Shown here piece after piece: positions 1 to 37,930 of a stretch of 37,930 bases of DNA. This DNA is from Gemmatimonadota bacterium (GTDB taxonomy: Bacteria > Gemmatimonadota > Gemmatimonadetes > Gemmatimonadales > Gemmatimonadaceae). The notes beneath the pieces were generated by a model that saw nothing but the letters and a program-made list of their open reading frames with translations, had not been told where the DNA came from and did not search any database. A program made the position numbers and the translations under genes. How positions within the stretch are numbered: position 1 is the stretch's first letter; each line of letters opens with the position of its first letter. The stretch covers positions 1 to 37,930 of the forward strand of contig JAEKKK010000115.1 in assembly GCA_019510405.1 (NCBI GenBank). Reading direction: 5' to 3'.

Positions 1-1
1 C

Positions 2-490
2 TTCGGTGGTGGTTTCGGCGGCGGCGGACGTCGTGGCGGCGGCGGCGGGGACGGCCCGGCCCCACCTCCGCGCGGTGCGCCGACGAACGCTGCCTCGGGC
101 GCGGCTGCCGCACCGGGCACACCCGGCGCCGCGGGCGCACCGGGCGCACCGGGCGCACCGGGCGCACCGGGCGGAGCAGGCAATCGTGGCCCCGGGGGCG
201 GCCGGCAGATCAACTTCGTCTCCCCGAACGAGCTCCCCGACTATCGTCCCGCGTTCGCCAACGGCTCGGTGCGCGCCGATGCGGAAGGCAAGCTCTGGGT
301 GCGCGTCATCCCGACCAAGCCGCTCACCGGCGGTCCGGAATACGACGTGATCGATCGCGAGGGGAAGCTGGTCGACCGCGTCACCCTGCCGCGCGGCACC
401 ACGATCGCCGGATTCGGCACGGGCGGCATCGTGTACCTCGGCGTGCGCGACCAGGCCGGCGTCCACGTCGTGCGCGCACGGGAGAAGTAG
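2..490 (+). CDS. Secreted propeller-like protein, C-terminal part (5' end outside the window)
   Basis: The reading frame is open from the first bases and ends at TAG 488-490, so only the last 162 residues are present. The visible part starts with a glycine/arginine-rich stretch, continues into a collagen-like run of GAP triplets, and ends in an ordered domain of about 85 residues containing LPDYRPAF, GKLWVRV, GPEYDVIDR and GTTIAGFG. This domain is clearly paralogous to the end of the protein at 4503-5849, with about 70% identity by eye. That full-length relative has a signal peptide and strand-rich repeats reminiscent of six-bladed propellers, so this protein is probably also exported. No catalytic residues are recognisable. 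It lies directly upstream of a TonB-dependent receptor, with its relative on the other side, which suggests a shared envelope function. The exact role is unknown. Confidence 0.8.
   Translation, partial: FGGGFGGGGRRGGGGGDGPAPPPRGAPTNAASGAAAAPGTPGAAGAPGAPGAPGAPGGAGNRGPGGGRQINFVSPNELPDYRPAFANGSVRADAEGKLWVRVIPTKPLTGGPEYDVIDREGKLVDRVTLPRGTTIAGFGTGGIVYLGVRDQAGVHVVRAREK
133..168 (+). repeat. Four tandem copies of a 9-bp unit (GGGCGCACC) inside the coding region
   Basis: Four exact copies run head to tail, followed by a degenerate fifth (GGGCGGAGC). In frame they encode Gly-Ala-Pro triplets, a collagen-like linker. Being a multiple of three, copy-number changes would lengthen or shorten the linker without a frameshift. 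Confidence 0.9.
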
Positions 491-515
491 ACGCAAGTAG
501 ACGCAAGTAGACGCA
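486..515 (+). repeat. Three tandem copies of AGTAGACGCA spanning the stop codon
   Basis: The 10-bp unit is repeated exactly three times. The first copy contains the TAG stop (488-490) of the upstream gene. Because the unit is not a multiple of three, the later copies place TAG in other frames. Confidence 0.9.
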
Positions 516-550
516 CCGGCAACCAGGCGTCCTGGTCCATCGACGCGCAG

Positions 551-572
551 ACGGCCACCATTCGGTGGCCGT
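551..572 (+). terminator. Hairpin, probable terminator of the upstream gene
   Basis: Arms of 9 bp (551-559 and 564-572, core GGCCACC/GGTGGCC) close a 4-nt loop. The following TCGTGCTTC is only weakly T-rich. It sits between the stop at 490 and the receptor start at 682. Confidence 0.55.
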
Positions 573-681
573 TCGTGCTTCCCACCCCTGCGCATCCGCC
601 GACGGGCACCCTTTTCCCCTCGTGCGTGTCGAACCGTGCACGCAGGTGAACGGCCAGGATTCACAACCGACTCTCCCCACC

Positions 682-3600
682 GTGCCTCGTCTTCACAGCG
701 CTGCGCTGCTTGCCGCGCTCGTCCTCCTTTTCTGCCTGCCGCGCGCCGCGGCCGCCCAGCAGCTCGACGTCATCCGGGGACAGGTCGTCAACCCCGAAGC
801 GCAGCCGATCGAGAACGCCACCGTGACCGCGACCTCCGTCGGCGGTGGCGTCAATCGCTCCGCGCGCACCGACCGGAACGGCCGCTTCACGATCACCTTC
901 CCCGGCGGAGAGGGCGATTACTTCGTCAACTTCACCGCCATCGGCTACGCGCCGCGGCGCTTCGAGGTGCGTCGCACGGCAGACCAGGACATCCTCGTCG
1001 CCGACGCGCAGCTCCAGCGCATGGTCATGCTCGACACGATGCGCTCCGTCGCACAGCGCGGTCGTGTCGGCCGGAACGACAACCAGCCCGATCTCAGCGG
1101 CACCGAGCAGTCGATCCAGAACGACGCCGTCGCCGCCGGCCAGCAGGGTGACCTGAACGCGATGGCCGCGACGATCCCGGGCGTCACACCGATCACCGAC
1201 GCCAACGGCGACCCGGCCGGCTTCTCCGTGCTCGGGCTCTCCGCCGACCAGAACAACACGACGCTCAACGGCGCCAGCTTCGGGGCGTCCAACATCCCGC
1301 GCGATGCGCAGGTCACCTCGTCGCTCGTCACGACGCCGTACGACGTCAGTCGCGGCGGCTTCAGCGGCGCGCAGTTCTCGCTCCGCACCTTCGGCAGCTC
1401 GAACTTCATCCGCCGCAACAACAGCCTGAACTTCGACGCTCCCTCGCTCCAGTGGACCGATCGCGCCGCGCGCTCCCTCGGCCAGCAGTACACCAACGTC
1501 TCCCTCGGCGGACTGCTCGCCGGCCCGATCGTGTTCGACAAGGCGTTTTACAACCTCTCGTATCAGCTCGGGCGTCGCTCCAACGATCTGCGCACGTTGC
1601 TCAATACCGACGCGGCCGGCCTCCAAGCCTCCGGTGTTGCCGCCGATTCCGTCTCACGCCTGCTGGCGATCGCCGCGGCGCAGCGCATCCCCGTCAGCAC
1701 GGGCAACGCGCTGCGCAGCGATCGGCTGTCGGATCAGGGCTCGTTGTTCGGCACGATCGATCTCACCCCGCCGAGCTCCACGAGCGGCACGACGATGAAC
1801 CTCACGCTCAACGGCAACTGGAATCGCCAGACGCCCGCGGGCAACCTCGTCACCGAGCTGCCGGCGCACGGCGGCGATCGCACGAGCTGGAACGCGGGCG
1901 CGCAGGCGCGCCACACGTCGTACGTGAAGAACGTCGTGCTCAGCGAGACCACCCTCAACCTGAACGGAAGCAGGAACTACGGGAGCCCGTACCTCACCCT
2001 CCCGAACGGCAGCGTGCTCGTGAACTCCCTCTTCGCCGATGGGACGAGCGGTGTGCGCACCCTCGGCATCGGCGGCAACGGATTCCTGGGCACGAGCAGC
2101 AGCAATCTCGTCACCGAAGCGATCAATCAGCTCTCCTGGTTCAGCCGGAACAACAAGCATCGCCTCAAGCTGAGCAGCGAGCTGCGTCGCGAGAGCTACG
2201 ATCAGGACCAGACCACCAACGCCAACGGTACCTTCACCTATCTCTCCCTCGACGACCTCGCCGCGAACCGGCCGGCGTCGTACTCGCGCACGCTGCTGCC
2301 GCGCGTCCAGAGCGCGAGCCAGGTCACCGGCGCGCTCTCGCTCGGCGACTCGTATCGCCGCACGAACAACCTTCAGGTGCAGTACGGCGTGCGGCTCGAC
2401 GCCAACCGCTTCTCCGCCACGCCGGCGTACAACTCCGAGCTCGAGCGGTTGTTCGGTGAGCGCAACGACCGTGCGCCGAACCGCCTCTACGCGAGCCCGC
2501 GCATCGGCTTCTCGTGGAACTACGGTACCGCGCCGACCATCTCCGGCTTCGAGGGCGCCATGCGCGGACCACGCGCCGTCGTGCGCGGCGGCATCGGCGT
2601 CTTCCAGGGACTGCCTGCCGCCACCTCCATCGGTTCGGCCATCGACAACACCGGGCTCGCCGGCGCGCTCCAGCAGATCACCTGCGTCGGGGCCGCGGTC
2701 CCGGTGCCCGATTGGGCCGCCTACGCCGCCAATCCCTCGGCGATCCCCTCGCGCTGCGCCGACGGCAGCACGGGGAGCGTCTTCGCCAGCGATGCGCCGA
2801 ACGCCACGCTCTTCGCGCGGGACTTCGCCGCGCCCCGCAGCGTGCGATCGAATCTCAACTGGAACGGCCCGATCCTCGGCAACCGCTTCAACGCGACCGT
2901 GGATCTCACCTGGTCGCGCAACCTGAACCAGCCCAGCACGGTCGATCGCAACTTCCAGCCGACGCAGCGGTTCACGCTGGCGGATGAAGGCAACCGCCCC
3001 GTCTACGCGCAGCCGGCGAGCATCGTGCCGTCGACGGGCGCCATCGCCTCGCGCGACGCGCGCGTGAGCCAGCAGTTCAATCGGGTGAGCGAGCTGCGGA
3101 GCGATTTGCGCAGCGAGACGAAGCAGCTTCGCCTCGGGATCTTCCCCGCGACGTTCAACCAGCAGCTCACCTGGTCGCTCAACTACACGCTCGCCGACGT
3201 TCGTGAGCAGTATCGCGGCTTCCAGAGCACCGGCGGCAATCCGCTCGCCGTGGACTGGTCGCGCAGCGGTGGCGAGTCACGCCACCAGATCTCGTACACC
3301 CTCGGCTACAACTTCTTCGATGCCGTGCGCGTGAACTGGTTCGGCCAGTTCCGCAGCGGCACGCCGTTCACGCCGACCATCTCCGCCGACGTGAACGGCG
3401 ACGGCTACGCGAACGATCGCGCGTTCGTGTTCGACCCCGCCCGCGCGAGCGATCCCGCGGTCGCCGGCGCGATGCGCTCCCTCCTCGAGAGCGGCTCGGG
3501 ACCCGCGAAGGACTGCCTCGCCCGTCAGCTTGGCGCCATTGCCGCACGAAATTCCTGTCGTGGCCCATGGACGTCGAACGCGAACCTGAGCATCTCGCTC

Positions 3601-4446
3601 AATCCGATGAAGGTGCGGCTCCCGCAGCGCGCCACGCTGAGCTTCTCCGTGTCGAACCCGCTCGGCGCGGCCGATCTCCTGCTGCACGGCCAGAACAACC
3701 TGCACGGCTGGGGGCAGTTCACCTTCGCCGATCCCACGCTGCTCTACGTGCGCGGCTTCGACTCCACGACGAAGCGCTACAAGTACGAGGTCAATCCGCG
3801 CTTCGGCAGCACCAACCCGCAGTTCAACTCGTTCCGCGCGCCCGTCACGCTCACCATGCAGCTTCGCGTCGACGTCGGTCCCACGCGCGAACGTCAGCAG
3901 CTCACCCAGCAGCTCGACCGCGGGCGCACGCGACAGGGACAGCGTACCCCCGAGTTCCAGCTCAAGGCGATGTACGGCACCGGCGGCATCCTCAATCCGA
4001 TCGGGCAGATCCTGCGGCAGAGCGACACGCTGGGCCTCACCGGCCCGCAGGCCGATAGCCTCGCGACGATGAATCGTGCCTACACCGTATCGCTCGACAG
4101 CATCTGGAATCCCGTCGCGAAGTATCTCGCTGCGCTCCCGGAGCGGTACGATCAGGGCGAGGCGTACGGGCACTACACCGAGGCACGCAAGGCATCGGTC
4201 GATCTGCTCGTCAAGCTCGCGCCCGTCGTTCGCTCGCTTCTGACCGACGAGCAGCGCCGCAAGCTTCCCGCGATCGTCGCCAGCTATCTCGACACCCGCT
4301 ATCTCGCCGGCATCCGAAGCGGCACCGCGGGCAGCGCCGCCGCGGGCGCTTTCGGCGGCGGCTTCATCGGCGGCGGTGGCCCGGTCTTCATCGGTGGCGG
4401 TGGTGGCGGTGGTGGCGGCGGCAACGTCGTCATCATCCGCAACTGA
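682..4446 (+). CDS. TonB-dependent receptor (Oar-like) with a carboxypeptidase-regulatory domain and a C-terminal LTxxQ domain
   Basis: This is an outer-membrane receptor of 1254 residues. The GTG start at 682 is chosen because it gives a clean signal peptide (RLHSAALLAALVLLFCLP, cleavage near AAAAQQ); the upstream ATG at 565 would add an implausible extension. Order of parts: carboxypeptidase-regulatory-like fold (about residues 28-110, VIRGQVVNPEAQPIENATV), plug (about 140-240), then a long strand-rich barrel with alternating aromatic segments up to about residue 1075. The barrel is followed by about 100 helical residues with two LTxxQ motifs (LTGPQ at 1119-1123, LTDEQ at 1187-1191), as in the periplasmic Spy/CpxP family, and a glycine-rich tail. 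TonB receptors usually end with the last strand, so this extension is unusual. The substrate is unknown. The paralogous propeller genes on both sides may act with it. Confidence 0.9.
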   Translation: MPRLHSAALLAALVLLFCLPRAAAAQQLDVIRGQVVNPEAQPIENATVTATSVGGGVNRSARTDRNGRFTITFPGGEGDYFVNFTAIGYAPRRFEVRRTADQDILVADAQLQRMVMLDTMRSVAQRGRVGRNDNQPDLSGTEQSIQNDAVAAGQQGDLNAMAATIPGVTPITDANGDPAGFSVLGLSADQNNTTLNGASFGASNIPRDAQVTSSLVTTPYDVSRGGFSGAQFSLRTFGSSNFIRRNNSLNFDAPSLQWTDRAARSLGQQYTNVSLGGLLAGPIVFDKAFYNLSYQLGRRSNDLRTLLNTDAAGLQASGVAADSVSRLLAIAAAQRIPVSTGNALRSDRLSDQGSLFGTIDLTPPSSTSGTTMNLTLNGNWNRQTPAGNLVTELPAHGGDRTSWNAGAQARHTSYVKNVVLSETTLNLNGSRNYGSPYLTLPNGSVLVNSLFADGTSGVRTLGIGGNGFLGTSSSNLVTEAINQLSWFSRNNKHRLKLSSELRRESYDQDQTTNANGTFTYLSLDDLAANRPASYSRTLLPRVQSASQVTGALSLGDSYRRTNNLQVQYGVRLDANRFSATPAYNSELERLFGERNDRAPNRLYASPRIGFSWNYGTAPTISGFEGAMRGPRAVVRGGIGVFQGLPAATSIGSAIDNTGLAGALQQITCVGAAVPVPDWAAYAANPSAIPSRCADGSTGSVFASDAPNATLFARDFAAPRSVRSNLNWNGPILGNRFNATVDLTWSRNLNQPSTVDRNFQPTQRFTLADEGNRPVYAQPASIVPSTGAIASRDARVSQQFNRVSELRSDLRSETKQLRLGIFPATFNQQLTWSLNYTLADVREQYRGFQSTGGNPLAVDWSRSGGESRHQISYTLGYNFFDAVRVNWFGQFRSGTPFTPTISADVNGDGYANDRAFVFDPARASDPAVAGAMRSLLESGSGPAKDCLARQLGAIAARNSCRGPWTSNANLSISLNPMKVRLPQRATLSFSVSNPLGAADLLLHGQNNLHGWGQFTFADPTLLYVRGFDSTTKRYKYEVNPRFGSTNPQFNSFRAPVTLTMQLRVDVGPTRERQQLTQQLDRGRTRQGQRTPEFQLKAMYGTGGILNPIGQILRQSDTLGLTGPQADSLATMNRAYTVSLDSIWNPVAKYLAALPERYDQGEAYGHYTEARKASVDLLVKLAPVVRSLLTDEQRRKLPAIVASYLDTRYLAGIRSGTAGSAAAGAFGGGFIGGGGPVFIGGGGGGGGGGNVVIIRN

Positions 4447-4475
4447 CGCCTGCGTTCGCGCCGTTTCGCACCCCC

Positions 4476-4499
4476 GCATCCCCGCATCCCCGCATCCCC
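4476..4499 (+). repeat. Three tandem octamers (GCATCCCC)
   Basis: The octamer repeats exactly three times in the 56-bp gap between the receptor stop and the next ATG (4503). A near-identical octamer array (CATCCCCT) lies at 23627-23657. Confidence 0.85.
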
Positions 4500-4502
4500 A
4501 CC

Positions 4503-5849
4503 ATGCGCATCCTCGCCTCTACGCTCGTCGTCGCGACCGTCTTCGCGTCCACCGCGAATGCCCAGCAGTCGCGACCCCCGCTCCGGCATCTCGGTGCCGC
4601 CGTCGCCACCTCCGATGCGCTTGGCGCCGTCGCCGCCATTCAGGCGCTCCCGGGCGGCAAGCTGCTCGTGAATGACCCCTCGCGCCGGCAGCTCCTGCTG
4701 CTCGACTCGGCCATGAAGGTGATCGCCGTCGTCGCCGATACGACGCCCGCGACGAAGGGCGCCTATGGCACGCGAGGCGGCGGGCTGCTCCCCTTCCGCG
4801 GCGACTCCGCGCTCTTCGTCGATCCCAACTCGCTCTCGATGCTCGTCATCGATCCGGCGGGGAAGATCGCGCGCATCATGGCCGCGCCGCGCGCCAACGA
4901 CGTCATCTTCCTCCTCGGCGGCCCGCAGGGGAATCCGGGGTTCGACGCGAAAGGGCGGCTCGTCTATCGCGCCCAGAGCTTCGGCGCGCCGCGCGGCGGC
5001 ATGGCCGGTCAGCCGATGCAGCCGCCGGTCATTCCCGACAGCGTTCCGCTCGTGCGCTACGATCTGCTCACGCGCCGGCTCGACACGGCCGCGTTCGTGC
5101 GTTCGCCCGCGCCGAAGTTCAACGTCGTGCAGAACGAGCGCGGTATGTCGATGACCAGCACCATCAACCCGCTCCCCGAGGTCGACGACTGGGCCGTCCT
5201 CCCCGATGGCACGATCGCGATCCTGCGCAAGGACTATCACGTCGACTACATCGACGCGAACGGTCAGAAGACCTCGGCGCCGAAGATCCCCTTCGACTGG
5301 CAGCGTCTCTCCGATTCCGCCAAGGCGGCCATCATCGACTCCGCGAAGGCGCGTATGGCGCGCGCGCGCGCGGGTGGCCCGGGTGGTGGCTTCGTCGTCA
5401 CGCGCGAAGGCCCCGGCGGCAATGACGTCGTTGCGGGCGGCGGCGGCCCCGGTGCGGGTCCCGGTGCCGGCGCGCCAGTGATCGTGTTCCGCACCGAGCG
5501 CGCCGAAGGCGGCCCGCCGATGCGCGGCGGCGCGCCGACGGGCGATCGTCCGGTGGGCCCGCCGCCCCTCTCGTTCGTCGAGCCCTCCGAGCTGCCCGAC
5601 TATCAGCCCGCATTCACGACCGGCTCCGTCCGCGCCGACCGCGAGGGCAAGCTCTGGGTCCGCACCTTCTCCGCACTCCAGTCGAACGCCGGCCCCGAGT
5701 ACGACGTGATCGACCGGACGGGCAAGCTCGTCGACCGCGTCGCGCTTCCTGCGGGCACGACGATCGCCGGCTTCGGCCCCGGTGGCACCGTCTACCTCGG
5801 CGTGCGCGACGCCTCCGGCACGCACATCACCCGCGCGCACGAGCGCTGA
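4503..5849 (+). CDS. Secreted propeller-like protein with a glycine/proline-rich insert
   Basis: The protein has 448 residues and begins with a signal peptide (MRILASTLVVATVFASTANAQ). Repeated strand-like segments (GGKLLVNDPSRRQLLLLDS, SLSMLVIDPAGKI, DDWAVLPDGTIAILRKD, REGKLWVRTF, YDVIDRTGKLVDRV) resemble NHL or six-bladed propeller blades. This fold assignment is inference. A low-complexity Gly/Pro region (about residues 285-355) interrupts the fold. The last 85 residues match the C-terminus of the partial gene at 2-490. It follows the TonB receptor by 56 bp on the same strand, so co-transcription is likely. No enzyme motif is seen. It may be a periplasmic or surface partner of the receptor. 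Confidence 0.8.
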   Translation: MRILASTLVVATVFASTANAQQSRPPLRHLGAAVATSDALGAVAAIQALPGGKLLVNDPSRRQLLLLDSAMKVIAVVADTTPATKGAYGTRGGGLLPFRGDSALFVDPNSLSMLVIDPAGKIARIMAAPRANDVIFLLGGPQGNPGFDAKGRLVYRAQSFGAPRGGMAGQPMQPPVIPDSVPLVRYDLLTRRLDTAAFVRSPAPKFNVVQNERGMSMTSTINPLPEVDDWAVLPDGTIAILRKDYHVDYIDANGQKTSAPKIPFDWQRLSDSAKAAIIDSAKARMARARAGGPGGGFVVTREGPGGNDVVAGGGGPGAGPGAGAPVIVFRTERAEGGPPMRGGAPTGDRPVGPPPLSFVEPSELPDYQPAFTTGSVRADREGKLWVRTFSALQSNAGPEYDVIDRTGKLVDRVALPAGTTIAGFGPGGTVYLGVRDASGTHITRAHER

Positions 5850-5887
5850 CCGCGGGGGTCAGACTCGGGACCAGCTCCCGGGATGCT

Positions 5888-5916
5888 GGGGTCAGATACC
5901 GAAGGTGTCTGACCCC
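5888..5916. repeat. Imperfect palindrome of the GGGGTCAGA family
   Basis: Arms GGGGTCAGATACC (5888-5900) and GGTGTCTGACCCC (5904-5916) pair with one G-T wobble around a 3-nt loop. A half-site (GGGGGTCAGACTCG) lies just upstream at 5854-5867. Related full palindromes occur at 23155-23183 and 24664-24696. Confidence 0.8.
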
Positions 5917-5976
5917 TTGGCGCAGTGACCTCGACATACCGAATACCGAAGGTGTCTGACCCCTTGGCGCAGTGAC
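5896..5976 (+). repeat. Perfect 34-bp direct repeat, two copies
   Basis: Positions 5896-5929 and 5943-5976 are identical 34-mers separated by 13 bp. Each contains the half-site GGTGTCTGACCCC followed by TTGGCGCAGTGAC. They lie between a propeller-like gene and the serpin gene. Confidence 0.9.
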
Positions 5977-5981
5977 GCCGA

Positions 5982-6027
5982 GCGCGGGATGCAGGTTGGG
6001 CATCATGTCCAGCCTCGCATCCCGCGC
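5982..6027. repeat. Inverted repeat just upstream of the serpin gene
   Basis: Arms GCGCGGGATGC (5982-5992) and GCATCCCGCGC (6017-6027) are perfect 11-bp inverted repeats around 24 nt. The right arm ends 11 bp before the serpin ATG, so it could terminate upstream transcription, hide the start site or bind a regulator. The sequence does not decide between these. Confidence 0.6.
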
Positions 6028-6038
6028 CTGAAGCCATC

Positions 6039-7283
6039 ATGACCGCTCGCCTCGTTCCGCCCGTCGTCGCCGCACTCGGCGTCGCGCTCCTCATCGCCTG
6101 CGCCGGCGCCACCGAGCCGCGGCCTGGCGACCCGAGCCCCGTGCTCGAGGCGTTGCCGCGGGCGCTGAGCCCGGGCGAGCAGAAGATCATCGCCGCCAAC
6201 AACGACTTCTCCTTCTCGCTCTTCCGCCAGCTCGGCGCCGACAATGCGGACAGCAACGTCTTCGTCTCGCCGCTCAGCGCCTCGATGGCGCTCGGCATGG
6301 CGATGAACGGCGCGAGCGGACCGACCTTCGACCAGATGCGAGCCACCCTCGGATTCGGCGCGGCGTCGGAGTCCGAGATCGACCAGGGTTACAAGTCGCT
6401 CATCACGCTGCTTCGCACGCTCGATCCGGCCGTCGACTTCCGCATCGCGAACTCGATCTGGGCCCGCGATGGTTTCCCCATCAAGCCGGCGTTCCTCGAT
6501 GCGGGCCGCACCTGGTTCGACGCGCAGGCCGCCACGCTCGATTTCGCGAGTCCTGGCGCCGTGAAGTCCATCAATGATTGGGTGAGCACGGCGACGACAG
6601 GGAAGATCCCGATCATCGTCGATCAGATCCGCCCCGATGAGGTGATGTTCCTCATCAACGCCATCTACTTCAAGGGAAGCTGGCGCGCGAAGTTCGATCC
6701 GGCCCTCACTGCCGATGCACCATTTCATGGGATCGCCGGCGATCAGCCGGCGAAGCTGATGCATCGCGAGGGGACGATCCGCTACCTGCAGACGCCCACC
6801 TTCTCCGCCGTGGATCTCCCGTACGGCAACAGCGCCTACTCGATGAGCGTCGTCCTGCCGAGCGCCGGCCAGAGCGTCGACGCCGTGCTCGCGTCGCTGC
6901 AGGCCGACGCCTGGTCGGCGTGGACCTCGCAGTTCCGCGACACGGAGCTCGATCTCTATCTCCCGCGTCTCGAGCTCACCTGGGGGCGCATGCTCATTCC
7001 CGAGCTGCAGGCGCTCGGCATGCGCGCCGCGTTCCAGGCGGAGAGCGCCGACTTCAGCCGGATGTCCTCCGTCGGTCTCTTCATCAGCACCGTGAAACAG
7101 AAGACGTACGTGAAGGTGAACGAGGAGGGGACGGAAGCGGCCGCCGCCACGAGCGTGGGGATGACGGTGACGTCGGCTCCCCTCCGCACGCTGTTCCGCG
7201 TCGACCGGCCCTACGTCTTCGTCATTCGCGAGCGCCTCTCGGGGACCATCCTCTTCCTCGGCGCGATCCGGCGGATGCCCTGA
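6039..7283 (+). CDS. Serpin-family protease inhibitor, predicted lipoprotein
   Basis: The protein has 414 residues. A lipoprotein signal precedes Cys21 (LLIACAG), so the inhibitor is probably anchored in the envelope. The rest matches the serpin fold at normal length: NDFSFSLFRQLG, NVFVSPLSASMALGMAMNGA, NSIWARDGF, VMFLINAIYFKGSW, and the C-terminal signature VDRPYVFVIRERLSGTILFLG. The reactive-loop hinge NEEGTEAAAATS (residues 361-372) has the small residues typical of inhibitory serpins, so it likely traps a protease. Counting from the hinge Gly364 as P15 puts P1-P1' at Thr378-Ser379. The loop is about two residues longer than in alpha-1-antitrypsin, so this is uncertain. The target protease is unknown. 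Bacterial serpins are patchily distributed and are often discussed as acquired genes, but base composition here matches the neighbours. Confidence 0.92.
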   Translation: MTARLVPPVVAALGVALLIACAGATEPRPGDPSPVLEALPRALSPGEQKIIAANNDFSFSLFRQLGADNADSNVFVSPLSASMALGMAMNGASGPTFDQMRATLGFGAASESEIDQGYKSLITLLRTLDPAVDFRIANSIWARDGFPIKPAFLDAGRTWFDAQAATLDFASPGAVKSINDWVSTATTGKIPIIVDQIRPDEVMFLINAIYFKGSWRAKFDPALTADAPFHGIAGDQPAKLMHREGTIRYLQTPTFSAVDLPYGNSAYSMSVVLPSAGQSVDAVLASLQADAWSAWTSQFRDTELDLYLPRLELTWGRMLIPELQALGMRAAFQAESADFSRMSSVGLFISTVKQKTYVKVNEEGTEAAAATSVGMTVTSAPLRTLFRVDRPYVFVIRERLSGTILFLGAIRRMP

Positions 7284-7320
7284 GCACGCGCGGTGGAGTA
7301 GGTTGAGGGAGCCCGCGTCA

Positions 7321-7336
7321 GCGCCTCTCGAGGCGC
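7321..7336. terminator. Small stable hairpin after the serpin gene
   Basis: GCGCCT and AGGCGC pair around the CTCG tetraloop, 37 bp after the serpin stop. There is no T tract on the plus strand, so terminator function is tentative. Confidence 0.4.
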
Positions 7337-7339
7337 GAA

Positions 7340-7391
7340 AACGGCCGCTCGTCATGACGCCGCGAGCACATCACAAATCTTAGCGGCCGTT
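7340..7391. repeat. 10-bp inverted repeat with a 32-nt loop
   Basis: AACGGCCGCT (7340-7349) and AGCGGCCGTT (7382-7391) are perfect complements. The arms lie inside the long gap upstream of the beta-helix lipoprotein. Confidence 0.6.
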
Positions 7392-7456
7392 CGCGCACCG
7401 GGCTCTGCCGTGTACATGGCGGCCTGGTCAATTTCATAGTGCGCGCAAAAGAAAAT

Positions 7457-7514
7457 ATCACAACTGTGATTCTACGCACAGCGCATTGTTTGCGCAGCAA
7501 CTAATGTCAGTTGC
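7457..7514. promoter_or_regulatory. Two short palindromes in an AT-richer stretch, candidate operators
   Basis: ATCACA-AC-TGTGAT (7457-7470) and GCAACT-AATGTC-AGTTGC (7497-7514) are perfect inverted repeats. They sit in the least GC-rich part of the gap, about 175-230 bp before the next ATG. Operator function is inferred from symmetry and position only. Confidence 0.35.
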
Positions 7515-7657
7515 TAGATGCGGGGTGCGATCGAGGTGTGAGCCGATCGCATGGTCTTCCTACCACTCCGCGTCGTTGTCCCCGTCGCAACCCACAATCG
7601 TCGTCACGTAGTCGCAGGGCTCTCCCTTCGTGAAGAGCGCCGCGGGCTGCGCGTCGT

Positions 7658-7676
7658 CCCCCCCCCGACGAAGGAA
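7658..7676 (+). promoter_or_regulatory. C9 homopolymer followed by a ribosome site
   Basis: Nine consecutive C (7658-7666) are followed by an AAGGA-like ribosome site (7671-7675) and the ATG at 7688. A tract of this length at this place could vary in length and change expression. Confidence 0.4.
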
Positions 7677-7687
7677 TCGTTTTCTCG

Positions 7688-9991
7688 ATGCTTCCGATCA
7701 TTCGCACGATCCGTAAGATCGTTCCCCCGGTGCTCGTCGGCCTGCAGGCCATGGTGCTCGCGTCATGTGAGCCGGTTCAGCCGCTGCTCGTGCAGCAACC
7801 CTCGTTCTCAGCGGACAGCCTCGATCCGAGTAGATACACCAGCCAGTACGGAGTGCACTACATCACGATCACGACGACGGATTCCACGCTCACCACGGGA
7901 CAGCAGGTGCAGGCCACCGGCATCCCGCGCGACTACTATGGGAATCCGCTCATGCAGGCCCCGGTGAGCTGGTCGATCTCGCCGACCAACGTCGCGACGA
8001 TCTCCTCAACTGGACTCATTACCGGCGGCTCGACCTCCGGCACCGCGACGGTCTCCGCGACCGCGGATGGCGTCACCCGCAGCATGACCATCACCAACAC
8101 GGCCAGCACGTCCTCGCAGTCGGGCGGCGCGCCAGTGCACATGATCTCGATCAGCGCCAACGCGACGCAGCTCAAGATCGGTCAGGCCACGCAGGTGTCC
8201 GGCGTCGTCAGAGACGTCAACGGCACGCCGATCGCCAATGTGCCGATCACCTGGACGACGTCGCCCGTCACCGTCGCCACTGCGGTGACCAACTCGGCGA
8301 CCGCCGGCACCGTCACCGGCAAGGGCGTCGGTACCGCCATCGTCTACGCCAAGGCGGACACCGTAACGCGCCAGATCACGATCACCGTGATCGACTCCGC
8401 GACCACCTCGGGCGGCAGCACGACGCCCGTGCCGCCGGGCGCGACGGGCGGATCGTACGGCAGCGCCACTGCCGCGACGCTCCCGCAGGCCACCGTGAAC
8501 ACGGCGTATCCCAGCATGTCGCGCCAGGTGCGCGTTCCGGCCGGGGCCAACCTGCAGACGTACATCAACAACGCGCAGCCGGGCGACGAGCTTCTCCTCG
8601 CGCCGGGTGCCACCTACACGGGCCAGTTCACCCTCCCGAACAAGGGGAGCAGCTCGCAGTGGATCGTCATCCGCACCGATCTCTCGGATGCCACGATCGG
8701 CTATCCGGGAACGCGCATGACGCCGTCACGCGCCGCGTCGGCGAACCTGGCGAAGATCATGGGCAACACCTGGTTCGGCCCGATCAGCACCGACCTTGCC
8801 GCAAATCACTACCGCTTCACCGGTGTGGAGTTCGGCTCGGCCGTGACGGGAGATCTGAACGCCATCGTCCGCTTCGGCGACGCATCGAGCGCGCAGAACA
8901 CGATCGCTTCGATCGCCAACAACCTGATCCTCGATCGCGTCTACATCCACGCAACGCCGACCCAGAGCGTCCGGCGTTGCGTGCTGGCCAACAGCGCCAG
9001 CACCGCCGTCATCGACTCGTGGCTCGGCGACTGCCACAGCAGCTACGGTGATTCGCAGGCCTTCGTCAGCTGGAACGGCTCCGGTCCCTTCCTCATTCAG
9101 AACAGCCACCTCGAGGCAGGTCACGAGGTCGTGATGTTCGGCGGCGGCAGCGCGACGATCCAGAATCTCTCCCCCTCCGACATCACCATCCGCGGGAACC
9201 ACATCATGCGTCCCACCGCGTGGAAGGGTGTCTGGCAGGCGAAGAACCTCATCGAGTCGAAGCACGCCAAGCGCATGCTCATCGAAGGGAACGTGATCGA
9301 GGGTGAGTGGCAGGACGCCCAGGTCGGCTTCGCCTTCGTGCTCAAGTCCGAGAACCAGAACGGCGACAACCCGTGGACCCAGACGGCAGACGTCACGATC
9401 CGCTACAACAAGATCCGGAACGTCGGCAGCGTGTTCAATCTCGCCGCCAACCCGGCGGCCACCACGGCGATTCCCGCGGCGCGGTTCGTCATCACGGACA
9501 ACGTCATCGAGAACGTCGGGTCGAGCCCCTACACCGGCGAGGGACGCACCTTCCAGCTCCTGAGCGGTCTCTCCGACGTCGTTCTGATGCACAACACCGT
9601 GACGAGCGGCGGCGGGACGGCCCCGGCAACGATCTACTACGGCGGCGGCGGAATCTCGCGGCTCGTCATCCACTCGAACATCCTCCAGCACGGCAACGTC
9701 GGTGTGAAGGGCGACGCCACGGGGGAGGGAACAGCCTCGCTCACGACGTTCTCGCCGGGATACCTCTACACGAACAACGCGATGGTGAACGGCGGCACGG
9801 CGAGCGCCTATCCGGCGAACAACTACTTCCCGGGCGCGCTGAGCAACCTCGGCTTCATCAACCTGTCGGGCGGCAACTACCAGCTCTCGACGTCGAGCAC
9901 CTACCTGAACAAGGGCTACGACGGCCGCGATATTGGCGCTGACATCAACACCGTCAACTCGAAGACGAACAACGTGGTGGTCGGACCGTAA
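7688..9991 (+). CDS. Lipoprotein with two Big_2 Ig-like domains and a right-handed beta-helix
   Basis: The protein has 767 residues. The signal ends in a lipobox with Cys27 (MVLASCEP). Two bacterial Ig-like (Big_2) domains follow, at about residues 55-140 and 150-240; both show the family pattern VSWSISPTNVATIS / ITWTTSPVTVATA and end in a G-T-A-x-V strand. A Ser/Thr/Gly linker leads to a beta-helix region (about 280-760) beginning VPAGANLQTYINNAQPGDEL, with many short N- and V-rich rungs (SDITIRGNHIM, RFVITDNVIENVG, DVVLMHNTVTSGG). This layout is typical of surface proteins that bind or cleave polysaccharides, such as pectate- or chondroitin-lyase-like folds. I see no assured catalytic triad, so the substrate is open. 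A strong hairpin terminator follows. Confidence 0.85.
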   Translation: MLPIIRTIRKIVPPVLVGLQAMVLASCEPVQPLLVQQPSFSADSLDPSRYTSQYGVHYITITTTDSTLTTGQQVQATGIPRDYYGNPLMQAPVSWSISPTNVATISSTGLITGGSTSGTATVSATADGVTRSMTITNTASTSSQSGGAPVHMISISANATQLKIGQATQVSGVVRDVNGTPIANVPITWTTSPVTVATAVTNSATAGTVTGKGVGTAIVYAKADTVTRQITITVIDSATTSGGSTTPVPPGATGGSYGSATAATLPQATVNTAYPSMSRQVRVPAGANLQTYINNAQPGDELLLAPGATYTGQFTLPNKGSSSQWIVIRTDLSDATIGYPGTRMTPSRAASANLAKIMGNTWFGPISTDLAANHYRFTGVEFGSAVTGDLNAIVRFGDASSAQNTIASIANNLILDRVYIHATPTQSVRRCVLANSASTAVIDSWLGDCHSSYGDSQAFVSWNGSGPFLIQNSHLEAGHEVVMFGGGSATIQNLSPSDITIRGNHIMRPTAWKGVWQAKNLIESKHAKRMLIEGNVIEGEWQDAQVGFAFVLKSENQNGDNPWTQTADVTIRYNKIRNVGSVFNLAANPAATTAIPAARFVITDNVIENVGSSPYTGEGRTFQLLSGLSDVVLMHNTVTSGGGTAPATIYYGGGGISRLVIHSNILQHGNVGVKGDATGEGTASLTTFSPGYLYTNNAMVNGGTASAYPANNYFPGALSNLGFINLSGGNYQLSTSSTYLNKGYDGRDIGADINTVNSKTNNVVVGP

Positions 9992-10015
9992 GACGACCCA
10001 CGGCAAAAGCGAGAT

Positions 10016-10044
10016 GGGGCGCCGATCGAATCGATCGGCGCCCC
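10016..10044. terminator. Perfect hairpin terminator between convergent genes
   Basis: Fourteen-base arms (10016-10029 and 10031-10044, beginning GGGGCGCCGATCGA) are exact inverse complements around one base, followed by TTCTTG. It lies between the stop at 9991 and the convergent aldehyde dehydrogenase stop at 10104 and can serve both strands. Confidence 0.8.
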
Positions 10045-10062
10045 TTCTTGCACTCGGGAGTC

Positions 10063-10082
10063 GGGGTCGCGACTCCGACCCC
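10063..10082. repeat. Degenerate copy of the GGGGTC palindrome family
   Basis: GGGGTCG and CGACCCC flank CGACTC, with an overlapping GAGTCG/CGACTC pair. The core resembles the palindromes at 23155 and 24664. Confidence 0.5.
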
Positions 10083-10103
10083 TAATGGGCTCGGCTTCGC
10101 CTG

Positions 10104-12521
10104 CTACTCGCCGTACGGGATCCAGATGTTCTTCACCTGCGTCGCCTCGCGCAGGAAGGGCCGGCCCTCGCCCTCGCGCGAGTCGATCCACGTGCGCGGC
10201 GCGAGCTCGCACCACGTGCGCTTCATGTTCCCCGCCGACGCGAGCTCCACCGCCTTCACGCCGTCGCGCGAGCCGAAGTACCACATCGCGTCCACGTCGT
10301 CGTGCTCGGCGAGCGTCTTCGCGAGCGTGTCCTTCGCGCCAGTCACGATGTTGATCACTCCTGCCGGCACGTCCGACGTCTCCAGCACCTGATAGAAGTC
10401 GGTCGCGGCCAGCGGCGCACGCTCCGACGGGATGGCCACCACGGTGTTCCCGACGCAGATCGCCGGCGCGACGAGCGATACGAGCCCGAGGAGCGGATGC
10501 TCGTCGGGGCAGGCGATCCCGATCACGCCGAGCGGCTCGTTCATCGCCAGCGCGACACCGCGCAGCGGCACCTGATGGACCTGCCCGTCGTACTTGTCCG
10601 CCCACGCACCGTACGTGAACAGCCGGCGCACACTCGCTTCCACTTCCGCCGCGCCGTCGCCACCGGTCAGCGCGCTGATCCGCCGTCCCAGCTCGTCGGC
10701 GCGTGCAGCGAGATTCTCGGCGATGTAATAGAGGATCTGCGCGCGATTGTGGCCCGTCGCCTTGCTCCAGCTTCCCGACGCGGCATGTGCTGCTTCCACC
10801 GCGTTGCGCAGATCCTTCCGGTTCCCCTCGCCGACCTCGCCGAGCACGCGCCCATCGGCCCCGGCAATGCGAATCGAATACCCCGAATCGGGACGGACCT
10901 GCTTGCCGCCGATGAACAGCTTCGGCGTCCGATCGACGAGCGGCGCGCCGCGATCCGGATCGTCGAGCTCCGCGGCGCGGCGCACCGCGCGCGCCTGCGC
11001 GCCGCGCGCCGTCTTCGCGGCAGCGCGCGCGGCGCGACCGTTCTCGCGCGCCGGCACTGCGCGGTCCGGCGAGAGATACTCCCACATTCCCTCGCGTCCA
11101 CCTTCCCGTCCGAATCCCGACTCGCGGTAGCCGCCGAACCCCGCCGCGGCATCGAACAGGTTCGTCGAGTTGATCCAGACCACGCCCGCCTTGATCTTCG
11201 GCGCGATGTCGAGCGCGAGATTGATCGACTCGCTCCACACCGACGCCGCGAGCCCGTACGGCGTGTTGTTCGCCAGCGCCACCGCCTCGCTCGGTGTGCG
11301 GAACGTCATCGCCACGAGCACGGGTCCGAAGATCTCGACCTGCGCGATCGTCGACGACGGCTGCACGTTGGTGAACAGCGTGGGCGGATAGAAGCAGCCG
11401 TCCTGCGGGCACGCCCAGCTCGGCTGCCACATCTCGGCGCCTTCGGCCGTGCCGGCCGCCACGAGGGAACGGATGCGCTCGAGCTGCACCGGCGCGACGA
11501 TCGCGCCCATGTCCACCGCCTTGTCGAGTGGCGAGCCGAGTCGGAGCGTCTCCATCCGTGCGCGCAGCTTCGCGATGAGCCGCTCACTCACCCCTTCCTG
11601 CACGAGCAGGCGCGAGCCGGCGCAGCAGACCTGACCCTGATTGAACCAGATCGCGTCGACGACGCCCTCGACGACGGAATCGAGGTCCGCGTCCTCGAAC
11701 ACGATGAACGGCGACTTCCCGCCCAGCTCGAGCGAGAGCTTCTTCCCACTCCCCGCCGTCGCCTTGCGAATGATGCGGCCGACCTCCGTGCTTCCCGTGA
11801 ACGCGATCTTGTCGATGCCATCGTGCGCCACGATGGCGGCGCCCGTGTCCCCGTCTCCCGTGACGACGTTCAGCACGCCCGGCGGAAGTCCGGCCGCATC
11901 CGCGAGCTCGGCGAACAGCAGCGCGGTGAGGGGCGTGAACTCGGCGGGCTTGATGACGATCGTGCATCCCGCGGCGAGCGCGGGCGCGACCTTCCACGCG
12001 AACATGAGCAGGGGGAAGTTCCACGGGATGATCTGACCCACGACGCCCGCGGCGTGGTACCCGGCGAACTCGCTGTCGAGCAGCTGCGCCCAGCCGGCGT
12101 GATGATAGAAGTGGCGCGCCACGAGGGGCACGTCGATGTCGCGCGTCTCCCGGATGCTCTTGCCGTTGTCCATGCTCTCGAGCACGGCGAGCAGGCGCGA
12201 GTTGCGCTGCACGGTGCGCGCGAGCGCGTACAGGTAGCGCGCGCGGCCATGTCCGCCCAGCGCTTCCCACGCGGGCAGCGCCTTGCGAGCGGCTCTCACC
12301 GCGGCATCGACGTCCTTCTTGCTGCCTTGCGACACCTGCGCGATGCGCGCGCCCGTCGCCGGATTGCTCACGTCGAAGAGCCCCGCCGGCTTCGTCCATC
12401 CCCCGGCGATGAAGTGCCCGAAGCGCGCGCCGTGAAGAGCGAGCCAGTCGCGCGCCGCCGCGTCGCCTTCCGGCGCCGGCCCGTATTCCATGGTGTCGAA
12501 GATCTCGCGGACGGATGTCAT
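10104..12521 (-). CDS. Two-domain aldehyde dehydrogenase, ALDH16-like
   Basis: It oxidises an aldehyde to the acid with NAD(P)+. The ATG at 12521 (MTSVREIF) is preferred over the longer frame, which runs into deoC; the product is 805 residues. Residues about 30-500 are a complete ALDH: GQIIPWNFPLLMF, FTGSTEVGR, LELGGKSPF, and GQVCCAGSR with catalytic Cys299. Residues about 530-805 form a second, shorter ALDH-like domain (LFIGGKQVRPDSGYSIRIAG to WIPYGE) without a recognisable GQxC site. A full domain plus a degenerate one is the hallmark of ALDH16, which in bacteria can retain the catalytic Cys. It starts 2 bp after the deoC stop, so the two are almost certainly cotranslated. Acetaldehyde released by DeoC is the natural substrate guess. 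Confidence 0.9.
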   Translation of the reverse strand: MTSVREIFDTMEYGPAPEGDAAARDWLALHGARFGHFIAGGWTKPAGLFDVSNPATGARIAQVSQGSKKDVDAAVRAARKALPAWEALGGHGRARYLYALARTVQRNSRLLAVLESMDNGKSIRETRDIDVPLVARHFYHHAGWAQLLDSEFAGYHAAGVVGQIIPWNFPLLMFAWKVAPALAAGCTIVIKPAEFTPLTALLFAELADAAGLPPGVLNVVTGDGDTGAAIVAHDGIDKIAFTGSTEVGRIIRKATAGSGKKLSLELGGKSPFIVFEDADLDSVVEGVVDAIWFNQGQVCCAGSRLLVQEGVSERLIAKLRARMETLRLGSPLDKAVDMGAIVAPVQLERIRSLVAAGTAEGAEMWQPSWACPQDGCFYPPTLFTNVQPSSTIAQVEIFGPVLVAMTFRTPSEAVALANNTPYGLAASVWSESINLALDIAPKIKAGVVWINSTNLFDAAAGFGGYRESGFGREGGREGMWEYLSPDRAVPARENGRAARAAAKTARGAQARAVRRAAELDDPDRGAPLVDRTPKLFIGGKQVRPDSGYSIRIAGADGRVLGEVGEGNRKDLRNAVEAAHAASGSWSKATGHNRAQILYYIAENLAARADELGRRISALTGGDGAAEVEASVRRLFTYGAWADKYDGQVHQVPLRGVALAMNEPLGVIGIACPDEHPLLGLVSLVAPAICVGNTVVAIPSERAPLAATDFYQVLETSDVPAGVINIVTGAKDTLAKTLAEHDDVDAMWYFGSRDGVKAVELASAGNMKRTWCELAPRTWIDSREGEGRPFLREATQVKNIWIPYGE

Positions 12522-12523
12522 GC

Positions 12524-13564
12524 TCACACCATGGGGTGACGGTGCGCCGCCGAGTAGCGCCCGGTGACGAAGTGCTCGAGCTGCCGCTCGATGTCGGTGA
12601 GCAGCGCGCTCGCGCCGAAGCGGAACAGATCCGGCTTGAGCCAACGGTTCCCGAGCTCGTCCTTCATGAGGTAGAGATACTCCAGTGCGTTCTTCGCGCT
12701 GCGGATCCCTCCCGCCGGCTTGTAGCCGACGGCGTAGCCGGTGGCCTCGTGGTACTCGCGGATCATGCGCACCATCACGAGGCTGAACGGAAGCGTCGCG
12801 TTGATCCCTTCCTTGCCTGTGCTGGTCTTGATGAAGTCCGCGCCCGCCATCATGGCGACCATGCTCGCGCGCGCGACGTTGCCGAGCGTCGCGAGCTCGC
12901 CGGTGGCGAGGATGGCCTTCATGTGCGCGTCGCCGCACGCCTCACGGAACATCCGCACCTCGTCGTACAGCGCCTGCCAGTTGCCCGTGAGCACGTGGCC
13001 GCGCGTGATGACGATGTCGATCTCCTGCGCGCCGGCAGCCACCGATGCGCGAATCTCGCGCACGCGCTCCTCGAGTGGGCTGAGTCCGGCAGGAAAGCCC
13101 GTGCTCACGGCGGCGACTGGGATGCCGGTGCCGCGCAGCGCCTCCACGGCGGTGGCGACGAGCGAGTGGTAGACACACACCGCACCCGTCGTGAGTCGCA
13201 GGTCCGCGACGCCGAGCGCGTCCACGAGATCCTGGCGGAGCGGATGCGCCGCCTTGGCGCACAGCCGCCGCACGTTCCCGGGCGTGTCGTCGCCGGCCAG
13301 CGTGGTGAGGTCGATGAGCGTGATCGCGCGGAGCAGCCATGCCGCCTGCCACTCCTTCTTGACCGTCCGGCGCGTCGGAATGGTGGCGGCGCGCCGCTCG
13401 ACGGCGCTGCGATTCACGCGGAGGGCACGGACGATGTCGAGGTCGAGGGCGGTCCCCGGATTCCGCTCGACGTGATCGTCGGTGAGGCGCGGCCGCGCGC
13501 GCTCCTCGCGTGCGGAACGGTCGGAGGTGGCGAGCCGGAGCGCCGGTTCGGTCTTGGCCTGCAT
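12524..13564 (-). CDS. deoC: Deoxyribose-phosphate aldolase
   Basis: A class I aldolase that splits 2-deoxyribose-5-phosphate into acetaldehyde and glyceraldehyde-3-phosphate. The ATG at 13564 (MQAKTEPALRL) gives 346 residues, normal for the longer DeoC type; an in-frame start 25 codons upstream is possible but has no support. Active-site residues are visible: Asp183 in EIDIVI, the Schiff-base Lys246 in DFIKTSTGK, and Lys282 in GYKPAGGIR. The first 60 residues are a charged extension. Downstream by 2 bp is the ALDH16-like gene, which could remove the acetaldehyde. Upstream and divergent by 111 bp is a hybrid sensor kinase. Confidence 0.95.
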   Translation of the reverse strand: MQAKTEPALRLATSDRSAREERARPRLTDDHVERNPGTALDLDIVRALRVNRSAVERRAATIPTRRTVKKEWQAAWLLRAITLIDLTTLAGDDTPGNVRRLCAKAAHPLRQDLVDALGVADLRLTTGAVCVYHSLVATAVEALRGTGIPVAAVSTGFPAGLSPLEERVREIRASVAAGAQEIDIVITRGHVLTGNWQALYDEVRMFREACGDAHMKAILATGELATLGNVARASMVAMMAGADFIKTSTGKEGINATLPFSLVMVRMIREYHEATGYAVGYKPAGGIRSAKNALEYLYLMKDELGNRWLKPDLFRFGASALLTDIERQLEHFVTGRYSAAHRHPMV

Positions 13565-13661
13565 GGGGATCCCGGGTCGGGAGTGATGCGTGCGGTATAC
13601 GTCGCCGCGGAGGGAAGATAGAGTGGACGCCGGTACCATGTCGACGGGGCGGTCCCGGACC

Positions 13662-13675
13662 GATAATGTCTGTCC
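13662..13675 (+). promoter_or_regulatory. -10 box directly before the sensor kinase start
   Basis: GATAAT (13662-13667) matches 5 of 6 consensus bases and ends 9 bp before the A of the ATG at 13676. There is no Shine-Dalgarno sequence between them, so the transcript is probably leaderless or nearly so. Confidence 0.5.
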
Positions 13676-15625
13676 ATGACGTATTCACCTGCAGCCCCGG
13701 ATGCGGGCTCGCCCACGGCCGACTCCGAGATGACGCTGGACTTCCAGTACTACTTCGACACCGCCTGCGACGGCATGATCGTCTTCGACGCGTCGCGACG
13801 CGTCCGCACGATCAACGCCGCGTTCGCGACGCTCGTCGGCCAACCAGTCGCAGCACTGGTCGGGAAGCACTTCGAGGAGCTCACCGAGCAATCCGATCGG
13901 CCGGCGCACTCGTCGCCCGTGCAGGAGCTGGCGACGCTCGGCTCGGTCATCTCGATGCACCGCGTCCGCGCGACGGACGGCGAGCCGATCGACGTCGAGA
14001 TCTCCTCCACGCTGCTCCCTGACGGCGGCACCTTCTCCGTGGTGCGCGACGCACGGCGCCGCCTCGAGTGGACGGCACCACGAACGTCCGGCCCGCGGCG
14101 CGTCGTGCCGCCCCCCGAAACGCGCTACGCCGCGCGCGACTTCCGGTTGCTCTTCGACGCAACGCCCCTCCCCGCGTGGGTCTACGACGCGGAGACGCTC
14201 CGCTTCATCGTCGTCAACCGCGCCGCGGTGGAGCATTACGGCTTCTCGGAAGACGAGTTCCTCGACAACGCGGTCCATTTTCTGCGCCCGCCCGAAGACG
14301 CCGAGCGCGCGATGAACTTCGCGCATGACGCGCCGGGCTACGCGCGCGTCGCCAACTTCCGCCATCGCCGGAAGGACGGCACGCCGATCGACGTCGAGAC
14401 GATCTCGTACGGCTTCGAGCTGGACGACCGGAAGGTCCGCCTCGTCGTGATCAACGACGTCACCGAGCAGCTCCAGCTCCGCGAGCAGCAGGAGCAGCTC
14501 CAGGCGCAGATCCTCCTCGCGCAGAAGATGGAGGCGGTGGGGCGTCTGGCCGGCGGCGTCGCGCACGACGTCAACAACCTCCTCAGCGTGATCCTCGGCG
14601 CGGCCGAGACGCTCGGCAAGGCGCTCGCGACCTACGACCCGCTGCAGGAGGAAGTGGCCGACATCCGCGACGCGGTCGAACGCGGTGCCACGCTCACGCG
14701 TCAGCTGCTGATCTTCGGCCGGAACGAAGTGCGCGCGCCCGGCCTGCTCGACGTCAATCAGGTCGTGGCCGGCGTCGAGCGCCTGTTGCAGCGCGTGCTG
14801 GGGAATGCCGTGCACATCGAGCTGCGTCGCGACGTGGACGTCGCGCTCGTCGTCGCCGACGCGAGCCAGCTCGAGCAGGTGCTCGTGAACCTCGCGGTCA
14901 ACTCGCGCGATGCCATGCTCCGCGGCGGCACGCTCACCATCCGCACCGGCGAGGAGACGCTCGACTTCACGACCGCGGCGATCCTCGACGTCGCCCCCGG
15001 ACCGTTCGTGACGATCGACGTGGAGGACACCGGGAGCGGGATGGACGAGACGACGCGGACCCACGCGTTCGAACCCTTCTTCACGACGAAGGGGCCCGCG
15101 CAGAGCGCCGGGCTCGGACTCGCGATGGTGTACGGCATCGTGCGGCAGTCGGGTGGCGCGATCGAGCTGCACAGCACGCCGGGCGCGGGGACGCGCGTGC
15201 GCATCCATCTGCCGCGCGGCGAAGTGGTCGGCGCCTCGGTGCCGGCGCCCGAGCAGTCGTCCAGCCGTGGGCTCGTGCTGCTCGTCGAGGACGAGCCGCG
15301 CGTGCGTACGCAGGCGCGCCGCCTGCTGCAACGTGCCGGCTACGACGTGCTCGAGGCGTCGGACGGCGTGCAGGGCTCGCGCATCTTCGACGAGCGCCGT
15401 AGCGACGTGACGGTCGTCGTCACCGACGTGGTCATGCCGATCGCCGGCGGGGTCGAGATGGTGTCCGGACTGCGCGCGCGTCGGCCGATGCTTCCCGTGG
15501 TCTTCGTCAGCGGCTATACCGCGGAGGATCAGGATCTCCCGCTGGACGAGCGCACGACGTTTCTCACCAAGCCGTACACGATCGACGCACTCTGCGATGC
15601 GATCGGCTCGGTGGTGCCGGCCTGA
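13676..15625 (+). CDS. Hybrid sensor histidine kinase with two PAS domains and a receiver
   Basis: A cytoplasmic two-component sensor of 649 residues with no membrane segment or signal peptide. In order: PAS (about 20-130, DTACDGMIVFDASRRVRTIN), PAS (about 150-262, LFDATPLPAWVYDAETLRF), a short coiled coil, a phospho-acceptor helix RLAGGVAHDVNNLLSVILG with His297, a HATPase domain (NLAVNSRDAM, DTGSGMD, FEPFFTTKGP, GLGLAMVYGI) and a receiver (VLLVEDEPRVR) with phospho-acceptor Asp584 in VVTDVVMP. The VAHDVNNLL type of H-box is common in orphan soluble hybrid kinases. No response regulator with an output domain is adjacent, so the downstream partner is unknown. The start follows a -10 box by 8 nt. 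A divergent relation to deoC raises, but does not prove, a regulatory link. Confidence 0.93.
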   Translation: MTYSPAAPDAGSPTADSEMTLDFQYYFDTACDGMIVFDASRRVRTINAAFATLVGQPVAALVGKHFEELTEQSDRPAHSSPVQELATLGSVISMHRVRATDGEPIDVEISSTLLPDGGTFSVVRDARRRLEWTAPRTSGPRRVVPPPETRYAARDFRLLFDATPLPAWVYDAETLRFIVVNRAAVEHYGFSEDEFLDNAVHFLRPPEDAERAMNFAHDAPGYARVANFRHRRKDGTPIDVETISYGFELDDRKVRLVVINDVTEQLQLREQQEQLQAQILLAQKMEAVGRLAGGVAHDVNNLLSVILGAAETLGKALATYDPLQEEVADIRDAVERGATLTRQLLIFGRNEVRAPGLLDVNQVVAGVERLLQRVLGNAVHIELRRDVDVALVVADASQLEQVLVNLAVNSRDAMLRGGTLTIRTGEETLDFTTAAILDVAPGPFVTIDVEDTGSGMDETTRTHAFEPFFTTKGPAQSAGLGLAMVYGIVRQSGGAIELHSTPGAGTRVRIHLPRGEVVGASVPAPEQSSSRGLVLLVEDEPRVRTQARRLLQRAGYDVLEASDGVQGSRIFDERRSDVTVVVTDVVMPIAGGVEMVSGLRARRPMLPVVFVSGYTAEDQDLPLDERTTFLTKPYTIDALCDAIGSVVPA

Positions 15626-15659
15626 GCCACGCACGGTCGATTGCCGGCATGCCCGCGAC

Positions 15660-15671
15660 TAACTTTGTGGT
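15660..15671 (+). promoter_or_regulatory. -10-like box directly before the acidic protein gene
   Basis: TAACTT (15660-15665) keeps the first, second and last consensus bases and ends 7 bp before the ATG, placing the predicted transcript start on the start codon. This is a weaker match than the others. Confidence 0.35.
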
Positions 15672-16391
15672 ATGAGCTGGACACCTGACGAGCCGCCCGA
15701 CGACGAGCAGGACGATGCACCCGACGACGTGCCTGACGACGCGCCTGACGAGTCCTCGGATCAGAGCGCGCCCGAGCCGCACGGCCCGTACACGCGCGAG
15801 AATCCGCTGACGTTCCTCGTGCCGGAGCCGATCCTGCTCCGCATTGAGCGTGTGGAGAAGCCAGGTGCGGCGCCCGGTGAACAGCCCGTCGCGTTCACCC
15901 GTGCCGGCCCCGACGAAGTGCTGCTCGCCGTCAACGCCTATCCGGCCCCGCTGGTCGATGCGTTCTTCGCCAGCGACGCCTTTGGCGAGCCGGTCATCGT
16001 GGTGGGCGCGGCGTGGGAGGAGGACGGCGGCGTGCGCGGCGAGCTCTCCGCGCTGCTTCCCGAGCGAACGATGCGCGCCATCCAGGACACCGTCTCTCCC
16101 GAAGACGAAGAGGACGAGGCGGAGCCGTGGGCCGCGTCGGCCACGCTCGGCGGCACCTCGTACGAGGAGGCCGTTGGTGAGGACGAGGACGATGAAGAGG
16201 ACGACGAGGACGACGACGATGCGGAGCCGCATTTTCCGCTCGTGATCGGTGCCGTGCTCCGCTTCCCGGAAAATCGGAAGTATCCGACCGATTTCGAGCT
16301 CGAGGTGGACGACCTCATGCGTTCCATCCTCGAGGGCCGCGCGATGGATGCGCGGCAGAAGCAGATCGACAACCTGCTCGGCGGGCTCTAG
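15672..16391 (+). CDS. Acidic protein of unknown function
   Basis: The product has 239 residues. It opens with a highly acidic, proline-rich tail (PDDEQDDAPDDVPDDAPDE) and has a second acidic block near residues 175-193 (GEDEDDEEDDEDDDDAEP). Between and after these are ordered stretches (NPLTFLVPEPILLRIERVE, DEVLLAVNAYPAPLVDAFF, PHFPLVIGAVLRFPENRKYP, FELEVDDLMRSILEGRAMDARQK) that look like a real folded protein. There is no signal peptide, so it should be cytoplasmic. It begins 47 bp after the sensor kinase, apparently from its own promoter. I do not recognise the family. The extreme acidity suggests binding to a basic partner or to cations, which is inference. Confidence 0.7.
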   Translation: MSWTPDEPPDDEQDDAPDDVPDDAPDESSDQSAPEPHGPYTRENPLTFLVPEPILLRIERVEKPGAAPGEQPVAFTRAGPDEVLLAVNAYPAPLVDAFFASDAFGEPVIVVGAAWEEDGGVRGELSALLPERTMRAIQDTVSPEDEEDEAEPWAASATLGGTSYEEAVGEDEDDEEDDEDDDDAEPHFPLVIGAVLRFPENRKYPTDFELEVDDLMRSILEGRAMDARQKQIDNLLGGL

Positions 16392-16512
16392 CGAGCTTCT
16401 CGATCTCGCTCAGCCCGCTGGGGGCAGTTACGGCACGAACCTTCCCTCACACTACCAGACCACGACGGCGCCGAGGCCGTCGCCTTCACCAGCGCAGCTT
16501 GCAGGTATTCTG

Positions 16513-16773
16513 GTGTCCTGGAGTGTCGACGCACACGGCCATGTGTTCCCCGCGAACGGCGGGGCCGCCGAAGAAGATTTTCCCCACGTCGTCGTCGATC
16601 GAGACGGCATCGAGTGGACGGTGCGAGAGGTGGCCACACCGCAATCGTGGGCGCGTGCCGCGCGCTGCCTCGTCCTGAGCTCGCGGGAGTGCGTCAGGCG
16701 CATCTGGTCGTTCCCGGATAGCTGGCGGTCGCTCGACGCGGACCAGCTCCTCCGGCTCGGCCGCGCCGACTGA
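16513..16773 (+). CDS. Small protein of unknown function
   Basis: The frame contains about 86 residues from the GTG at 16513 (VSWSVDAHGHVFPANGG); a GTG at 16543 is an alternative. The sequence DGIEWTVREVATPQSWARAARCLVLSSRECVRRIW, described here in parts as DGIEWTVREV and SSRECVRRIW, has a protein-like mix of hydrophobic and charged residues and ends FPDSWRSLDADQLLRLG. A TATTCT hexamer at 16506-16511 could be its -10 box. No motif or family is recognised. The codon positions look coding, but the start is unsure. Confidence 0.55.
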   Translation: MSWSVDAHGHVFPANGGAAEEDFPHVVVDRDGIEWTVREVATPQSWARAARCLVLSSRECVRRIWSFPDSWRSLDADQLLRLGRAD

Positions 16774-16785
16774 CCCGGGCGGAAA

Positions 16786-16799
16786 CCGGCGCGCGCCGG
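16786..16799. terminator. Short GC palindrome after the small gene
   Basis: CCGGCGC/GCGCCGG is a perfect 14-bp palindrome 12 bp after the stop at 16773. With no T tract, its role as terminator is uncertain. Confidence 0.3.
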
Positions 16800-16842
16800 C
16801 GCGCGTACGGTGGCACGTCCTCCAGTCGGAGCCCGTGCCTCC

Positions 16843-17079
16843 ATGCGCAAGACGCTCAAGGTTCTGTTCTACTCCGCGCTGATCCTGTTCGTCGGACTGC
16901 CCGTCGCGTTCGCGCTGTTCGTCGCCGCGATGGCGATGTTCGGCGTCGTCGTCGGCATCGGGTTCAGCATCCTCGGCCTCGTGCTCACGGCCCTCAAGTT
17001 CGCGCTGATGGTCGCGCTTCCGCTCGCGCTCCTCGTCTGGGTCGCGAAGCGACTGCTCGCTCCCGAGCGCACGTACTGA
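16843..17079 (+). CDS. Small two-helix membrane protein
   Basis: The ATG at 16843 (MRKTLKVLFYS) gives 78 residues. Two hydrophobic segments fill most of it: about residues 8-31 (LFYSALILFVGLPVAFALF and on) and about 33-66 (MFGVVVGIGFSILGLVLTAL and on). Short positively charged ends (MRKTLK and KRLLAPERTY) are compatible with both termini in the cytoplasm. The longer reading frame from GTG 16810 adds no useful sequence. A strong hairpin follows 10 bp after the stop, so it is probably a single-gene transcript. Function unknown. Confidence 0.7.
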   Translation: MRKTLKVLFYSALILFVGLPVAFALFVAAMAMFGVVVGIGFSILGLVLTALKFALMVALPLALLVWVAKRLLAPERTY

Positions 17080-17088
17080 CGTCCCACC

Positions 17089-17112
17089 GGCCGGCGCGTG
17101 AGCGCGCCGGCC
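17089..17112 (+). terminator. Hairpin terminator
   Basis: GGCCGGCGCG (17089-17098) and CGCGCCGGCC (17103-17112) pair around TGAG, followed by GTCGTTTCG. It closes the small membrane protein gene. Confidence 0.7.
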
Positions 17113-17270
17113 GTCGTTTCGCGGCCCCTCCGCCAAACCTCGCGCAGGGTCGCGTTCGGCACGCGTGTCGCAGAAGGGTGACTTCGAGGCACGGCGGCTG
17201 GCGCCGCCGCGCCCTGGCCGCGCAGATTGTGCGCCCGCTCCACCACCCGACCCGCCGACCCGTACCATCG

Positions 17271-18428
17271 ATGCCGACGCTGCGTTGTCTCTCGCTCGTT
17301 TCCCTCGTGCCCTTCGCGCTCGCCGTCGCCTGCGGTGGCTCGAATCCGCCGCCGCGCACCGACAACCCGCCGGAGGGGAGCGATCCACGCGTGGGGGCGC
17401 GTCGGGATTCCACGAGGGCGCGGCGCAACTCGGTGATCGAGAACAATCGCCCCGACGCCAGCGGCCGCGCGGGAGTGATCGTCGTGGCCAACCAGCAGGG
17501 CGCGAGCGCGACGGTCCTCGATGCCTCGAACCTCGCGACGGTCGCGACGGTGCCCGTCGGGAACGGGCCGCATGAAGTCGCGATGTCGCTCGACGGCCGA
17601 TGGGCGGTCGTCACCAACTACGGCGATCAGGCCACGCCGGGCAACACGCTCAGCGTGATCGACCTCTACGACCCCACGCCGCGCGTCGTGCGCACGATCG
17701 ATCTTGGCCAGTACGCCAGGCCGCACGGCGCCGTGTTCGTGCAGTCGGGCACGAAGATGCTCGTCACCAGCGAGACGGCCCAGAAGCTCCTCCTCGTCGA
17801 CTTCATCAGCGGCAAGGTGGACACGGCGCTCGCGACGAACGGCAAGGGATCGCACATGGTGACCGCGCAGCGCGACGGTCGGCGCGCCTGGACGGCGAAC
17901 ATCGGCGACGGCACCGTCACCGAGTACGACATCGACACCCGCACCACCAAGCGCACCTACAAGGTCGCACCGGACGACGAGTCCATTGCCGCCACCGCCG
18001 GCGGCGTGCAGGTCTGGGTCGGCAGCAACACCGCTAAGACGGTCACCGTCGTCAACGCGGCCACCGCAACGACCATCGACACCCTGAGGGGATTCGGCCG
18101 GCCGTACCGCATCGGCATCTCACGCACCGGGCGCGGCGTGTCAGTGGTGAGTGATCCCGACTCGAATCGCGTCATCCTGTACGACCTCGGGACGCGGCGG
18201 GTGCTCGCCCGGATCGACCTGGGCTCGGAGAAGGGGATCGGCAACCCGGCAACGAAGTCTCTCCCCGAGGGGATCGCCTTCGATCCCATCGCCGACTACG
18301 CCTATGTCACCCTCCACGGCACCAACCAGGTCGTCGCCATCGACCTGAGGTCCCAGAGAGTGACCGGCTTCGGGACCACGGGCGCCGGGCCGGACGGCAT
18401 CGCCTGGTCGCCCTACATCCGGCGCTAG
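17271..18428 (+). CDS. YncE-like beta-propeller lipoprotein
   Basis: The ATG at 17271 gives 385 residues with a lipoprotein signal ending at Cys21 (FALAVACGG); longer frames upstream would spoil this. After a Pro/Arg-rich linker, about 330 residues form repeated blades: ATVLDASNLATVATVPVG, NTLSVIDLYDPTPRVVRTID, KLLLVDFISGKVDTALATNG, VTEYDIDTRTTKRTYKV, VTVVNAATATTIDTLRG, NRVILYDLGTRRVLARIDLG and NQVVAIDLRSQRVTGFGTTG. This matches the YncE / lactonase-like seven-bladed propeller family. The HEVAMSLDGRWAVVTNYG motif is characteristic. Such proteins are usually periplasmic or surface binding scaffolds; no enzyme site is evident. It ends only 10 bp from a convergent gene. Confidence 0.88.
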   Translation: MPTLRCLSLVSLVPFALAVACGGSNPPPRTDNPPEGSDPRVGARRDSTRARRNSVIENNRPDASGRAGVIVVANQQGASATVLDASNLATVATVPVGNGPHEVAMSLDGRWAVVTNYGDQATPGNTLSVIDLYDPTPRVVRTIDLGQYARPHGAVFVQSGTKMLVTSETAQKLLLVDFISGKVDTALATNGKGSHMVTAQRDGRRAWTANIGDGTVTEYDIDTRTTKRTYKVAPDDESIAATAGGVQVWVGSNTAKTVTVVNAATATTIDTLRGFGRPYRIGISRTGRGVSVVSDPDSNRVILYDLGTRRVLARIDLGSEKGIGNPATKSLPEGIAFDPIADYAYVTLHGTNQVVAIDLRSQRVTGFGTTGAGPDGIAWSPYIRR

Positions 18429-18438
18429 CCGCGAACGA

Positions 18439-18990
18439 TCAGGCGGCGCCCACCGACTCGAGCCACTCGACCGCCGGCTTCCAGCTCTCGTAGTCCTGGA
18501 GCAGGACCGTGAGGAAGTAGGTCACGACGTCGTCGACGGGAAACGTCCGGGCGAGGTCGTCGGCCGCGGCGCGGAACCGCTCCGCGTCGACCTCCATGGG
18601 GCCGTTGGCTTCCGTGTCGATCCGGCCGTTCTCGTGCTTCACCCCCACCGAGTCCAGAAACGCCGCCATCATCGGCCGGCGGGTGCCCAGGTGCAGGTCC
18701 ACGAGGTACGCGCTGAGCAGCTGCACGTCGTCCAGGGGAAGCCGGGCCGCCTCACGCACCAGCTTCTCGCGCGGCCACGTCGAGACGGTCTGGGGGCGGA
18801 ACTTGAGCGCCCCCGCGACTCCTGCCCGCGTCGTGGTCTTCACCCACCCGTTCTCGTCGTCCGCCAACGAGGCGGAGATCGCGGCGGCACGCTCCTCGGC
18901 AGTGAGCGCCTTCCAGAGCTTGCGGACGGTGGTTGATCGGGGCGCGGCGGCCAGGGCGGCGAGGGCAGGTCGGAGAGTCGTCGTCGGCAT
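18439..18990 (-). CDS. Conserved-looking protein of unknown function
   Basis: The product has 183 residues starting MPTTTLRPALAALAAAP. It looks mostly helical and soluble: VRKLWKALTAEERAAAISAS, REKLVREAARLPLDDVQLLS, RFRAAADDLARTFPVDDVVT and DYESWKPAVEWLESVGAA. There is no signal peptide and no catalytic motif. The upstream part (LTAEERAAA, GWVKTTTRAGVAGALKFRPQTV) could pack as an adaptor-like domain, which is a guess. It is convergent with the YncE-like gene, whose stop is 10 bp away, leaving no room for a separate terminator. I do not recognise the family. Confidence 0.7.
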   Translation of the reverse strand: MPTTTLRPALAALAAAPRSTTVRKLWKALTAEERAAAISASLADDENGWVKTTTRAGVAGALKFRPQTVSTWPREKLVREAARLPLDDVQLLSAYLVDLHLGTRRPMMAAFLDSVGVKHENGRIDTEANGPMEVDAERFRAAADDLARTFPVDDVVTYFLTVLLQDYESWKPAVEWLESVGAA

Positions 18991-19084
18991 GAGGCGAAGC
19001 TAATCGCCCTGCATCGAGCCGTGAACGGTGTTCCGCCCTCCCGCTCGGCCGAGCTCGCTAGGGGGTCTGGAACTTGCACCCCCG

Positions 19085-19866
19085 ATGACGCTGCTCGGCG
19101 GCGCCGAACACCTGGTCGTCGGCGCCCCTCTTCGCAGCGCACTCGCGGCGCGCGTCGGTGACTCCCATCGCGCGATGGCGGACGCGATCGACGCCGGGGC
19201 ACCGATCGCCAAGGTCGTGTACCGGCTCGCCGAGTGCGCGTTCGAGGTCACGACTGATCTCGTGCCGGTGGAAGGCGACACCGCGCGCATGGTCTGCATC
19301 ATGGCGGACGTCAGCGCGCGCATCGCCGCCGAGCGAGAGCGCGAGGCCCTGCTCCTCGCGGCCGAACGCGCGCGACTCGAGGCGGAAGCGGCGAACCAGG
19401 CGAAGAGCGAGTTCCTCGCCATGTGATGAGCCACGAGCTGCTTACGCCGCTCAATGCGATCGGCGGCTACGCGCAGCTCCTGGAGCTCGGCATCCGCGGT
19501 ACGGTGACCGAACAGCAGCGCGTCGACCTCGAGCGGATCATGCGGAGCCAGACGTATCTGCTCTCGCTCGTCATCGATGTGCTCAACTTCGCGAAGATCG
19601 AGAGCGGACATCTCCAGGTGGAGCTCGAGGACCTCGCCGTGGACGAGCTCCTGAGCGGCACGAGCGACTTCGTGCGCCCGCAGCTGCGCGAGCGCAGCCT
19701 CTCGTTCGCGCTCTGCTCCTGCCGCTACAAGCGCGAGCAGGAAGGGATCGGCCTCGGCCTCGCCATCAGCCGCGAGCTCGCGCGGGCGATGGACGGTGAC
19801 CTCACCGTCGAGAGCAGCGAGGGCCAGGGGAGCATCTTCGTGCTGCGGCTGCCCAGGGCGGGGTAG
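19085..19866 (+). pseudogene. Decayed PAS/histidine kinase with a frameshift and an internal deletion
   Basis: Two frames together spell a histidine kinase. The first (from about ATG 19085) encodes a shortened PAS-like end and a coiled coil to AKSEFLAM, then TGA at 19424-19426. The second, shifted frame starts at GTG 19423 and resumes [19 protein letters not shown], the phospho-acceptor helix. Kinases of this type normally read [19 protein letters not shown], so the junction ATGTGATG looks like a 2-bp insertion. The expected Arg is also Leu. The HATPase domain is mostly missing: after [16 protein letters not shown] the frame jumps to [19 protein letters not shown], losing the Asn box and first Gly box. 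Without these it cannot bind ATP normally. The overlapping stop/start could in principle couple two proteins. Confidence 0.8.
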
Positions 19867-19913
19867 GACACCGTGTCCGGACGCGCGCCCGACCGTCGCG
19901 GCTCCGGGGGCGC

Positions 19914-19925
19914 TATATTTCTCCC
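19914..19925 (+). promoter_or_regulatory. -10 box of a leaderless panD transcript
   Basis: TATATT (19914-19919) matches 5 of 6 consensus bases. The ATG at 19926 begins 7 bp after its last base, exactly where transcription should start. No ribosome site is present. Confidence 0.6.
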
Positions 19926-20285
19926 ATGCGTCGTACCCTCTGCAAATCGAAGATCCACCGCGCCACCCTCACCGGCGCGGACCTCAACTACGAGGGCAGC
20001 CTCACGCTCGACCGCGCCCTGATGGACGCCGCCGACATGCTGCCCTACGAGCGCGTGCAGGTCGTCAACGTCAACAATGGCGCGCGGCTCGAGACCTATC
20101 TCATCCCGGGCGACGCCGGCTCCGGGGTCGTCCAGCTCAACGGTGCCGGCGCCCGTCTCGGCTCGCCCGGCGACATCGTCATCCTCATGACGTACGCCGA
20201 GTTCGAGGACGACGAGGTGGATGACCGATTCATGCCTCGCGTCGTCTGGGTCGACGAGAAGAATCGCATGCTTCCACGCGACTGA
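19926..20285 (+). CDS. panD: Aspartate 1-decarboxylase
   Basis: A cytoplasmic pyruvoyl enzyme that decarboxylates L-aspartate to beta-alanine for pantothenate and coenzyme A synthesis. It has 119 residues, normal for the family. The self-cleavage site is Gly24-Ser25 in NYEGSLTLD; Ser25 becomes the pyruvoyl group. Family motifs [36 protein letters not shown] and AARLGSPGD-like ([19 protein letters not shown]) are present. Other pantothenate genes are not next to it. Its start codon coincides with the predicted transcript start, so translation is probably leaderless. Confidence 0.97.
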
Positions 20286-20351
20286 TCTTCGCGGCCCCTC
20301 GCGCCGAGACTTGATCGAGCAGCACCGTAGCACCGTTCCAACCCTTCCCCG

Positions 20352-20412
20352 GCACCGGTTGTCCTAGTCGGTGCACGCCCTTCCGGCGCAGCGCTCCGCT
20401 CGCCGCCGGAAG
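20352..20412 (+). promoter_or_regulatory. Two hairpins upstream of the DUF5916 gene
   Basis: GCACCG/CGGTGC (20352-20357 and 20369-20374) and CTTCCGGCG/CGCCGGAAG (20380-20388 and 20404-20412) lie in the 144-bp gap before the ATG at 20430. The second arm ends 17 bp before the start. They may terminate panD transcription or structure the leader. Confidence 0.4.
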
Positions 20413-20429
20413 CGCCCCCCAATCGTCAG

Positions 20430-23105
20430 ATGACTGTCCCTCGACACGCCCCTCTCCGGCGGAGCGCGCTGCTCGCGCTCGCGCTGCTCCTTGCCTCCGC
20501 TCCCGCCGCGCTCGCGCAGGGCGTCTCTCCGTATGTCGTGGCGGCGTCCGGCACGCCGGCCGAGCCGCCCCCGGCGCGGTCGGAGCGGGCCACCGTCACC
20601 GCCGCCGTCGCCACCCGGGCCAACGTTGCACCCGTGCTCGACGGCCGCACGGATGACGCGGCGTGGGCCAGCGCGCAGATCATCGATCAGTTCCTGCAGT
20701 ACGAGCCGAATGAAGGGCAGGAGAGCCGCTTCCGCACCGAGGCGCGCGTCACCTTCGACGACCGGTACCTGTACGTGCTCGCGCGCATGTTCGATCCCGC
20801 GCCCGACAGCATCGTGTCGCTCCTGTCGCGGCGCGATGTGCGCACGGCGTCCGAGCAGCTCAAGATCATCGTCGATTCGTACAACGACAAGAAAACCGGC
20901 TACGAGTTCATCGTGAACCCGGCCGGCGTGAAGCGCGACTTCTCCGTCTCCAACGACAACAACGAGGACGCGTCGTGGGATGGCGTGTGGGACGTCGCGA
21001 CACGCATCGATTCGCTCGGCTGGGTCGCCGAGTTCCGGATTCCGTTCAGCCAGATCCGCTTCGCGCCCGGCGCCGAGCACACCTTCGGGTTGCTCATCGC
21101 CCGCGACGTCGCGCGCACCGGTGAGCGCATCTCGTGGCCGCTGCTCAGCCGCAAGAAGAATGGCTACGTGTCACAGGCGGGAACGCTGAGCGGCATCGGC
21201 GGCCTGCCGACGCCGCGCCGCGTCGAGCTCTCGCCGTACGTCGTGATGAAGAACGGCACGCGCGACTATGGTGCGCCGCGCGAGGGCGGGCTGTCGCGCT
21301 ACGACCATCCGAGCCAGGCCACCGTGGGCGCCGATTTCAAGGTCGGGTTGTCGTCGAACCTGACGCTCGACGCGACGATCAACCCCGACTTCGGGCAGGT
21401 CGAGGCGGATCCGGCCCAGCTCAACCTCACCGCGTTCGAGACCTTCTACAGCGAGCGTCGCCCCTTCTTTCTCGAGGGCGCGGGCATCTTCAAGTTCAAC
21501 ACCAACTGTGGCGACATCGACAGCGGCTGCACGGGGCTGTTCTACTCGCGCCGCATCGGTCGCCGCCCGCAGCTGGCCGACGACTACGGCGACGCGACCA
21601 GTCCGACCGCCACGCCGATCGCCACGGCCGCGAAGCTCACCGGCCGCCTCGCCAACGGATTCTCGATCGGTGTGCTCGACGCCGTCACCGAGCGCGTCGA
21701 CGGCGTCGCGATGCTGGACGGCACCCGTCCCGCCATCGAGCCGCGCACCAACTACAGCGTGGTCCGCGTGCAGCGCGACCAGGCCGACGGCCGCGGCGAC
21801 TTCGGCCTCATGCTCACCGGCGTGAACCGGGCGCTCGATGCCGGCGGGTCGCCCTTCCTCACGAACAGCGCGTACTCGGGCGGCCTGGATTTCCGCCGCC
21901 GCTTCGTCGGCAACAACTACGAGCTGCGCAGCTTCATTGCGGCGAGCGACGTTCGCGGGTCGGCCGAGGCGATCGCGGCACTGCAGAGCAACACCGTGCA
22001 CGCCTTCCAGCGCCCCGACGATCGCGTCACGTACGACCCGACGCGCACCGAGATGCGGGGCGACGCGGAGCGCGTGTCGCTGAGCAAGTTCGGCGGCGGC
22101 ATCACGCGGTTCCAGTCCGTCTACCAGCGCTTCTCACCCGGCTTCGAGACGAACGACATCGGCTACCAGCAGCGCGCCGATCAGCAGCTGTTCCGCAACT
22201 GGTTCGCGCTCCAGTTCCAGAACCCGACGAAGTTCTATCGTAAGGCCTTCTTCAACTTCAACGCGCAGGAGCGTTGGTCGACGGAAGGGCTCGTGCTCGG
22301 CAACGGGGTGAACCACAACTTCCACATCCAGCTGCCGAGCCAGTGGTGGGTGCACTTCGGCATGAACGTGAACGACCTGCTGCCCTCGTACGGCGATCGT
22401 GATGCGCGCGGCGGACCGGCGCTTCGCCACTCGAAGAACGTGAACGGGTGGACCGGCTTCGAGACCGACGACCGCAAGGCGCTCTCGTATTCCGTGTTCA
22501 CTTCCTGGTGGAAGGCCGACGCCGGCCACTCGTGGGGGATGGACGGCGGGCCGGGCGTCAACCTGCGCGTCTCGAGCCGGTTCTCCGCGTCGATGGACTT
22601 CAACTACAGCCGCAACGTCGACGACGGCCAGTTCTACGCCAGCTACGGTGACATCGGCAGCGACACGACCCACTACACCTTCGCCCGGCTCGACCAGACG
22701 ACCATCGGCATCAGCTCGCGGATCAACTTCACCGCCACGCCGAACCTGTCGTTCCAGTTCTACGGCCAGCCGTACGTGTCCAACGGCACCTACGCCGACT
22801 GGCGCGAGCTCGATCAGCCGCGCTCGAGCGACTACGACCGCCGCATGAAGAAGTACGGTACGACGTCGGGGATCTTCGACGGCTTCAACTACCGCGAGTT
22901 CCGCTCGAACGCCGTCATGCGGTACGAGTACCGCCCGGGCAGCGCGCTGTTCGTCGTGTGGCAGCAGGGCCGCGGCGACTACCTCGTGCGCACCGATGCC
23001 GGCTACAACGAGGGCTACGACTTTCGCCGCGACTACGGCGCGACCTTCCGGAGCCACCCGAACAACACGTTCCTCGTGAAGTGGAGCTACTGGTTGAATC
23101 CGTAA
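20430..23105 (+). CDS. DUF5916-family outer-membrane protein with a CBM9-like N-terminal domain
   Basis: The protein has 891 residues. A signal peptide (LLALALLLASAPAALAQG) is followed by a carbohydrate-binding-module-9-like sandwich at about residues 65-260: VLDGRTDDAAW, TEARVTFDDRYLYVLARMFD, GYEFIVNPAGVKRDFSVS, DGVWDVATRIDSLGWVAEFR and IPFSQIRFAPG. The remaining 600 residues are the DUF5916 region with FNLTAFETFYSERRPFFLEG-type sequence (LTAFETFYSERRPFFLEGAG) and many alternating amphipathic strands ending in KWSYWLNP, which fits a membrane barrel. Members are common in Bacteroidota and Gemmatimonadota; their function is not firmly known, though a link to glycan or peptide processing is often suggested. 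It seems to be a single-gene unit. Confidence 0.9.
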   Translation: MTVPRHAPLRRSALLALALLLASAPAALAQGVSPYVVAASGTPAEPPPARSERATVTAAVATRANVAPVLDGRTDDAAWASAQIIDQFLQYEPNEGQESRFRTEARVTFDDRYLYVLARMFDPAPDSIVSLLSRRDVRTASEQLKIIVDSYNDKKTGYEFIVNPAGVKRDFSVSNDNNEDASWDGVWDVATRIDSLGWVAEFRIPFSQIRFAPGAEHTFGLLIARDVARTGERISWPLLSRKKNGYVSQAGTLSGIGGLPTPRRVELSPYVVMKNGTRDYGAPREGGLSRYDHPSQATVGADFKVGLSSNLTLDATINPDFGQVEADPAQLNLTAFETFYSERRPFFLEGAGIFKFNTNCGDIDSGCTGLFYSRRIGRRPQLADDYGDATSPTATPIATAAKLTGRLANGFSIGVLDAVTERVDGVAMLDGTRPAIEPRTNYSVVRVQRDQADGRGDFGLMLTGVNRALDAGGSPFLTNSAYSGGLDFRRRFVGNNYELRSFIAASDVRGSAEAIAALQSNTVHAFQRPDDRVTYDPTRTEMRGDAERVSLSKFGGGITRFQSVYQRFSPGFETNDIGYQQRADQQLFRNWFALQFQNPTKFYRKAFFNFNAQERWSTEGLVLGNGVNHNFHIQLPSQWWVHFGMNVNDLLPSYGDRDARGGPALRHSKNVNGWTGFETDDRKALSYSVFTSWWKADAGHSWGMDGGPGVNLRVSSRFSASMDFNYSRNVDDGQFYASYGDIGSDTTHYTFARLDQTTIGISSRINFTATPNLSFQFYGQPYVSNGTYADWRELDQPRSSDYDRRMKKYGTTSGIFDGFNYREFRSNAVMRYEYRPGSALFVVWQQGRGDYLVRTDAGYNEGYDFRRDYGATFRSHPNNTFLVKWSYWLNP

Positions 23106-23122
23106 GGCGCGCCTGGCGCGCC
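23106..23122. repeat. Duplicated GGCGCGCC palindrome right after the stop
   Basis: Two copies of the palindrome GGCGCGCC (23106-23113 and 23115-23122) directly follow the TAA. The pair can fold as a hairpin and may end transcription. Confidence 0.5.
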
Positions 23123-23154
23123 TGTGGCGCCGTGAACGGTTTCGGTTGTCGGTT

Positions 23155-23183
23155 GGGGTCAGAGTCGATTCGACTCTGACCCC
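23155..23183. repeat. Perfect palindrome of the GGGGTCAGAGTCG family
   Basis: Fourteen-base arms (23155-23168 and 23170-23183), with left arm GGGGTCAGAGTCGA, are exact complements around one T. It is followed by TTGCCG. Position after a 3' end allows a terminator role. Confidence 0.9.
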
Positions 23184-23306
23184 TTGCCGCTCCGGAGCAT
23201 TCCCGAGTCCGCCGATCACCGTTCACCGACACGGACCCATCGTAGGAACTATGCCCCCTGTTCAGAACTTTCTTCACGCAAGGTGTACTAAGAGGCAAAG
23301 GCTCCC

Positions 23307-23312
23307 AGGAGG
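23307..23312 (+). promoter_or_regulatory. Strong ribosome site fixing a TTG start
   Basis: AGGAGG ends 6 bp before TTG 23319. It is the most consensus-like ribosome site in the window and decides the start of the small gene. A TACTAA hexamer at 23286-23291 may be the -10 box. Confidence 0.75.
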
Positions 23313-23318
23313 CCCTCA

Positions 23319-23555
23319 TTGTCCAGATTTCAGTTTGCGATCAGCTCTGGCCCAGAGTCAGTCCGCCAGGCCGGAGTCGTGGAAAGCGATTCATTCAGCG
23401 AAGCCGTCGTGCTGCTCGGCGAGAAGATCCCGGTTCGTACCGGTGACTCGCTGGAGATCGGCGTGAGCGGCTTTCCCCCAGCCCGCTTCTTCTGCGCCAG
23501 CGCGATCAAGGGCACCAGCCCCGTGTGGGTGCCGGAAGGGAAGATGGCGGCGTAG
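23319..23555 (+). CDS. 78-residue protein of unknown function
   Basis: It starts at TTG 23319 (MSRFQFAISSGPESVRQAG), supported by a consensus AGGAGG six bases upstream. The body (VVESDSFSEAVVLLGEKIPV, GDSLEIGVSGFPPARFFCAS, GTSPVWVPEGKMAA) reads as a small beta-rich domain with no signal peptide or membrane helix. One Cys is present. The combination of a rare start and an ideal ribosome site suggests high, controlled expression, which is inference. It is monocistronic: a large hairpin follows and the next gene is convergent. I do not recognise the family. Confidence 0.75.
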   Translation: MSRFQFAISSGPESVRQAGVVESDSFSEAVVLLGEKIPVRTGDSLEIGVSGFPPARFFCASAIKGTSPVWVPEGKMAA

Positions 23556-23560
23556 CACAG

Positions 23561-23584
23561 GTGAGTCAGTGAGTCAGTGAGTTG
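23561..23584 (+). repeat. Tandem octamer (GTGAGTCA), three copies
   Basis: Two exact copies and one variant (GTGAGTTG) begin 5 bp after the stop of the 78-residue gene. Confidence 0.85.
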
Positions 23585-23586
23585 GT

Positions 23587-23624
23587 AAACGGCCTCGGGA
23601 AGCAGATGCTTCCCGAGGCCGTTT
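23587..23624. terminator. Perfect 18-bp-stem terminator between convergent genes
   Basis: Arms 23587-23604 and 23607-23624 are exact complements (core CGGCCTCGGGAAGC) around GA. AAA and TTT at the two ends make it a terminator in both directions. Confidence 0.9.
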
Positions 23625-23626
23625 CT

Positions 23627-23657
23627 CATCCCCTCATCCCCTCATCCCCTCATCCCC
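23627..23657 (+). repeat. Tandem octamer (CATCCCCT), almost four copies
   Basis: Units at 23627, 23635, 23643 and 23651; the last ends in G instead of T. It lies between the terminator and the stop of the DUF4097 gene and resembles the array at 4476-4499. Confidence 0.9.
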
Positions 23658-23662
23658 GCAAA

Positions 23663-24565
23663 TCACCCTTTGCGGATCTCGAACTCTCCATTCCCCGTCT
23701 CCAGCCGCAGCATCGGGCCCCCCTCGCCGATCGTCGCGCGGACGTGCCGCGGACTCAGCTGCCCCTTCACCTTGAGGTCGAAGTCCGAGCGGATCGTGCC
23801 GTTCCCAGTCGTCGCGTCCAGCTCGCCGTTGTAGTTCGCCGGCAGGGTCAGCTTCACGTCGCCGCTGCCCGTGTGGAACGACATGTCTTCCTTCGCGCGC
23901 AGCGCCGACATCCGGACGTCGATGTCGCCGTTGCCACTGCTCACCTCGACCGGGCCCTCCGCCGTCACGATGTCCACGTCGCCGTTGCCCGTCGAGACGC
24001 GCACGCGCGCCTTCGCGTTCCGGACGTCGACGTCGCCGTTGCCCGTCGAGACGTTCACCGTGCCCTGCGTCTCGCCGATGTGCACACGACCGTTCCCGGT
24101 CGACGCCTGCACCTCGCTCCCCGCGCCATCCACGTTCAGCGCGCCGTTCCCCGTGGCCACCTTGAGGCGGAGGTTGCGCGGGATGAGCACGGTCATCACG
24201 ACGGTCACCTGCCGATTGCGCCAGCCGTGATCCCCACGGCGGTCGCCATCGCACGAATCGTCATTCTGCGTCGAGCAGATGCTCACGTCGCCATTGCTCG
24301 ACTTCTGCACCTCGAAGGCGACGTCGGTGACCTCGCCCCCGCCGCGCACCCGCTTCTCGGCGCGCAGCTCGACCGTATTCCCCGTGGCCGGCCGCACATC
24401 GATCGGGCCGTTGAAGTTCTTCACCGTGAACTGGCCGCCGGCGGGGATCGTCCCCTGCCACGTGTACACCGTTTCGTTGCGGCCAACGAGCTGGGCGTCC
24501 GCGACGGCGGAGATGGCGCCAGTCAGCGACAGGGTGAGCAGGAGGGCCGGGAGAGTCGATCGCAT
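23663..24565 (-). CDS. DUF4097-family secreted beta-helical protein
   Basis: The ATG at 24565 (MRSTLPALLLTLSLTGAISA) gives 300 residues with a signal peptide cleaved near VADAQ; a GTG three codons upstream is possible. After FTVKNFNGPIDVRPATGNTV, the chain is built from short strands ending in a T-G-N-G turn: KVATGNGALNVDG, QASTGNGRVHIGE, NVSTGNGDVDVRN, RVSTGNGDVDIVT, EVSSGNGDIDVRM, SFHTGSGDVKLTL, DATTGNGTIRSDF and LETGNGEFEIRKG. This stacked repeat is characteristic of DUF4097 proteins, thought to form a beta-solenoid in the envelope. A loop with Cys-Ser-Thr-Gln-Asn-Asp-Asp-Ser-Cys could be a disulfide. The role is unknown. Confidence 0.92.
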   Translation of the reverse strand: MRSTLPALLLTLSLTGAISAVADAQLVGRNETVYTWQGTIPAGGQFTVKNFNGPIDVRPATGNTVELRAEKRVRGGGEVTDVAFEVQKSSNGDVSICSTQNDDSCDGDRRGDHGWRNRQVTVVMTVLIPRNLRLKVATGNGALNVDGAGSEVQASTGNGRVHIGETQGTVNVSTGNGDVDVRNAKARVRVSTGNGDVDIVTAEGPVEVSSGNGDIDVRMSALRAKEDMSFHTGSGDVKLTLPANYNGELDATTGNGTIRSDFDLKVKGQLSPRHVRATIGEGGPMLRLETGNGEFEIRKG

Positions 24566-24663
24566 CGCAATCACGTGGTCGAAGGGTAGGGACGGAATGC
24601 CACGAGGGTGCGACAGCCGAGACGGCCCCAGGGTTGAAACGGTTTCACTCCCACTCGAAAGAG

Positions 24664-24696
24664 CTTGGGGTCAGAGTCGGCGACTCTGACCCCAAG
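24664..24696. repeat. Perfect palindrome of the GGGGTCAGAGTCG family
   Basis: Sixteen-base arms (24664-24679 and 24681-24696), with left arm CTTGGGGTCAGAGTCG, are exact complements around one G. It lies 29 bp after the stop of a minus-strand lipoprotein gene. Confidence 0.92.
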
Positions 24697-24725
24697 GGGC
24701 CCCACCTACCTTCGACGACGCCTGC

Positions 24726-25133
24726 TCAGCGCGTGTACGGGATGAGGAAGTCCACCTGGTCACCCGGCTGCACGGGAATCATCTCGGACAGGTAGGCGCG
24801 CTGGCCCCCGGTCACCATCGGCTCGGCGAGGAAGCGCATCTGGACGACCCCATTCACGATGCTCGACGGGATCTTGAGCTGGGTCAGCCCCTGCGACTTC
24901 GCTCTGCCAAGCCGCATCCGCTGCGTCCCCTGGTAGGCGTAGATGGTCATCTCGTTCAGGTTCTGATTGTCGACGACGACCGTCGTCTCGTTCGACGTCC
25001 CGCGGCCGTCGCCGTTCAGATCGACCGCCCCCTGTGTCCCGGGAGCCGGCGTCTTCTTCGGACCACCGCTCCCGGTCGCGCAGGCACTCACCAGGGCCAG
25101 CATGCCGATGGCGAGTATCCATATTGTCCGCAC
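24726..25133 (-). CDS. Small lipoprotein of unknown function
   Basis: The GTG at 25133 (MRTIWILAIGMLALVSACATG) is chosen because it yields a compact lipoprotein signal with Cys18; the product is 135 residues. A longer frame would place about 30 unlikely residues before the signal. After a Gly/Pro/Lys linker, DLNGDGRGTSNETTVVVDNQ leads to a compact strand-rich domain (LNEMTIYAYQGTQRMRLGRA, VVQMRFLAEPMVTGGQRAYL, EMIPVQPGDQVDFLIPYTR). It resembles small envelope lipoproteins with one beta-sandwich, and DLNGDGRGT is reminiscent of a dockerin or calcium loop, though only one is present. It is divergent from the methyltransferase gene, 61 bp apart. Confidence 0.75.
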   Translation of the reverse strand: MRTIWILAIGMLALVSACATGSGGPKKTPAPGTQGAVDLNGDGRGTSNETTVVVDNQNLNEMTIYAYQGTQRMRLGRAKSQGLTQLKIPSSIVNGVVQMRFLAEPMVTGGQRAYLSEMIPVQPGDQVDFLIPYTR

Positions 25134-25194
25134 GCGTCGGCGCGTGACGTCGCCTCCTCCCTCTGCCACCTCGACCCTACCGCTGGACCACCGC

Positions 25195-25821
25195 ATGGTG
25201 CCCTCCGAGTTGCCGGCGCAAGCCGGCCGCAAAACGTACGATGAAGCCTACTTCAAGAAATGGTACCGCGATCCGCGAACCCGGGTGCATGCCCCGGAGG
25301 CGGTCCGCCGAAAGGTGCGCATGGTCGTCGGTGCAGCCGAATACTTCCTCGGCCGCAAGCTGCGAACCGTGCTTGACATCGGCGCCGGGGAAGGACGCTG
25401 GCGCGCGGAGCTGCGCCGCCTCCGCCCCGGCCTCCGCTACGTCGGCGTCGATCCCAGCGAATACGTCGTGGCCCGTCACGGGAAGCGGCGCAGCATTCGG
25501 CTGGGTTCCTTCGAGGACCTCCCGACCCTCTCGCTCGGACATGGCTACGACCTCGTCGTCTGCGCCGACGTGCTCCAGTATGTCCCCGATGCCGCGCTCA
25601 AGCGTGGCGTGCGTCACATCGCCGGACTGATCAATGGTGTTGCTTTTCTGGAAGCCTACACGACCGGGGACGAGATGGAAGGCGACCTGGAGGGCTGGCA
25701 CCCGCGCAGCAAGTCGCAGTACCGCCGCATCTTCACGGATGCCGGCCTCGTCCCCTGCGGGATGCACTGTTACCTGACGCGTGAGCTCGCGGTCAACGCG
25801 GTAGAGCTCGAGTTGGCGTGA
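25195..25821 (+). CDS. Class I SAM-dependent methyltransferase
   Basis: The ATG at 25195 (MVPSELPAQAGRKTYDEAYF) gives 208 residues. Motif I is TVLDIGAGEGRWRAEL, followed by the acidic loop YVGVDPSEYV and motif IV DLVVCADVLQYVPD, a normal Rossmann methyltransferase. The N-terminal FKKWYRDPRTRVHAPEAVRRKVRM is basic and could recognise a substrate. The C-terminal part (FTDAGLVPCGMHCYLTRELA) is typical of small-molecule methyltransferases, but the substrate cannot be told. The GTG start of the next gene follows its stop by 10 bp, so both likely share a transcript. Confidence 0.88.
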   Translation: MVPSELPAQAGRKTYDEAYFKKWYRDPRTRVHAPEAVRRKVRMVVGAAEYFLGRKLRTVLDIGAGEGRWRAELRRLRPGLRYVGVDPSEYVVARHGKRRSIRLGSFEDLPTLSLGHGYDLVVCADVLQYVPDAALKRGVRHIAGLINGVAFLEAYTTGDEMEGDLEGWHPRSKSQYRRIFTDAGLVPCGMHCYLTRELAVNAVELELA

Positions 25822-25831
25822 TTCCACACAA

Positions 25832-26782
25832 GTGACACTCGTGACCTCCCTTCCCCGCTGTCTCCTCGCTCTTCTGGTCGTCGCCTCCCCGGTGTACGCG
25901 CAGACGTCCTTACACTCTGATTCGGCTGCGGCCGGCGAAGAGGCGACACACCCTGCGCCGGTCGAGTACGGTGTGGCGGGCGGCGCTCTCTCGTACGAGG
26001 GCGGGCGCCAGGAGCAAGCGGTCGGAGCCGTGCTCCGCTGGGTTACGACCCCGTGGCTCTCCTTTTCCGCCACACCGACCGCCGTCCACATGCGACAGCC
26101 CTCGGCGACCGCGGTCGGTGGATACGACGCCAGGACGGGCATGGTCGATCTGCCCCTGGACGCCACGCTCGCGCACGACTTCAAGGCGCCCTGGAGCCCC
26201 GGTGTAGCGCTCGAGCTCGGGGTCTCGCTGCCCCTTGGCGACACGGCGAGCGGGTTCGGTGCGGGCAAGGCGGGCTACTCGGCCGGCGCCGGCTTCGGTT
26301 TCTCGCCGACCGAACGAATGTGGGTGCATCTGGGTGCGGGGCGCTCGCTCACCGACGTGGGGATGCAGACCGCATTTGCCAGCGGCAGTGGCTGGGGCGA
26401 CGCGAGTGCGGGCGTCTCGGTCACCGAGCGATTCTCCGTGAGCGGAGGATACAGCACCGACTTCGGGGCTGTGGACTCCACCCTTGGACACTCGAGGTCG
26501 ATCGACGGCGGGCTCGCGTTCATCGTGAAGGGGCCAACCACGCTCAACCTCAACGCCAGCCATGGCGTGAGCGGGGTCGCGCCGCGCTGGAGCCTGGCGG
26601 TCGGCCTCGGCACCGCGTTCCCCTACCTGACCCATATCGGCGCCGGCACGCCGATCGACGCGCTTCGCAACACCTTTGGCGGGGGCACCCACGGGCTGGG
26701 GAACGGTAACGGTGGTACCAACTCTGGCAACTCGGGGAACGCCGGCAGTGGCGGCAACGGCAGGGGTCGGAAGACGCTCTGA
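25832..26782 (+). CDS. Secreted beta-barrel-like protein with a Gly/Asn tail
   Basis: The product has 316 residues from GTG 25832; a second GTG at 25841 is equally possible. The signal peptide (CLLALLVVASPVYAQ) is cleaved near AQTSLHS. The body has alternating, glycine-punctuated strands (EYGVAGGALSYEGGRQEQAV, WLSFSATPTAVHMRQPSA, GVALELGVSLPLGDTASGFG, AGYSAGAGFGFSPTERMWVH, RFSVSGGYSTDFGAVDSTLG, RWSLAVGLGTAFPYLTHIG), as expected for an outer-membrane barrel. The last 35 residues are low complexity (GGTHGLGNGNGGTNSGNSGN) and end GRGRKTL, which may be exposed. The family is not recognised. Confidence 0.75.
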   Translation: MTLVTSLPRCLLALLVVASPVYAQTSLHSDSAAAGEEATHPAPVEYGVAGGALSYEGGRQEQAVGAVLRWVTTPWLSFSATPTAVHMRQPSATAVGGYDARTGMVDLPLDATLAHDFKAPWSPGVALELGVSLPLGDTASGFGAGKAGYSAGAGFGFSPTERMWVHLGAGRSLTDVGMQTAFASGSGWGDASAGVSVTERFSVSGGYSTDFGAVDSTLGHSRSIDGGLAFIVKGPTTLNLNASHGVSGVAPRWSLAVGLGTAFPYLTHIGAGTPIDALRNTFGGGTHGLGNGNGGTNSGNSGNAGSGGNGRGRKTL

Positions 26783-26806
26783 ACCGCCGCACTACCGGAG
26801 AAACGA

Positions 26807-26836
26807 ACGGGGCGATCACTGCAGTGATCGCCCCGT
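26807..26836. terminator. Perfect 30-bp palindrome between convergent genes
   Basis: Two 15-base arms meet without a spacer (left arm ACGGGGCGATCACTG). It lies between the stops at 26782 and 26858 and can terminate both strands. There is no long T tract. Confidence 0.85.
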
Positions 26837-26857
26837 CGTGCGTTCGTCATCCAGTGA

Positions 26858-27400
26858 TCAACGTCGCTTGCCCGAGTCCAGTGCGGCCGGCTCGCCGAGT
26901 GGCGCGCTCTGCAGCTTGGTGAGATAACGCTGCGACTCCGAGATCCGCTCCACCTCGATCGCCATCGCCTCGACCGTGTGCTCGATCCGCTGCAGCTGCT
27001 CGGAAACGGCGGGCGAGACGGTAGCGGCCGGTCCACTTCGCTCGAGTCGTCTGCCGAACGCGCGCGCCAGCGGCCAGCCGATGATCATCACGGCGCACAT
27101 GACGAAGAAGCCGATCGCGACGTCCACGGCCTGCCTCGGGATCACGACGTTCGAGGCGCCCGGATTGACCTGGATTCCGGGGATCTGCGGCAATGGCGGC
27201 ACGGGAGGAACCGGCGGCAGGCCCTGCACGTGCACCCGACGCACCTCGCGCTGCGCGTCCCGGGCCTCGCGCGCCGCATCGCGCGCCGCCTCGATCGACT
27301 GGCGGATCTGGTCGCGAAGCTCCTGTGACTGCTGGCTGCTGGGGCCGTGCTGAACATCGGCGCCCTGCGCCTGCTGTCCAGCCTGGATTCGAACGAGCAT
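26858..27400 (-). CDS. Single-span membrane protein with coiled-coil segments
   Basis: The ATG at 27400 (MLVRIQAGQQAQGADVQHG) is supported by a GAGGTGAT ribosome site; the product has 180 residues. An N-terminal helix with Gln/Arg/Ala heptads (ELRDQIRQSIEAARDAAREA) is followed by a proline-rich hinge (GLPPVPPVPPLPQIPGIQV), one membrane helix (VDVAIGFFVMCAVMIIGWPL) and a C-terminal amphipathic helix (EQLQRIEHTVEAMAIEVERI). No signal peptide is present, and the inner-membrane topology is not certain. Function unknown. It is 79 bp downstream of the ada-like gene on the same strand. Confidence 0.8.
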   Translation of the reverse strand: MLVRIQAGQQAQGADVQHGPSSQQSQELRDQIRQSIEAARDAAREARDAQREVRRVHVQGLPPVPPVPPLPQIPGIQVNPGASNVVIPRQAVDVAIGFFVMCAVMIIGWPLARAFGRRLERSGPAATVSPAVSEQLQRIEHTVEAMAIEVERISESQRYLTKLQSAPLGEPAALDSGKRR

Positions 27401-27479
27401 GATCACCTCGCGAGTCGGCGTCGCCGCATGCGGCGGCGACGCTGGCAATGTAGGGTCTACGCCCTCGCGAGGGGAGAAG

Positions 27480-28334
27480 TTACACCGCGCGTGCGCTCTC
27501 ACGCGCGAGCAGTGCCGCCTTGCGCGCCACGCCCCACCGGTACCCGCCGAGCGCGCCGTCGCCGCGCACGACGCGATGACAGGGGATGAGCACGGCGATC
27601 CGATTGCTCGCGCAGGCACGCGCCACGGCGCGCGCCGCGGACGGATGACCGAGCTCGCGCGCGATCTCCTGGTAGCTGCGTGTCGCACCTTCCGGGATAC
27701 GTTGGAGCGCGCGCCACACCTGCCACTGGAACGCCGTCGCCTTCACGTCGAGCGGGAGGTCGGTGGTGCGCGCGCTTCCCTCGACGTATGCGACCACCGC
27801 ATCGACGAGGCGATCGTCGGCGTCGGTCGCGCGCGCGAGCTCCGCGGCGGGATACTCCGCCCGCAGCGATCCGACCAGGGCTGTCTCGTCGTCGCCGAGG
27901 GCGACGCTGCAGATGCCGCGCTCGGTCACGGCGACGAGGAGCAGTCCGAGCGAGGTGCGGACGACCGTGTAGTGGATCGTCACGCCCACGCCACGCCGGC
28001 GATACGCGCCCGGCGTCATGCCGAGTGCATCGTCGGCGGCCTCGTACACGCGCCGTCCCGAGGCGAATCCCGCCTCGTACGTCGCGCTGCTCACGGTGCG
28101 TCCGTCGCGCAGCGCAGACTTGAGTGCGTCGACGCGGCGCTGCTCCTGGTACTGCTTCGGCGAGAGGCCGACGACGCGCGTGAAGGTGCGCTGGAGGTGG
28201 GCCGGGCTCACGCCCGCCTCGCGCGCGAGCCGCGCCAGTGGCAGCGGCTCGTCCACATGGCGGTCGATGTAGGCGCGTACGCGCTCAGCGAGCGCGAGGT
28301 GCGTATCGGAACGGCGGGGCATCATGGTCAGCAT
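27480..28334 (-). CDS. ada: Fused AraC-type regulator and O6-alkylguanine-DNA alkyltransferase (Ada-like)
   Basis: It repairs O6-alkylguanine by transferring the alkyl group to its own cysteine. The ATG at 28334 has a good ribosome site (AAGGAGAG). The product has 284 residues: an AraC helix-turn-helix pair (about 10-110, LARLAREAGVSPAHLQRTF, SSATYEAGFASGRRVYE) and a full alkyltransferase domain (about 120-284) with the nucleophile Cys252 in IPCHRVVRG. The Ada N-terminal zinc domain (Cys38 in Escherichia coli), which senses phosphotriesters and switches on transcription, is absent. How this protein would sense methylation is therefore unclear. It lies 76 bp downstream of pntB on the same strand. 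Confidence 0.93.
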   Translation of the reverse strand: MLTMMPRRSDTHLALAERVRAYIDRHVDEPLPLARLAREAGVSPAHLQRTFTRVVGLSPKQYQEQRRVDALKSALRDGRTVSSATYEAGFASGRRVYEAADDALGMTPGAYRRRGVGVTIHYTVVRTSLGLLLVAVTERGICSVALGDDETALVGSLRAEYPAAELARATDADDRLVDAVVAYVEGSARTTDLPLDVKATAFQWQVWRALQRIPEGATRSYQEIARELGHPSAARAVARACASNRIAVLIPCHRVVRGDGALGGYRWGVARKAALLARESARAV

Positions 28335-28409
28335 CGGGACACTCTCCTTCTGGGTGAATGAAGGATGCGTCCTACCGCCAGGGAAGACTATCCGATTCTT
28401 GCGCGCGGT

Positions 28410-29801
28410 CTACGCCGCCTTCACTTCGGTCACCAGCTTCGACAGCGACGCCTTCGCGTCGCCGAACAGCATGCTCGTCGCCGGCGCGTGGAACAACATG
28501 TTCTCGATGCCGGCGAAGCCGGCCGCCATGCCGCGCTTCAGCACGATCACCGTCTTCGCGCGATCGACGTCGAGGATGGGCATCCCGTAAATGGGCGACG
28601 ACTTGTCCTCGCGCGCCGCGGGATTCACCACGTCGTTCGCGCCGATCACGAGCGCCACGTCGGTCTGCGGGAACTCGCCGTTGATCTCGTCCATGTCGTA
28701 CAGCTTGTCGTACGGCACATTCGCCTCGGCGAGCAGCACGTTCATATGGCCGGGCATTCGGCCGGCCACTGGATGAATGGCGTACTTCACCTCACCGCCG
28801 CGCTTCTCGATCAGCTCCGCCAGCTCGCGCACCTGGTGCTGCGCCTGGGCGACGGCCATCCCGTAGCCCGGCACGATGATCACGCGCGACGCGTAGGCGA
28901 GCTGGATTGCCGCATCCTCCGCCGAGATGCTGCGCACGGGGAGTGTCGTCCCCACGCCCACCGCCGCCGCCGGCCCGCCGCCGCCGAACGCGCCGAACAA
29001 CACGTTGGAGAACGAACGGTTCATCGCCTTCGACATCAGGATCGAGAGCAGGAACCCCGACGCGCCGTCGAGCGAGCCGGAGATGATCAGGATGCTGTTG
29101 CCGAGCGCGAACCCGGTCGCCGCGGCGGCGAGACCGCAGTAGGAGTTGAGCAGCGCGACGACCACCGGCATGTCCGCGCCGCCGATCGGGATCACCATCA
29201 GCACGCCGAGCAGCGCCGCGAGCGCGATCATCGAATAGAACGCCGAGGTGCGCGACGGATCGAGGACCACGAGGACGAGCAGCACGAACGCGACGACGAG
29301 CATCACGCCATTCGCCACGTTCTGTCCCGGGAACGTCAGCGGACGTCCCGGCAGGATCTCCTGCAGCTTCCCGAAGGCGATCAGCGCGCCGAAGACGGTG
29401 AGCGTGCCGAGCAACACCTCGAACCCGAGCGCCGCCATTCGGAACGACTCGAGCGGCTCGCGGCCGCCGTGGAAGGCGGTGTAGTACTCCGACACGCCGA
29501 CGAGCACCGACGCCAGCGCGCCGAAGCTGAGCGAGATGGCGATGCGTTGCGGCAACGCGGTCGTCGGCACCCACATGCCGAGCGGATAACCGATGAGCGC
29601 ACCGAGCACGAGTCCGCCGGCGATCCATCGGTAGTCGACGATGTCGTGGTGGATCAGCGTGCCGCAGACGGCGAACAGCATGCCGACGGCCGCGAACTGC
29701 ATTCCCTGCCGCGCCTTGTCCGGACGCGTCAGGCTGCGCAGCCCGAGGATGAACAGGACGGCCGCGACGAGGTAGGTGAGCTCTGTGATGAGTTCGCGCA
29801 T
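28410..29801 (-). CDS. pntB: NAD(P) transhydrogenase subunit beta
   Basis: Subunit of the proton-translocating transhydrogenase, which uses the proton gradient to make NADPH from NADH. With 463 residues it is normal for PntB. The N-terminal half has several membrane helices (LTYLVAAVLFILGLRSL, LIHHDIVDYRWIAGGLVLGA, MLVVAFVLLVLVVLDP, VVALLNSYCGLAAAATGFAL); the C-terminal half is the NADP-binding dIII domain (IIVPGYGMAVAQAQHQVREL, KYAIHPVAGRMPGHMNVLLA, DVALVIGANDVVNPAAR). It starts 3 bp after the stop of pntAB, so coupling is tight. Confidence 0.97.
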   Translation of the reverse strand: MRELITELTYLVAAVLFILGLRSLTRPDKARQGMQFAAVGMLFAVCGTLIHHDIVDYRWIAGGLVLGALIGYPLGMWVPTTALPQRIAISLSFGALASVLVGVSEYYTAFHGGREPLESFRMAALGFEVLLGTLTVFGALIAFGKLQEILPGRPLTFPGQNVANGVMLVVAFVLLVLVVLDPSRTSAFYSMIALAALLGVLMVIPIGGADMPVVVALLNSYCGLAAAATGFALGNSILIISGSLDGASGFLLSILMSKAMNRSFSNVLFGAFGGGGPAAAVGVGTTLPVRSISAEDAAIQLAYASRVIIVPGYGMAVAQAQHQVRELAELIEKRGGEVKYAIHPVAGRMPGHMNVLLAEANVPYDKLYDMDEINGEFPQTDVALVIGANDVVNPAAREDKSSPIYGMPILDVDRAKTVIVLKRGMAAGFAGIENMLFHAPATSMLFGDAKASLSKLVTEVKAA

Positions 29802-29804
29802 CGC

Positions 29805-30107
29805 CTACTTGCTCTCGGGCGGCTTGGCCTTCGGCTCGTCGCGCCGGAACATCTTCAGCATGCGGTCCGTGATGAGGAAGCCGCCGACGATGTTCGACGT
29901 CGCCGCGACGACGGCGATGAAGCCGAGGATGGTGGCGACCATGCTGCGCTGCGAGCCGGCGGCGACGAGCGAGCCGACGAGCGAGATGCCGGAGATCGCG
30001 TTGGTCGCCGACATGAGCGGGGTGTGCAGCAGGGGCGGAACACGCGAGATCACCATGTAGCCGACGAAGGCGGCCAGCACGAAGATGTACAGCTCGAGGA
30101 TCAGCAT
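29805..30107 (-). CDS. pntAB: NAD(P) transhydrogenase subunit alpha, membrane part
   Basis: The product has 100 residues and about three membrane helices (ELYIFVLAAFVGYMVISRV, AISGISLVGSLVAAGS, ATILGFIAVVAATSNIVGGF), the alpha-2 piece of the transhydrogenase. LHTPLMSATNAISGI is a recognisable family signature. Its separation from the NAD-binding alpha-1 subunit is the arrangement of Rhodospirillum rubrum, unlike the single PntA of Escherichia coli. It lies 10 bp after the pntAA stop and 3 bp before pntB. Confidence 0.96.
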   Translation of the reverse strand: MLILELYIFVLAAFVGYMVISRVPPLLHTPLMSATNAISGISLVGSLVAAGSQRSMVATILGFIAVVAATSNIVGGFLITDRMLKMFRRDEPKAKPPESK

Positions 30108-30117
30108 GGGCGGGCGG

Positions 30118-31230
30118 TCAGGTGCGGGCGACGACGGATCCGTCGCGCACGACGGTCATGGCACCGGTGATCTCGTCGGTAGGATCGATCGACAGCGCTC
30201 CCTCTTTCGTCGAGAGATGCGTGACGAGCGCGAGGACATTCTTGCCGAACATCTGGCTGGCGTGGAAGGGCACCGTCGCCGGCACGTTCACGGGCCCGAT
30301 GATCGTCGTGGTACCCGACTGCACGGTCTCTCCCGCCAGTGTGAGCTCGCAGTTGCCTCCCGACTCCGCAGCGAGATCGACGATCACCGCGCCGGGCCGC
30401 ATGCTCGCGACCATATCGGCCGTGATCAATCGGGGTGCCGGCTTGCCGGGGATCTGGGCCGTGGTGACGACGAGATCGACGTCCTTTACATGGTTGGCGA
30501 GTGCCGTGCGCGTACGCGCCGCCTCATCCTCGCTCTGAGCGCGCGCGTAGCCGCCCGACGTCTCCGCCCCGGCAGCGACGAGATCGTTCGCGACGAAGGT
30601 CGCGCCGAGCGACAGTACCTGCTCTCGCGCTGCGGGCCGCACGTCGAACGCGGAGACCACGCCGCCGAGCCGGCGCGCCGTGGCGATCGCCTGGAGTCCG
30701 GCCACACCGGCACCGATGATGAACACCCTGGCCGGCGTGACGTTGCCCGCCGCCGTCGTGAGCATCGGGAGGAACTTGGGCAGGGCGGCGGCACCGATGA
30801 GGACCGCCTTGTAGCCGGCGACGGTGCTCTGCGACGAGAGCACGTCCATCGACTGCGCGCGCGTGATGCGCGGCACGAGCTCGAGCGCGAGCGCCGTCAC
30901 GCCGCGTCGCGCGAGCGCGTCGAGCAGCACGCTGTTCCGTCCCGGCTGGAGGAGGGAGAGCAGTGCGGCGCCCTGGGGTATGGCGACGATCTCGTCCGCC
31001 GACGGCGGCTGGACGCGGCACACCAGCTCCGCGCCCTCGTACACGCCGCTGCCGTCGGCGACGACCGCGCCGACACTCTCGTAGCTGGCATCGGGGAAGC
31101 CCGCGCGCTGGCCGGCGCCTGCCTGAATGCGCACCACGTGCCCGGCCTTGACCAGGCGGGCCACGCTGTCGGGGGTGATGGCGACCCGAAGCTCGCCCGG
31201 ACTCGTCTCGGTTGGGACGGCAATGTGCAT
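30118..31230 (-). CDS. pntAA: NAD(P) transhydrogenase subunit alpha, NAD-binding part
   Basis: The soluble alpha-1 subunit of 370 residues, binding NAD(H) on the cytoplasmic face. It begins MHIAVPTETSPGELRVAITP, resembling alanine dehydrogenase, and contains the nucleotide fold VFIIGAGVAGLQAIATARRL and the contact region LVVTTAQIPGKPAPRLITAD. First gene of the pntAA-pntAB-pntB operon. A TAAAAT box ends 10 bp before the ATG, leaving at most a very short leader and no ribosome site. Confidence 0.97.
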   Translation of the reverse strand: MHIAVPTETSPGELRVAITPDSVARLVKAGHVVRIQAGAGQRAGFPDASYESVGAVVADGSGVYEGAELVCRVQPPSADEIVAIPQGAALLSLLQPGRNSVLLDALARRGVTALALELVPRITRAQSMDVLSSQSTVAGYKAVLIGAAALPKFLPMLTTAAGNVTPARVFIIGAGVAGLQAIATARRLGGVVSAFDVRPAAREQVLSLGATFVANDLVAAGAETSGGYARAQSEDEAARTRTALANHVKDVDLVVTTAQIPGKPAPRLITADMVASMRPGAVIVDLAAESGGNCELTLAGETVQSGTTTIIGPVNVPATVPFHASQMFGKNVLALVTHLSTKEGALSIDPTDEITGAMTVVRDGSVVART

Positions 31231-31239
31231 GGAAGGGAG

Positions 31240-31245
31240 ATTTTA
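31240..31245 (-). promoter_or_regulatory. -10 box of the pnt operon
   Basis: Read on the minus strand this is TAAAAT (5 of 6 consensus bases), ending 10 bp before the pntAA ATG at 31230. The predicted leader is about three bases. Confidence 0.55.
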
Positions 31246-31350
31246 TTCACCGAGCGAGCAAATGCCAGTGCTCGCCACCCCTTGTGCTGCGCATTCCTCG
31301 GCTGTCATCGCGAGCAAGTCGAGGATCTGCACCTCGCTCCGACGGGGGAT

Positions 31351-31899
31351 TCAACTCGTCTCGGCGACGACGCGCTCCACCTGGCGTGTGTGACGCTCGG
31401 CGTGGACGACGAGAATGGAGAAGACGTCGCCGAGATTGAACCGGAGCGGCAGCGACACGACCGGTGACGACATGCGCAGCCGTCGCCAGTCGAAGCCGCT
31501 CGCCTCGCCGAGCAGCTGATCGACGGTGCGCTGGTGCGCGAGGAACGCCTCGACCACGCCGCCTCGCGGCGACGGCCCCGGTACCATGCGCTTCGGAGCA
31601 CGCAAACGCGTCGGACGCTCGAACAGGTTCACGGTGAAGCGGCCGATGAGGGTCGGCTTCCAGGGGCGCAAAGGTGCCGCGGCGTCCGGGCGCGCCGAAG
31701 CAAGCAGGGCACGAATCGGTGGCTCGTACAGCTCCGACGTCACGCACAGATGCTCCAGCACGTGGCCTACGCTCCAGCCTCCGCTCGGTGGACGCCGCAC
31801 CAGTCGTTCGGGGTCCAGCGGACGCGCCAGCGCGGCGATGCGATCGATCAGCTCGAGGGAGCGGGTATGCAGGGTCTGCTGAAGATCACGCTGGAGCAT
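31351..31899 (-). CDS. DinB-family putative metal-dependent protein
   Basis: The product has 182 residues forming the DinB/YfiT four-helix bundle: SGGWSVGHVLEHLCVTSELY with His46 and His50, and VVHAERHTRQVERV with His166 and His170. The triad His50, His166, His170 fits the divalent-metal site of the superfamily. Members include DNA-damage-induced proteins and thiol-dependent transferases, so a detoxification role is possible but unproven. It is divergent from the M28 peptidase gene and follows pntAA by 120 bp in the upstream direction, so it need not be part of that operon. Confidence 0.85.
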   Translation of the reverse strand: MLQRDLQQTLHTRSLELIDRIAALARPLDPERLVRRPPSGGWSVGHVLEHLCVTSELYEPPIRALLASARPDAAAPLRPWKPTLIGRFTVNLFERPTRLRAPKRMVPGPSPRGGVVEAFLAHQRTVDQLLGEASGFDWRRLRMSSPVVSLPLRFNLGDVFSILVVHAERHTRQVERVVAETS

Positions 31900-31952
31900 C
31901 GGACTCTGGAGTGGGTAGAACCCAGGATTGGATCACGGTACGCGGGCGCGAA

Positions 31953-31982
31953 TTGATCGTGCCGGCCGATGGTCGCTACAGT
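31953..31982 (+). promoter_or_regulatory. Sigma-70-like promoter of the M28 peptidase gene
   Basis: TTGATC (31953-31958), an 18-bp spacer and TACAGT (31977-31982), 40 bp before the ATG. Unlike the leaderless cases, the leader here carries a CGGAG ribosome site. Confidence 0.55.
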
Positions 31983-32022
31983 TCAGCATTGTCAGTACGA
32001 CATTACCACCACCGGAGAACTC

Positions 32023-33756
32023 ATGTCGTTCGACCGCATCGCCGGCCGGTTCGCGCTCGGCGCACTGCTCGCTCTTCCAACGCTCGCCTCGGCGCAGGCA
32101 ACGGCCCCGATCAAGGGCGCCGCGCCGCGCGAGCTGCCGGTCAAGTACACCGGCAAGCCGACCACGCCGGCGATCAGCGCCGCCGATCTCATGACACGGC
32201 TGTACATCTACGCCGACGACTCCCTCATGGGCCGGCAGGTCGGTACGGAGAATAACCTCAGGGCGACCGCCTACATCGAGCATGAAGTCCGCCGCCTCGG
32301 TCTCGTGCCCGCCGGCGACAATGGCGGCTATTTCCAGAACATCCCGCTGTACACCAACTACACCGACACCGCGGCGACCCGGCTGAAAGCCGGCGATCAG
32401 GCGCTCGCCTACGGCACCGACTACTTCCCGATCCCGCGCGCCGGCCGGACGATCAACTTCGACGGCCTGCCGGTGATCTACGGCGGCGTCACCAGCGATT
32501 CGAGCAGCTGGCCTGCCGCCGACGCGGTCGCCGGCAAGGTGGTGGTGCTCACGCTGCCCGCGTCGGCCAACCCCTTCCGTGGCGTCGTCTATAGCGCGAC
32601 CTCCCGCTTCGGAAAGGCCGCCGCAATCCTCGTGACCAACCTCGATCGCGTGCCGGCTGCCGTGCTGCCCCAGGTGGAGCGCAGCACCGCCCTCCGCGAG
32701 GACGACACGCCGAACGTCGCCCCCACGTCGATCCTCGTCACGCCGCGAATCGCCACGCTCCTGTTCGGCGCCACCGACACCCTCAAGGCGGGCGCGGTGG
32801 GGAAGGGCCTGTCGGGCACGATCGTGCTCAAGGAAGAGCGGGCGCCGGGTCGCAACGTCGTGGCGATCCTGCCGGGTAGCGATCCGGCCCTCAAGGGCCA
32901 GTATGTCGCGATCGGCGCGCACAACGACCACATCGGCTACAACCACCATCCGGTCGACCACGATTCGGTGCGCGCCTACATGGCCGTCGCGCGGCCGCAG
33001 GGCGCGGACAGCCCCGTGCCGCCCAGCGTCACGGCCGAGCAGATCGCCCGCATCCGCGCCATGACCGACAGCCTGCACAAGCTGCACGGCGTGCGCATGG
33101 ACTCGATCTACAACGGCGCCGACGACGACGGCTCGGGCACCGTGAGCGTGCTGGAGATCGCCGAGGCGTTCGCCACCTCGAAGGTCCGCCCGAAGCGCTC
33201 GCTGCTCTTCGTCTGGCACACTGGTGAAGAGGCCGGTCTCTACGGCTCGGAGTACTACACCGACCACCCGACCGTCCCGCGTGATTCGATCGTGGCGCAG
33301 CTCAACATGGACATGGTTGGCCGCGGCGCGGCGACGGACATCACGGGCGAGAAGAAGGAGGGCGGTCTCACGCATGGCGGGCCGGGCTACGTGCAGCTCG
33401 TCGGCTCGCGCCGGCTCTCCACCGAGCTCGGCGACCTGATCGAGGACGTGAACCGCACCGACAAGATCGGGCTGGCGTTCGACTACAGCATGGACGCCAA
33501 CGGGCACCCGCAGAACATCTATTGCCGCAGCGACCACTACGAGTACGCGCGCTACGGCATCCCGATCGTGTTCTTTACGACGGGCGGCCACTCGGACTAC
33601 CACCAGGTGACCGACGAGCCGCAGTACATCGACTACGACCGGATGGCGCACGTGGCGACCCTGGTGCACGACGCCGCACTCCGGGTGGCGAACCTCGACC
33701 ACCGCGTGGCCGTGGACAAGCCGAAGCCGGACCCGAAGGGCCGCTGCGTCCAGTAG
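32023..33756 (+). CDS. Secreted M28-family zinc aminopeptidase
   Basis: The ATG at 32023 is preceded by CGGAG at a suitable distance and gives 577 residues with a signal peptide (FALGALLALPTLASAQA). A protease-associated domain (about 130-250) is inserted before the catalytic M28 core. Two-zinc ligands are visible by family alignment: His300 (IGAHNDH), Asp368 bridging (NGADDDGSG), Glu403 with catalytic Glu402 (HTGEEAGLYGS), Asp430 (LNMDMVGR) and His523 (TTGGHSDYH). All catalytic positions are intact, so it should be an active periplasmic or secreted aminopeptidase. Its substrate is unknown. The stop codon lies in a tandem duplication. Confidence 0.95.
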   Translation: MSFDRIAGRFALGALLALPTLASAQATAPIKGAAPRELPVKYTGKPTTPAISAADLMTRLYIYADDSLMGRQVGTENNLRATAYIEHEVRRLGLVPAGDNGGYFQNIPLYTNYTDTAATRLKAGDQALAYGTDYFPIPRAGRTINFDGLPVIYGGVTSDSSSWPAADAVAGKVVVLTLPASANPFRGVVYSATSRFGKAAAILVTNLDRVPAAVLPQVERSTALREDDTPNVAPTSILVTPRIATLLFGATDTLKAGAVGKGLSGTIVLKEERAPGRNVVAILPGSDPALKGQYVAIGAHNDHIGYNHHPVDHDSVRAYMAVARPQGADSPVPPSVTAEQIARIRAMTDSLHKLHGVRMDSIYNGADDDGSGTVSVLEIAEAFATSKVRPKRSLLFVWHTGEEAGLYGSEYYTDHPTVPRDSIVAQLNMDMVGRGAATDITGEKKEGGLTHGGPGYVQLVGSRRLSTELGDLIEDVNRTDKIGLAFDYSMDANGHPQNIYCRSDHYEYARYGIPIVFFTTGGHSDYHQVTDEPQYIDYDRMAHVATLVHDAALRVANLDHRVAVDKPKPDPKGRCVQ

Positions 33757-33788
33757 GGGCAGGCACTGCCAGTAAGGGCAGGCACTGG
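33751..33788 (+). repeat. Tandem 19-bp duplication spanning the M28 stop codon
   Basis: CAGTAGGGGCAGGCACTG (33751 on) is followed by CAGTAAGGGCAGGCACTG (33770 on); the 19-bp units differ at two positions. The first contains the TAG stop 33754-33756. Confidence 0.9.
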
Positions 33789-33798
33789 AGGCACTCTG

Positions 33799-33830
33799 AA
33801 AATGGGCGGCCGACCCCGGCTGCCCATTTT
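33799..33830 (+). terminator. Rho-independent terminator of the M28 gene
   Basis: AAAATGGGCGGCCG (33799-33812) pairs with CGGCTGCCCATTTT (33817-33830), one G-T wobble, 4-nt loop, ending in TTTT. Confidence 0.9.
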
Positions 33831-33841
33831 CTCCTGGCGTG

Positions 33842-33852
33842 TATATTGGGGC
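33842..33852 (+). promoter_or_regulatory. -10 box of a leaderless lipoprotein gene
   Basis: TATATT (33842-33847) ends 6 bp before the ATG at 33853, just downstream of the preceding terminator. There is no clear ribosome site. Confidence 0.6.
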
Positions 33853-34341
33853 ATGCGTTTTTCTCCGCTTCTGCTCGCCTGCGCCCTGACGGCGTGCACC
33901 TCGCCGGGCGGTCGGCAGCCCTCATCGGGTGGTACGGCGAGCACCGCGCCGACTCCGAGCTCGGGTGCGCCGGCGAGCTTCGTCCGGACGACGGCGGAGG
34001 TGCCGGCGATGCGGAGCGTCGAGGTGCGCGATGGGCTCACGCATCCGCAGGCGATGCGGCTGCTGCAGGATGCGCTCTCGCAGCGCTACGTCGTCGACGT
34101 GGTGGATCCGCGTGCCGGCTTCGTCATGACGACGTGGCAGGCGAGCGTGTCGCACGACGGCGTGCCCGATCTGCGCTACCGCACGCGCTTCACGGCGCGC
34201 TTCGTCGACGACTGGCGCTCGCTGCAGCTCCGCTCCGAGGCGCGTTGGGCGCGTGGTGACGAGGCGGACATCGGCTACGATTCGGCGCAGCTCGACTCGC
34301 TTGCCGCCGATCTTCGCGCCAGGCTCGGCAAGAAAGCGTAA
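33853..34341 (+). CDS. Lipoprotein of unknown function
   Basis: The ATG at 33853 (MRFSPLLLACALTACTSPGG) gives 162 residues, with the lipobox Cys15; the upstream ATG of the longer frame lies before the promoter box and would destroy the signal. After a Ser/Thr/Pro linker (residues 16-45) comes a small domain: VRDGLTHPQAMRLLQDALSQ, RYVVDVVDPRAGFVMTTWQA, LRYRTRFTARFVDDWRSLQL and SEARWARGDEADIGYD. The alternation of a helix with long strands is similar to small envelope proteins related to DUF4136-type or lipoprotein-assembly folds, but I cannot assign a family. It is convergent with the Ser/Thr kinase gene. Confidence 0.8.
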   Translation: MRFSPLLLACALTACTSPGGRQPSSGGTASTAPTPSSGAPASFVRTTAEVPAMRSVEVRDGLTHPQAMRLLQDALSQRYVVDVVDPRAGFVMTTWQASVSHDGVPDLRYRTRFTARFVDDWRSLQLRSEARWARGDEADIGYDSAQLDSLAADLRARLGKKA

Positions 34342-34378
34342 GCCGCACTCGCCAACGACGGTCCTCCGGGGACTGCCG

Positions 34379-34407
34379 CGCTCAGCGTTCGCTCAGCGTT
34401 CGCTCAG
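34379..34407. repeat. Tandem 11-bp repeat spanning the kinase stop codon
   Basis: CGCTCAG is separated by CGTT three times (unit CGTTCGCTCAG). The middle copy holds the TGA stop of the minus-strand kinase (34393-34395). Confidence 0.9.
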
Positions 34408-36168
34408 CTTCTCCAGCTGCCAGCGCTGTCCCTGCTTGGTCAGTTCCGCGCGCCGCGCCAACTTGCTCGTGCTGTAGGGGCTGCGTGTCGCACGGTCGAT
34501 GAACTGCACCTGGAGCATGAAGTCGACGTCGGCGACGAGATTGCTCTCGCGCAGCCGCACCCTGCTCGGCGAGGCGACGCTGAACTTGAGATCGTACTTC
34601 TCACGCGCCGTGTCCCAGGCGTTGAGATCCCGATCGGTCGCGTTGGGGAACACGCCCCGGGCCGCTGCCTTGTCGCCGCTCTGCAGCGCAGTCGCATAGC
34701 GGCGGATCACGGACATCACGGCGCTCTGCAGCGTCTTCGCCGCGGTCGCGATGCTGTCTTCGCGCAACCTCGTCGTATCGACCATGCCGCCGACAAGGAC
34801 TGCGCGGCTCACGCTGTCGGTTCGTGCTGAGTCCACCTTGCGGACACTGTCCGCGCGCCGCGCACTGTCGCGCTGCGCGCGGGCGTACCGCGCTTCGTTC
34901 GCTTCGCGCGCCTGGCGCATCAGCGTGCTGCCGCCGATGGCGATCACGCCCAGCACGGCGAGCACCCACGGCCAACGCCGCCGCTGTGCCGGGAACGCGG
35001 TGCGTGGCGCCGTCGTGGCGGCGGCCGCCGTCGCCCCAGGCGTCGGCTGGCCTGGCGTCGCGGCGGAGAAGGTGACGGTCGGTGCGCTGCGCGGTGTCTC
35101 GACGCGCGGGATGACACTGCCGTCGCCGCTGAGCCGCCGCGTGTGCGAGCCGCTCAGCGCGTCGCGCACCTCCGCCGCCGACGAATAGCGATCGTCCGGC
35201 GTCCGCGCGAGGAGCCGCGAGATCACGCGGTCGATCGCGTCCGGAATGCCGGGATCCAGCGCCTGCGCGTGCGGTGGATTCTCCGACAGGCGACGCTTGA
35301 TCATCTGCTCGCGCGTCGGCGCGTCGAACGCGGGCGCCGCGGTGAGCATCAGGTGCATGATGCACCCGAGTGCGTACAGGTCGCTGCGCGCATCGATCGG
35401 ATCGCCGAGCAGCTGCTCGGGGCTCATGAACTCGGGAGTGCCGATCACGAGCCCGGTGCGCGTGAGCGCCTCGCCCGCGCCTTCCTGCATCGCCTTCGCG
35501 ATGCCGAAGTCGACGACCTTCACGACCTCTCGGCCGCTCCGGCTGCGCGAGACGAGGATGTTGTCCGGCTTGAGATCGCGATGCACGATGCCCAGCTCGT
35601 GCGCCGCGCCCAGTCCGTCGGCGATCTGCCGCGCGAGATCGACTGCTCGCTCGAGCCCGAACGGTGCCTCGCGCGCGAGGAGCCGCGACAACGGCTCGCC
35701 GTCCACGAACTCCATGACGAGGTAGACGAGGCCGTCGCTCTCGCCATAGTCGAACACGGCCGCGACGTTCGGATGGATGATGCGCGCCGCGTTCGACGCC
35801 TCGCGCGCGAACCGCGACGCGGACTCCGCGTCGTTCACGAGCGCGGGACTCATCACCTTGATCGCGCACTGGCGGTTCATCTTCACGTGCTCGCCGAGAT
35901 ACACGCGTCCCATCCCGCCTTCGCCGATGCGCTTCAGGATGTGATAGCGATCGGCGAGCACGCTGCCGACGAGCGAGTCCGAGCCCTTCGGCCGCAGCGC
36001 CGTGCCGTCGGCGGGACAGAACCGCGCCGCCGTCTCGTACTCGGTGCCGCATTGCGGGCACACCTTGAGTACGGCCACGGGGGACGTCTCCGTCGGCTGC
36101 TGCGCGAGAGCGCCGGAGCCGAGCTGGCTGCCGTCCAGCGGCTGATCGGTTTCTGGGGGAGCGGCCAC
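34393..36168 (-). CDS. Ser/Thr protein kinase with N-terminal zinc ribbon and a transmembrane segment
   Basis: The GTG at 36168 gives 591 residues. The N-terminus holds a zinc-ribbon-like KVCPQCGTEYETAARFCPAD with Cys37, Cys40 and Cys51; the fourth position is Asp54. A PknB-type kinase domain (about 75-335) follows with GEGGMGRVYLGEH, Lys104 (CAIKVM), HRDLKPDN with Asp198, DFGIAK with Asp220 and GTPEFMSPEQLLG; it appears active. After a Pro/Thr/Ala linker there is one membrane helix (WPWVLAVLGVIAIGGST) and a 190-residue outer domain (VGGMVDTTRLREDSIATAAK, DVDFMLQVQFIDRATRSP) that may sense an envelope signal. It probably signals across the inner membrane. Confidence 0.95.
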   Translation of the reverse strand: MAAPPETDQPLDGSQLGSGALAQQPTETSPVAVLKVCPQCGTEYETAARFCPADGTALRPKGSDSLVGSVLADRYHILKRIGEGGMGRVYLGEHVKMNRQCAIKVMSPALVNDAESASRFAREASNAARIIHPNVAAVFDYGESDGLVYLVMEFVDGEPLSRLLAREAPFGLERAVDLARQIADGLGAAHELGIVHRDLKPDNILVSRSRSGREVVKVVDFGIAKAMQEGAGEALTRTGLVIGTPEFMSPEQLLGDPIDARSDLYALGCIMHLMLTAAPAFDAPTREQMIKRRLSENPPHAQALDPGIPDAIDRVISRLLARTPDDRYSSAAEVRDALSGSHTRRLSGDGSVIPRVETPRSAPTVTFSAATPGQPTPGATAAAATTAPRTAFPAQRRRWPWVLAVLGVIAIGGSTLMRQAREANEARYARAQRDSARRADSVRKVDSARTDSVSRAVLVGGMVDTTRLREDSIATAAKTLQSAVMSVIRRYATALQSGDKAAARGVFPNATDRDLNAWDTAREKYDLKFSVASPSRVRLRESNLVADVDFMLQVQFIDRATRSPYSTSKLARRAELTKQGQRWQLEKLSER

Positions 36169-36174
36169 CGGCGC

Positions 36175-36210
36175 CGCCCCCGCGCCGGTGTTCCTTCGGG
36201 CGCGGGGGCG
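36175..36210. terminator. GC-rich hairpin before the kinase gene
   Basis: CGCCCCCGCGCC (36175-36186) pairs with GGCGCGGGGGCG (36199-36210) around 12 nt. On the minus strand it lies between the heptad-repeat gene stop (36240) and the kinase GTG (36168), so it may terminate the former or attenuate the latter. Confidence 0.5.
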
Positions 36211-36239
36211 CTTCGCGTGTGCGGCCGGCGGCCGGCCTT

Positions 36240-36611
36240 CTAGTGGCGCAGATCGCGACGGTCGTGGCGCAGGTCGCGCACGTCCTGGCGCGTCTCGCGG
36301 CGGTCTCCCGCCGCATCACGCTGGTCTCGCTTCAGTTCGTGCGCGTCCTTCCGGAGCTCGTGCCGGGCTGCCACGACCCCGGCACTGTCACCGGCGGCAT
36401 GCTCCTTCGCGATCACGTGGCGATCGTGCCGGATCTCGTGCTTGTCGCCGACAATCTCGCGCCGGTCGGAGCGGACGTCGCGGCGGTCCGACTTCACTTC
36501 GCGGCGGTCCTGCCGAACGTCGCGGCGCGGATGCGCAGCCTGCGCCGAGGCGGAGGTGGCGGCGCCGAGAACGATGGCGGTGCCGAACAGGAGGGACTTG
36601 AGCGTGGACAT
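36240..36611 (-). CDS. Secreted charged protein with a seven-residue DRR repeat
   Basis: The ATG at 36611 (MSTLKSLLFGTAIVLGAATS) gives 123 residues with a signal peptide cleaved near SASAQA. The mature part is nearly all charged and built on a 7-residue unit: DRREVKSDRRDVRSDRREI, then DKHEIRH, DRHVIAK, and later RHELRKDAHELKRDQRDA, DRRETRQ, DVRDLRHDRRDLRH. The pattern D-R-R-E/D-V/I-x-x predicts a long amphipathic helix or coiled coil with both signs of charge. No known catalytic motif is seen. It may bind nucleic acids, anionic lipids or metals (several His) in the periplasm, which is inference. Confidence 0.8.
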   Translation of the reverse strand: MSTLKSLLFGTAIVLGAATSASAQAAHPRRDVRQDRREVKSDRRDVRSDRREIVGDKHEIRHDRHVIAKEHAAGDSAGVVAARHELRKDAHELKRDQRDAAGDRRETRQDVRDLRHDRRDLRH

Positions 36612-36752
36612 GGTGAAACGCCTCCAGGCATGGGAATGGGTCGAATGCATCCGATGTCGACGCGGGGCCCTCGCGCCGTTCACGGTAGGAGACGCAGCGG
36701 TTCGAGCGACGTTAATGCGGGCGTCGCCGTCCCGATTCCATTAGTGGCGTTC

Positions 36753-36766
36753 GTGATTCAGATCAC
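36753..36766. promoter_or_regulatory. CRP/FNR-like palindrome
   Basis: GTGA-TTCAGA-TCAC, flanked by TTC and AAC, fits the CRP consensus TGTGA-N6-TCACA except at its first base. It lies about 140 bp before the heptad-repeat gene, right after the previous stop. It may alternatively be chance. Confidence 0.35.
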
Positions 36767-36782
36767 AACGCCCCGCGACAGG

Positions 36783-37694
36783 TCAGATCGGCCCGTCTCG
36801 CCGTGCGACGATGTCGCGCGTGAGGGTCAGCTGCAGCGACCCGCCATCGGGGAGGCATGCATCGCTCGTCTGGGAGACCTTGGCGGCCGCCGTCCCGGCG
36901 GCCGCTCCCGCGGCGGCACCGATCACCGTGCCCTTCGTGCCGCCGCCCAGAACACGACCGAGGATTGCTCCCGCGATCGCGCCGCCCACGACCTTCGTCT
37001 TGTCGCTCCCCGTCGACACGCGCGACGTCTCCATCGCGCTGAGCGTTGCGACCTCGCCATCGGCGGGATACGACTCGCCGTTCACGTCGATCGCGCGCAC
37101 GTGGAAGTGGATGCGGCTGTTCTGCACCGGGTCGGCGCGCTCCACGGCCGAAACCTCGAGCACGACCGTCGTGCCGGCCCGGATGGTCGCGCCGTTCGTG
37201 CCTACAGTGGTGTTGGTGACGGTGGCGGTGAACTTGTCACCCACGAGCGCGGTGAGCGTGCACACCCGACCGTTGGTCGTCATGCCGACCCTGCTCCCGA
37301 CGCCGATCACGCCGGCAGCGGGTCCCGGCTTCGCTGCCGGTGTCGGACTCGGTTCCGTCGCCACCGGCGCGGGCGTGGGTGCGCGCGGGGTGCGCGCTAC
37401 TGGCGCCGGCGGCTCGCGACGACGTGGCGTCGGTGTGGGGCGCGGGGCGCGTGCGCGGGGCGGCTCGGGTTTCGGCGCGGGCGCTTTCGGCGTGGTCGAC
37501 GCATTGGCGTTGCCGCCGATCGGCGCATCGTTGAACACGGTCTGCGGCAGCACCTGGCGCTGCGCCATCGCGAGATCGCGCGCGAACGACGAATCGGCCA
37601 CCGCGCTGGTGTCGGCGCCGGAGTGGTCGCGACAGCCCGCGAACAGCGCGAGGAGCGACAGCGCGGGGAGCAATCGTCGGGCTGGCTGGATCAT
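36783..37694 (-). CDS. Lipoprotein with a proline-rich region and a glycine-zipper domain
   Basis: The ATG at 37694 (MIQPARRLLPALSLLALFAG) gives 303 residues with lipobox Cys21. After a short helix, residues about 60-120 are proline/arginine-rich (PKPEPPRARAPRPTPTPRRR), a likely extended spacer through the cell wall. The central part (GVIGVGSRVGMTTNGRVCTL, GATIRAGTTVVLEVSAVERA, RIHFHVRAIDVNGESYPADG) is strand-rich. A glycine zipper (VVGGAIAGAILGRVLGGGTK, GTVIGAAAGAAAGTAAAKV) then appears, as in YMGG-type or Rickettsia 17-kDa surface antigens, probably inserting in a membrane. Function unknown; an envelope structural role is plausible. Confidence 0.85.
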   Translation of the reverse strand: MIQPARRLLPALSLLALFAGCRDHSGADTSAVADSSFARDLAMAQRQVLPQTVFNDAPIGGNANASTTPKAPAPKPEPPRARAPRPTPTPRRREPPAPVARTPRAPTPAPVATEPSPTPAAKPGPAAGVIGVGSRVGMTTNGRVCTLTALVGDKFTATVTNTTVGTNGATIRAGTTVVLEVSAVERADPVQNSRIHFHVRAIDVNGESYPADGEVATLSAMETSRVSTGSDKTKVVGGAIAGAILGRVLGGGTKGTVIGAAAGAAAGTAAAKVSQTSDACLPDGGSLQLTLTRDIVARRDGPI

Positions 37695-37761
37695 GGTGAG
37701 CTGGTCGAGGCTACCGTGCTTACCCCCGAGCCTGCGTCGAGTGCCTGGCCGCTGGGCGCCG

Positions 37762-37929
37762 TCACTTCGCCTGTTCCGCGAGTGCCCCGGAGAACAGCTC
37801 CGTCTGGGGCAGCTCGCGCTCGAGGCATGCGCGGACGCGTGCGGCGATCGGCTCGATCGCTCGAGGATCCGCGACGAGGTCGTACTCGCGCACATCGAGG
37901 CTCAGCACGGGACAGGCCTGGAACCGCAC
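37762..37929 (-). CDS. 3' end of an unidentified gene
   Basis: The frame is open from the window edge to a TGA at 37762-37764 and encodes 55 residues: PVLSLDVREYDLVADPRAIE, PIAARVRACLERELPQTELF and SGALAEQAK. The hydrophobic strand followed by DxxxYDLVADP and a helix is reminiscent of the C-terminus of small P-loop kinases (for example deoxynucleoside kinases), but this is weak. It is a real-looking coding end, given the convincing amino-acid composition and stop position just upstream of the next gene. Confidence 0.5.
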   Translation of the reverse strand: MRFQACPVLSLDVREYDLVADPRAIEPIAARVRACLERELPQTELFSGALAEQAK

Positions 37930-37930
37930 G

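Follow-up and report, generated by a model that had tools for sequence, protein, structure and literature searches.

An Oar-type TonB-dependent receptor of Gemmatimonadota with a predicted C-terminal domain related to the LTXXQ family

In the window (the whole stretch of 37,930 nucleotides analysed here, from a Gemmatimonadota contig), an Oar-type TonB-dependent receptor carries an LTXXQ-related domain at its C-terminus (682..4446, + strand). We are highly confident of this architecture and of the identity of its two parts, the receptor and, behind it, a member of the Spy/CpxP (LTXXQ) superfamily. We did not find the fusion described in the open-access literature on LTXXQ together with TonB-dependent receptors, on Gemmatimonadota receptors, or on C-terminal extensions. 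This agrees with the earlier note on this DNA, made from the sequence alone, which knew of no such described architecture.

The frame is open throughout 565..4446 (+ strand), with GTG codons at 565 and 682. The second of these is the likely start of the receptor; by eye, translation from GTG 682 begins with a clean, plain signal peptide (VPRLHSAALLAALVLLFCLPRAAAAQQ). All residue numbers given here are counted from GTG 565, and are lower by 39 when counted from GTG 682. The identification as a TonB-dependent receptor, already made in the earlier note, is borne out by two Pfam matches over their cut-offs. The first is CarboxypepD_reg (PF13620, 56.9 bits, cut-off 32.3, E 2.8e-15), which covers the N-terminal extension (NTE; residues 70-150, 772..1014, + strand). 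The second is OMP_b-brl_4 (PF25183, 62.1 bits, cut-off 30, E 4.6e-17), which covers residues 420-1011 of the beta-barrel (1822..3879, + strand); the final strand of this barrel, FRAPVTLTMQLRVDVG, lies at residues ~1091-1105. Between the two, a plug-like region (residues 176-245, 1090..1299, + strand) matches PF07715 below the cut-off (21.0 vs 23.9 bits, E 4.8e-4), but at the position expected of a plug. A TonB box candidate was seen only by eye, in the LDTMRSVAQR / LDAVKVTA region (residues 151-175). The Pfam scan returned no STN domain in the receptor, and a whole-receptor sequence search of the PDB found no receptor relative.

Beyond the last barrel strand the receptor continues for ~188 residues, close to the ~180 first estimated. 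Homologous receptors of other genomes that lack the extension end directly after the final strand, as seen when they are aligned to window residues ~1091-1105; one (L127) ends in ...NPYQIQAGLAYKF (...GLAYKF) and another (L126) in ...DPYQFQIGLRFEH (...GLRFEH). In the window, the strand is followed by a conserved linker with a short helix (PTRERQQLTQQLDRGR..., 3880..3984, + strand), found in the alignment of relatives and in the AlphaFold2 model. Then comes the LTXXQ-related helical hairpin domain at ~residues 1141-1256 (3985..4332, + strand), placed by the alignment, the model (hairpin pLDDT ~90 or more) and profile comparison. Its first LTxxQ motif, LTGPQ (residues 1158-1162, 4036..4050, + strand), caps the first long helix. 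The second, LTDEQ (residues 1226-1230, 4240..4254, + strand), stands 68 residues further on, after the second long helix, and is followed by an invariant proline at residue 1235. The protein ends with a Gly-rich tail (4333..4443, + strand) that runs out in a short hydrophobic stretch with an arginine (VVIIRN). The earlier note had recognised the two motifs, their distance of 68 and the glycine tail, and all three hold; its motif positions (1119-1123 and 1187-1191) differ from ours because they were counted from GTG 682. The domain starts nearer 3960-3985 than at the 4000 of its interval (4000-4446). Since both ends of TonB-dependent receptor barrels face the periplasm, the extension is presumably periplasmic, and the extra domain would hang at the periplasmic mouth of the barrel.

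We conclude from profiles and bridging receptors that the domain is LTXXQ-related by homology, although it should not be called a Spy chaperone. The window protein itself has no match to PF07813 (LTXXQ; cut-off 24.3 bits) in the Pfam scan. Sibling receptors pass this cut-off in direct scans (32.8 and 26.8 bits), as do several ORFs of 1259-1440 residues in which the match is C-terminal, behind the barrel. In hhalign comparisons, the window clade matched the domains of Pfam-positive receptors at 97.6% and free-standing Gemmatimonadota LTXXQ proteins at 92.6% (E 5e-7), while the reversed controls for these two matches reached 3.3% at most, and comparisons with reversed profiles of the same sets all stayed at or below 6.4%. 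When the free-standing set was compared with E. coli proteins, Spy matched at 96.9% and CpxP at 83.6%, whereas none of 12 unrelated proteins exceeded 0.4%. A direct comparison of the window clade with single-sequence Spy gave 4.6%, which is not significant, but ranked first of 15 and was in the right register; likewise, Spy was the best match of the family profile in the PDB, though a weak one (E 0.076). The Spy/CpxP-like domain claimed in the earlier note thus stands as homology at the profile level, but not as a PF07813 match of the window protein. Two free-standing Gemmatimonadota proteins (L076 and L080) have four or three LTxxQ motifs, apparently making up two LTXXQ units per chain.

The motifs are also strongly conserved. 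In 51 aligned relatives, the first motif keeps L1158 in all 51 and Q1162 in 49, and the second keeps L1226 in 47, T1227 in 45 and Q1230 in 51; P1235 is present in 51/51. Other residues of the domain (N1170-R1171, W1181 and P1183, along with P1235) are conserved clade-specifically. The motif pair is found in 66 of 75 distinct receptors, spaced by 68 residues in 59 of them, by 67 in three, by 69 in three and by 72 in one. Conservation of the motifs in orthologues, a check proposed in the earlier note, is therefore seen in the aligned relatives, and extends to distant paralogues. The spacing itself had been taken as that of Spy and CpxP; having two motifs ~70 apart is indeed shared, but 68 is specific to the receptors, and Spy and CpxP have 73. 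These data also bear on the possibility that the extension is an unrelated helical sequence with two coincidental LTxxQ strings. Such a coincidence could explain why the window protein, taken alone, has no Pfam match in the extension and why Foldseek was uninformative (see below). It does not sit well with near-invariant motifs at a fixed spacing, with Pfam-positive siblings, or with profile comparisons whose reversed controls are clean, and we consider it exceedingly improbable.

Within the window clade, mean pairwise identity is 58.0% for the domain, 57.6% for the barrel and 44.7% for the Gly-rich tail. The domain is thus conserved as much as the barrel, and is therefore under constraint. 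The arginine in the hydrophobic end of the tail (VVIIRN) is kept in 46/51 relatives.

To see how far the fusion extends, we can consider the sampled Gemmatimonadota genomes, of which 205/298 (about two thirds) have matches to the domain profile. Among the matches listed, the best ones fall almost entirely in ORFs of 1230-1400 residues. The source genome (77% complete, 327 contigs) has two further such receptors, 72% and 35% identical over the receptor, and receptors from other families of the class (L128, L129 and L130) also carry the domain. Together with the PF07813-positive siblings, this shows the fusion to be recurrent in Gemmatimonadota, the other point on which the earlier note had wanted a check. 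Rough counts in four genomes gave 26 to 82 Plug matches each but 3 to 5 matches to the domain, which is thus confined to a minor fraction of the receptors. Two label changes are required in a tree that combines fused and free domains, and the tree is compatible with one origin; the fusion probably arose in a single event, early in Gemmatimonadota. A scan of named genomes, in which other phyla were hardly sampled, found six close relatives, all of them Gemmatimonadota, and a tblastn search with a sibling domain against plasmids returned Gemmatirosa only.

The receptor gene has a tightly linked neighbour. Starting 56 nt downstream, on the same strand, is a gene for a secreted, beta-propeller-like protein with a Gly-rich insert (4503..5849, + strand). 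The protein has a signal peptide and, by eye, no lipobox cysteine, and it matches no Pfam family in the Pfam scan. Its AlphaFold2 model is poor (pLDDT 47), but the Foldseek list obtained with it consists nearly entirely of NHL, SMP-30 and related propellers, including BtuG. Based on this list and on the strand pattern, the partner is likely a beta-propeller despite the low confidence of the model. A homologue of the partner lies downstream on the same strand in 48/48 window-clade receptors that have 700 nt or more of sequence behind them (46/46 by script, and 48/48 once L015 and L025 were placed in the window clade by eye), compared to 0/17 LTXXQ receptors of other subfamilies. No other neighbour is conserved in the 12-19 kb neighbourhoods of 11 loci (ten genomes and the window).

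The window begins (2..490, + strand) with the part of a second, paralogous partner gene that encodes the C-terminus. Identity to the partner is ~69% over residues 356-448, and the receptor-partner pair is therefore probably tandemly repeated here. Two such pairs do occur in tandem in another genome (G005:C53, L035). We also note that the window starts within the Gly-rich insert of this second propeller gene (2-490), and that another contig of the source genome (C78; G000:C78:1-967) ends inside the same propeller gene, behind a paralogous receptor. The window contig and C78 may adjoin, with the break between them caused by the repeat; together they would hold receptor-partner pairs in tandem, like those of G005:C53.

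Some further observations concern the partner and the genes that follow it. The Gly-rich insert of the partner holds APVIVFR, similar to the VVIIRN of the receptor tail; a strict regular expression finds this in 4/17 partners, and looser forms are seen by eye in most. Shortly after the receptor-partner pair, the window encodes a serpin (6039-7283; PF00079, E 1e-102) with a signal peptide and an apparent lipobox (LLIACAG), which none of the conserved positions in the ten other genomes shares. Another secreted protein (7688-9991) has Ig-like repeats (Big_1/Big_2 below cut-off), behind which a long part of it matches no Pfam family. A 944-residue ORF on the minus strand (10104-12938, - strand) has Aldedh (PF00171) matches in its C-terminal part and looks by eye like two aldehyde dehydrogenase modules in one frame.

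The AlphaFold2 model of the domain, for which seven sequences were used as input, has a mean pLDDT of 85.5, and blocks along the hairpin reach 89-97. Two long helices are predicted to fold into a hairpin, and each LTxxQ motif lies at a turn, as the structure-prediction check of the earlier note had called for; in segment numbering, the helices span 55-84 and 92-120, with LTGPQ at 53-57 and LTDEQ at 121-125. A Foldseek search of the model against the PDB gave no significant match, as is common for helical hairpins. Among the targets judged relatable, only CnrX had a TM-score over 0.5 (0.52 by target length, with a non-significant E of 9.8).

CnrX is a sensor, as are CpxP and ZraP of the same superfamily, and its place as the best relatable target, although not significant, would suit a role in signalling, of the kind that the earlier note had also raised. 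The LTXXQ hairpin would then tell a periplasmic sensor whether the receptor is occupied, in the way that CpxP acts on CpxA, or CnrX on an anti-sigma factor. It would correspond to the STN domain that FecA-type transducers have at the other end, the N-terminus. However, the receptor has neither the STN domain nor the linked sigma and anti-sigma genes of such transducers, and its conserved neighbours in the 11 loci of 12-19 kb include no gene for a sigma factor, an anti-sigma factor or a kinase; a signalling partner may be encoded further away. This weakens the case for signalling, which we regard as unlikely. Metal binding, where a ZraP/CnrX-type domain would buffer or sense a metal that is imported, has even less in its favour: the 115 residues of the domain include one His, one Met and no Cys, and no such residue is conserved through the alignment of relatives. 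Even considering that the superfamily has metal-binding members, and that one sibling receptor has a weak Metal_resist match (PF13801, E 0.022), we find a metal-related function very hard to credit.

What, then, might the domain do? Spy-type chaperones form a dimeric cradle with ATP-independent chaperone activity, and Spy binds polypeptides. We tentatively propose that the domain, tethered at the periplasmic mouth of the channel, serves for docking or holding, a mechanism we consider possible rather than probable. There it would bind a polypeptide on the surface of its Spy-type hairpin. The best candidates are the linked propeller protein and any protein or peptide that passes through the receptor as cargo, and this partner or cargo would be held beside the plug and NTE rather than diffusing away. 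The proposal draws on the polypeptide binding of Spy, on an Oar receptor that is needed for PopC secretion, and on BtuB and BtuG, likewise a pair of receptor and propeller. The net charge of the domain speaks against it; with 13 K+R and 11 D+E the domain is near neutral, unlike the basic cradle of Spy. For the architecture and this mechanism taken together, we put the chances at about even. A more elaborate version, in which receptor and partner form a two-protein machine, seems to us improbable; here, the Spy-type domain would be a dedicated periplasmic chaperone or dock, loading the Oar-type channel with the co-encoded propeller or with some protein cargo and amounting to TBDT-based secretion or capture with a built-in chaperone.

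As the propeller neighbour is absent from other LTXXQ receptor subfamilies, the domain cannot in general serve to bind this partner. The same absence leaves room for an intramolecular role, where the domain would pack beneath the barrel, plug and NTE of its receptor, either as a gate or as a built-in help in assembling the barrel, and would have no separate client. Such a role would fit a domain that is as conserved as the barrel, that most sampled genomes have retained, and that also occurs in subfamilies lacking the propeller. However, the related receptors L126 and L127 do without the domain, and the Gly-rich stretches found on either side of it in many members suggest a mobile tether. We think an intramolecular role somewhat unlikely, and retain docking or holding as our working proposal.

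When extra domains are discussed for TonB-dependent receptors, they are usually N-terminal ones; with a conserved C-terminal LTXXQ-related domain, this large class gains a second periplasmic module. The propeller gene, strictly paired with the receptor, also provides a concrete candidate partner, and a possible link to protein handling bears on how Oar-type receptors help to move proteins across the outer membrane.

Like Spy and CpxP (PF07813), the window domain has two LTxxQ motifs, located at the turns of a long helical hairpin (predicted here), and a presumed periplasmic placement. Unlike Spy and CpxP, which are free, soluble periplasmic proteins with a spacing of 73, it is fused to an outer-membrane receptor in one frame, has an almost fixed spacing of 68 and lies under Pfam detection in the window sequence. 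CnrX and ZraP are periplasmic metal sensors and helical-hairpin proteins of the domain's own superfamily; the window domain differs from them in having no conserved metal ligands and no sensor partner gene nearby. The closest parallel for the receptor is Oar of Myxococcus xanthus, without which the protease PopC is not secreted (PMC6434023). Both receptors have a CarboxypepD_reg-type NTE and a TBDT-like barrel, the window receptor with a plug-like region between them, and to this the window receptor adds a C-terminal periplasmic domain; a TBDT survey in the same paper sorts receptors by their N-terminal architecture, and its available part reports no C-terminal domain (PMC6434023). The gene pair, finally, resembles BtuB, which works with the beta-propeller BtuG (PMC10404256), in that a receptor gene is paired with a beta-propeller protein (predicted here). 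Unlike BtuG, which is a surface lipoprotein, the window partner lacks a lipobox cysteine and instead has a plain signal peptide and a Gly-rich insert.
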